A stretch of 40,838 bases of DNA from Prevotella sp. (GTDB lineage Bacteria > Bacteroidota > Bacteroidia > Bacteroidales > Bacteroidaceae), in contig JAFSRY010000093.1 of the NCBI GenBank assembly GCA_017445845.1, positions 1 to 40,838 on the forward strand, in the 5' to 3' direction. Positions 1 through 40,838 of the stretch are shown here, in pieces. The stretch's first letter is position 1. Each line of letters opens with the position of its first letter. The translations under genes were made by a program, and so were the position numbers. A model generated the notes under the pieces. The model searched no databases. It had not been told where the DNA came from and worked only from the letters and a program-made list of their open reading frames with translations.

Positions 1-2366
1 GTCAACATGAGGTTGACGGAGAGCGAACCTTTCTTGAGATAGATGCTGCGGCCGATGCTGGCGTCAAGCATGAAACCACCCTTACCCTTTGCCTGGGAAT
101 AGCGGTTGTAGGCCTCTTCGCCGGTGTTGTCGGCCTTGAGGTTTTCCTTTGCGTAGCGGGTCACAGGCGTATAATAGAGGTAGATGCGGTCGTAGTAGTT
201 GCCGATGAGGTCGATGAACCAGCCATTGGCATGGTAGCTCAGGTCGACACTGGCGGCGGTGAGCGGTGTGCAACCTTCGCGCATTCCCTTGGTCAGGACT
301 TTGTCGCTATACATCTTGCCATCCTGCGAGAGGGTGTAGTTGACATCTGCATCGTTGATATACTGGGCATCGCTGATGGTGCCGAGCATCTTGATGTTGA
401 AGATGGGGCTGACCTTGAAGTTCAAACCAGCCTCAACGCCGTAGTAGTTTTTCTTGATGCCATTGATGGAGACGTAAGAGAAGGAGTTCTCTGAGTCATC
501 ATAATACATGCTGTATTCTGCCACATTGGCGAGATGGCTATAGAAGGCGTTGATGTTGGCGTGCAGCCAGGATGTTTCGAGCTGATAGCCGAGTTCGGTC
601 GAGAAGACATCCTCGTTCTTGAGGTTCTTCACGAAGTCGTTGTTAATCTGTGGTGCTGAGAAGGCCGTGCGGGCAATGGGAGCCTTCTTTTCGTAACCGA
701 TACCGAACGACAGCGTGTTGCCGCGGCCGGCATTGAGTGACGAGCCGAACTTGGCGCCGCCGTCGACAAACTTGGCCGTCCGACCCTTTCCTTTGGAATT
801 GTCGAGGGCAAGACCGTTTCTCATGTTACCTTCACGCTGCAGGGTCTGTCCGCCGATGCGGGCTGATACCGAGTAGTGCAACGGACCGAAGTTCTCGGTA
901 TATGTGCTCCACAGCTGAGCTTTGTTGACGTAGATGTTATAGTCGTAGGCAAAGCGGTCGCCTTCCTTGATTTCCTTGTTGGGGTGGTCGGCATCATACA
1001 TGGCCTGCATGTCACTGCTGAGATAGGTTCCGATGATGTAAGTGTTCAGGTTGTGGAAGGTGGAAGCTCCAAGCAAGTCTTCCATTGTCTGATAGTGCAT
1101 ACCCTTGTTGGTCGACAACAAGATACCTCCGTTGATTGCCTGCGTCTTCGAGAGTTGCTTCTTTAAGGTCGACGACAGGTTGACGGTCAGCTGGTCGTCA
1201 TGATAAGCCTGCAGGTAGTACATGGCATCAGCGCCTTGTGCCGAAGCAGCCTTATTGGAGAAATAGATACGGTCCCAGTTTATCTGACGGTTGGCCTGCG
1301 AGGCACTCAGATAGTTGTATGAAGCCTGCCATGCTTCCAGTCCGGCCTGTGTGCGGTTGTCTACATCGGTTGGATCCCAGACGTTGTAGTTGTAGCTGGG
1401 CATCAGACTGTAGTAGTCGGGCGAAGGATTGGTCGAGTTGTTATAGCTCAGACGCGAGCTGCTATACTTGGCATACTTTCCGAAGAGCGACGTGACGAGT
1501 TTGGTTTCGTCGTTGATGTTCCAATCCCAAGTGGCGAGGACAGAGGGAGCGTAGTCGCGGATGACACGCGAGTTACGTTTCTTTCCGTTCTGATAACCCC
1601 AGTTAGGATTGTAGTATCGGTTGTTGGCAATCCAATACATCTCATCGGTGGAGGCAGCCTGAGCACCGCGTTCAGTGGGGTTACCCCATGTCACGAGAGA
1701 CACGGAATGCTTGTCGCCGATGAGTTTCTCTACGCCGAGGAAGTATGAGAATGCGTTGTAGAAGGTTCCCTCTACATAGGCAGTCTCGGTGTTGGCATAA
1801 CGATAGGTCAGACCCATCGACCAAGCCCATCCCTTGTCGTTGAAACCGGAGTTGTAGCTATACATTCCGCGAAAGGTATAGTTACGGTTGGCACCGGCAA
1901 TGCTCAGACGATGGCCTGTCGGCAATGAGCTTGGACGGAAGTTATAATTGTTAGACCCGCCCATTGCTGTCATGGCAAAGTTGTTGTCCTCGAAAGGCAG
2001 AGAAGCCTCGACGCTGCGTGTCTGGTTGTTCAGTCCACCCACGAGTGAGTAACGGAATTCACCTCTTTCAGCATCGTTTGCAAGATTGCCGTTGATGTAA
2101 ATATCATTATACTTAGAATTGAAGGCACGATACTTAAATCGGGCCGGACTCCACCTATAGCCGACTTCGCTGGCATAGGCATTGGTGTTAGAGCCGAGCA
2201 CGGTAACTTCCTGCGACACATTGTCGTCTTCGCCGAGCTGCGACTCTGACAAGGTGAACGCCGACTCATCAACACCGACGTTCTGATCCTGCTTCGTATT
2301 GTTTTGCGCAAATGCAAACGATACGTAGCAGAGTGCAATCACTGCTAATTTTAATTTTCTTCGCAT
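1..2366 (-). CDS. TonB-dependent receptor-like outer membrane protein (C-terminus cut by window edge)
   Basis: About 788 codons are visible, read on the minus strand from the ATG at 2364-2366; the 3' end lies outside the window. The first 20 residues form a signal peptide (MRRKLKLAVI... ending SFAFA, cleavage before QNN). Residues from about 75 contain a plug-like stretch (NDIYINGNLANDAERGEF), and the rest is an aromatic-rich, alternating pattern typical of a 22-strand outer-membrane barrel (for example YNFRPSSLPTGHRLSIAGAN, WSMGLTYRYANTET). The usual Bacteroidota N-terminal carboxypeptidase-like domain is not evident: the mature protein goes almost straight to the plug. It would import an unknown ligand using TonB energy. 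No SusD partner is visible on the side present here. It diverges from the endonuclease/phosphatase gene at 2582. Family assignment is good; substrate unknown. Confidence 0.78.
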   Translation of the reverse strand, partial: MRRKLKLAVIALCYVSFAFAQNNTKQDQNVGVDESAFTLSESQLGEDDNVSQEVTVLGSNTNAYASEVGYRWSPARFKYRAFNSKYNDIYINGNLANDAERGEFRYSLVGGLNNQTRSVEASLPFEDNNFAMTAMGGSNNYNFRPSSLPTGHRLSIAGANRNYTFRGMYSYNSGFNDKGWAWSMGLTYRYANTETAYVEGTFYNAFSYFLGVEKLIGDKHSVSLVTWGNPTERGAQAASTDEMYWIANNRYYNPNWGYQNGKKRNSRVIRDYAPSVLATWDWNINDETKLVTSLFGKYAKYSSSRLSYNNSTNPSPDYYSLMPSYNYNVWDPTDVDNRTQAGLEAWQASYNYLSASQANRQINWDRIYFSNKAASAQGADAMYYLQAYHDDQLTVNLSSTLKKQLSKTQAINGGILLSTNKGMHYQTMEDLLGASTFHNLNTYIIGTYLSSDMQAMYDADHPNKEIKEGDRFAYDYNIYVNKAQLWSTYTENFGPLHYSVSARIGGQTLQREGNMRNGLALDNSKGKGRTAKFVDGGAKFGSSLNAGRGNTLSFGIGYEKKAPIARTAFSAPQINNDFVKNLKNEDVFSTELGYQLETSWLHANINAFYSHLANVAEYSMYYDDSENSFSYVSINGIKKNYYGVEAGLNFKVSPIFNIKMLGTISDAQYINDADVNYTLSQDGKMYSDKVLTKGMREGCTPLTAASVDLSYHANGWFIDLIGNYYDRIYLYYTPVTRYAKENLKADNTGEEAYNRYSQAKGKGGFMLDASIGRSIYLKKGSLSVNLML

Positions 2367-2443
2367 ATTATTATGGTTTTAAATATTTGCTGCTAATTGC
2401 ATTCTATTAATAGATTGTTCATTGCAGTTCGCTTTTTCGGGTA

Positions 2444-2451
2444 CAAAGTAA
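2444..2451 (-). promoter_or_regulatory. candidate -7 element for the TonB-type receptor
   Basis: On the minus strand this reads TTACTTTG, seven of eight matches to the Bacteroidota -7 consensus TAnnTTTG, 77 nt before the start codon. No clear -33 TTTG was found at the expected spacing. Confidence 0.4.
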
Positions 2452-2526
2452 CGAATAAAATTTTAAAGAAAAAAGATTTTTTGGCATTTTTTTTCCAAAA
2501 AGTGCACATTTGTCAGAAATTATTGC

Positions 2527-2536
2527 GATATTTGCA
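2527..2536 (+). promoter_or_regulatory. candidate -7 element for the endonuclease/phosphatase gene
   Basis: GATATTTGCA lies 46 nt upstream of the ATG at 2582 and resembles the Bacteroidota -7 box (TAnnTTTG, one mismatch). It sits in an AT-rich divergent spacer (2367-2581). The -33 box is not convincing. Confidence 0.45.
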
Positions 2537-2581
2537 GACGAAAAGAAAAGAAAACAACATTACACATTATTTATATTATAT

Positions 2582-3637
2582 ATGAAAAGAAAACTATTAC
2601 TACTGGCAGCATTGCTCGTCGTGGCATTCACTGCAAACGCACAAGAAAAGAAATTTCTGGCCTATGGTGTAGGCTTCTACAATCTTGAGAATTTGTTCGA
2701 TACCACTCATGACGAGGGAAAGAACGACAACGAGTTTCTCCCCAATGGATCCAACCGCTGGAACAACAAGAAGTATAAGAACAAACTCGGCAACATGTCG
2801 CGTGTGTTGGCTGACATGGGAACCGACAAGCTGCCGCAGATTGGATGTGCCGTCATCGGCGTGAGTGAGGTTGAGAATGCTCACTGTCTGACTGACCTTT
2901 GCAATCAGAAGCCGCTGAAGAGCCGCAACTTCCAGTTTGTCCATATCGAAGGCCCCGACAAGCGTGGTGTCGACTGTGCCCTGCTCTACAACCCGGCACT
3001 GTTCACCGTCACCGACAGCCACCTGTATCCCTATGTCTACGAGAAGCAGGAAGACATTGACAAAGACCGTCAGACGCGCGGCTTCCTTACCGTCAAAGGA
3101 ATCCTTGGCGGTGAGCGTGTAGCCTTCATCGTTGTCCACCTCCCCAGCCGTTTTTCCGGTTCAGAGTATCGTGAACTGGGTGCCCGTCAGGCCAAGGCCG
3201 TCATTGATATGCTTCTCCAAGAAGATCCCGGCTGCAAAGTCATAATCATGGGCGATATGAATGACGACCCGACGAACAAAAGTATGACTGAAGGACTCCG
3301 TGCCAAGGCCAACATCGAGGAAGTGGGCGACGGCGACATGTATAACCCCTGGTATAACATCCTTGTCAAGGAAGGAAAGGGTACGCTCATGTATCAAGGC
3401 TCATGGAATCTCTTCGACCAGATTATCCTCTCACCGAACCTTCTGAACCGCGACGGCGAAAAAGACTTCTCATCGCTGAAACTTTTCAACTACCACGTCT
3501 TCCGCCGCGACTACCTCATGCAACAGGAAGGCAAGTATAAAGGTTCACCCAAGCGTACCCATGCCGGCGGCGTGTGGCTTCGCGGCTACAGCGACCACCT
3601 GCCAGTCGTCGTCTATCTGGCCAAGGAACAGAAGTAA
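2582..3637 (+). CDS. exported endonuclease/exonuclease/phosphatase (EEP) family protein
   Basis: The protein has 351 residues from the ATG at 2582; this start gives a clean signal peptide (MKRKLLLLAALLVVAFTANA, then QEKK), whereas an upstream in-frame start at 2510 would bury it. EEP-fold metal and catalytic motifs are in order: FYNLENLFDT with the metal-binding Asn near residue 34, GVSEVEN with the catalytic Glu near 96, GDMNDDP near 222, and SDHLPVVVYL near 336. Such enzymes hydrolyse phosphodiester or phosphomonoester bonds using Mg2+; the natural substrate cannot be read from sequence. Export implies a periplasmic or surface role, perhaps scavenging nucleic acid or phosphate. It is followed after 5 nt by the glycosylase gene, so the two are probably co-transcribed. 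Confidence 0.88.
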   Translation: MKRKLLLLAALLVVAFTANAQEKKFLAYGVGFYNLENLFDTTHDEGKNDNEFLPNGSNRWNNKKYKNKLGNMSRVLADMGTDKLPQIGCAVIGVSEVENAHCLTDLCNQKPLKSRNFQFVHIEGPDKRGVDCALLYNPALFTVTDSHLYPYVYEKQEDIDKDRQTRGFLTVKGILGGERVAFIVVHLPSRFSGSEYRELGARQAKAVIDMLLQEDPGCKVIIMGDMNDDPTNKSMTEGLRAKANIEEVGDGDMYNPWYNILVKEGKGTLMYQGSWNLFDQIILSPNLLNRDGEKDFSSLKLFNYHVFRRDYLMQQEGKYKGSPKRTHAGGVWLRGYSDHLPVVVYLAKEQK

Positions 3638-3642
3638 GAACC

Positions 3643-4209
3643 ATGACAGAGTCCCATCCCTGGCCACCCTTCCTGCCTGAGCATTGCCGAATGCTGATGC
3701 TGGGCAGTTTTCCGCCCTCGCGTAAAAGGTGGTCGATGGACTTCTTCTATCCCAACTTTACGAACGACATGTGGCGCATTGTCGGCCTGTGCTTCTTCAA
3801 TGACAAGAACTACTTTGTCGACCTCGGCCACAAGACGTTCCGCCTCGAAAGCCTGATACCCTTCTTAAAAGAGAAAGGTATCGGGCTTTTTGATACGGCA
3901 AAGGTAGTGCAACGGCTGAAGAACACTGCCGCCGACAAAGACCTTGAAGTCATCGAGCCCACTGACCTGCAGGCTCTCCTGCGACAGATACCCGAATGCA
4001 CCACCGTTGTCACAACGGGCGAGAAGGCCACCGACGTTTTCTGCCAACAGCTCCACATCGACAGCCGGCCTGCAGTGGGTTCCTACGTTGAGTTCCCGTT
4101 CGAAGAGCGGCAACTGCGCCTCTATCGGATGCCCAGCACCTCAAGGGCCTACCCATTGTCAGTAGAACGAAAGGCCGAAGCCTACAGAATGTTATTTGAA
4201 GAAAAATAA
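3643..4209 (+). CDS. uracil-DNA glycosylase superfamily protein (MUG/HDG-like)
   Basis: The protein has 188 residues from the ATG at 3643, chosen because it follows the preceding stop by 5 nt; an in-frame start at 3574 would overlap that gene. Residues 20-30 carry the GSFPPS motif followed by DFFYPNFTNDMW, matching the first active-site motif of the small UDG-superfamily enzymes (GSFPS type). Near the C-terminus MPSTSRAY at about residues 163-170 fits the second motif (LPSTSPA type). A central TTGEKA segment fits the sheet core. Such proteins remove uracil or other deaminated bases from DNA to start base excision repair. The acidic or asparagine catalytic residue in motif 1 is not the classical one, so substrate specificity is open. 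No signal peptide, so cytoplasmic. Confidence 0.8.
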   Translation: MTESHPWPPFLPEHCRMLMLGSFPPSRKRWSMDFFYPNFTNDMWRIVGLCFFNDKNYFVDLGHKTFRLESLIPFLKEKGIGLFDTAKVVQRLKNTAADKDLEVIEPTDLQALLRQIPECTTVVTTGEKATDVFCQQLHIDSRPAVGSYVEFPFEERQLRLYRMPSTSRAYPLSVERKAEAYRMLFEEK

Positions 4210-4238
4210 AGAAGAATCATCATAAGAAACCTTATACT

Positions 4239-4877
4239 ATGGATAAAGTGACCATTATCGGCATTGCCGGAGGAACCGGGTCGGGCAAGACCACCGTCGT
4301 GAAGAAAATCGTTGAGGCTCTTCCGCCTCACTATGTGGCAGTAGTGCCCCTCGACTCCTACTACAATGACACGTCGCACATGACCGAGGAAGAACGCAAG
4401 GCCATCAACTTCGACCATCCCGATGCCTTCGACTGGAAACTGCTCATCAAGCAGGTCAACGAACTGCGACAAGGCCATGCCATCGAGCAACCGACCTATT
4501 CTTACATTCTTTCCAACCGACTTCCCGACACCGTTTACGTTGAGCCCAAGCCGGTCATCGTCATCGAAGGCATCATGACGCTTTGCAACAAGAAGCTGCG
4601 CGACATGATGGATTTGAAGATTTTCGTCGACACCGACCCCGACGAGCGCCTCATCCGCAACATTCAGCGCGACACCATCGACCGCGGACGTACTGTCTCG
4701 ATGGTCGTCGACCGCTACCTGAAGGTATTGAAGCCCATGCACGAGCAGTTCATTGAGCCCACGAAACGTTACGCCGACATCATCATTCCGCAAGGTGGCG
4801 AAAACATAAAGGGCATCGGCATCCTCTGCAAATACATTGAGGGACTTATGCCTGAAGAGACAACTGAATTAGAATAA
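4239..4877 (+). CDS. udk: uridine/cytidine kinase
   Basis: Uridine kinase phosphorylates uridine and cytidine to UMP and CMP in the pyrimidine salvage pathway. The 212-residue length is normal for the family. The P-loop GGTGSGKT is at residues 11-18; VPLDSYYND near residue 40 carries the catalytic Asp and substrate-binding tyrosines; NFDHPDAFDW near 64 is the family signature; IVIEGIMTL follows near 107; and RDTIDRGR near 147 is the lid. The ATG at 4239 begins directly before the first beta strand. It lies 29 nt after the glycosylase gene, on the same strand, and runs convergent with the DUF308 gene with only 14 nt between stops. Confidence 0.96.
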   Translation: MDKVTIIGIAGGTGSGKTTVVKKIVEALPPHYVAVVPLDSYYNDTSHMTEEERKAINFDHPDAFDWKLLIKQVNELRQGHAIEQPTYSYILSNRLPDTVYVEPKPVIVIEGIMTLCNKKLRDMMDLKIFVDTDPDERLIRNIQRDTIDRGRTVSMVVDRYLKVLKPMHEQFIEPTKRYADIIIPQGGENIKGIGILCKYIEGLMPEETTELE

Positions 4878-4891
4878 GAATCCTATGTGCT

Positions 4892-5533
4892 TTATTCCTC
4901 CTGCGGCTCCGGCTGTTCAGGCAGATTCTGCAGCTCCGGCTCATCCTCCGGTCCTGTCTGCTCCTGCTCGGTCTCTACAGTCAGCAATGAGGCTGCATAG
5001 GCTTTGAACATCCTGTGGATTTTAATGGCATTGATACACTCGACGACACCATAGACCATCAGTGCCCAACCAATGATGAAGAGCGGTGCTGTCAGCACGC
5101 CTTTGGGATTGACGATGCAGAGAATGCCGATGGCCAAGAGCAGCGTCGGCATGAGCCACCACGACAAGCCGATCCTTCCGTAGCGAGTGGCCGATGCCAA
5201 CATTGTATATTGTCCGATGGCACTGAGGATGAGAATGCCTGACAGAATATACATCTGTGCCACCAGAAAGGCTTTGGGCATGACGACGAGGACGACACCG
5301 AAAATCATACAGCCGGCTCCGACTATCCAGGCCATCTCTGTCTCGAACGGTATACTCTCTTCAAGGGCAGCATGCCGACGGTTGACGAAGGCTTGCACAC
5401 AGGCTACCAGACCGGCAATGAAAAACCAGCCGCCCAGCGTCAGCGTAATGGTGACGACGGCTTCTTCACGGAATTTCACTAATAATGCGCCGATGACAAA
5501 GGCAAAGAAGGCGCGGAGGAAGGAACTCTTCAT
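4892..5533 (-). CDS. DUF308 (HdeD-like) membrane protein
   Basis: The 213-residue protein has about six hydrophobic segments in two groups of three (for example FLRAFFAFVIGALLV, LTLGGWFFIAGLVACVQAF, MAWIVGAGCMIFGVVLVVM, MYILSGILILSAIG, WLMPTLLLAIGILCIV, APLFIIGWALMVYGVVE), the repeat architecture of the DUF308/HdeD family. The last 40 residues are a hydrophilic, Glu/Pro/Gln-rich tail (PEDEPELQNLPEQPEPQEE) that probably lies in the cytoplasm. Function is not established; E. coli HdeD is linked to acid resistance, but that cannot be transferred here. It is a single-gene unit with its own near-perfect promoter at 5568-5575. Confidence 0.8.
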   Translation of the reverse strand: MKSSFLRAFFAFVIGALLVKFREEAVVTITLTLGGWFFIAGLVACVQAFVNRRHAALEESIPFETEMAWIVGAGCMIFGVVLVVMPKAFLVAQMYILSGILILSAIGQYTMLASATRYGRIGLSWWLMPTLLLAIGILCIVNPKGVLTAPLFIIGWALMVYGVVECINAIKIHRMFKAYAASLLTVETEQEQTGPEDEPELQNLPEQPEPQEE

Positions 5534-5567
5534 AGGATTTATAAGGTTTATGGGTCTTATTGTGTTG

Positions 5568-5575
5568 CAAAAGTA
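5568..5575 (-). promoter_or_regulatory. -7 element for the DUF308 gene
   Basis: On the minus strand this is TACTTTTG, a full match to TAnnTTTG, 34 nt before the start codon. A TTTG at 5598-5601 (minus strand) could be the -33 box with 22 nt spacing. Confidence 0.65.
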
Positions 5576-5671
5576 GTTATTTTTTTCGTAATATCGACAA
5601 AATTACACATTATTTATATTAACTCGCGTGTAAAAAAGCGTTATTTCTGCATGGTTTTGCAACTTTTTGAG

Positions 5672-5679
5672 TAATTTTG
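5672..5679 (+). promoter_or_regulatory. -7 element for rlmN
   Basis: TAATTTTG fully matches TAnnTTTG and lies 24 nt before the ATG at 5704. Transcription would then begin about 5687, which argues against the in-frame TTG at 5677 as the start codon. Confidence 0.65.
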
Positions 5680-5703
5680 CAGGGAATTTATAAAAAAGTC
5701 ATC

Positions 5704-6768
5704 ATGGAAGGAATGCTGTCGAAACCGTTGCTCGGTCTGACATTGACAGAACTGAAAGAGGTCGCGCAATCATTGGGAATGCCCGCTTTTACCGGTGGGC
5801 AGATGGCTACATGGCTCTACGAAAAGCATGTCGGCGACATTGATGCGATGACCAATCTGTCGAAGCAGAACCGCGAGAAACTAAAGGCTGCCGGCTATAC
5901 CATCGGCTGCCAGGCTCCCATCGACGCTCAATATTCCAAGGACGGAACCATCAAATATCTTTTCCCGGTGGACTGCGGGAAGGCAGCAGAAGCCAACGCT
6001 CTCTTTGTTGAAACCGTATTCATCCCGGATGAGGACCGGGCAACCCTTTGTGTTTCCTGCCAGGTAGGCTGCAAGATGAACTGTCTGTTCTGTCAGACGG
6101 GTAAGCAGGGTTGGCATGGCAACCTTACTGTTACCGACATCCTCAACCAGATTTATGCTTTGCCCGAGCGCGACCGGCTGACGAATATCGTCTTCATGGG
6201 TCAGGGCGAACCGATGGACAACCTCGATGCCATACTGAGAGCCACGGAAGTGCTGACCGCCGACTGGGGCTACGCCTGGAGTCCCAAGCGCATCACGGTG
6301 AGTTCTGTGGGTGTGCGCGGCAAGCTTCAACGTTTCATAGAAGAAAGTCCCTGCCACGTTGCCGTCAGCCTTCATGCTCCCTCTCACGAATTACGCAGCC
6401 GGCTGATGCCTGCCGAACGTGCCATGAGCATTGAGGAGATTGTCGAAATGTTGCGCAACTACGACTTTTCCCATCAGCGGCGACTGTCGTTCGAATACAT
6501 TCTCTTCAGCGGACTCAACGACTCACTCGACCACGCACGCCAGCTGTTACAGCTGCTTCACGGTCTCGACTGCCGCATCAACCTCATCCGTTTCCATCAG
6601 ATTCCCGACGTACCGCTGCCCGGTACCGACGAGGCTGCCTTGCAGACTTTCTGCAGATATCTCACCCAGCATGGCATTTTTACGACCATCCGAGCCTCCC
6701 GCGGCCAGGATATCTACGCCGCCTGCGGTCTTCTCTCTACAGCCCGACAGGCCCGAGAGAAACAATAA
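5704..6768 (+). CDS. rlmN: dual-specificity 23S rRNA/tRNA adenine-C2 methyltransferase
   Basis: RlmN is a radical-SAM enzyme that methylates C2 of A2503 in 23S rRNA and of A37 in some tRNAs, tuning translational accuracy. The protein has 354 residues from the ATG at 5704; an in-frame TTG at 5677 lies inside the promoter -7 box and is unlikely. The CxxxCxxC iron-sulfur motif CKMNCLFC is near residues 123-130, followed by the GEPMDN SAM-binding segment near 172 and SVGVRGKL. The C-terminal ASRGQDIYAACGLL near 330-343 carries the Cys that forms the methyl-adduct intermediate. All key residues are present. PdxA-family and membrane genes follow on the same strand. Confidence 0.95.
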   Translation: MEGMLSKPLLGLTLTELKEVAQSLGMPAFTGGQMATWLYEKHVGDIDAMTNLSKQNREKLKAAGYTIGCQAPIDAQYSKDGTIKYLFPVDCGKAAEANALFVETVFIPDEDRATLCVSCQVGCKMNCLFCQTGKQGWHGNLTVTDILNQIYALPERDRLTNIVFMGQGEPMDNLDAILRATEVLTADWGYAWSPKRITVSSVGVRGKLQRFIEESPCHVAVSLHAPSHELRSRLMPAERAMSIEEIVEMLRNYDFSHQRRLSFEYILFSGLNDSLDHARQLLQLLHGLDCRINLIRFHQIPDVPLPGTDEAALQTFCRYLTQHGIFTTIRASRGQDIYAACGLLSTARQAREKQ

Positions 6769-6799
6769 GCCAACTAATACAAACCCAAAATAAAAAACA

Positions 6800-7885
6800 A
6801 TGGAAGACAAAAGAATCCGCGTGGCCATCACGCACGGCGACACTAACGGTGTCGGATATGAACTGATTTTTAAAACCTTTGCCGAACCAGAGATGCTGGA
6901 GCTCTGCACACCCATTATCTATGGCTCGCCCAAGATTGCAGCCTACCACCGCAAAGCCCTTGATATTGAGGGTAACTTCAGCATCATCAACAATGCCGAA
7001 GATGCGCAGGAGGGACGTGTGAACCTCCTCACCTGCTTCGACAACGAAGTGAAAGTAGACCTCGGGGTGCCCACCCCAGAGTCGGGAAAGGCTGCCATCG
7101 ATGCCCTCGACCGTGCCTTGACCGACTATAGGAAAGGCCTCTTCGACATCTTGGTGACCGCCCCCGTATTCAGTCAGAACATCACCATCGAAGGGACTCC
7201 CTTCACTGGTATGCGTCACTATCTTGACACCTGTGTCGGTGAAGGAAAGAAGTCATTGCCCATCTATAACACCGACAACCTGCGCATAGCTATCCTTGCC
7301 GACGACATTGCCATGAAAGATGTGTCGGGCAAACTGACTGCCGAGGCCCTTACCGACACCATCACCCTACTCCACCGCACCCTCTGCCGCGACCTGCGTA
7401 TCTATAATCCGCGCATTGCCGTATTGGCCTTCAATGCTGATGCCAACGGCACGGAGGAGAATGACATCATCCGCCCCGTCGTCAGCAAGCTGGCTGAGCA
7501 GAAGGTAAACATCTTCGGTCCATATCAGGCCGACCGGTTCTTCGGAGAAAACGAATACGAGGCCTTCGATGCCATTCTTGCCATCTACCATGATCAGGGC
7601 ATTCTTCCGCTGAAGACACTCACCGACGAGCAGCCGCAAATCATATTCGCCGGACTGCCCATCGTATGCACGACCGTCTATGGCGACCCCGACTTTGCCA
7701 ATGCCGGCAAGGACAAAGCCGACGAAAATGCCTTCCGCCGTGCTATCTACAGCGGCATCGACATCGCCCGCAACCGCGTCATCTACGACGAGCCTTTTGA
7801 AAACCCGCTGCCAAAACTCTTCCATGAGAAGCGTGACGAGAGCGAGAAGGTTCGTTTCAGCATACCCAAGAAGAAGGAGGAGTGA
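6800..7885 (+). CDS. pdxA: PdxA-family (4-hydroxythreonine-4-phosphate dehydrogenase-like) protein with altered active site
   Basis: The 361-residue protein aligns along its whole length with PdxA, the NAD- and metal-dependent dehydrogenase of vitamin B6 synthesis: HGDTNGVGYE at 12-21 for GDPxGIGPE, VTAPV at 119-123, and YHDQG at 263-267. Key positions differ. The substrate motif GHTEYL reads GMRHYL (137-142). The metal ligand His of THLPLKDV is Asp169 (DDIAMKDV). The ligand His of NPHAGE is Asp214 (NADANG). The DHGTAFD loop reads YGDPDFA (294-300). Only His264 of the three metal-binding histidines remains. The reading frame is intact and flanks are well conserved, so this is divergence, not decay by frameshift. 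It may use another metal, another substrate, or be catalytically dead. The stop overlaps the next gene's GTG by 4 nt. Confidence 0.82.
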   Translation: MEDKRIRVAITHGDTNGVGYELIFKTFAEPEMLELCTPIIYGSPKIAAYHRKALDIEGNFSIINNAEDAQEGRVNLLTCFDNEVKVDLGVPTPESGKAAIDALDRALTDYRKGLFDILVTAPVFSQNITIEGTPFTGMRHYLDTCVGEGKKSLPIYNTDNLRIAILADDIAMKDVSGKLTAEALTDTITLLHRTLCRDLRIYNPRIAVLAFNADANGTEENDIIRPVVSKLAEQKVNIFGPYQADRFFGENEYEAFDAILAIYHDQGILPLKTLTDEQPQIIFAGLPIVCTTVYGDPDFANAGKDKADENAFRRAIYSGIDIARNRVIYDEPFENPLPKLFHEKRDESEKVRFSIPKKKEE

Positions 7886-8886
7886 GCAGGAAATACCAAA
7901 ACGGCTTTTTCCTCTTCGGCATCGTCGTGCTCACCATCATGCTGAGCCGGCTTGACTATGCCGAGGTGTGGCGTGGCCTCTGCCACGCGGGCTATTGGTT
8001 TCCTGCCGTATTGTTTCTGTGGGCTTTCCTATATGTATTCAATACTGCTGCCTGGTGGATTATCATCTGGTCGCAACAAGCCGACAGCAGCCAGCCCATG
8101 CCCTTCAGCTTCGGCTGGCTGTATAAAATCACCATCTCCGGCTTTGCACTGAACTATGCCACACCAGCCGGACTCATGGGAGGTGAACCCTATCGCATCA
8201 TGTCACTGGCACCGAAGACAGGCACCGAGCGCGCCACATCGTCGGTTATCCTCTACGCCATGACACACATCTTCAGCCATTTCTGGTTCTGGGCCATCTC
8301 TATCGTGCTGTGTCTGCTGACGCAGGCGATGACACCCTTCCTGGCCATCGTCCTCTTGTCAGCAGCCGTTTTCTGCGCTCTGGGCATTTGGTTTTTCATT
8401 GCCGGCTACCGCAAGGGACTGGCAGTGAGGGCAATGAACATTCTCAGTCACCTGCCATTCCTGAAGAAATGGGCCATGCCCTTCATCGAACGCCACTGTG
8501 AACAGCTGCAACAGATTGACCGTCAGATTGCCGCCCTGCACCGGCAGTCACCGCGAACCTTCATCACTGCAGTGTCGCTCGAACTGGCATGTCGCATGGT
8601 GTCGGCACTCGAAATCTTTTTTATCCTCCACATCCTCATGCCTGGCGTCAACTACATCGACTGCATTCTCATCCTGGCATTCACGAGTCTTCTGGCCAAC
8701 CTGCTTTTCTTCCTCCCCCTGCAGATTGGCGGTCGCGAAGGCGGTTTCCTGCTTTCCATCTCCGCACTCGGCATGGGAACCAGTGCGGGAGCTTTCGTTG
8801 CCCTCATCATCCGGTTGCGCGAGTTGGTATGGACTTTTGTCGGACTGCTGCTGATTAATTTAGAAAGAAAGAACACACGAAGCTAA
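7882..8886 (+). CDS. UPF0104 / lysylphosphatidylglycerol synthase-type integral membrane protein
   Basis: The 334-residue protein has about eight hydrophobic helices and no soluble domain, as in the membrane-only flippase-like proteins related to the MprF N-terminal half. Characteristic features are the WWIIIW segment, the GFALNYATPAGLMGGEPYR stretch (residues about 88-106) and the late NLLFFLPLQIGGREGGF segment, equivalent to the conserved P-x-G-G-E motifs. There is no catalytic synthase domain, so transport or flipping of a lipid, not aminoacylation, is the better inference. It starts with GTG at 7882, overlapping the upstream TGA (GTGA), which implies translational coupling with the PdxA-family gene. 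A functional link between the two is unproven. Confidence 0.8.
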   Translation: MSRKYQNGFFLFGIVVLTIMLSRLDYAEVWRGLCHAGYWFPAVLFLWAFLYVFNTAAWWIIIWSQQADSSQPMPFSFGWLYKITISGFALNYATPAGLMGGEPYRIMSLAPKTGTERATSSVILYAMTHIFSHFWFWAISIVLCLLTQAMTPFLAIVLLSAAVFCALGIWFFIAGYRKGLAVRAMNILSHLPFLKKWAMPFIERHCEQLQQIDRQIAALHRQSPRTFITAVSLELACRMVSALEIFFILHILMPGVNYIDCILILAFTSLLANLLFFLPLQIGGREGGFLLSISALGMGTSAGAFVALIIRLRELVWTFVGLLLINLERKNTRS

Positions 8887-8944
8887 GAGATTACATTTCA
8901 GCAACTTAGACTTCTAACCAGCATCTCAAAAAAAACACAGTCGT

Positions 8945-9046
8945 ACCTGTGTGAGATAATAGGATTACCTGTGTGAGATAATAGGATTACCTGTGTGAGA
9001 TAATAGGATTATCTGTGTGAGATAATAGGATTATCTGTGTGAGATA
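8945..9046. repeat. 22-bp tandem repeat array 1 (near-palindromic units)
   Basis: Four complete and one partial unit with an exact 22-bp period. Each unit is a 15-bp near-palindrome, GATAATAGGATTACC or GATAATAGGATTATC (starting at 8955, 8977, 8999 and 9021), followed by the 7-bp spacer TGTGTGA. The array fills the spacer between two convergent genes (ends at 8886 and 9073). A related array is at 30591-30700. Confidence 0.95.
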
Positions 9047-9072
9047 CAGATACGAGAACTTTGGATCGGCTG

Positions 9073-9861
9073 TCAGACCTCTTTGTGAACACCCTCTTGT
9101 TCCTGCTCAAGCTCTACCTCTTTTACCTTTTTAAAGAGGTCGGAAGCAAAAACGAGGTCGTTGAGCCGCTTGTTGTTCGAGGCGATGACTTCGTGCGAAG
9201 TGCCAGTCCATTCTTTCCGTCCCTTGTAGATGAAGAGAATGTTCTCACCGATGCCCATGACCGAATTCATGTCGTGGGTATTGATGATGGTCGTAATGCC
9301 AAAGTCATGGGTGATGCCCGACAGGAGTTCGTCGATGACAAGCGAGGTCTTCGGGTCGAGACCGGAATTGGGCTCGTCGCAAAAGAGATATTGCGGATTG
9401 AGCACGATGGCGCGAGCAATGGCTACGCGTTTCTGCATACCTCCTGATATTTCGGCAGGGTATTTGTCCTCTGCACCGAGCAGGTTGACGCGGTCGAGAC
9501 ACTCCATAGCCCGTGCACGACGTTGGCGATAAGTCTTCGACGAGAACATATCGAGCGGAAACATGACATTTTCCAGGACGGTCAGCGAGTCGAAAAGAGC
9601 GGCACTCTGGAATATCATCCCCATCTCGCGGCGCAGCATGACCTGTTCGCGCTTGGTCATCTTCACGAAGTCGCGACCGTCGTAGAGCACCTCGCCCGAT
9701 GTCGGCGTCAGCAGCCCTACGAGGTTCTTCATCAGCACAGTCTTGCCCGAACCCGACTGACCGATAATCAGGTTGGTCTTGCTGTCTTCAAAACGAAAGT
9801 TGATGTCGTGAAGCACTTCCTTGTCGTCGAACGACTTGTAGAGCGATTTAACTTCTATCAT
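9073..9861 (-). CDS. mlaF: ABC transporter ATPase of the MlaF type
   Basis: The 262-residue protein is a complete ABC ATPase. Walker A GQSGSGKT is at residues 34-41, a Q-loop Gln is in MIFQSAALF, the signature ISGGMQKR is near 143-150, Walker B is YLFCDEPNSGLDP, and the H-loop is TIINTHDM. The Asn in EPNSGLDP and the SGGMQKR signature are typical of MlaF/Mkl ATPases. With MlaE it would drive lipid movement between inner and outer membranes. It starts at the ATG at 9859-9861, 19 nt after the mlaE stop. No MCE-domain gene (mlaD) follows; the next downstream sequence is the repeat array. Confidence 0.9.
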   Translation of the reverse strand: MIEVKSLYKSFDDKEVLHDINFRFEDSKTNLIIGQSGSGKTVLMKNLVGLLTPTSGEVLYDGRDFVKMTKREQVMLRREMGMIFQSAALFDSLTVLENVMFPLDMFSSKTYRQRRARAMECLDRVNLLGAEDKYPAEISGGMQKRVAIARAIVLNPQYLFCDEPNSGLDPKTSLVIDELLSGITHDFGITTIINTHDMNSVMGIGENILFIYKGRKEWTGTSHEVIASNNKRLNDLVFASDLFKKVKEVELEQEQEGVHKEV

Positions 9862-9880
9862 TACTATTACCTCCTAACTC

Positions 9881-10627
9881 TCAACTCAGCATCGGCGTGA
9901 GAAACACGTCGGAGAAAAGGATGAGGACACTTGATGACACGACGGCAGCCGTTGACGCCTTGCCCACCTCGACAGAACCACCTTCGACACTATAGCCATA
10001 GTACGAAGAAACACTGGAGATGATATAGGCAAAGACAAGGCTCTTGATGATTGACATCCACAGAAACCAGGGCACAAAGTCGTGCTGAAGTCCTGCCGTC
10101 AGGTCGTCGGGCGGCATGATATGCCCGATGTAGGCTGTTCCGTAAGCACCGATAATGCCCATCGCCGACGAAAAGATGACAAGCACGGGCATGATAGTGA
10201 TGAGTCCGAGTATCTTCGGAAGAATAAGATACGAAGCCGAGTTGACACCCATGATCTCGAGGGCATCAATCTGCTGCGTCACACGCATCGTACCCAGCTC
10301 CGAGGCAATGTTCGAGCCCACCTTTCCAGCCAGTATCAGACACATGATGCTCGACGAGAACTCCAGCAGCATGATTTCGCGTGTCGTATAGCCTGCCACC
10401 CAACGAGGCATCCAGGGACTCTCGATGTTCTCCTTCATCTGTATGCAGATAACGGCGCCGATAAAAAACGAGATGAGCAGGACTATACCGATGGAGTCAA
10501 TGCCCAGTTGCTGCATCTCTTTCACATACTGTTTCCAGAACATGCGAAAACGCTCAGGAACGGAAAAGGTACGTCCCATCAGCATCAGATAACGGCCGAA
10601 AGTGGTCAGAGAATCATTGATTAACAT
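9881..10627 (-). CDS. mlaE: MlaE-type permease of an MCE lipid transporter
   Basis: The 248-residue membrane protein has five or six hydrophobic helices. The conserved MlaE core is visible: GAVICIQMKENIES, then VGSNIASELGTMRVTQQIDALEIMGVN (residues about 118-145), which contains the E-L-G-T-M-R-V-T-Q-Q-I-D-A-L motif of the family. It forms the channel that works with MlaF and a periplasmic MCE protein to move phospholipids. It has its own promoter at 10649-10656 and diverges from lptB, an LPS-export ATPase, so both genes near this junction serve outer-membrane lipid balance. Confidence 0.93.
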   Translation of the reverse strand: MLINDSLTTFGRYLMLMGRTFSVPERFRMFWKQYVKEMQQLGIDSIGIVLLISFFIGAVICIQMKENIESPWMPRWVAGYTTREIMLLEFSSSIMCLILAGKVGSNIASELGTMRVTQQIDALEIMGVNSASYLILPKILGLITIMPVLVIFSSAMGIIGAYGTAYIGHIMPPDDLTAGLQHDFVPWFLWMSIIKSLVFAYIISSVSSYYGYSVEGGSVEVGKASTAAVVSSSVLILFSDVFLTPMLS

Positions 10628-10648
10628 GCGTATAAACGTTTACGGATG

Positions 10649-10656
10649 CAAAAGTA
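10649..10656 (-). promoter_or_regulatory. -7 element for mlaE-mlaF
   Basis: Minus-strand TACTTTTG, a full TAnnTTTG match, 21 nt before the mlaE start codon. A TTG at 10676-10678 (minus strand) gives a plausible -33 at about 19 nt. It lies back to back with the lptB promoter. Confidence 0.65.
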
Positions 10657-10701
10657 ACTAAAAAAAACGACATCACAACGTTCCGTTCAAAACATTTTTA
10701 G

Positions 10702-10709
10702 TAATTTTG
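10702..10709 (+). promoter_or_regulatory. -7 element for lptB
   Basis: TAATTTTG fully matches TAnnTTTG, 41 nt before the ATG at 10751. Its upstream half overlaps the region needed by the divergent mlaE promoter, since the two -7 boxes are only 45 nt apart. Confidence 0.62.
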
Positions 10710-10750
10710 CAAAAGTTAAAGAAGCCCCAATGGGTCTTTTTAGGATGATT

Positions 10751-11518
10751 ATGAGCGAAACAACCAATTCTTCCGTCCTCCGAACCGAAGGACTCGTGAA
10801 AATCTACGGAAAGAGAACCGTTGCCAACAACGTCAGCATCAACGTGCGGCAAGGCGAAATCGTAGGACTGCTCGGCCCCAACGGAGCCGGCAAGACAACA
10901 TCGTTCTATATGACGACGGGACTCGTCGTTCCCAATGCCGGGCATGTCTACCTCGACGACGAAGACATCACGGGCTATCCCGTCTATCGCAGAGCACGCG
11001 CCGGCATCGGCTATCTGCCGCAAGAGGCTTCGGTGTTCCGCAAGATGTCGGTAGAGGACAATATCATGTCGGTCCTCGAAATGACGGGAAAGACACGCGA
11101 GCAACAACTCGAGAAACTGGAAAGCCTCATCAGGGAGTTCCGCCTTGAAAAGGTGCGAAAGAACATGGGCGACCGACTCTCAGGCGGCGAACGCCGACGC
11201 ACCGAGATTGCCCGTTGCCTCGCCATCGAGCCAAAGTTCATCATGCTCGACGAGCCCTTCGCCGGCGTAGACCCTATTGCCGTTGAAGACATCCAGCACA
11301 TCGTGTGGCAGCTGAAATACCGGAACATCGGCATCCTCATCACCGACCACAACGTGCACGAGACTCTCAACATCACCGACCGGGCCTACCTGCTCTTCGA
11401 AGGACGTATTCTCTTCCAGGGCGTACCCGAAGAACTCGCCGCCAACCCTATCGTCCGCGAGAAATACCTCGGTTCTAACTTTATCCTTCAGAAAAAAGAA
11501 TTCAAAATAGAGAAATAA
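10751..11518 (+). CDS. lptB: LPS export ABC transporter ATPase
   Basis: LptB powers extraction of LPS from the inner membrane with LptF/G. The protein has 255 residues from the ATG at 10751, preceded by AGGA; an in-frame ATG at 10730 would add seven residues and cannot be excluded. Walker A GPNGAGKT is at residues 42-49, the Q-loop is in [18 protein letters not shown] (the LptB hallmark), the signature LSGGERRR is near 145, Walker B is [16 protein letters not shown], and the switch is [12 protein letters not shown]. All catalytic residues are intact. It heads a same-strand run (DUF4468, SpoIIE phosphatase, STAS, M15 peptidases) with short spacers. Confidence 0.96.
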
Positions 11519-11554
11519 AAAACCTCCAATAAAAAAAATAAGAAACGGATCATC

Positions 11555-12301
11555 ATGAAACTGAAAAGAATGTGGGTTATTGCCGCTGCCCTCGCCCTCT
11601 GCGGCACAATGAACATGCAGGCACAAGTGATGAAGGCTGCCGACCTCGAGAAGTATGCCAAGGAACGTTATGGCGACAAATGGCTTGACGCCGCCAAGAA
11701 CCTTGCCGGCGAACTGCAGCTCGACAAGAACGAGAACCTGACCTATCAGCAGGTCATCCCCGCTGAGGGACAGACCAAAGAGCAACTCTATGTGACGCTG
11801 AACTATTGGGCCACATCTACCTTTCCGCCCACTGCCGCCGGAGCATCACCTGTCACACTGAACGACAAAGAGGCCGGCTGCATCATCGTTTCGGCCCCCA
11901 TCACCGACATCGTACGCCATACGGGCACACTCAACAAATACTCCGTAAGCATAACACCTATCATCCGCCTCGACATAAAGGACGGCAGGGTGCGCGTTAC
12001 CTTTACCGTACAGAGCTACGACATCCTGGCCGACATCAGCGGCGGATGGCTCAGCCCCGTCGACAGCGACGAGCGCACTTTCGGCGACTCCAAGAGAAAG
12101 AAAGCCGACATGACCAACCCATATCTCTATGACGAACGCTGGGAGATAGCACGCCACTATCCCTTCGTACAGAAGGATGCCCAAAAGCGAACCTGTGCCA
12201 AAGCCCTCGTCATGACCCACGCCTATTCCAATGCCATCATCGACAAGGTAGAAGAAGCACTGAAGAACGGCATCATCGGCAACGACAGCGAAGATTGGTA
12301 A
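11555..12301 (+). CDS. DUF4468-type exported protein
   Basis: The 248-residue protein starts with a signal peptide (MKLKRMWVIAAALALCGTMNMQA, then QVMKAAD). The body has the Bacteroidota DUF4468 pattern: a strand-rich segment in which an accumulated modification is compared (QLYVTLNYWATSTF, then DKEAGCIIVSAPITDIVRHTG, then RVRVTFTVQSYDI) and a C-terminal helix (NAIIDKVEEALKNGI). DUF4468 has a predicted TBP-like fold and no established activity. It probably acts in the periplasm. It is 36 nt after lptB and only 7 nt before the phosphatase sensor, so it may be expressed with both; whether it supplies a signal to the sensor's Cache domain is speculation. Confidence 0.72.
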   Translation: MKLKRMWVIAAALALCGTMNMQAQVMKAADLEKYAKERYGDKWLDAAKNLAGELQLDKNENLTYQQVIPAEGQTKEQLYVTLNYWATSTFPPTAAGASPVTLNDKEAGCIIVSAPITDIVRHTGTLNKYSVSITPIIRLDIKDGRVRVTFTVQSYDILADISGGWLSPVDSDERTFGDSKRKKADMTNPYLYDERWEIARHYPFVQKDAQKRTCAKALVMTHAYSNAIIDKVEEALKNGIIGNDSEDW

Positions 12302-12308
12302 CCACAGT

Positions 12309-14534
12309 ATGAAACAACTGGTAAAGAGAATCATCCCCGACTGGCTGCAGTCAAAAGGCAGTCTTGCCATCATCATCACGGCAGCCGTGCTGATTGAGGC
12401 TACGAGTGCCATTCAGTATTTCTTCGCCAAAGACGGCATCCGCGACGAGGTGGAGCATAGAGCCGAGAGCGAGCTGCGCGCCAAGAGCCTCGAAATACAA
12501 AACGTGATGAACGTCGTCAGGGTGGCTGTAGAGAACATGGCGTGGGCCGTAGAACAGCGACTCTCAAAGCCCGACTCGATGTGGGTCGTCACACAGAAAC
12601 TGCTGGCCGACAACGAATACATCGTAGGCAGTGCCATCGCCTTTGAACCTTATTATTATAAGAGCAAGGGCCGCCAATTCTCACCCTATACCTACAAGCA
12701 CGACGGCACCACGACCAGCAAACAGCTGGGTACTGACCAATACGACTACCACTCGATGGAATGGTATACCGTCCCTATGGAGACAGGGCACGGCCACTGG
12801 AGTGAGCCTTATTTCGACGAAGGCGGCGGCGAGATGATGATGACGACCTACAGTCTGCCCATCCGCAATGCTTCCGGACAGCCCATCGCCATCTTCACGG
12901 CCGACGTATCGCTCGACTGGCTCTCACAAGTCATCAATGCCCGGCACATCTATCCCTCGTCATACAACATTCTCCTGTCACGGACAGGACAGATCATGGC
13001 ATGTCCCGTCGAAAGCCTTGTCATGCGGCAGAACATACAGCAAGTGACCGCCGACCTGGAAGACACTACCGTCAGCTTCATCAACAAACAGATGATGTCG
13101 GGCCAAAGCGGACAAGCCACCGTCCACGACGAAAATGGTGAAAAGAACTATGTCTTCTACGCCCAGATGGACGGCGAAACGGAATGGTCGATGGCTGTCG
13201 TCTGCTCCGACAGGGAAATCTACTACAGCCTCAGACAGGTGGGGTTCAACCTGCTCTTGCTGATGCTTGTCGGTTTGATCCTCTTGGGATTTATCATCTG
13301 GCGTGCTGCCCGAAATGCCCGCAGCCTCTTCGCCGCCAATGCCGAAAAAGAACGGATGGGCAGCGAACTCCATATTGCCAGCGAGATACAGAAGGGTATG
13401 TTGCCCAAGATATTTCCACCCTTCCCCGAACGCGACGACGTGGAAATATACGGGTCGCTGGTGCCCGCCAAAGAGGTGGGCGGCGACCTCTACGACTTCT
13501 TCATCCGCGACGAGAAACTGTTCTTCTGCATCGGCGACGTCAGCGGAAAGGGAGTTCCGGCCTCCCTCGTCATGGCGGTCACCCGAAGTCTCTTCCGCAC
13601 CGTCTCCGCCCACGAGGCAAGCCCTGAGCGCATCGTCACAATGATGAACGATTCAATGGCTCAGATGAACGAGACAAATATGTTCGTCACACTCTTCCTC
13701 GGAGTCCTCGACCTGCCGACAGGACGCCTGCGCTATTGCAACGCAGGACACTGTTCGCCGGTGCTCGTGGGCGACAGCATAGGGTTCGTTCCCATCAAGG
13801 CCAACCTGCCTGTAGGCCCCATCGCCGGATGGAAGTTCGAAGGACAGGAACTCCTCATCTATCCACAGACCACCATCTTCCTCTATACCGACGGCCTGAC
13901 CGAAGCCGAAGACATCAATCACAAGTTGTTTGGCGAAGACCGGATGATGAAGAGTTTCACAAGCGAAAACCACACCGATGACTCCCCTCACGCCTCCATC
14001 CACTCACCGCAACATATCATCGAACGGATGACCGCTGCCGTCCACGCCTTTGTGGGCGAAGCCGAACAAAGCGACGACCTGACGATGCTTGCCATACAAT
14101 ACACCAAGGAACAGCTTGACGTGCGACTCTCTCGAAAACTCACCCTGCAGAACGACGTGCAGCAAGTGCCTCAGCTCGCAACATGGGTAGAAGAAGTATG
14201 CGAGGCAGTAGGCTTCGATGCCTCTACCACCATGCAGATGAACCTTGCCATCGAAGAAGCCGTCGTCAATGTCATGAACTATGCCTATCCCCACGGCACC
14301 GTCGGCGACATCTTCATCGAAGCACAAGCCAACGATATCCGGTTGAAAATCATCATCACCGATAGCGGAGCTCCCTTCGACCCCACGACCCGCGACGACG
14401 TCGACACGACCCTAAGCGCCGAAGAACGCCCCATCGGAGGACTCGGCATACACCTCGTACGCAAACTCATGGACAGCATCAACTACGAGCGCACCAACGG
14501 AAAGAATATCCTCACACTTAGAAAGAAACTATAA
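12309..14534 (+). CDS. membrane sensor with Cache domain, SpoIIE-type PP2C phosphatase and HATPase (anti-sigma-kinase-like) domain
   Basis: A 741-residue signalling protein. Helix 1 is at about residues 17-39 and helix 2 at about 312-331 (FNLLLLMLVGLILLGFIIW). Between them is an extracytoplasmic dCache-type sensor containing FEPYYYKSKGRQFSPY. After a short linker (ASEIQKGMLP) comes a SpoIIE/RsbU phosphatase with metal-binding motifs GGDLYDFF (about 390), GDVSGKGVPASL (about 409) and LYTDGLTEAED (about 525). The last 130 residues are an RsbW-like HATPase: N-box EEAVVNVMNYAYPHG (about 648), G1 DSGAPFDP (about 684), G2 GGLGIHLV (about 710). Kinase-like and phosphatase domains thus share one chain, and the adjacent STAS protein is the expected substrate. 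Output partner unknown. Confidence 0.9.
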   Translation: MKQLVKRIIPDWLQSKGSLAIIITAAVLIEATSAIQYFFAKDGIRDEVEHRAESELRAKSLEIQNVMNVVRVAVENMAWAVEQRLSKPDSMWVVTQKLLADNEYIVGSAIAFEPYYYKSKGRQFSPYTYKHDGTTTSKQLGTDQYDYHSMEWYTVPMETGHGHWSEPYFDEGGGEMMMTTYSLPIRNASGQPIAIFTADVSLDWLSQVINARHIYPSSYNILLSRTGQIMACPVESLVMRQNIQQVTADLEDTTVSFINKQMMSGQSGQATVHDENGEKNYVFYAQMDGETEWSMAVVCSDREIYYSLRQVGFNLLLLMLVGLILLGFIIWRAARNARSLFAANAEKERMGSELHIASEIQKGMLPKIFPPFPERDDVEIYGSLVPAKEVGGDLYDFFIRDEKLFFCIGDVSGKGVPASLVMAVTRSLFRTVSAHEASPERIVTMMNDSMAQMNETNMFVTLFLGVLDLPTGRLRYCNAGHCSPVLVGDSIGFVPIKANLPVGPIAGWKFEGQELLIYPQTTIFLYTDGLTEAEDINHKLFGEDRMMKSFTSENHTDDSPHASIHSPQHIIERMTAAVHAFVGEAEQSDDLTMLAIQYTKEQLDVRLSRKLTLQNDVQQVPQLATWVEEVCEAVGFDASTTMQMNLAIEEAVVNVMNYAYPHGTVGDIFIEAQANDIRLKIIITDSGAPFDPTTRDDVDTTLSAEERPIGGLGIHLVRKLMDSINYERTNGKNILTLRKKL

Positions 14535-14541
14535 TAAGAGC

Positions 14542-14847
14542 ATGAATACAACAATAGAAGAAAAAGACGGCGCTGTCATTGCCATCTTCGAAGGCCGCCT
14601 CGACACGGCTGCAAGCGTCCAGACTGAAAAAGACCTGATTCCCCTGAACAACTGCGAAGGAAAGGATATCATCCTCGACTGCAACCATCTGGAATATATA
14701 TCCTCAAGCGGACTGCGCCTGTTTCTGGGCGTCCTGAAAAATGCAAAGCCTCACGGCAGCAAAGTCTATCTGACCGGACTGAATAACGATTTGAAGTCTG
14801 TCTTTACCATGACAGGCTTCATCAATCTCTTCGAATTTAAGGATTAA
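14542..14847 (+). CDS. STAS-domain anti-sigma-factor antagonist (SpoIIAA/RsbV type)
   Basis: The 101-residue protein is a single STAS domain. The phosphorylation loop is DCNHLEYISSSGLRLFLG (residues about 47-64), where the Ser in SSGLR corresponds to the serine phosphorylated in SpoIIAA and RsbV. It begins 7 nt after the sensor gene, so the pair is almost surely co-expressed. The sensor's phosphatase and HATPase domains would remove and add phosphate here. In Bacillus the free STAS protein releases a sigma factor from an anti-sigma factor; no sigma factor gene is in this window, so the downstream target is unknown. Confidence 0.9.
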   Translation: MNTTIEEKDGAVIAIFEGRLDTAASVQTEKDLIPLNNCEGKDIILDCNHLEYISSSGLRLFLGVLKNAKPHGSKVYLTGLNNDLKSVFTMTGFINLFEFKD

Positions 14848-14857
14848 CAATAAAGAA

Positions 14858-15616
14858 ATGAACCGATTCTTCACCTGGATGCTGGCCGCCATCCTCATCT
14901 GCGGCCCCTTGGCTGTCGTATCATGCTCTGCCCAAAACAACAAAAAAGATACCGACACGACACCCCTTACCGAATGGCAGGCAGGGGCAACGGTCAGCAA
15001 CGAGGCTGTGGAGGCCTTCGGCGGCATCGACAAATGCTTCGCCGCCGAACCTATTCCCGACAGGGTATGGCAGCGGATGCAGGGAAAGACCTACAAGGAG
15101 AACCCATACATCGGACGTAATGACCTGCGACACATCCGCGTCCTCCATTGGGACTACGATGAGAAGATGCACGTTGGAGAGATGATTGTCAACCGTGAGA
15201 TTGCCGACCGCGTGGTCATCATCCTGCGTAAGCTTTTCGATGCGAAATACCCCATACAACGGATGCTATTACCCGACGTCTATAATGCCGACGACGAGAC
15301 ACAGATGCGCGACAACAACTCGTCGTGCTTCTGCTACCGTGCCATCGCAGGCACCACGAAGCTCTCCAAGCACGCACGAGGACTCGCCATCGACATCAAC
15401 ACCCTCTACAACCCTTACTACAAGGACCGCGCCGACGGCACTCGCTACATCCAGCCGGCAACGGCTGCCGATTATTGCGACCGCACAAAGGAGTTCAATT
15501 ACAAAATCGACCACGACGACCTCTGTTTCCGTCTCTTCACCGAGGCCGGCTTTGAGTGGGGCGGCGATTGGACTTCGTGCAAAGACTTCCAGCACTTCGA
15601 GTTGATAGAAGAGTAA
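14858..15616 (+). CDS. M15-family D-Ala carboxypeptidase-like lipoprotein
   Basis: The 252-residue protein begins with a lipoprotein-like signal (LAVVSC, Cys at about residue 23). The C-terminal half has the M15 zinc peptidase motifs: SKHARGLAIDIN (His and Asp ligands, about residues 169-180) and, at the very C-terminus, WGGDWTSCKDFQHFE, supplying the third His ligand. This pattern matches the VanY/extensin-like M15 peptidases that trim D-Ala from peptidoglycan stem peptides. It likely sits on the periplasmic side of a membrane. It follows the STAS gene by 10 nt. An exact substrate cannot be read from sequence. Confidence 0.82.
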   Translation: MNRFFTWMLAAILICGPLAVVSCSAQNNKKDTDTTPLTEWQAGATVSNEAVEAFGGIDKCFAAEPIPDRVWQRMQGKTYKENPYIGRNDLRHIRVLHWDYDEKMHVGEMIVNREIADRVVIILRKLFDAKYPIQRMLLPDVYNADDETQMRDNNSSCFCYRAIAGTTKLSKHARGLAIDINTLYNPYYKDRADGTRYIQPATAADYCDRTKEFNYKIDHDDLCFRLFTEAGFEWGGDWTSCKDFQHFELIEE

Positions 15617-15635
15617 CGGCAAGACATCCTGAAAA

Positions 15636-15676
15636 AAGAACCGTAAGACAAATCCCATAAGAACCGTAAGACAAAT
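15636..15676. repeat. 18-bp direct repeat ahead of the VanX-like gene
   Basis: AAGAACCGTAAGACAAAT occurs at 15636-15653 and 15659-15676 (23-bp period). The second copy runs into the ATG of the next gene (ACAAATG), while the first is followed by CCCATA. It looks like a duplicated translation-initiation leader. Confidence 0.85.
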
Positions 15677-16439
15677 GAAACTGAAGACATTATTCATGTT
15701 GGCAGCCGTCGTACTGCTATTCTCATGCGACAAGGAAACTAAAGTCAACCCTACGGAAGACAGCAGCCAGTTTGTGACTCTCACCGATGTCGTTCCCGAT
15801 GCCATTCTTGAGATACGCTACTTCGGCACCTACAACTTCGTGGGCAGCCACATCGACGGCTATATAGAACCGACGGCTCTCATGACACGACAGGCTGCCG
15901 AGGCACTGAAGGCTGTCAGTGACGACGTCATCGCACAGGGCTACAGACTGAAAATATATGATGCATACAGACCACAGAAAGCTGTAGACCATTTCGTACG
16001 CTGGGCGGCCGACCTCTCAGCCACTGAGATGAAAGCCTATTTCTACCCAGACCTCGACAAAAGCGTGCTTTTCGAACAAGAATATATTTATGAGAAAAGC
16101 GGCCACACCCGTGGCAGTACCGTCGACCTGACCCTCTTCGACATGCAGACGGAAAAAGAACTCGACATGGGAGGCACCTTCGACTGGTTCGGGCCGGAGA
16201 GCCATCCTGACTTCTGCGGAAACCCTGACACGGGCGAATACACGGGTGACAACAGCAAGTCACCGACCGGACGAAGCATCACGCCCGAACAGTTCGAGCA
16301 TCGAATGATTCTCCGACGCGCCATGCTTAGACACGGCTTCAAGGCACTCGACTCAGAATGGTGGCACTTTACGCTGAAAAACGAACCTTTCCCCGACACC
16401 TATTTCACCTTCCCCGTGAAGCACAGACTGACGGAATAA
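15675..16439 (+). CDS. D-Ala-D-Ala dipeptidase (VanX/DdpX-like, M15D) lipoprotein
   Basis: The 254-residue protein has a lipoprotein signal (MLAAVVLLFSC, Cys at about residue 18) followed by DKET, an acidic/lysine stretch like the Bacteroidota surface-export signal. VanX-family motifs are complete: YDAYRPQKA (about 95-103, catalytic Arg), SGHTRGSTVDLTL (about 141-153, His and Asp zinc ligands) and SEWWHF (about 233-238, catalytic Glu and third ligand His). VanX enzymes cleave the dipeptide D-Ala-D-Ala; outside vancomycin-resistance clusters they recycle it as a nutrient or wall fragment. No vanH/vanA genes are present, so resistance is not implied. It is the last gene of the lptB-strand run. 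Confidence 0.88.
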   Translation: MKLKTLFMLAAVVLLFSCDKETKVNPTEDSSQFVTLTDVVPDAILEIRYFGTYNFVGSHIDGYIEPTALMTRQAAEALKAVSDDVIAQGYRLKIYDAYRPQKAVDHFVRWAADLSATEMKAYFYPDLDKSVLFEQEYIYEKSGHTRGSTVDLTLFDMQTEKELDMGGTFDWFGPESHPDFCGNPDTGEYTGDNSKSPTGRSITPEQFEHRMILRRAMLRHGFKALDSEWWHFTLKNEPFPDTYFTFPVKHRLTE

Positions 16440-16526
16440 CAGTATCAGAGAGCATTCCGACTGCAACGGATAGCTAAGAAGCAACACCGGGAACAACTGA
16501 GGACAATTCGTTAAAAAAACAAATTA

Positions 16527-16557
16527 TTTCGGTTTATATTAGGCTGTTAGACCGAAA
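16527..16557. promoter_or_regulatory. inverted repeat overlapping the tig promoter region
   Basis: TTTCGGT (16527-16533) and ACCGAAA (16551-16557) form a perfect 7-bp inverted repeat with a 17-nt centre, just upstream of the tig -7 box at 16563. It covers the expected -33 region, so it could be an operator; no regulator is known. Confidence 0.4.
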
Positions 16558-16562
16558 ATGAG

Positions 16563-16570
16563 TAATTTTG
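16563..16570 (+). promoter_or_regulatory. -7 element for tig
   Basis: TAATTTTG fully matches TAnnTTTG and lies 44 nt before the trigger factor ATG at 16615. Confidence 0.65.
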
Positions 16571-16614
16571 CACCTCAATTCGGAAATAACATAAATAATT
16601 ATAGATAAAACAAG

Positions 16615-17967
16615 ATGAATATTGTATTTGAAAATCCCGACAAGGTGAATGGTCTGATGACAATCACCGTAGAAGAAAACGACTACAAGGAACAGGTAGA
16701 AAAGACGCTGAAAGATTATCGCAAAAAGGCTAACTTCCCCGGCTTCCGCCCTGGCATGGTGCCCATGGGCCTCATCAAGAAGCAATATGAACTGCCCGTA
16801 AAAGCTGATGTCATCAACAAGTTCGTTGGCGAGCAGCTCTACAAATATGTAAAGGACAACAATATCCAGATGCTCGGCGAACCTCTGCCCTCAGAGACAC
16901 AGGTACCCGTAGACCTCGAACATGAGGCTCCTTACACGTTCGTCTTCGACATTGCTGTGGCTCCTGAATTCAAGATTGAACTGAATGGAAAGAACAAAAT
17001 AGACTATTACGTCATTGAACCCGACGAGAAGACCATTGATACACAGGTGCAGCAGATGGCTCAGCGCATGGGTAGCTACGAGAAGGCCGAAACTTACGAG
17101 AAGAACGACATGCTGCGCGGTGACCTCCGCGAACTCGATGCCGAGGGAAACACCCTGGAAGGCGGACTCACCATCGAGACAGCCAGCATGATGCCCGAAT
17201 ATATCAAGGTGGACGAACAGCGCCAGCGCTTCGAAGGTGCCAAGTTGGGTGATATCATCATCTTCAACCCACGCAAGGCTTATCCTGACAATGATGCCGA
17301 GGTATCATCGCTGCTGAAGATAAAGAAGGAAGAACTGGCACAACACGAAGGTGACTTCAGCTACCAGATTACTGAAATCAGCCGCTATAAGGCACACGAA
17401 GTAAACCAGGAACTGTTCCACGAGGCTTTCGGAGAGGACGTGAACGACGAGGTTACCTTCCGTCAGAAGATTGCCGACGAACTGCGCGCCCAGTTCGTCA
17501 GTGAGAGCGACTTTAAGTTCCTCCTCGACGTGCGTGAGTATGTTGAGAAGAAAGTAGGCAAACTCACCTATCCCGATGCCCTGCTGAAGCGCATCATGAA
17601 GAATAGCAACAAAGACAAGGGTGACGACTATGTAGAGAAGAACTACGAAGAGAGCATCCGTCAGCTCACCTGGCATCTGGCCAAGGAACAGCTCGTCAGA
17701 GCACAAGGTATCAAGATTGAAGATGCCGACATCAAGAATGCCGCCAAAGAGTCGGCACGTGCACAGTTCGCCCGCTACGGTATGAGCAATGTTCCCGAAG
17801 AATACCTCGAGAACTACGCCAACGACATGCTGAAGAAGCAAGAGAACATCGAAGGACTCATCGACCAGGCCATCGACCAGAAGCTCATTGCAGCACTGAA
17901 GACCGCCGTAAAGCTCAACGAGAAGAGCGTAACACCCGATGAGTTCAACAAACTCTTTGAAAAATAA
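16615..17967 (+). CDS. tig: trigger factor (ribosome-associated chaperone / peptidyl-prolyl isomerase)
   Basis: Trigger factor binds nascent chains at the ribosome exit tunnel. The 450-residue length is normal. The N-terminal ribosome-binding domain has the signature KANFPGFRPGMVPMGLIKKQY (in two parts around residues 38-58), matching the canonical GFRxGKxP loop though the Lys is replaced by Met. A middle domain (about 150-245) corresponds to the FKBP-like PPIase region but is poorly conserved, as is common in this phylum. The C-terminal arm is long, helical and charged. It has its own promoter and is followed by a strong terminator, so it is probably monocistronic, next to clpP-clpX as in many bacteria. 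Confidence 0.94.
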   Translation: MNIVFENPDKVNGLMTITVEENDYKEQVEKTLKDYRKKANFPGFRPGMVPMGLIKKQYELPVKADVINKFVGEQLYKYVKDNNIQMLGEPLPSETQVPVDLEHEAPYTFVFDIAVAPEFKIELNGKNKIDYYVIEPDEKTIDTQVQQMAQRMGSYEKAETYEKNDMLRGDLRELDAEGNTLEGGLTIETASMMPEYIKVDEQRQRFEGAKLGDIIIFNPRKAYPDNDAEVSSLLKIKKEELAQHEGDFSYQITEISRYKAHEVNQELFHEAFGEDVNDEVTFRQKIADELRAQFVSESDFKFLLDVREYVEKKVGKLTYPDALLKRIMKNSNKDKGDDYVEKNYEESIRQLTWHLAKEQLVRAQGIKIEDADIKNAAKESARAQFARYGMSNVPEEYLENYANDMLKKQENIEGLIDQAIDQKLIAALKTAVKLNEKSVTPDEFNKLFEK

Positions 17968-18004
17968 CAACTCAATATTCAGTTGACTTATTAATAAATA
18001 ATAA

Positions 18005-18042
18005 AAAAGCGGCTTTTTTTTCAAAAAGTCGCTTTTGTTTTT
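18005..18042 (+). terminator. intrinsic terminator after tig
   Basis: AAAAGCGGCTTTTT (18005-18018) pairs with AAAAAGTCGCTTTT (18023-18036) as a 14-bp stem with one G-U pair and a TTTC loop, followed by GTTTTT. It lies 38 nt after the tig stop and before the clpP promoter. Confidence 0.85.
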
Positions 18043-18071
18043 GGTAGTTACCAACTTTTATTGTATCTTTG
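18040..18071 (+). promoter_or_regulatory. promoter for clpP-clpX
   Basis: TTTG (18040-18043), a 20-nt spacer, and TATCTTTG (18064-18071): the best full match in the window to the Bacteroidota sigma consensus TTTG-N19-21-TAnnTTTG. It partly overlaps the end of the tig terminator. Confidence 0.75.
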
Positions 18072-18161
18072 TATTTACAAATAGAAAATCCTATGTAATG
18101 CATCTTTTATTATCCAGAAGGGTAATAACATAAAGACATATAAACAATAATAAAATTAAAT

Positions 18162-18842
18162 ATGATACATACTTCTATTATGAACGACTTCAGAAACTTT
18201 GCAACGCGGAAACTCGGCATCAACGGAATGGTGTTCGATGATGTCATGAAAACCCAGGCACAATACATGAATCCATATATCCTTGAGGAACGCCAACTGA
18301 ACGTCACTCAACTCGACGTCTTTTCGCGACTGATGATGGACCGCATCATCTTCCTTGGCACCGAAGTCAATGACTATACAGCCAACGTGCTACAGGCACA
18401 GCTGCTCTACCTCGACTCGACAGACCCAGGAAAGGATATTAACGTCTACATCAACTCTCCTGGCGGCAGCGTGACGGCAGGACTCGGCATCTACGACACG
18501 ATGCAGTTCATTTCGTCTGATGTCGCCACCATCTGCACCGGCATGGCCGCCTCGATGGCTGCAGTACTCCTCGTTGCCGGGCAGGAAGGAAAACGCAGTG
18601 CACTGCCCCACAGCCGCGTCATGATACACCAGCCCCTCGGCGGCGTGCAGGGACAAGCTTCCGACATCGAAATCGAAGCGCGCGAAATTCAAAAATATAA
18701 GAAAGAACTTTATACTATCATCGCCAATCACTCTCACACCGACTACGAAAAGGTGTGGGCCGACAGCGACCGTAACTATTGGATGACAGCCCAAGAGGCC
18801 CTCGAGTATGGAATGATAGATCAAGTACTGACGAAGAAATAA
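18162..18842 (+). CDS. clpP: ATP-dependent Clp protease proteolytic subunit
   Basis: ClpP is the serine peptidase chamber that degrades proteins unfolded by ClpX. The 226-residue protein (ATG at 18162; ATG at 18180 is an alternative start) has [11 protein letters not shown] near residue 98, the catalytic Ser131 in [11 protein letters not shown], the catalytic His156 in MIHQPLGG, and the C-terminal Asp region in [10 protein letters not shown]. These complete the catalytic triad. It is followed by clpX after 46 nt (to its ATG), the standard pairing. The clear promoter and the upstream terminator make clpP the first gene of a clpP-clpX-recQ unit. Confidence 0.97.
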
Positions 18843-18888
18843 GTGGTTGGCTGAACAGCAAACGACCATACGAACCACAAAAAAGATA

Positions 18889-20094
18889 ATGGCAAAGAAA
18901 GAATGTAGTTTCTGCGGCAGAAACGACCGACAGGTCAAACTCCTTATTTCAGGCATCACGGGATACATCTGCGAAGATTGTGCCCGACAGGCATACGAAA
19001 TCGTCAAGCAGTCAGCCTCCGTCGTAAAGCAGGCTCCGAAGACGCTCGACCAAGTGCCCAAGCCGAAAGTGATAAAAGACTTCCTCGACCAATATGTCAT
19101 CGGGCAGGACACCGCCAAGAGGTTCCTCTCCGTTGCCGTCTACAACCACTATAAGCGACTGCAACAGCCCAAGAATGACAAGGAAGTAGAGATTGAGAAG
19201 TCGAACATCATCCTTGTCGGTTCCACCGGAACAGGAAAGACGCTGCTGGCGCGCACCATAGCCAAACTGCTCGACGTACCCTTCACCATCGTCGACGCTA
19301 CCGTCTTCACCGAAGCAGGCTATGTGGGAGAAGATGTAGAAAGCATACTCTCGCGACTCTTGCAAGTGGCCGACTACGACCTTGAAGCCACACAGCGAGG
19401 AATCGTCTTCATCGACGAAATCGACAAGATAGCACGCAAGAGCGACAACCCAAGTATCACCCGCGATGTATCGGGAGAAGGTGTCCAGCAGGGACTGCTC
19501 AAGTTACTTGAGGGAACGGTTGTCAACGTTCCGCCAAAAGGCGGCCGCAAACACCCCGACCAGGAATACATACAAGTCGACACACGCAATATCCTCTTCA
19601 TCTGCGGAGGAGCTTTCGACGGCATCGAACGGAAAATAGCCCAGCGCCTTAATACCCATGTCGTCGGCTATAACTCCGTACAGAATGTAAGGAAGATTGA
19701 CAAAGACGACCTGATGAAGTATATCACTCCCCAAGACCTCAAGTCGTTCGGACTCATCCCCGAGATTATCGGCCGACTGCCCGTCCTTACCTATCTGAAC
19801 CCGCTCGACCGCGACGCCTTGAGGCGAATACTCGTTGAGCCTAAGAACTCCATCGTCCGGCAATACGTCAAGTTGTTCGAAATGGATGGCATCGCACTCA
19901 CCTTCACGGAAGAAACCCTCGACTACCTTGTAGACAAAGCCATCGAATATAAGCTCGGAGCACGTGGACTACGTTCCATCGTTGAAACCGTCATGATGGA
20001 TGCCATGTTCGAAATGCCTACCAGCGGAAAGAAATCCTTCGAGGTGACTACCGACTATGCTCGGGCACAGATAGAAAAGTCGAACCTCATGTGA
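18889..20094 (+). CDS. clpX: ClpX, ATPase subunit of the ClpXP protease
   Basis: The protein has 401 residues from the ATG at 18889; an in-frame TTG at 18847 would put 14 unrelated residues before the zinc domain. The N-terminal C4 zinc-binding domain has Cys6, Cys9, Cys28 and Cys31 (CSFC and CEDC). Walker A is GSTGTGKT near residue 110, Walker B is [10 protein letters not shown], and the GYVGEDVES pore loop and sensor motif [11 protein letters not shown] are present. It unfolds substrates with ATP and feeds them to ClpP. All AAA+ motifs are intact. recQ starts 31 nt downstream. Confidence 0.97.
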
Positions 20095-20125
20095 ACACCC
20101 TAACCATCTAAACACCCCTACCAAT

Positions 20126-22303
20126 ATGGCAGAAAAAGTTAATCTTAGCGAGACCCTGAAACACTATTTCGGCTTTGACTCTTTCAAAGGCGATCAGGAA
20201 CAAATCATCCGAAGCCTCCTCGATGGGCACAACATCTTCGTGCTCATGCCCACAGGAGGCGGTAAGAGCTTGTGCTATCAGCTGCCATCGCTATTAATGG
20301 AAGGAACCGCTATTGTCATCTCGCCCCTCATCGCCCTGATGAAGAACCAAGTCGACGTCGTCAACGGCATGAGTGAGTATAGCGGATTGGCCCACTACCT
20401 CAACTCGTCGCTCAACCGCGCTGCCATCATGCAAGTCATGGACGACATCCGCAAGGGACGCACAAAACTCCTTTACGTTGCACCAGAGTCACTGACGAAG
20501 GAAGAAAACATTGCCTTCCTGCGAACCGTCAAGATTTCATTCTATGCCATTGATGAAGCCCATTGTATCTCAGAATGGGGCCATGACTTCAGACCCGAAT
20601 ACCGAAACATACGACCTACCATCAATGCCATCGGCAATGCACCCGTCATCGCCCTCACAGCGACAGCCACCGACAAGGTACGGTCGGACATCAAGAAAAA
20701 CCTTGGTATCAATGACGCCCTTGAATTCAAAAGTTCTTTCAACCGGCCCAACCTCTACTACGAAGTAAGACCCAAGACCCCGGAAATAGACAAGCAAATC
20801 ATCCGTTTCATCAAGCAAAACCCAGGCAAAAGCGGCATCATCTACTGTCTGTCAAGGAAGAAAGTCGAAGAACTCGCTGCCATCCTTTTGGCAAACGACA
20901 TCAAAGCCGCCCCCTATCATGCAGGTCTTGACTCGCCCACACGCTCAGAGACTCAGGACGACTTCCTCATGGAGCGCATAGACATCATCGTAGCAACCAT
21001 CGCATTCGGTATGGGCATTGACAAACCTGACGTACGCTTCGTCATTCACTATGACATTCCAAAGTCACTCGAAGGATACTATCAGGAAACAGGACGGGCA
21101 GGACGCGACGGCGGCGAGGGACAGTGTATCGCCTTCTATGCCTATAAAGACTTGCAGAAACTCGAGAAGTTCATGGAGGGCAAGCCCGTGGCTGAACAAG
21201 ACATCGGCCGGCAACTCCTGCAGGAGACAGCAGCCTATGCCGAGTCGAGCGTATGCCGCCGCAAAATGCTACTCCACTATTTCGGAGAAGAATATCCCCA
21301 CGACAGCTGCGACAATTGCGACAACTGCCTGCATCCCCACCAGCGTGTAGAAGCCAGCGAAGCTCTCCTCATCGTACTCAAAGCCATCAGCGCTCTAAAG
21401 GAGAACTTCCGCCAAGACTATGTCATCGACTTCGTTAAAGGACGCGGCACCGACGACCTTGTGTCCCATCGCCATGACCAACTCGATGAGTTTGGTGAAG
21501 GCGAGGAACTCGACCCAAAACTTTGGAATCCCGTCATCAGACAAGCCCTCATCGCAGGCTATCTCAACAAAGACGTTGAGAACTACGGCATTCTCAAACT
21601 TACCGCCGCAGGCAAGCGCTTCATCAAGCATCCGCAACCCTTCATGATTGTCAAGGATACTGAATTCAGCGAAGACTACGAAGATCCTGATAGCGAAGCC
21701 ACAGGAACGGCACTTGACCCCGAGCTCCTGGCCATGCTCAAAAACCTGCGTCTGAAAGTTGCGAAGAAGCATAATCTCCCGCCTTATGTCATCTTTCAGG
21801 ACATATCACTCGAGCAGATGGCGACCATGTATCCCATTACGCCCTCAGAACTACAGAATATACAAGGTGTAGGCGTCGGTAAGGCGAACCGCTATGGAGG
21901 TGAATTTCTGAAACTCATCAAGGCCCACTGCGAAGCCAACAACATCGACCGCCCGCTCGAAATCAGAGTGCGTACAGTCGCCAAGAAGTCAATGCTCAAA
22001 GTCAAAATCATCCAGGCCATTGACCGGCAAATAGCCCTCGATGACATTGCCGACGCCCAAGGACTTGAATTCGAAGAACTACTCGACGAAATCGAAGCCA
22101 TCGTCTATAGCGGAACACGACTGAACATCGACTACTTCCTCGAAGAAGTCATGGATGAAGACCACATCGACGACATCTACGAATATTTCCGCGAAAGCAA
22201 CACCGACAACCTCGATGCCGCCCTCGACGAACTTGGCAACGACTATTCTGAGGATGAAATCCGCCTCGTCCGCATCAAGTTCTTCAGCGAACAGGCCAAC
22301 TAA
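20126..22303 (+). CDS. recQ: ATP-dependent DNA helicase RecQ
   Basis: RecQ unwinds DNA 3' to 5' in recombination and replication-fork repair. The 725-residue protein is a full-length RecQ. Walker A is MPTGGGKSLC (41-50), motif II is DEAHCISEWGHDFRPEY (about 143), motif VI is QETGRAGRDG. The RQC zinc site has CRRKMLLHYFGE (about 377) and the close Cys pair CDNCDNC (about 395-401). A winged helix and an HRDC domain (about 530-610, HNLPPYVIFQD) follow. The last about 100 residues form an acidic extension (EVMDEDHIDDIYEYFRES) typical of Bacteroidota RecQ. It is the last gene of the clpP-clpX run. Confidence 0.95.
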   Translation: MAEKVNLSETLKHYFGFDSFKGDQEQIIRSLLDGHNIFVLMPTGGGKSLCYQLPSLLMEGTAIVISPLIALMKNQVDVVNGMSEYSGLAHYLNSSLNRAAIMQVMDDIRKGRTKLLYVAPESLTKEENIAFLRTVKISFYAIDEAHCISEWGHDFRPEYRNIRPTINAIGNAPVIALTATATDKVRSDIKKNLGINDALEFKSSFNRPNLYYEVRPKTPEIDKQIIRFIKQNPGKSGIIYCLSRKKVEELAAILLANDIKAAPYHAGLDSPTRSETQDDFLMERIDIIVATIAFGMGIDKPDVRFVIHYDIPKSLEGYYQETGRAGRDGGEGQCIAFYAYKDLQKLEKFMEGKPVAEQDIGRQLLQETAAYAESSVCRRKMLLHYFGEEYPHDSCDNCDNCLHPHQRVEASEALLIVLKAISALKENFRQDYVIDFVKGRGTDDLVSHRHDQLDEFGEGEELDPKLWNPVIRQALIAGYLNKDVENYGILKLTAAGKRFIKHPQPFMIVKDTEFSEDYEDPDSEATGTALDPELLAMLKNLRLKVAKKHNLPPYVIFQDISLEQMATMYPITPSELQNIQGVGVGKANRYGGEFLKLIKAHCEANNIDRPLEIRVRTVAKKSMLKVKIIQAIDRQIALDDIADAQGLEFEELLDEIEAIVYSGTRLNIDYFLEEVMDEDHIDDIYEYFRESNTDNLDAALDELGNDYSEDEIRLVRIKFFSEQAN

Positions 22304-22383
22304 TCAATATTAAGAAGCCAGACAACTTGGCCGAATGCGTTAAAACGTATTAAAGAGCACGACAAAAAAACATAAAGCAGTGA

Positions 22384-23928
<1,545 letters not shown>

Positions 23929-23981
23929 AATAGAAGGTGAAACAACAAGAAGTGTCAAAAAGTAAAAAACTAAGAATAGAG

Positions 23982-25403
23982 ATGAAAACAAAAGCCATCA
24001 GTATCATGTTGTTGCTCATAGCAACAATGGCCAACGCGCAGGCTCCCGCTGACCCTATAATTATGACTATCAACGGCGAAGCCGTGCCCCGCTCGGAATT
24101 TGAGTATTCCTACAACAAGAACAACACCGACGGTGTCATCGACAAGAAGACTGTTGAAGAATATGTAGACCTCTTTGTCAACTACAAACTGAAAGTACAG
24201 GCCGCCATGAATGCCAAACTTGACACCATACAGTCGCTCATGAAAGAATATGCGTCCTATCGCGACCAGCAGATACGCCCCGCTATGATTTCCGACGACG
24301 ATGTGGAAGCAAAGGCCCGCGAAATCTACGAACAGACCCGCCATCGTATTGACTCTGCCGGAGGACTTGTCAAGCCCGCTCACATCCTGATCCGCATGGA
24401 CCAGAAGGCAACCGACAAGCAACAGGCCGAAGCCAAGCAGCGTGTCGACTCCCTTTACGATGTGCTCCAGAAAGGTGGCGACTTTGCCGAACTGGCCCGT
24501 AAATTCTCTGCCGACCGCTCAGGACAAAACGGCGGTGAACTCGGATGGATTGAAAAAGGCTACACCGTGCCCGAATTCGAGCAGGTCATCTACAGCATGA
24601 AGCCCGGAGATATTAGCAAGCCTTTCACGACACAGTTCGGATGGCACATTGTCAAGCTCATCGACAAGCAGAACTTCTTCCCTTACGACTCTGTCCACAA
24701 CGACATTCTTCGCTTCATCGAACAGCGCGGCATCCGCAACCAAATCATCAACCAGAAGATTGAAGCGGCTTGCAAGGCCACCGGCAAGACCGAGGAACAG
24801 TTGCTCGCTGAAAAACGTGCCGAGATGGAAGCTGCCGACAGCGATCTGAAGTATCTCATCAAAGAGTATCACGACGGAGTCCTTGCCATCGAGCTCACCC
24901 AACAGAAGGTCTGGCAGAAGTCACAGAACGACACCGAGGGACTCAACAAGTACTTCCAGAAGCATAAGAAGGAATATAAGTGGCAAGAGCCCCGCTTCAA
25001 AGGCATCGCCTACCGTACGCGCAACGTCGAAGATGTTAAAGCCGTGCAGAAAGCTATCAAGAAGGTTCCTTTCGACAAATGGGCACAGGTGCTTCGTGAA
25101 ACCTTCAACAACGACAGCATTCTCCGCATCCGCGTTGAAAAGGGTTACTTTAAGAAGGGCGACAATGCCATCGTCGACCGCGATGTCTTCAAGAAAGACA
25201 CCACTGTCAACGAACTGAAAGACTATCCCAACATCGCCGTCTACGGCAAACTTCTGAAGGCCCCAAAGGCCCTTGAAGATGTGAAGGGAGCCGTCACCAA
25301 CGATTACTCAGAATACCTCATGGACCTTTGGGTGACAGAACTTCGCAAAGATGCCATCATCGAGTTAGACAAGAAGGTGCTTGCCACCGTCAACAAACAT
25401 TGA
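23982..25403 (+). CDS. parvulin-type peptidyl-prolyl isomerase (periplasmic chaperone)
   Basis: The protein has 473 residues from the ATG at 23982, which opens a clear signal peptide (MKTKAISIMLLLIATMANA, then QAPAD); an in-frame start at 23937 would precede it with a charged stretch. One parvulin domain lies at about residues 130-228 (VKPAHILIRM, FAELARKFSADRSGQNGGELGWI, FGWHIVKL). The C-terminal half has a second, degenerate segment with conserved positions but no clear PPIase core. Such proteins help outer-membrane proteins fold in the periplasm. It is followed after 14 nt by a second parvulin gene, then by an OstA-like gene and mutL. Confidence 0.88.
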   Translation: MKTKAISIMLLLIATMANAQAPADPIIMTINGEAVPRSEFEYSYNKNNTDGVIDKKTVEEYVDLFVNYKLKVQAAMNAKLDTIQSLMKEYASYRDQQIRPAMISDDDVEAKAREIYEQTRHRIDSAGGLVKPAHILIRMDQKATDKQQAEAKQRVDSLYDVLQKGGDFAELARKFSADRSGQNGGELGWIEKGYTVPEFEQVIYSMKPGDISKPFTTQFGWHIVKLIDKQNFFPYDSVHNDILRFIEQRGIRNQIINQKIEAACKATGKTEEQLLAEKRAEMEAADSDLKYLIKEYHDGVLAIELTQQKVWQKSQNDTEGLNKYFQKHKKEYKWQEPRFKGIAYRTRNVEDVKAVQKAIKKVPFDKWAQVLRETFNNDSILRIRVEKGYFKKGDNAIVDRDVFKKDTTVNELKDYPNIAVYGKLLKAPKALEDVKGAVTNDYSEYLMDLWVTELRKDAIIELDKKVLATVNKH

Positions 25404-25417
25404 TGCTTTAACTTGAA

Positions 25418-26872
25418 ATGAAGAAAGGACTCACAATCATCGCCGCACTGGCCTGCGTGCTGTTGGCGCTCGCTGCCACAAAGCCATCAACCTATGACAA
25501 CAATGGGCTGACGGCCCCCGTTGCGCAGGTCAACGACTCTACCAAGCCCAAGACAGCAAGCGTCTATATTCCCGACGGAAGCATTCTCGACGAAGTCATC
25601 TGGATTGTCGGCAACGAACCCATCATGAAGTCTGACGTCGAGAACATGCGTATGCAGGCCGAAATGGAGAACATGAAGTGGAACGGTGACCCCGAATTCC
25701 TCATTCCCGAACAGATTGCCGTTCAGAAGCTATACCTTCACCAGGCCGAAATCGACTCTATCGAAGTGACCGACGGAGAAGTACAGCGCGCCGTGGAACA
25801 GCAAATCAACGAGTGGATTAACATCATCGGGTCTCAGGAAAAGCTGGAAGAATACCAGAAGAAGACCGTTCAGCAGATGCGTAGCGACATGGTCGACGAC
25901 TTCCGCAATCAGGAGATGGTGCAGCAGATGCGACAGAAGCTTGTCGAAGATGTTGTGGCCACTCCCTCCGAAGTCCGCGACTACTTCCGCAACCTGCCCG
26001 AGGACAGCATTCCCTTCGTACCCACCGAGGTTGAAGTGGAAATCATCACCAAGCAACCGCGGATAAGCATCGAGGAAATCAACCGCGTGAAAGACGAACT
26101 GCGCGAATACACCGACCGTGTGACTCGCGGTGAGTCGTCGTTTGCCGTGTTGGCACGCCTCTACTCCGAAGATCCCGGCAGTGCCCGCCAGGGTGGTGAA
26201 CTGGGATACATGGGCCGTGGCGAACTTGACCCGGCCTTTGCCACGGTAGCCTTCAACCTTACCGACCCGAAGAAGATATCGAAAATCGTTGAGTCGGAAT
26301 TCGGCTACCACATCATTCAGCTCGTCGACAAGCGAGGTGACAAGATTAATGTGCGCCATATTCTGAAGAACCCGAAGGTGTCAGATGAGAGCATGACCGA
26401 AACGCAGCATCGTCTCGACTCACTGGCCGATGAAATCCGTGAGGGTAAGTTCACGTTCGAACAGGCAGCCTTCTATGTATCCGATGACAAGGACACCCGA
26501 AACAACCAGGGACTGATGGCCTATAAGAACCAGATGACCCGCACCATCACCTCCCGTTTCCGCATGGACCAGCTGCCGACGGAAATACAACAGGCCGTGG
26601 CGAAACTCGAAGTGGGTGAGATTTCTCCCGCCTTCCAGATGATCAATACGAAAGGAAAGAAAGTGTGCGCCATTGTCAAGTTGAAAAGCCGCATCGATGC
26701 CCACACCGCCACCATTACCGAAGACTATCAGGTGATGAAAGACGTTGTGCTTGGAAAAGAGCGCCAGAAGTACCTTCGCCACTGGGTTGAAGAAAAAATC
26801 AAGCGCACCCACGTCTGGATGAAAGACCGCTATCGTGCCGGCAAATACGAATACGACGGATGGGTTAAATGA
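25418..26872 (+). CDS. surA: SurA-like peptidyl-prolyl isomerase / outer-membrane protein chaperone
   Basis: The 484-residue protein has a signal peptide (KKGLTIIAALACVLLALAA). The N-terminal chaperone region (about 55-190) begins ILDEVIWIVGNEPIMKSDVE, close to SurA, and ends with a basic helical stretch. Two parvulin domains follow at about 205-305 (ARLYSEDPGSARQGGELGYM, FGYHIIQLVD) and 310-420 (NVRHILKNPKV, GEISPAF). SurA guards unfolded outer-membrane proteins on the way to BAM. The domain order, SurA-N then two PPIases, fits SurA better than the preceding gene does. Its stop overlaps the next gene's ATG by 4 nt (ATGA), so translation is coupled. Confidence 0.87.
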   Translation: MKKGLTIIAALACVLLALAATKPSTYDNNGLTAPVAQVNDSTKPKTASVYIPDGSILDEVIWIVGNEPIMKSDVENMRMQAEMENMKWNGDPEFLIPEQIAVQKLYLHQAEIDSIEVTDGEVQRAVEQQINEWINIIGSQEKLEEYQKKTVQQMRSDMVDDFRNQEMVQQMRQKLVEDVVATPSEVRDYFRNLPEDSIPFVPTEVEVEIITKQPRISIEEINRVKDELREYTDRVTRGESSFAVLARLYSEDPGSARQGGELGYMGRGELDPAFATVAFNLTDPKKISKIVESEFGYHIIQLVDKRGDKINVRHILKNPKVSDESMTETQHRLDSLADEIREGKFTFEQAAFYVSDDKDTRNNQGLMAYKNQMTRTITSRFRMDQLPTEIQQAVAKLEVGEISPAFQMINTKGKKVCAIVKLKSRIDAHTATITEDYQVMKDVVLGKERQKYLRHWVEEKIKRTHVWMKDRYRAGKYEYDGWVK

Positions 26873-28671
26873 CAAGTCATCAAAACCATATCAGCAACAG
26901 AATGGGTAGGCATAGAACCATCGGCATGATGCTTCTATGCCTGCTTGCCCTTTGTCCGGCGCTCCATGCACAGTCACAGCGGAAAGGAGGGAAGAACGAT
27001 TCGCGCGTCTATCTCGAGCACGCTGACGAGTTGCGCTACGACATAAACTCGCCGAATATGGAAACCCGCTATGCCCAGATTGTCAGCGGCAACGTTGTCT
27101 TCCATCATCAGGGCGGAACGCTGAAATGCGACAGTGCCTTTTTCTATCAGGAAGCCAACACCGTGAAAGCCTTCGGGCATGTCCGCTACACCCAAGGCGA
27201 CACGCTCTCGCTGACCTGCGACCATGGTGATTACGACGGACAGCGACAGGAGATGCACGCCCGAAAGAAAGTCGTACTCAAGCATCGCCAACAGACACTC
27301 TATACTGACAGTCTCAACTACGACCGCCTCTACGAAGTGGCTTACTTCTTTGAAGGCGGCACACTCGTCGACGGCAACGACCGACTGGTCTCCGACTGGG
27401 GCGAATACCACACCGACACCCGCGAAGCCCGTTTCTTCTTCAGTGTCAAGATGCAGGGTGACAATCATCTCATCACCACCGACACCCTTTACTACGATAC
27501 CCGCTCTTCGGAAGCCCATGTACTCGGACCGTCACACATGACATCGGGAACAACCGATGCCGACACCGACAACGGCTTCTACAATACAAAGACGGAACGC
27601 ATGAGGCTCTTTTCCCGCTCGACCATTGCCGACAAGGAAAAGGCCATCACTGGCGACACCTTGTTCTATAATAAGGCCGACGGCTTCGGCGAGGCTTTCA
27701 GCAACGTTGTCTACAACGACACGCTGAACAAGAACCAGCTCAACTGCGACTACATGCAGTATGACGAAAAGACCGGCTATGGCTTTGCCACACGGAGAGC
27801 CATCGTCAAAGACTATTCACAAGGTCCCGATACTTTATACATGCACGCTGACACACTGAAGTTAGAGACCTTCCATATCAACACCGACTCGGTCTATCGG
27901 AAAGTCCATGCCTATCCGCACGTCAAGGTCTACCGCACCGACCTTCAGGCCATCTGCGACTCGCTCGTTGCCAACTCCAAAGACTCCTGCATGACGATGT
28001 ATTACGACCCCATTGTGTGGAATGGCGAGCGCCAGTTGCTCGGCGAGCGCATCGAAGCCTATTCCAACGACAGCACCATCCGCGAAGCCCATGTCATCGG
28101 GCAGGCATTCTCCATTGAGCGTGGCATGACCGATGTCAACTTCAACCAGCTGTCGTCGAAACAGATTGATGCCTACTTCATCGACGGCAATATCCGAAAG
28201 ACGGTTGCCACGGGCAATGTGAAGTCCATTTATTACACCATTGACGACAAAGACACCTCCTATATCGGCCTCAACTATCTTGAAACCGACACGCTGAAGA
28301 TGTATACTTCGGAAAAGCGCGAACTGGAACGCATCTGGACCAATAAGCACAAAAGCATCATGTATCCCATGAGTCAGATTCCGCCCGCCAGACTGAAGTT
28401 GCCCGAATTTGCATGGTTCGAAGAGCTCAGGCCTCGCGATAAGGACGACATCTTTGAATGGAGAGGGAAGAAGGCGGAAAGCAAACTGAAAACGATTACC
28501 CGCCGCGATGCCCCACTGCAGACGATAAACAACGATAAGGCTGAAAGCCCGGAACCAACGAATACTCCGGAAACGCCGGAGAACCCGGAATCGCCGGAGA
28601 ACCCGGAAAGTCCGGATAATCCGGAAAATTCTGAAGCCCCCAACCCACAACCACTTACCGACAATGAGTGA
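26869..28671 (+). CDS. OstA-like (LptA/LptD N-terminal-like) periplasmic protein
   Basis: The 600-residue protein, from an ATG overlapping the surA stop by 4 nt (an ATG at 26902 is an alternative), has a hydrophobic export signal ([15 protein letters not shown]). The body is a long series of OstA-type beta repeats with the recurring pattern of acidic and aromatic residues, for example [38 protein letters not shown] and [12 protein letters not shown]. OstA-fold proteins form the bridge that carries LPS across the periplasm, so a role in the Lpt path is likely. The C-terminus (about 560-600) is a Pro/Glu/Asn-rich repeat (PENPES units). The gene lies between surA and mutL, overlapping the latter by 8 nt. 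Confidence 0.82.
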
Positions 28672-30538
28672 CATCATCCAACTACTCCCCGACAGCGTCG
28701 CCAACCAAATTGCCGCGGGCGAAGTCATCCAGCGACCCGCCAGCGTCATCAAGGAACTGGTCGAGAACGCCGTTGACGCTGGTGCCAAGACCATCCATGT
28801 GTTGGTCGTTGATGCCGGACGAACGTCCATTCAGGTCATCGACGACGGAAAGGGTATGTCGGAAACCGACGCACGACTGTCGTTCGAACGCCATGCCACC
28901 TCGAAGATAGCGCAAGCCGACGATTTGTTTTCATTGCGCACGATGGGGTTCCGGGGTGAGGCCCTTGCCTCCATTGCCGCTGTTGCCCAAGTGCATCTGA
29001 CGACACGCCAGGAAGGCACCGACCTCGGCACCGACCTTAACATCAGCGGTTCGCGCTTCATCAGCCAAGAACCCTGCTCATGTCCTGTGGGCAGCAACTT
29101 CCGCGTAGAGAACTTATTTTATAATGTACCCGCGCGAAGGAAATTCCTGAAATCGAATGCCACCGAGCTCAACAATATCATTGCTGCCTTCGAACGCATC
29201 GTGCTCGTCTACCCCGACATCACATTTACTTTGCACAGCAATGAGTCTGAACTGTTCAACCTGCGGGCTTCAGGACTCCGCCAGCGCATCATCGACGTCT
29301 TTGGCAAACGCCTCAACCAAGACCTGCTGCCCCTCGACGTCGACACCACCATTTGCCACGTCACGGGTTTCGTGGGAAAGCCGGAGTCGGCACGGAAGAA
29401 GATGAACTGCCAATACTTCTTTGTCAATGGGCGCTACATGAAGCACCCTTACTTCCACCGCGCCGTGCAGAATGCCTTCGAGCGACTGGTACCCAACGGC
29501 GAACAAGTGCCCTACTTCATCTATTTCACAGTTCCGCCGGAAGACATCGATGTCAACATCCATCCGGTGAAGACAGAGATTAAATTCGAAAACGAACAGG
29601 CCATTTTCCAAATCCTCGCCGCTGTGGTCAAGGAAGCCGTCGGCCTTTACAATGAAGTGCCGGCTATTGATTTCGACCAGCAGGGACACCCCGACATTCC
29701 CACTTTCGACCCAGAACGCCGCAACGCTCCGATGCCCAAGATTGGAGGCAACCCGCAATACAACCCCTTCCGCGACAGCTCTCCCCGACAGCACCGGAAG
29801 GACACCGTCCCTGACAACTGGCAAGACCTCTACGACGGACTGTCGACCGAGAAGAGGCCCGCTTCACCCCCACCGTCGCAAGACGATTTATTCCTGCCCG
29901 CGACAGAGAGCCTCGCACCAGACGCAGCTGCCGCCCAGTCCTTGTTCTCAGGGCATCCCGACGAGGCCTTGGCCGAAAAATCTCCCGTCCACTATCAGTA
30001 TAAGGGAACCTATATCATGACTGCCGTCAAGTCGGGGCTGATGATCATCGACCAACACCGCGCCCACATCCGTATCCTCTACGAGAACTACCTGAAGCAG
30101 ATGGAAGGGCACACCTCGGCCTCGCAGAAAGTACTATTCCCCGAAGTCGTCCACATCTCCGTCGCCGACGAGCTGACCCTTCGGAAAATACTGCCCGAGA
30201 TGCAGACCATCGGCTTCGACCTTGCCGACCTCGGCGGCGGCGACTATGCCATCAACGGAGTACCGGCAGGTCTCGACGGGATGAACTACGTCAGCCTGGT
30301 TGAGAGTCTGATAACGGCCACCATCGAGCAGGGCCGCTTCTCTACCGATGACATCAACCACTCGCTGGCTCTCAACCTGGCGCGCAATGCCGCCATCCCG
30401 CAAGGACAGGTGATGAACAACGATGAGATGGAGGCACTCATCAACAACCTCTTCGCCTGTAAGAATGTCAACTATACGCCTGACGGGCATTCCATCCTCA
30501 CCATTCTTAAACAGCAGGACATCGACCGGCTCTTTTGA
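28664..30538 (+). CDS. mutL: DNA mismatch repair protein MutL
   Basis: The 624-residue protein is a full-length MutL. The GHKL ATPase N-terminus has [11 protein letters not shown] (about 31), DDGKGM (about 64) and [10 protein letters not shown] (about 95), followed by the VNGRYM fold of the transducer domain. A low-complexity linker (about 345-430, rich in Pro, Ser, Gln) precedes the C-terminal domain. In the metal-binding motif that gives MutL homologues nicking activity the sequence is [14 protein letters not shown] (about 462), whereas the E. coli-lacking consensus is DQHAxxE; the first Glu is Ile here, as seen in other Bacteroidota. MutL couples MutS mismatch recognition to strand removal. 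The start overlaps the upstream stop by 8 nt. Confidence 0.96.
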
Positions 30539-30590
30539 CTGAGCCGATTTTTATAGACCTTTTATATAATCAAACATTGGTAAGCGTATG

Positions 30591-30700
30591 ATCAATGCTT
30601 GATAATCGGATTATCACACACTGTTAATCGGATTACCTGTGCTTGATCATAGGATTACCTGTGTGAGATAATCCTATTACCTGTGTGTGTTAATACTCCC
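30591..30700. repeat. 22-bp tandem repeat array 2 (same family as 8945-9046)
   Basis: Five units with an exact 22-bp period, more degenerate than array 1. The 15-bp cores start at 30601, 30623, 30645, 30667 and 30689. The first, GATAATCGGATTATC, is a perfect palindrome; the next two are GTTAATCGGATTACC and GATCATAGGATTACC; the fourth, GATAATCCTATTACC, has its central bases inverted. Spacers are TGTGTGA-like. The array lies between convergent mutL (end 30538) and lpxB (end 30753). Confidence 0.93.
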
Positions 30701-30752
30701 GATAGATTGTTTCGTCATTGCCGAAGCTTAGCATCGGCACCTCCAAGGCTGC

Positions 30753-31916
30753 CTATCGGCCACGCAACAAGCCTACCATCAGTCGGGCGGCATTGTCGGG
30801 AGCCACTTCGGTACCGAGTCTTCGCGCCACTTCTTCGTAGCCGGCGAGCATCTGCTCGCGAGGCGATGCGCCGGAAGAAATGCCTTCTGCGGGAAGAAGT
30901 TTTTCCAGTTCCTGATGAATATTTTCTTTCGTGAAGCGGTCGGCAAACAGTTCCTGAACGACTTCACGGTCGGCAATGAGGTTGACAAGCGAGATGTATC
31001 GGCAACTCATCAGATGACGGAACGCCCAACGGGTCAGATGCGGCACAGGGGTCTTATAGCACACTACCTGCGGCACTCGGAACAATGCCGTTTCAAGCGT
31101 TGCCGTGCCACTGGTGACGAGGGCTGCCGTCGAATGGGCCAGCAGCGGATAGGTCTGCTGGCGGACCAGTGTGACCGGTGCCGCACCCATATACTTCTTA
31201 TAAAAGTCGTCGTCGATGGCGGGTGCGCCTGCCAACACCAACTGGTAGCGGTCGGCAAAGGGTTCGGCAGCGCGGAGCATGGTCGGCAGGTTGTCCTTGA
31301 TTTCCTGCAGCCGGCTGCCTGCCAGCAAGGCAATAATGGGTTTGTCGGAACGTAAGCCGTTGCGAAGTGCAAAGGCCTCAAACGTCTCGCCGTAGGAAGT
31401 CAGGAACTCGCTGACTTCATGTGCCGTCGGGTTGCCGACATAGTGGATGGGATAATGGTGTTTCTGTTCAAAGAAGCTCACCTCGAAGGGCAATATCGAG
31501 AAGAGCTCGTCTACATCGCGGCGGATGTTCTTGATGCGGTATTCCTTCCATGCCCATATTTTCGGTGAGATATAATAGTAGACGGGACAGACAGCTTTGG
31601 ACCTTATATACTTCGCAATGTTGAGGTTAAAGCCCGGATAGTCTACGAGGATGACGGCGTCGGGGGCCCACTCGGCGATGTCCTGCTTGCAGAGCCGCAT
31701 GTTTCGCAGGATGGTGGGCAGGTGGAGCAGCACAGGCAGGAAGCCCATGTAGGCCAACTCCTTGTAGTGGCGCACGCGGATACCGCCGACCGCCGACATC
31801 AGGTCTCCGCCGAAAAAGCGGAACTCTGCGTCGCCGTCCTCTTTCCGGAGCGACTGCATCAGATGGGACGCATGCAGGTCGCCCGAGGCTTCACCGACAA
31901 TGAGATAGTACTTCAT
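30753..31916 (-). CDS. lpxB: lipid-A-disaccharide synthase
   Basis: LpxB joins UDP-diacylglucosamine and lipid X to form the lipid A disaccharide. The protein has 387 residues from the ATG at 31914-31916; an in-frame TTG two codons earlier is an unlikely start because it overlaps the surE stop. The N-terminal GEASGDLHASHLM (about 7-19) is the family hallmark. YPGFNLNIAKY, YYISPKIWAWKEYRIKNIRR, PFEVSFFEQ, YVGNPT and ALLAGSRLQEI (GSR-type nucleotide-binding) follow in order. It is the last gene of the minus-strand run with surE, gpx, an LRR protein and merR; the surE stop and lpxB ATG are 2 nt apart. Confidence 0.97.
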   Translation of the reverse strand: MKYYLIVGEASGDLHASHLMQSLRKEDGDAEFRFFGGDLMSAVGGIRVRHYKELAYMGFLPVLLHLPTILRNMRLCKQDIAEWAPDAVILVDYPGFNLNIAKYIRSKAVCPVYYYISPKIWAWKEYRIKNIRRDVDELFSILPFEVSFFEQKHHYPIHYVGNPTAHEVSEFLTSYGETFEAFALRNGLRSDKPIIALLAGSRLQEIKDNLPTMLRAAEPFADRYQLVLAGAPAIDDDFYKKYMGAAPVTLVRQQTYPLLAHSTAALVTSGTATLETALFRVPQVVCYKTPVPHLTRWAFRHLMSCRYISLVNLIADREVVQELFADRFTKENIHQELEKLLPAEGISSGASPREQMLAGYEEVARRLGTEVAPDNAARLMVGLLRGR

Positions 31917-31918
31917 AG

Positions 31919-32704
31919 TCAAGCCTCATCCCCTGGGGCTGAAAGGTTCGACAATGTCTTCATGTAGTCGTAGGCCGTCACATCAAGTCGCATGGGAGTC
32001 AGGGCGACATAGCCGTGGTTCAGCGCCCACTGGTCGGAGTCTTCGGCTTCGGGCTCGTCGTTGCGGTAGTGGCCTACCATCCAGTGAACGTTATAACCGC
32101 GAGGATGGCGCTGGGTGACGACTTCGTTGATCCACTGCCCCATCGTCATACGGGTGATGCGCAAGCCCTTGAACTCATCGGCATTAGGGAAGTTGATGTT
32201 CCAACAGATGCCTCGGGGCATTCCCTCGTCGAGTGCCTTACGGACAAACATCCTCACCCAAGGGCGCAACGCCGAGAAGTCGGCATGGGCATCGTAGTTG
32301 CACGAGGAGAAGGCGATAGCCGGCAGATATTTCATGCAGCCTTCAAGAGCCACGCCAACCGTCCCGGAATAATGGGCGTTGACGGTCGAGTTGTCGCCGT
32401 GATTGATGCCTCCGAGGATGAGGTCAGGCTTGCGGTCGCGGCAGAACTGGTCGTAGGCCAGCTTCACACAGTCGACAGGTGTTCCGGAACACGACCATAC
32501 CTCAACGCCTTCACCCATATTGTCGCGACGGGTCAAGGTGAGTGGAGGGACGGCTGAAAAGGCACATGAATAGCCCGACCGTGCTGACTCGGGGGCACAA
32601 ACAAGAATATCGGCCATGTCGCGAAGCATGTCAGCCAACTGACGGATGCCACCGGCTTCATAGCCGTCGTCGTTAGAGATGAGTATCAGTGGACGTTGTT
32701 TCAT
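31919..32704 (-). CDS. surE: SurE 5'/3'-nucleotidase
   Basis: SurE removes phosphate from nucleoside monophosphates and short polyphosphates. The 261-residue protein has SNDDGYEAGGI at 10-20 with both metal-binding Asp, SARSGYS around 40-46, and GGINHGDNSTVNAHYSGTVGVALEG around 97-121 with the conserved Asn; all residues needed for activity are present. It is normally cytoplasmic and has no signal peptide here. Its ATG overlaps the gpx stop by 4 nt and its stop is followed 2 nt later by lpxB, so the three genes should be translated in series. Confidence 0.95.
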   Translation of the reverse strand: MKQRPLILISNDDGYEAGGIRQLADMLRDMADILVCAPESARSGYSCAFSAVPPLTLTRRDNMGEGVEVWSCSGTPVDCVKLAYDQFCRDRKPDLILGGINHGDNSTVNAHYSGTVGVALEGCMKYLPAIAFSSCNYDAHADFSALRPWVRMFVRKALDEGMPRGICWNINFPNADEFKGLRITRMTMGQWINEVVTQRHPRGYNVHWMVGHYRNDEPEAEDSDQWALNHGYVALTPMRLDVTAYDYMKTLSNLSAPGDEA

Positions 32705-33336
32705 TTCTTTATTAATTGCCTGACGGCCTCGGCTACGGCCTGCATGTCGGCAGTGGGTTCAAAGCGGGCGACGACATTTCCCTTACGGTCAACGAGAAAC
32801 TTGGTGAAGTTCCATTTGATGTCGGGATTCTTGCAGTAGTCGGGATTGCCACGCTGGAGCATCTGGTGCATCATCCGCCCCTGCTCTGTGTCGCCGAAAC
32901 CGCTGAAGGGTTTCTGACTCTTCAGATAGACAAAGAGCGGAGAAGCATCGGGACCATTGACATCAATCTTGTCAAACTGGGCAAACTGCGTGCCGTAGTT
33001 AGCCGTGCAGAACTGAGTGATTTCACCGATGGTGCCGGGTGCTTGCTGACCAAACTGGTTACAGGGGAAGTCGAGGATGTCGAGGCCTTCCTCGTGGAAG
33101 TCCTCATAGAGTTTTTCTAATTCTGTATACTGGGGTGTGAAGCCACATCGCGTGGCGGTATTGACAATGAGGAGCACACGCCCCTTATAACGGCTGAGGC
33201 TGACGGTCTGTCCATCGGCATCCTTCACCGCGAGCTTATATAGCTTGGGCTTTGCAGCCCCGGCAGTCATACACAGTGCTATGCCGAGGATGGCTGCAAG
33301 GAATATACGTTTAGTCATAGTCTTCGTCGTTGTCAT
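32701..33336 (-). CDS. glutathione peroxidase family protein (exported)
   Basis: The 211-residue protein is of the thioredoxin-fold GPx family. Its peroxidatic cysteine is Cys64 in VNTATRCGFT; the tetrad also has Gln98 in FPCNQFGQQAPG and a Trp-Asn pair in KWNFTKFLV (about 173). The second Cys92 could form the intramolecular disulfide used by thioredoxin-dependent members. Because most Bacteroidota lack glutathione, thioredoxin is the likelier reductant. A signal peptide (KRIFLAAILGIALCMTAGAA) suggests export. The ATG overlaps the preceding LRR stop by 4 nt (ATGA), which supports the start at 33336; an in-frame ATG at 33318 is an alternative. Confidence 0.92.
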   Translation of the reverse strand: MTTTKTMTKRIFLAAILGIALCMTAGAAKPKLYKLAVKDADGQTVSLSRYKGRVLLIVNTATRCGFTPQYTELEKLYEDFHEEGLDILDFPCNQFGQQAPGTIGEITQFCTANYGTQFAQFDKIDVNGPDASPLFVYLKSQKPFSGFGDTEQGRMMHQMLQRGNPDYCKNPDIKWNFTKFLVDRKGNVVARFEPTADMQAVAEAVRQLIKK

Positions 33337-34658
33337 CGTAATAGTGTCTGCTGCTGTTGGGATGCCTCTTCCTTCGTGATGGGCTTGCCTTGGTCGTTCA
33401 CCTCAACCATGTCGAGGAAGCGGTTCCAGTTCTTGTCAATCTGATAGTTCGACACCGTACCGAAGCGGACAAGGAGCGAACTCTCGCGATAGGTGCTCTT
33501 GGCAAAGGAACTGGCACTGATCTTGGCAGGGGCGGCTCCTTGAGCAAAGACCTCTACAAGACTGGTGCAACGCTCAAAGGCATCGCCACCTATTTTCTTC
33601 AGGGCGGCCGGCAAGACAATGCGCTTCAGGTTGGAGCAGTTGTCAAAGGTGTGACTCCCTATCTCGCGCAGCGAGGCCGGAAGGTCGATGGCGGCAAGAC
33701 TCGTGCAGTTGCGGAAGAGGTTTGCCGACAGTTCCAAGATACCGTTGGGAATGTTTACTTTGCGAAGATTAGTGCAGTTGGCAAAGGCTGCCGACTCCAA
33801 CTCACGGATAGAATTGGGAAGATAGATACTGTCGAGGCTCACGCAGCCGTTGAAGGCATCATGGCGGATGACACCGATGGAATTGGGAAGCTGCACTTGG
33901 GTCAGACTTGAACAATTCTCAAAGAACCAAGCCGGAACGCGGTTCATGCCCGAAGGAAGCTCCATCGACTGCAGGCTGCTGCAACCCATGAAGACATGCT
34001 CGCCGACATTCTTCAGACCGGTGGGAAGTGTAAGCGTCTCTAACGATGTGCAGTCCTGGAAGACATTGTTTCCTAAGGTCGTCAGTCCCGAAGGCAACTC
34101 CAGCTGGCGCAGATTGCTGCAACCGGCAAAGGAGCCTGTCGGCAGAGCGGTAATGGCGGAAGGCAACGTGAAAGATTCCAACGACTTACAGCCGCGGAAG
34201 ACATCTGTCGAGATACGGTTGATGGTACGCGGCAGGTCGATAGCGGTCAGGCTGGCACAGTCTTGGAACAAGGCAGAGGGCAGCTCTGAAATGGTCTTGG
34301 GAATGGCGATGGTCTTCAGACTCGAACACCCTCTGAAGGCTCCGTTGCCGATTTTGGCGATAGACTTGGGTATGCTGATTGAGGTGATACCCGAACAGTC
34401 GCGGAAGGCTTCAGGGGCAATGGCCTCCACATAATAGGTCACACTGTCGATGGTAATCTTTTCGGGTATGATGATTTCACCCTGATAACCCTGAGGGTTC
34501 TTGATGACTGTCGCCACCTGTTTCTTTGCCGTCAGCTGATAGTTGATGCCGTGGACGATGTTCTGCTTGACAGAACCTTTCACATCGGCAGCAAAGCCCT
34601 GAACTGCCATCATCAGAAAGGCAGCGAGCATAAGGAAGGATTTCTTTGCGTTCTTCAT
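33333..34658 (-). CDS. leucine-rich repeat (BspA-like, LRR_5) exported protein
   Basis: The protein has 441 residues from the ATG at 34656-34658; this start gives a signal peptide (MKNAKKSFLMLAAFLMMAVQGFA, then ADVKG), while an in-frame start at 34709 would add 17 unrelated residues. Around 13 repeats of about 23 residues follow, with the pattern IPxxxxxIGxxAFxxCxSLxx (for example AIDLPASLREIGSHTFDNCS and TIAIPKTISELPSALFQDCA). The C-terminus is non-repetitive (residues about 395-441). BspA-like proteins in oral and gut Bacteroidota bind host or bacterial surfaces. It is unusual to find one heading a gpx-surE-lpxB run, with a 4-nt overlap to gpx. Confidence 0.9.
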   Translation of the reverse strand: MKNAKKSFLMLAAFLMMAVQGFAADVKGSVKQNIVHGINYQLTAKKQVATVIKNPQGYQGEIIIPEKITIDSVTYYVEAIAPEAFRDCSGITSISIPKSIAKIGNGAFRGCSSLKTIAIPKTISELPSALFQDCASLTAIDLPRTINRISTDVFRGCKSLESFTLPSAITALPTGSFAGCSNLRQLELPSGLTTLGNNVFQDCTSLETLTLPTGLKNVGEHVFMGCSSLQSMELPSGMNRVPAWFFENCSSLTQVQLPNSIGVIRHDAFNGCVSLDSIYLPNSIRELESAAFANCTNLRKVNIPNGILELSANLFRNCTSLAAIDLPASLREIGSHTFDNCSNLKRIVLPAALKKIGGDAFERCTSLVEVFAQGAAPAKISASSFAKSTYRESSLLVRFGTVSNYQIDKNWNRFLDMVEVNDQGKPITKEEASQQQQTLLR

Positions 34659-34716
34659 TTTTTTTATTCTTGTCTTTTCATTATTCTCTTTATTCGCATC
34701 TCCATACAAAAGAAAA

Positions 34717-35064
34717 TTATACGATTTGGTCCAGCTGCCGCTTGAGCTCTTGAAGTTGGTCGCGGACGGAAGTCAGCGTCGTCAGCACATCTGCCGTCTT
34801 CTCGACTCCCTTTTGGTTGGCATTCATCATCTTTCGGGCTGCCGAAAGCTTGAAGCCACGCTCTTTCACCAGATTATAGATAACACGCACCTGGTCGATA
34901 TCTTTCTGGGAATACTGACGCACATTCTGGCCTACTGTCTTCGGTTTCAAATGTGGAAACTCCGTCTCCCAATAACGCAGGGTACTCTCGTTGACACCAA
35001 ACATTTTCGCTACCTCGCGAATGCTGTAGTATAGCTTTACATTCTTATTAGTATTCAGAGCCAT
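34717..35064 (-). CDS. MerR-family transcriptional regulator
   Basis: The 115-residue protein has a MerR-type winged helix-turn-helix at residues about 13-35 (YSIREVAKMFGVNESTLRYW), a second wing in QNVRQYSQKDIDQVRVIYNL, and a short coiled coil at the C-terminus (VRDQLQELKRQLDQ). No cysteine or other effector-binding domain is present, so it likely lacks a metal or drug ligand, as in small MerR-like proteins. The gene diverges from alaS, a conserved neighbour pair in Bacteroidota, and lies 58 nt before the LRR gene, so it may lead that operon. Targets unknown. Confidence 0.88.
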   Translation of the reverse strand: MALNTNKNVKLYYSIREVAKMFGVNESTLRYWETEFPHLKPKTVGQNVRQYSQKDIDQVRVIYNLVKERGFKLSAARKMMNANQKGVEKTADVLTTLTSVRDQLQELKRQLDQIV

Positions 35065-35093
35065 AGAAGTTTATCCTTTTGGTTTTCAGTCTG

Positions 35094-35101
35094 CAAATAT
35101 A
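35094..35101 (-). promoter_or_regulatory. -7 element for merR
   Basis: Minus-strand TATATTTG fully matches TAnnTTTG and lies 29 nt upstream of the merR start. No clear -33 TTTG. Confidence 0.6.
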
Positions 35102-35238
35102 CAACTTTTTTCTCATTCTCCACACTTTTTCACGCCATTATTTTCCGTTATCAGGCATTTTCATCCAATTTACGTTCTTCTTCCTCTAAAGAAACTTAAT
35201 TTCTTTCTTTCAGTGACCCGTTATTCAAGGTTTTTATG

Positions 35239-35246
35239 TACCTTTG
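35239..35246 (+). promoter_or_regulatory. -7 element for alaS
   Basis: TACCTTTG fully matches TAnnTTTG and lies 22 nt before the alaS ATG at 35269. Confidence 0.65.
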
Positions 35247-35268
35247 CATACAAATTTAAAATAAAGAA

Positions 35269-37896
35269 ATGATGACTGCAAAAGAAATTCGTGAATCGTA
35301 TAAGAAATTCTTCGAGTCGAAAGGGCATGTGATTGTTCCCTCGGCTCCTATGGTGATTAAAGACGACCCCACACTGATGTTCACCAATGCCGGCATGAAC
35401 CAGTGGAAGGATATTATATTGGGCACTAAACAGCCCGAACCGCGACGCCGGGCGGACACCCAGAAGTGTCTGCGCGTCTCTGGCAAGCATAACGACCTGG
35501 AAGAGGTAGGCCACGACACCTACCACCACACCATGTTCGAGATGCTGGGCAACTGGTCGTTTGGTGACTACTTCAAAGAAGGGGCCATCGACATGGCATG
35601 GGAATATCTGGTCGATGTCCTCAAACTCAACCCTGCCAACCTCTACGTCACCGTCTTCGAAGGCGACGCATCCGAAGGCCTTGAGCGCGACGACGAGGCT
35701 GCAGGCTACTGGCTGAAGCATGTGCCCGCCGACCACATCATCAACGGCAACAAGCACGACAACTTCTGGGAAATGGGCGACACAGGGCCCTGCGGACCTT
35801 GCTCGGAAATACACCTCGACTCACGCTCCGAAGAAGAGAAACGCGAGACAGGCATCGCCGGACGCGACCTCGTCAACAAAGACCATCCGCAGGTCATCGA
35901 AATCTGGAACATTGTCTTCATGCAGTTCAACCGCAAGGCCGACGGTTCCTTGGAGAAACTCGCCATGAAGGTCATCGACACCGGTATGGGTTTCGAGCGA
36001 CTGGTGCGTGCCCTGCAAAACAAGCAGTCGAACTACGACACCGATGTCTTCCAGCCCATCATCCGCGAGGAAGAGCGACTGACAGGCAAACACTACGGTG
36101 ACAACGAAGACATCGACGTGGCCATGCGTGTCTGTGCCGACCATCTGCGTGCCGTTGCCTTCGCCATTGCCGACGGACAGCTGCCGTCAAATGCCAAGGC
36201 TGGATATGTCATCCGTCGCATCCTCCGTCGGGCCGTCCGCTATGCCTATACTTTCCTTGGACAGAAAGACGGATTCCTCTATAGACTACTGCCAGTACTC
36301 ATTGAAGAGATGGGCGACGCCTTCCCTGAACTGCCCGCACAGCGCGAACTTATCGGACGTGTGATGAAGGAAGAAGAAGAGTCGTTCCTTCGTACATTGG
36401 AACGCGGCATCAACCTGCTCAACAATGCAATGGACGACCTGAAGGCACAAGGCAAGACGGTCCTCGACGGTGTCAGTGCCTTCCGTCTCTTCGACACCTA
36501 TGGCTTCCCACTCGACCTTACCGAACTGATATGTCGGGAGAATGGATATACTGTCGACGAGCAGCAGTTTGGCGAAGAGATGCAGAAGCAGAAAGAACGT
36601 GCCCGCAATGCCGCTCAGGTTGAGAATGGCGACTGGGTTGAACTGAAGCCGGGAACGCAGGAATTCGTCGGCTACGACTTCACCGAATATGAATGTCACA
36701 TCCTGCGCTACCGTAAGGTGACTCAAAAGAAAGCCTCCTATTATGAACTCGTCCTCGACTACACTCCGTTCTATGGCGAGATGGGCGGTCAGGTCGGCGA
36801 TCAGGGTGTGCTCGTCTCCGAGAACGAAACCGTTGAGATTATCGATACGAAACGCGAGAACAACCAAAGCATACATATCGTCAACGAACTGCCCAAGGAA
36901 CTTGAGGCTGACTTCATGGCATGTGTAGACACTGACAAACGAGAAGCATCGGCTGCCAACCACACCGCCACCCACCTGCTCGACTATGCACTGAAGCAAG
37001 TGCTCGGCGACCATGTTGAACAGAAGGGCTCTTATGTTTCTTCTGACACCCTGCGCTTCGACTTCTCACACTTCCAAAAGGTGACCGACGAAGAACTGCG
37101 CCAGGTGGAACGCCTTGTCAACGATATGATCCGACAGGACATCCCTCTCGACGAACATCGCAACACACCGCTCGAAGAGGCAAAGAAGATGGGAGCCATC
37201 GCACTCTTCGGCGAGAAATATGGCGACACCGTCCGTGTCGTCCGCTTTGGTCCTTCTTGCGAGTTCTGCGGTGGTATCCATGCCAAGTCCACCGGTCACA
37301 TCGGCATGTTCAAGATTGTTTCTGAAAGCAGCGTCGCAGCCGGCATCCGCCGTATCGAGGCTATGACAGGAAAGAACTGTGAGGAGGCTGTCTATGCCCT
37401 CGAAGACACCATGCGCGCCATCAAAGGACTTTTCAACAATGCCAAGGACTTGAAGGCTGTGTTGGAAAACTATATAAAGGAACACGACTCGATGAAGAAA
37501 GACATCGAACAGTTCCAGGCTCAGGCTGTAGAGCGCATGAAGCAGACCCTCGTCGACCGTGCAGAAAACATCGGTAGTGTGCGTGTCGTCAAAGCAGTCC
37601 TGCCCATCGAGGCCGCTCAGGCAAAGGACCTTGTCTTCAAGATACGCGAAGCCATTCCCGAGAAAATGCTCTGCGTCGTCGGCTCAACAGCCGGCAACAA
37701 GCCTCTGCTCTCGGTGATGCTCTCCGACGACATGGTGAAAGACCACAACCTCAATGCCGGTCAGATGGTGCGCGAGGCTGCCAAGCTCATCCAGGGCGGC
37801 GGCGGCGGTCAGCCCCACTTTGCATCGGCTGGCGGAAAGAACCTTGAAGGCATCCATGCTGCCGTCGACAAGGTTGTCGAACTGGCAAACCTGTAA
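35269..37896 (+). CDS. alaS: alanyl-tRNA synthetase
   Basis: AlaRS attaches alanine to tRNA-Ala and hydrolyses mischarged Ser/Gly-tRNA. The 875-residue length is normal. The class II catalytic core has [24 protein letters not shown] (in two pieces at about 24-48) and motif 2 [21 protein letters not shown]. The editing domain has [13 protein letters not shown] (about 565) with zinc-binding His residues and [16 protein letters not shown] (about 663) with the Cys and His. The C-Ala tail has [15 protein letters not shown]. The start could equally be the next ATG at 35272. greA follows 18 nt later. Highly expressed promoter-like -7 at 35239. Confidence 0.97.
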
Positions 37897-37914
37897 TCAG
37901 CTGCCAAAGGTATT

Positions 37915-38382
37915 ATGGAATACATGTCACAAGAAGGCTACGATAAACTCGTGGCCGAACTCCGTGAGATGGAGAGCGTGGAACTGCCCAGGGTTCGCGA
38001 TGCCATCGCTGAAGCCCGCGACAAGGGTGACTTAAGCGAGAACTTCGAGTATCATGCAGCCAAGCGCGAACAGGCCCGGCTGCTCGGACGCATTCGCTTC
38101 AAACAGAAGATATTGGCCAATGCAAGGGTTCTCGACATGTCGCGCCTCAATGGTTCCGACTGTGTCCAGTTGCTGAGTCGGGTGGAAATCATGAACACCG
38201 CCAACAGCCGGAAGATGACCTACACCATTGTCAGTCCCCATGAGGCAGACCTCCACGAAGGGAAGATCTCGATTAAGTCGCCTATTGCCCAGGCTCTTTT
38301 GGGAAAGAAGGTCGGCGACAACGTCACAGTCCGCGTTCCTGCCGGAACTCTTCAGCTGCACATCGAAAGCATTCAGTTATAG
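37915..38382 (+). CDS. greA: transcription elongation factor GreA
   Basis: GreA rescues backtracked RNA polymerase by stimulating cleavage of the 3' RNA end. The 155-residue protein has the N-terminal coiled coil with the acidic tip RDKGDLSENFEYHAAKREQ (about 36-54, the two acidic residues that reach the active site) and the C-terminal FKBP-like domain (SPHEADLHEGKISIKSPIAQALLGKKVGD). It is the second gene after alaS, sharing its orientation with an 18-nt gap, so co-transcription is plausible. No terminator is obvious immediately after the stop, and the region beyond it becomes irregular. Confidence 0.96.
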   Translation: MEYMSQEGYDKLVAELREMESVELPRVRDAIAEARDKGDLSENFEYHAAKREQARLLGRIRFKQKILANARVLDMSRLNGSDCVQLLSRVEIMNTANSRKMTYTIVSPHEADLHEGKISIKSPIAQALLGKKVGDNVTVRVPAGTLQLHIESIQL

Positions 38383-38387
38383 TTTTA

Positions 38388-38773
38388 CTAATGGCTCTGT
38401 ATGCGTTTGTTCGGTATGCGGTATGTCTCGCCATCTTTCACAAAGACGGTGCCTGTCTCTATGAAGTTGAATGTCACATCATTTCTCTCTCTTGGCTCGG
38501 CTGACTGGTTCTCGTCTGAAATAAAGAGTTTTACTACACTCCCATAAGAAAATCAGCGGGAAAGAGGAATCTGACCTCGACGATGTCTCTCCACCTCTTC
38601 GGGCGTCGGCTTCTGTGGAATATCTTCCACTTTGAGGGACAACCCTGTGGCAAGTAGCGCGGCGAGCTTACGCCGTGCCAGTGCGTTGTTTTGATTGTAT
38701 TCTAATTCGTAGTAGTTTAGTGAACGTATGATATACGCGGGGCAGAGGGTGGGTCAGTACAGTTATGATTCAT
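38388..38773 (-). pseudogene. remnant of a small protein gene (possibly antitoxin-like)
   Basis: On the minus strand one frame encodes plausible protein with no usable start: SLNYYELEYNQNNALARR..., then ALLATGLSLKVEDI, ending PLSR at a TGA (38553-38555). The frame continues after it as VVKLFISDENQSAEPRERND..., then VFVKDGETYRIPNKRIQSH to a TAG at 38388-38390. An ATG at 38771-38773 opens a different frame (MNHNCTDPPSAPRISYVH), so one frameshift would join it to the first part. The opening resembles short Bacteroidota proteins of the pattern LEYNQNN-x-LA-x-LL-x-TGL often seen near toxin-antitoxin genes (recalled, not searched). A near-consensus -7 (TAACCTTTG) is at 38806-38814. Two separate small genes, the second without its start, is the alternative reading. 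Confidence 0.42.
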
Positions 38774-38780
38774 ATCTGCG

Positions 38781-38795
38781 TTCGAATGATTCGAA
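38781..38795. promoter_or_regulatory. perfect 15-bp palindrome (operator-like)
   Basis: TTCGAATGATTCGAA is a perfect palindrome with a single central base. It lies between the candidate -7 at 38806-38814 (minus strand) and the ATG at 38773 of the remnant gene, the usual place for an operator, and about 80 nt from the divergent ncRNA promoter. Confidence 0.55.
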
Positions 38796-38874
38796 AAGTT
38801 TGCTGCAAAGGTTAAAATCACATAATACTTAGCACTTTTTTTAGAGAAAATGGTGCTGTTTGAGAAAATTATTG

Positions 38875-38882
38875 TAACTTTG
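38875..38882 (+). promoter_or_regulatory. -7 element of the candidate ncRNA promoter
   Basis: TAACTTTG fully matches TAnnTTTG. The first base-paired segment of the ncRNA starts 5 nt later at 38887, so the transcript would begin directly at the stem. No -33 TTTG at ideal spacing was found. Confidence 0.65.
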
Positions 38883-38886
38883 CACC

Positions 38887-39241
38887 CGCAATCCCGACCC
38901 ACGCTGTGCCTGACCCGCAAAAGAGGGAAGGAGGGACGTAGTCGAGGGTAAGGGATGCGCTACATATTGAGAAGTGTTTGCTAAAGCTTTGGCTTTGTTA
39001 TCTTTGAACGTCGGAAATTCAAACGTATAACGCAAGGGCATAGCAGAGGTAGATACTACGGGTAGGTATAGAATATGCTGCTCGTTAGTGTGCCGAGGGT
39101 ACGTGTTACCCTCCAAGCACACTTTTACGAGTGCAATATATACCGACAGCGTGGGTGTCAAGTTCTGTTTGCAATGTTATACAGGTTTCCGACGACCTAA
39201 AGAGAAGAGCGAGCAGAGGCAAGATGCCCCGCCTTCTTTTT
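38887..39241 (+). ncRNA. candidate structured non-coding RNA, about 355 nt, with own promoter and terminator
   Basis: No protein-like frame is convincing here, but the structure is rich. A 5' stem pairs CGCAATCCCGACCC (38887-38900) with GGGTAAGGGATGCG (38946-38959). A second hairpin pairs GTTAT/TTTGAA (38997-39008) with TTCAAA/ATAAC (39018-39031). A long nested hairpin spans 39065-39144: GGTATA with TATACC, GCTCGT with ACGAGT, GTGTGC with GCACAC, and GAGGGTA with TACCCTC around a 5-nt loop. A terminator hairpin follows at 39203-39237 with a U-tract. A Bacteroidota promoter lies just upstream. The promoter-to-terminator layout fits a Bacteroidales-specific RNA such as the Bacteroidales-1 motif; identity is not shown. 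It lacks recognised SRP, tmRNA, RNase P or 6S signatures. Confidence 0.65.
39203..39241 (+). terminator. intrinsic terminator of the candidate ncRNA
   Basis: AGAAGAGCG (39203-39211) pairs with CGCCTTCT (39230-39237) with one bulged A; an inner GGCA/TGCC hairpin sits in the loop; TTTT follows at 39238-39241. Confidence 0.7.
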
Positions 39242-39550
39242 GTGTAGTCCGAAACAGTCAACACTATAACAAGCAAGTACCGCCACACCAAGGGCATCGG
39301 CGACGGCCAGAGAAGAAAACGGAGGAAATGAGCATGCGCCGACTCCTTGGATTTCATCCGACCATTTTCACGCTCGGCAAAACAAGCCCGCTTGTTTTGC
39401 TCTCGCTTAAGCAAATGGTTCTTCACATAGCCATCTGGGGTTTGCTGTTGCTCGTGCCACAGCCTCTCCTATTCGCTCTTCATCTATTCACCTAACACAT
39501 TCAGCACATGACGTAACGAAATAAAAACAACACTCCCCCCGAATACATCG
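39242..39550. other. non-coding stretch with one strong inverted repeat
   Basis: No supportable gene. The main feature is a perfect 11-bp inverted repeat, GCAAAACAAGC (39377-39387) and GCTTGTTTTGC (39390-39400), with an outer pair ACCATTT (39361-39367) / AAATGGT (39413-39419). Long open frames across 39088-39495 (plus) and 39106-39426 (minus) run through the ncRNA and lack protein-like features, so they are taken as chance. Confidence 0.6.
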
Positions 39551-39692
39551 TTCTTTGAGGCTTCGCCTCGAAGATCTCAGCGCTCGGGAGATTTCAAGCA
39601 CGCTTGAATCTCCACTCGCTAAATCGATCTTTGAGGCTTCGCCCGAAGAACGGCTTCGCCTCAACAAAGCCAGAAAGCAAGCTTTCGCTTTG
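39547..39692. repeat. cluster of nested hairpins with a 21-bp direct repeat
   Basis: Four inverted repeats follow one another. GAGGC-TTC-GCCTC is at 39557-39569. GGAGATTTCAAGC pairs with GCTTGAATCTCC at 39587-39614 (one bulge). CTTTGAGGC (39629-39637) pairs with GCCTCAACAAAG (39658-39669). CAAAGC-CA-GAAAGC pairs with GCTTTC-GCTTTG at 39665-39692, sharing bases with the third and so excluding it. ATCGNTCTTTGAGGCTTCGCC recurs at 39547-39567 and 39623-39643. The cluster lies just upstream of the toxin-antitoxin promoter. Confidence 0.8.
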
Positions 39693-39751
39693 TATTCGGC
39701 TTGCGCGTTCTTTGACATATTGAGACCCGACGGATATTTTTCGAGTAGAAA

Positions 39752-39784
39752 ATTGTGGCATTACAGAAAAATTGTGTAACTTTG
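39752..39784 (+). promoter_or_regulatory. promoter of the toxin-antitoxin operon
   Basis: ATTG (39752-39755), 21-nt spacer, and TAACTTTG (39777-39784), a full -7 match. It lies 34 nt before the antitoxin ATG at 39819. Confidence 0.65.
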
Positions 39785-39818
39785 CACACGATACAACTAT
39801 AAAGAGAAAGGAACTGAT

Positions 39819-40100
39819 ATGAGTACAACAGCACTGAACGGACTGCGCGACTATCTTACCGGCACGCTTTCGCCAGACAACATGATTTGGCTGGCCACCC
39901 AGTTGACCGAGTATGCCAAGAAGCAACAAGAACCGCCTTTCCGGCGATACACCATGGACGAGATCAACGCCATGCTCGACGAGGCAGAGGCCAATTTTGC
40001 AGCTGGCCGAGGCATACCCGATGAAGAGGCTTGGGACGATTTGAACGAAGAGATAGCCCTGTTAGAAAACGAACAGCACGAAATGGCAGAGGCAATATGA
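39819..40100 (+). CDS. antitoxin of a ParE/RelE-type toxin-antitoxin pair
   Basis: The 93-residue acidic protein has an N-terminal half (TTALNGLRDYLTGTLSPDNMIWLATQLTEYAKK) typical of a family of Bacteroidota antitoxins, then a C-terminal toxin-binding part (TMDEINAMLDEAEANFAAGRGIPDEEAWDD). This pattern and the position directly before a RelE/ParE-like gene support the call; it has no obvious classical DNA-binding motif. The stop overlaps the toxin start by 4 nt (ATGA), so the two are translationally coupled, with antitoxin first as usual. It probably neutralises the toxin by direct binding and may repress its own promoter. Confidence 0.8.
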   Translation: MSTTALNGLRDYLTGTLSPDNMIWLATQLTEYAKKQQEPPFRRYTMDEINAMLDEAEANFAAGRGIPDEEAWDDLNEEIALLENEQHEMAEAI

Positions 40101-40408
40101 AAGTAGAATGGGACCCGAAGGCAAAAGAGGCCAGAAGCCAAGTAGCCGACTACATACGCCGAGAGTTCGGAGCCAAGCGTAAGATACGGTTCTTACAGGA
40201 AGTACGTGAGACAACAAAGAAACTGAGCAAGGCCCCATACATCGGGCAGATTGACCCTCTCTTCGCCGACCGTGCAATGACCTACCGCAGCGTTATTGTA
40301 AATGGCCTGAATAAGATGGTTTATTGCATTGACGGAGACACTGTTCGCATCGCTGCTTTCTGGGACACCAGAAGCGAGCCTGAAGGACAGGCAGAGCAGG
40401 TAAGGTAG
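40097..40408 (+). CDS. ParE/RelE-family toxin
   Basis: The 103-residue protein starts at the ATG overlapping the antitoxin stop; a longer frame from 40031 would overlap the antitoxin and is unlikely. The fold is recognisable: basic N-terminal strand and helices (KVEWDPKAKEARSQVADYIRREFG), a YIGQIDPLF stretch, then YRSVIVNGLNKMVYCIDGDTVRIAAFWDTR, the typical ParE/RelE C-terminal sheet. Whether it targets DNA gyrase (ParE) or mRNA in the ribosome (RelE) cannot be decided, since the diagnostic residues differ between members. It is followed by a strong terminator. Confidence 0.8.
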   Translation: MKVEWDPKAKEARSQVADYIRREFGAKRKIRFLQEVRETTKKLSKAPYIGQIDPLFADRAMTYRSVIVNGLNKMVYCIDGDTVRIAAFWDTRSEPEGQAEQVR

Positions 40409-40438
40409 CACCCTCCATTCCTCCCCTCAATAGAAAAA

Positions 40439-40482
40439 TATCCGCCGAGACATCCTGACGAAGGATGTTCCCGGCGGATTTT
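40439..40482 (+). terminator. intrinsic terminator after the toxin gene
   Basis: ATCCGCCG and ACATCCT (40440-40456) pair with AGGATGT (40462-40468) and CGGCGGAT (40472-40479) around a 5-nt loop, followed by TTTTC; an A-rich run on the other side could also serve the opposite strand. Confidence 0.85.
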
Positions 40483-40590
40483 CGTATGCCCCCCGTCCGT
40501 CGCGGTCTCAGGCAATGACAAGAAAGACAGAAAAGATAAACTTCATTTATTAACAACTTTATTTACAAACCATTTAAAACAAAAAAGCGT

Positions 40591-40838
40591 ATGAAACAAA
40601 AATTATTTAAACGATGTACAAAACTGATATGGAGAGGCAGTTCCCATAGATTACTGCTCCTCATTACCACATTGCTGCCAGCAGCAGCATGGTCTGATAT
40701 TGGCGACACATTTACGGCTAATGCGACCTTAAATACAAACAGCACCGTTGAAATGACTTTCATTATTACGGGCGACAACACATGCGAAGTGTACGGTAAG
40801 AAAAAGGGACTTACAGGATATACGACATCAATAGACAA
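40591..40838 (+). CDS. secreted protein, N-terminus only (BspA-like surface protein likely)
   Basis: The 82 visible codons start at the ATG at 40591 and run off the window. Residues 1-35 form a long signal peptide (MKQKLFKRCTKLIWRGSSHR, then LLLLITTLLPAAAWS). The mature start (DIGDTFTANATLNTNSTVEMTFIITGDNTCEVYGKKKG) resembles the leader of BspA-like LRR proteins, which often begin with a GDTFTA...VEMTF motif, but no repeat is reached, so the assignment is tentative. The gene is well separated from the toxin operon by a strong terminator at 40439-40482. Confidence 0.55.
   Translation, partial: MKQKLFKRCTKLIWRGSSHRLLLLITTLLPAAAWSDIGDTFTANATLNTNSTVEMTFIITGDNTCEVYGKKKGLTGYTTSID

Follow-up and report, generated by a model that had tools for sequence, protein, structure and literature searches.

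What is made from positions 38887–39241 of the window, as we call the whole 40,838-nt stretch of Prevotella DNA that was analyzed? An earlier note, made from the sequence alone, had read this interval as a candidate structured noncoding RNA with a promoter, three hairpin domains, and a terminator. The RNA is indeed structured and has its own promoter; however, it most probably serves accessory genes as their 5′ leader and is not a free-standing noncoding RNA gene with a simple terminator. On balance, we favor the reading that it is a cis-acting two-state attenuator (riboswitch-like) of accessory operons in Bacteroidales, one that probably acts as an expression switch for the gene behind it.

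Promoter, Extent, and Coding Potential

38875–38884, + strand: promoter box, Bacteroidota-type −7, TAACTTTGCA
38887–39310, + strand: the whole leader RNA, from homologue alignments (the promoter gives the presumed 5′ end and hairpin C the 3′ end)

The interval 38887–39241 folds with an MFE of −134.8 kcal/mol (z −6.1), and none of 100 shuffles is equally low, which bears out the claim that its pairings exceed chance. Its borders were drawn too tightly; the interval is structured, but the element extends to about 39310 and takes in a strand behind the U-tract (H3) and a hairpin reaching about 39306 (hairpin C). The −7 box was correctly recognized: a TA correctly spaced 5′ of TTTG is kept in 37 of 38 aligned homologues, as compared to 9 of the 118 plus-strand TTTG sites in the window. 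A protein-coding frame, which the note had also judged to be lacking, is rejected. In the three frames in turn, 1, 2, and 0 of 38 homologues are free of stops from strand F to strand T, and the segment lengths between homologues represent all residues modulo 3. The nested hairpin at 39065–39144 proves to be real and conserved. The adjacency of greA looks incidental, no upstream gene family recurring in three or more of 52 loci. Features beyond the earlier description are a pseudoknot helix (D), a helix that joins the 5′ region to bases just past the U-tract (H), and hairpin C downstream.

Family Identity and Distribution

Searching the whole window against Rfam 15 gives no covariance-model match at the gathering score; around the element there are just two chance-level matches up to an E value of 5, and at 20 loci with homologues no match to the element. 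Bacteroidales-1 (RF01693), which the earlier note had offered as a candidate class, occurs in the same genome at G000:C2:22944-23132 (101 bits). It resembles the leader in being structured and from Bacteroidales; it differs in lying at a separate locus, and its model has no match to the leader element. With scores below gathering and RF01693 elsewhere, assignment to any Rfam family is rejected, and the note's other option, something new, holds in the sense of an RNA family without an Rfam 15 match. No description of the leader RNA was found in the literature, with supplements outside that search, so that an unnamed entry in a candidate list (e.g., PMC8040213) is possible; the accessible portions of PMC8040213, PMC11109978, PMC2864571, and PMC7593976 do not describe it.

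Homologues are numerous. From the core (alignment A2) of 19 of 22 aligned homologues, a covariance model of 117 positions, R1, was built that omits strands T and C; three of the 22 (L015, L018, and L020) are absent from the first alignment, A1, and RNAalifold applied to that alignment recovered part of the fold only. The genome itself carries a second copy in contig C89, found by sequence search (78% identity across window positions 38960–39248), and a third at C54:16405–16518, found with the covariance model; the fourth match listed is an antisense echo of the third. In a DNA search of 100 genus genomes, 27 matches, two of them in the own genome, extend past the promoter, mostly at 68–78% identity; the remainder cover about query bases 1–43 only and are promoter matches. 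Within the genus, R1 matches 115 of 299 genomes, and within the family 72 of 301, spread over 17 of 30 genera; it also matches 6 of 295 genomes in the order sample, the own genome among them, and 1 of 296 in the phylum sample, which is the own genome. The largest number of matches in any genome is 7, with antisense echoes possibly counted. Among the loci that a pattern scan of named genomes listed, 80 were searched with R1, and 38 of these match (37 strong; L092 only at E 0.004). Among the matches listed, the titles of all R1-positive loci name Bacteroidales, and the other loci are chance pattern matches, many from other phyla. Most R1-positive loci belong to MAGs under the names Prevotella, Prevotellaceae, or Bacteroidaceae, many from ruminants; the cultured isolate Xylanibacter muris is also among the carriers, with its copy in NZ_JABKKF010000019.1 (L086).

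A mobile or self-splicing element spread through transposition would account for several copies per genome (at least four distinct places in G071 and in G246), the patchy distribution, and the 3′-truncated copies. However, the own-genome copies match solely across 38960–39248 at 78%, the element has no ORF of its own, and 48 of 52 loci have a same-strand frame behind it. The plasmid and phage collections searched hold no match to the element, and none of the 20 viral contigs carrying the pattern was confirmed, leaving a mobile, phage, or plasmid origin unsupported by these searches and transposition barely credible. Separately, five loci (L015, L018, L020, L224, and L232) have their 3′ part swapped for unrelated sequence at differing points, as decayed or recombined leaders.

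Fold and Covariation

38896–38909, + strand: strand F, partner of M and putative antiterminator strand
38960–38964, + strand: strand H5 (CUACA), pairs with H3; register read from the window sequence
38975–38987, + strand: hairpin P2, preceding the conserved U-rich GCUUUGUUUUUG (GCUUUGGCUUUG in the window copy); weak in the window, with 3/5 pairs
39001–39017, + strand: 5′ strand of helix D (UCUUU at 39001–39005, CGUCGGAAA at 39009–39017); register from the window sequence
39065–39144, + strand: core nested hairpin with alignment helices K1, K3, and K4; contained in model R1
39148–39159, + strand: strand M, pairs with T (terminator-like) or F
39164–39217, + strand: helix P9 (39164–39174 with 39207–39217), stacked within M:T; 95.0% paired, 9/11 in the window
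39186–39203, + strand: 3′ strand of helix D (UUUCCGACG at 39186–39194, AAAGA at 39199–39203), inside the P9 loop
39223–39232, + strand: strand T (GAUGCCCCGC), pairs with M or the hairpin C loop
39234–39241, + strand: U-tract directly behind T
39243–39247, + strand: strand H3 (UGUAG), just behind the U-tract; register read from the window sequence
39280–39306, + strand: hairpin C, stem by eye (CCGCC with GGCGACGG), loop GGGCAUC at 39292–39298

The loci came from 37 of the 38 R1-positive pattern-scan loci, 21 more, and the window, giving 59, which removal of 7 duplicates reduced to 52. Alignment A3 contains 38 of these leaders. It omits L224 and L232 as truncated, L118 and L096 as near a contig end, and L240, L126, L148, L117, L152, L136, L090, L104, L098, and L130 as divergent or having uncertain 5′ ends or insertions. 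The earlier note had suggested looking for compensatory base changes in homologues, and these are plentiful. With a structure derived from one sequence (L144), 89.7% of 2370 cells are paired, as compared to 81.6% in shuffled alignments, and 210 cells carry changes on both sides, as compared to 67; none of 500 shuffles reaches either value. Sliding the partner columns by 1–3 lowers pairing to 35–58%. The leader is therefore a structured RNA with compensatory changes beyond both shuffled and slid controls.

The long-range helix D has double changes in 15 of 16 pairs, and because its 3′ strand sits in the P9 loop, it constitutes a pseudoknot. A kissing-loop reading of AACGUCGG/CCGACG was replaced by this longer helix, since the flanks pair too. 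Helix H, which joins CUACA in the 5′ region to UGUAG behind the U-tract, is 86.0% paired, and the stem of hairpin C is 79.8% paired with covariation in 5 of 5 pairs. The 14-nt stem that the note had placed at once after the promoter stands in part: 38896–38909 does pair with about 39146–39160, but as a 250-nt long-range pairing of F and M.

The window copy of the leader looks intact. In its own register, D can form 9 bp (CGUCGGAAA/UUUCCGACG) plus 5 bp (UCUUU/AAAGA), H can form 5 bp, and C can form; so can M:T (7/7), T:C (7/7), F:M (8/8), K1 (7/7), K3 (7/7), and K4 (4/5). In A3, the row for the window is out of register in D, H, and the C stem, where it scores 3/8 (D2), 5/8 (D1), 4/6 (H), and 1/5 (C stem).

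Alternative Pairings of T, M, and F

Strand T has two partners. In the window, T (GAUGCCC at 39223–39229) pairs with M (GGGUGUC) through two wobble pairs among others and is exactly complementary to the loop of hairpin C. Across A3, 98.9% of M:T cells are paired, as are 98.1% of T:C loop cells, 4 of the 7 pairs in the latter showing changes on both sides; both pairings use the same T bases and are thus mutually exclusive. For M:T, 352 comparisons of own with cross pairing came out in favor of the own pairing 203 times and never against it. The T:C figure is favored by the exclusion from A3 of L126, L148, and L240, in which no convincing T partner was found; L104, L098, L152, and L130, also outside A3, keep a 7/7 partner. 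An automatic check of the 52 loci, in which T was chosen through its match to M and 51 loci could be evaluated, finds a downstream T partner at 7/7 in 37, 6/7 in 10, and 4–5/7 in 4 (L126, L148, L091, and L118, the last at a contig end). Some 6/7 scores arose because the automatically chosen T was off by one base, and the 7/7 partner in L224 is due to chance because that copy is truncated.

Because relatedness inflates shuffle tests, members from other families of the order were examined. R1 gave 10 matches there, of which the 8 that had loci were all inspected. A downstream stretch complementary to T at 7/7 is present in six, each singly modest evidence, with 27–113 of 2000 shuffles equaling the match; in L241 and L249, a full complement was not found downstream. 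Four of the six complements are unlike the common Prevotella one: GACUUCC/GGGAGUC, AAUGCCC/GGGCAUU, GAAACUC/GGGUUUC, and GAUUCCC/GGGAGUC. M pairs with T at 7/7 in four of the eight and at 6/7 in the other four.

The M:T stem is GC-rich, stacked on P9, and abuts 6–10 U per 12 nt in all 38 leaders. Together, M:T, P9, and the U-tract look like an intrinsic terminator whose loop is large. Of the terminator that the earlier note had described, the U-tract is there but a local hairpin is not; a scan for local terminators found none, and a long-range stem of this kind is invisible to a simple scan. Pairing of F with M is the weakest of the switch helices. It reaches 87.3% of cells, with double-change pairs not above shuffles (128/500). 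By group, the value is 95.0% (201 cells) in 26 leaders and falls to 68.9% and 71.1% in the two restriction/methylase subgroups, both comprising 6 leaders and 45 cells. The low values in these subgroups mean that an F:M antiterminator is not general.

We propose the following course of events for an attenuator. Transcription would start at the TAnnTTTG box, and the nascent RNA would fold into a pseudoknotted domain. In the OFF state, T, M, and P9 would form a GC-rich stem against the U-tract, acting as an intrinsic terminator. In the ON state, F would capture M, leaving T unable to close the terminator, and polymerase would read on. Upon read-through, T would pair with the hairpin C loop just before the start codon, locking the ON fold, and this pairing may also influence translation. 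The family, its covarying structure, the competing pairings of T, and the placement ahead of genes are results of the computation; we infer termination, this direction of the switch, and its control by a signal, for which a small molecule, a NusG-type factor, or the state of the polymerase or ribosome are putative candidates.

T:C cannot itself stop termination because hairpin C is made after the U-tract, and this order makes translation control a serious rival. Here the same leader would not terminate at the U-tract; rather, the choice between T:C near the start codon and M:T would set ribosome access. Such control is consistent with T:C being kept as well as M:T in the 38 aligned leaders, with hairpin C lying close upstream of the start codon, and with helix H tying the 5′ region to bases past the U-tract, so that the fold reaches beyond the supposed terminator. 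However, a translational switch does not need a U-tract, and the GC-rich base of M:T abuts one in every aligned leader, even where T varies. We regard translation control as rather unlikely and retain attenuation as the preferred reading.

Position Relative to Downstream Genes

The conserved placement and orientation of the RNA relative to the following gene fit a cis-regulatory 5′ leader. With the window's doubtful ORF counted, 33 of 52 loci have a same-strand ATG frame (50 codons or more) that begins 58–85 nt behind the T region; among control frames reading away upstream, 3 of 49 fall within 58–85 nt. The start lies at 260–326 nt in 7 loci, all of the C5-methylase subgroup, and elsewhere in 8; the 4 loci with no following frame are L096 and L118, near contig ends, the truncated L224, and L126.

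39328–39495, + strand: 55-aa ORF in the usual place of the controlled gene, at a distance of 85 nt; probably not a real gene here

Beyond its own copy, the 55-aa ORF is matched in 7 of the 99 remaining genomes; most of these matches span about residues 7–36, in frames of other lengths. Given these partial matches, the leader in the window may have lost its gene and been left an orphan. A trans-acting small RNA would make the terminated leader itself the product, with the gene behind it read via leakage, and an own promoter, a U-tract, and a window copy without a convincing gene would all suit it. Yet fixed spacing to varied genes and the pairing of T with hairpin C past the U-tract both tie the RNA to an mRNA, and we hold a trans-acting product to be highly improbable as compared with an mRNA leader.

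The surroundings of the window copy have features of their own. Part of the 55-aa frame (39346–39435) recurs in several genus genomes in other frames and is perhaps an intergenic repeat, and short direct repeats around GGCTTCGCC occupy 39540–39720. At 39819–40405 lies a toxin–antitoxin-like pair, made up of a 93-aa ORF that matches no family and a ParE-family toxin (PF05016, 1.7e-6). The pair has its own TAACTTTGCA promoter box, which is 77% alike to that of the leader over 44 nt.

Genes Behind the Leader

The 48 first genes were classified by Pfam for 46 proteins (L130 and L136, which cluster with L104, being excluded) and by PADLOC for 9. DNA methylases or restriction/helicase proteins make up 15 of the 48 (12 by Pfam, L098 by PADLOC, and L130 and L136 via clustering with L104). 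A further 15 are polysaccharide or acyl-group genes, comprising Acyl_transf_3 (3), GDSL (3), MBOAT (2), GT4 (2), a polysaccharide deacetylase, hexapeptide transferases (3, one just below the cutoff), and L222 via clustering. The others are CotH (2), a NusG paralogue, a radical SAM protein, and a TPR protein, and 13 have no family above the cutoff. Lipoproteins are also among the kinds of genes downstream, and L005 is followed by a capsule-type sugar transferase (by eye). In L243, a leader from another family, two ORFs follow that we take to be HxsD-type-like and radical-SAM-like, in that order.

Of the 9 aligned C5-methylase-subgroup loci, 7 (L094, L108, L119, L137, L091, L124, and L161) carry some 200 nt of additional conserved sequence between hairpin C and the gene. 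By eye, a plain intrinsic terminator closes this stretch, making it a second attenuator-like element in tandem with the first, which fits the theme of attenuation.

Six members precede NusG paralogues, four identified by phmmer (L009, L016, L068, and L240, the last by Pfam too) and two by eye (L013 and L023). According to the available part of PMC7819879, UpxY proteins prevent premature termination in the 5′ leaders before upxY. The leader could, by analogy, be an RNA platform for antitermination in the UpxY/LoaP style, recruiting a NusG paralogue so that polymerase reads long operons. The paralogues directly behind the RNA accord with this, as does L240, which by eye runs on to a capsule-like cluster with flippase-, pyruvyltransferase-, and glycosyltransferase-like genes; the LoaP leader hairpin, as far as described in the part of PMC12691694 available, offers a precedent. 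The wider survey argues otherwise. With carriage of the RNA taken from the R1 match lists, two or more NusG-family hits occur in 6 of 12 RNA-carrying genomes and in 5 of 12 genomes that lack it; G525, a single contig, carries the RNA but has one NusG hit; and R1 finds no match in 14 other PF02357 loci. Moreover, in several loci (e.g., L088, L156, L226, L227, and L233), the second ORF is on the other strand, leaving no long operon. A NusG paralogue as general partner is unsupported by these counts; a cognate paralogue accompanies one subgroup, and we judge a NusG platform improbable as an account of the whole family. In L254, a NusG-paralogue gene of G117, the 5′ part of the leader (the CUCACGCC strand and a P2-like hairpin) seems, by eye, to be fused to the gene without the core.

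Comparison with Known Systems

Known leader RNAs mostly precede metabolic genes and sense the product, and control of phage- and host-facing genes in Bacteroidales is usually ascribed to invertible promoters and UpxY. We tentatively suggest, as a proposal somewhat short of an even chance, that the leader represents a new class of large pseudoknotted RNA switch, a portable module placed before restriction–modification, helicase-type defense, capsule-modifying, and surface genes, through which one signal sets a phage-facing regulon. This signal is perhaps linked to infection, envelope, or polymerase state. If true, a complex leader on defense, capsule, and surface genes would amount to a common RNA-level control of phage and host encounters. 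With the predicted switch strands named, the question of ligand or factor is directly testable.

LoaP-dependent leaders (dfn/mln, Bacillus) also combine a structured leader with an intrinsic terminator before accessory operons, judging from the available part of PMC12691694; as described there, they use a small UNCG hairpin, whereas the RNA here is pseudoknotted and about 400 nt long. A required NusG paralogue was not found for the new RNA in the 12 + 12 genomes compared. The UpxY-controlled leaders of capsule operons in Bacteroides fragilis, likened here from their description in the available part of PMC7819879, share the setting in Bacteroidales, the place before capsule genes, and premature termination within the leader. 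The likeness extends to the six members of the new RNA that head NusG-paralogue loci; however, most members precede other genes, and the 14 PF02357 loci lack the RNA core. Riboswitches and attenuators use mutually exclusive stems. The new RNA resembles them in its alternative pairings, its U-tract, and its fixed place before the start codon; it differs in having no known ligand or leader peptide, in the great variety of the genes it precedes, and in the extra downstream partner of T.
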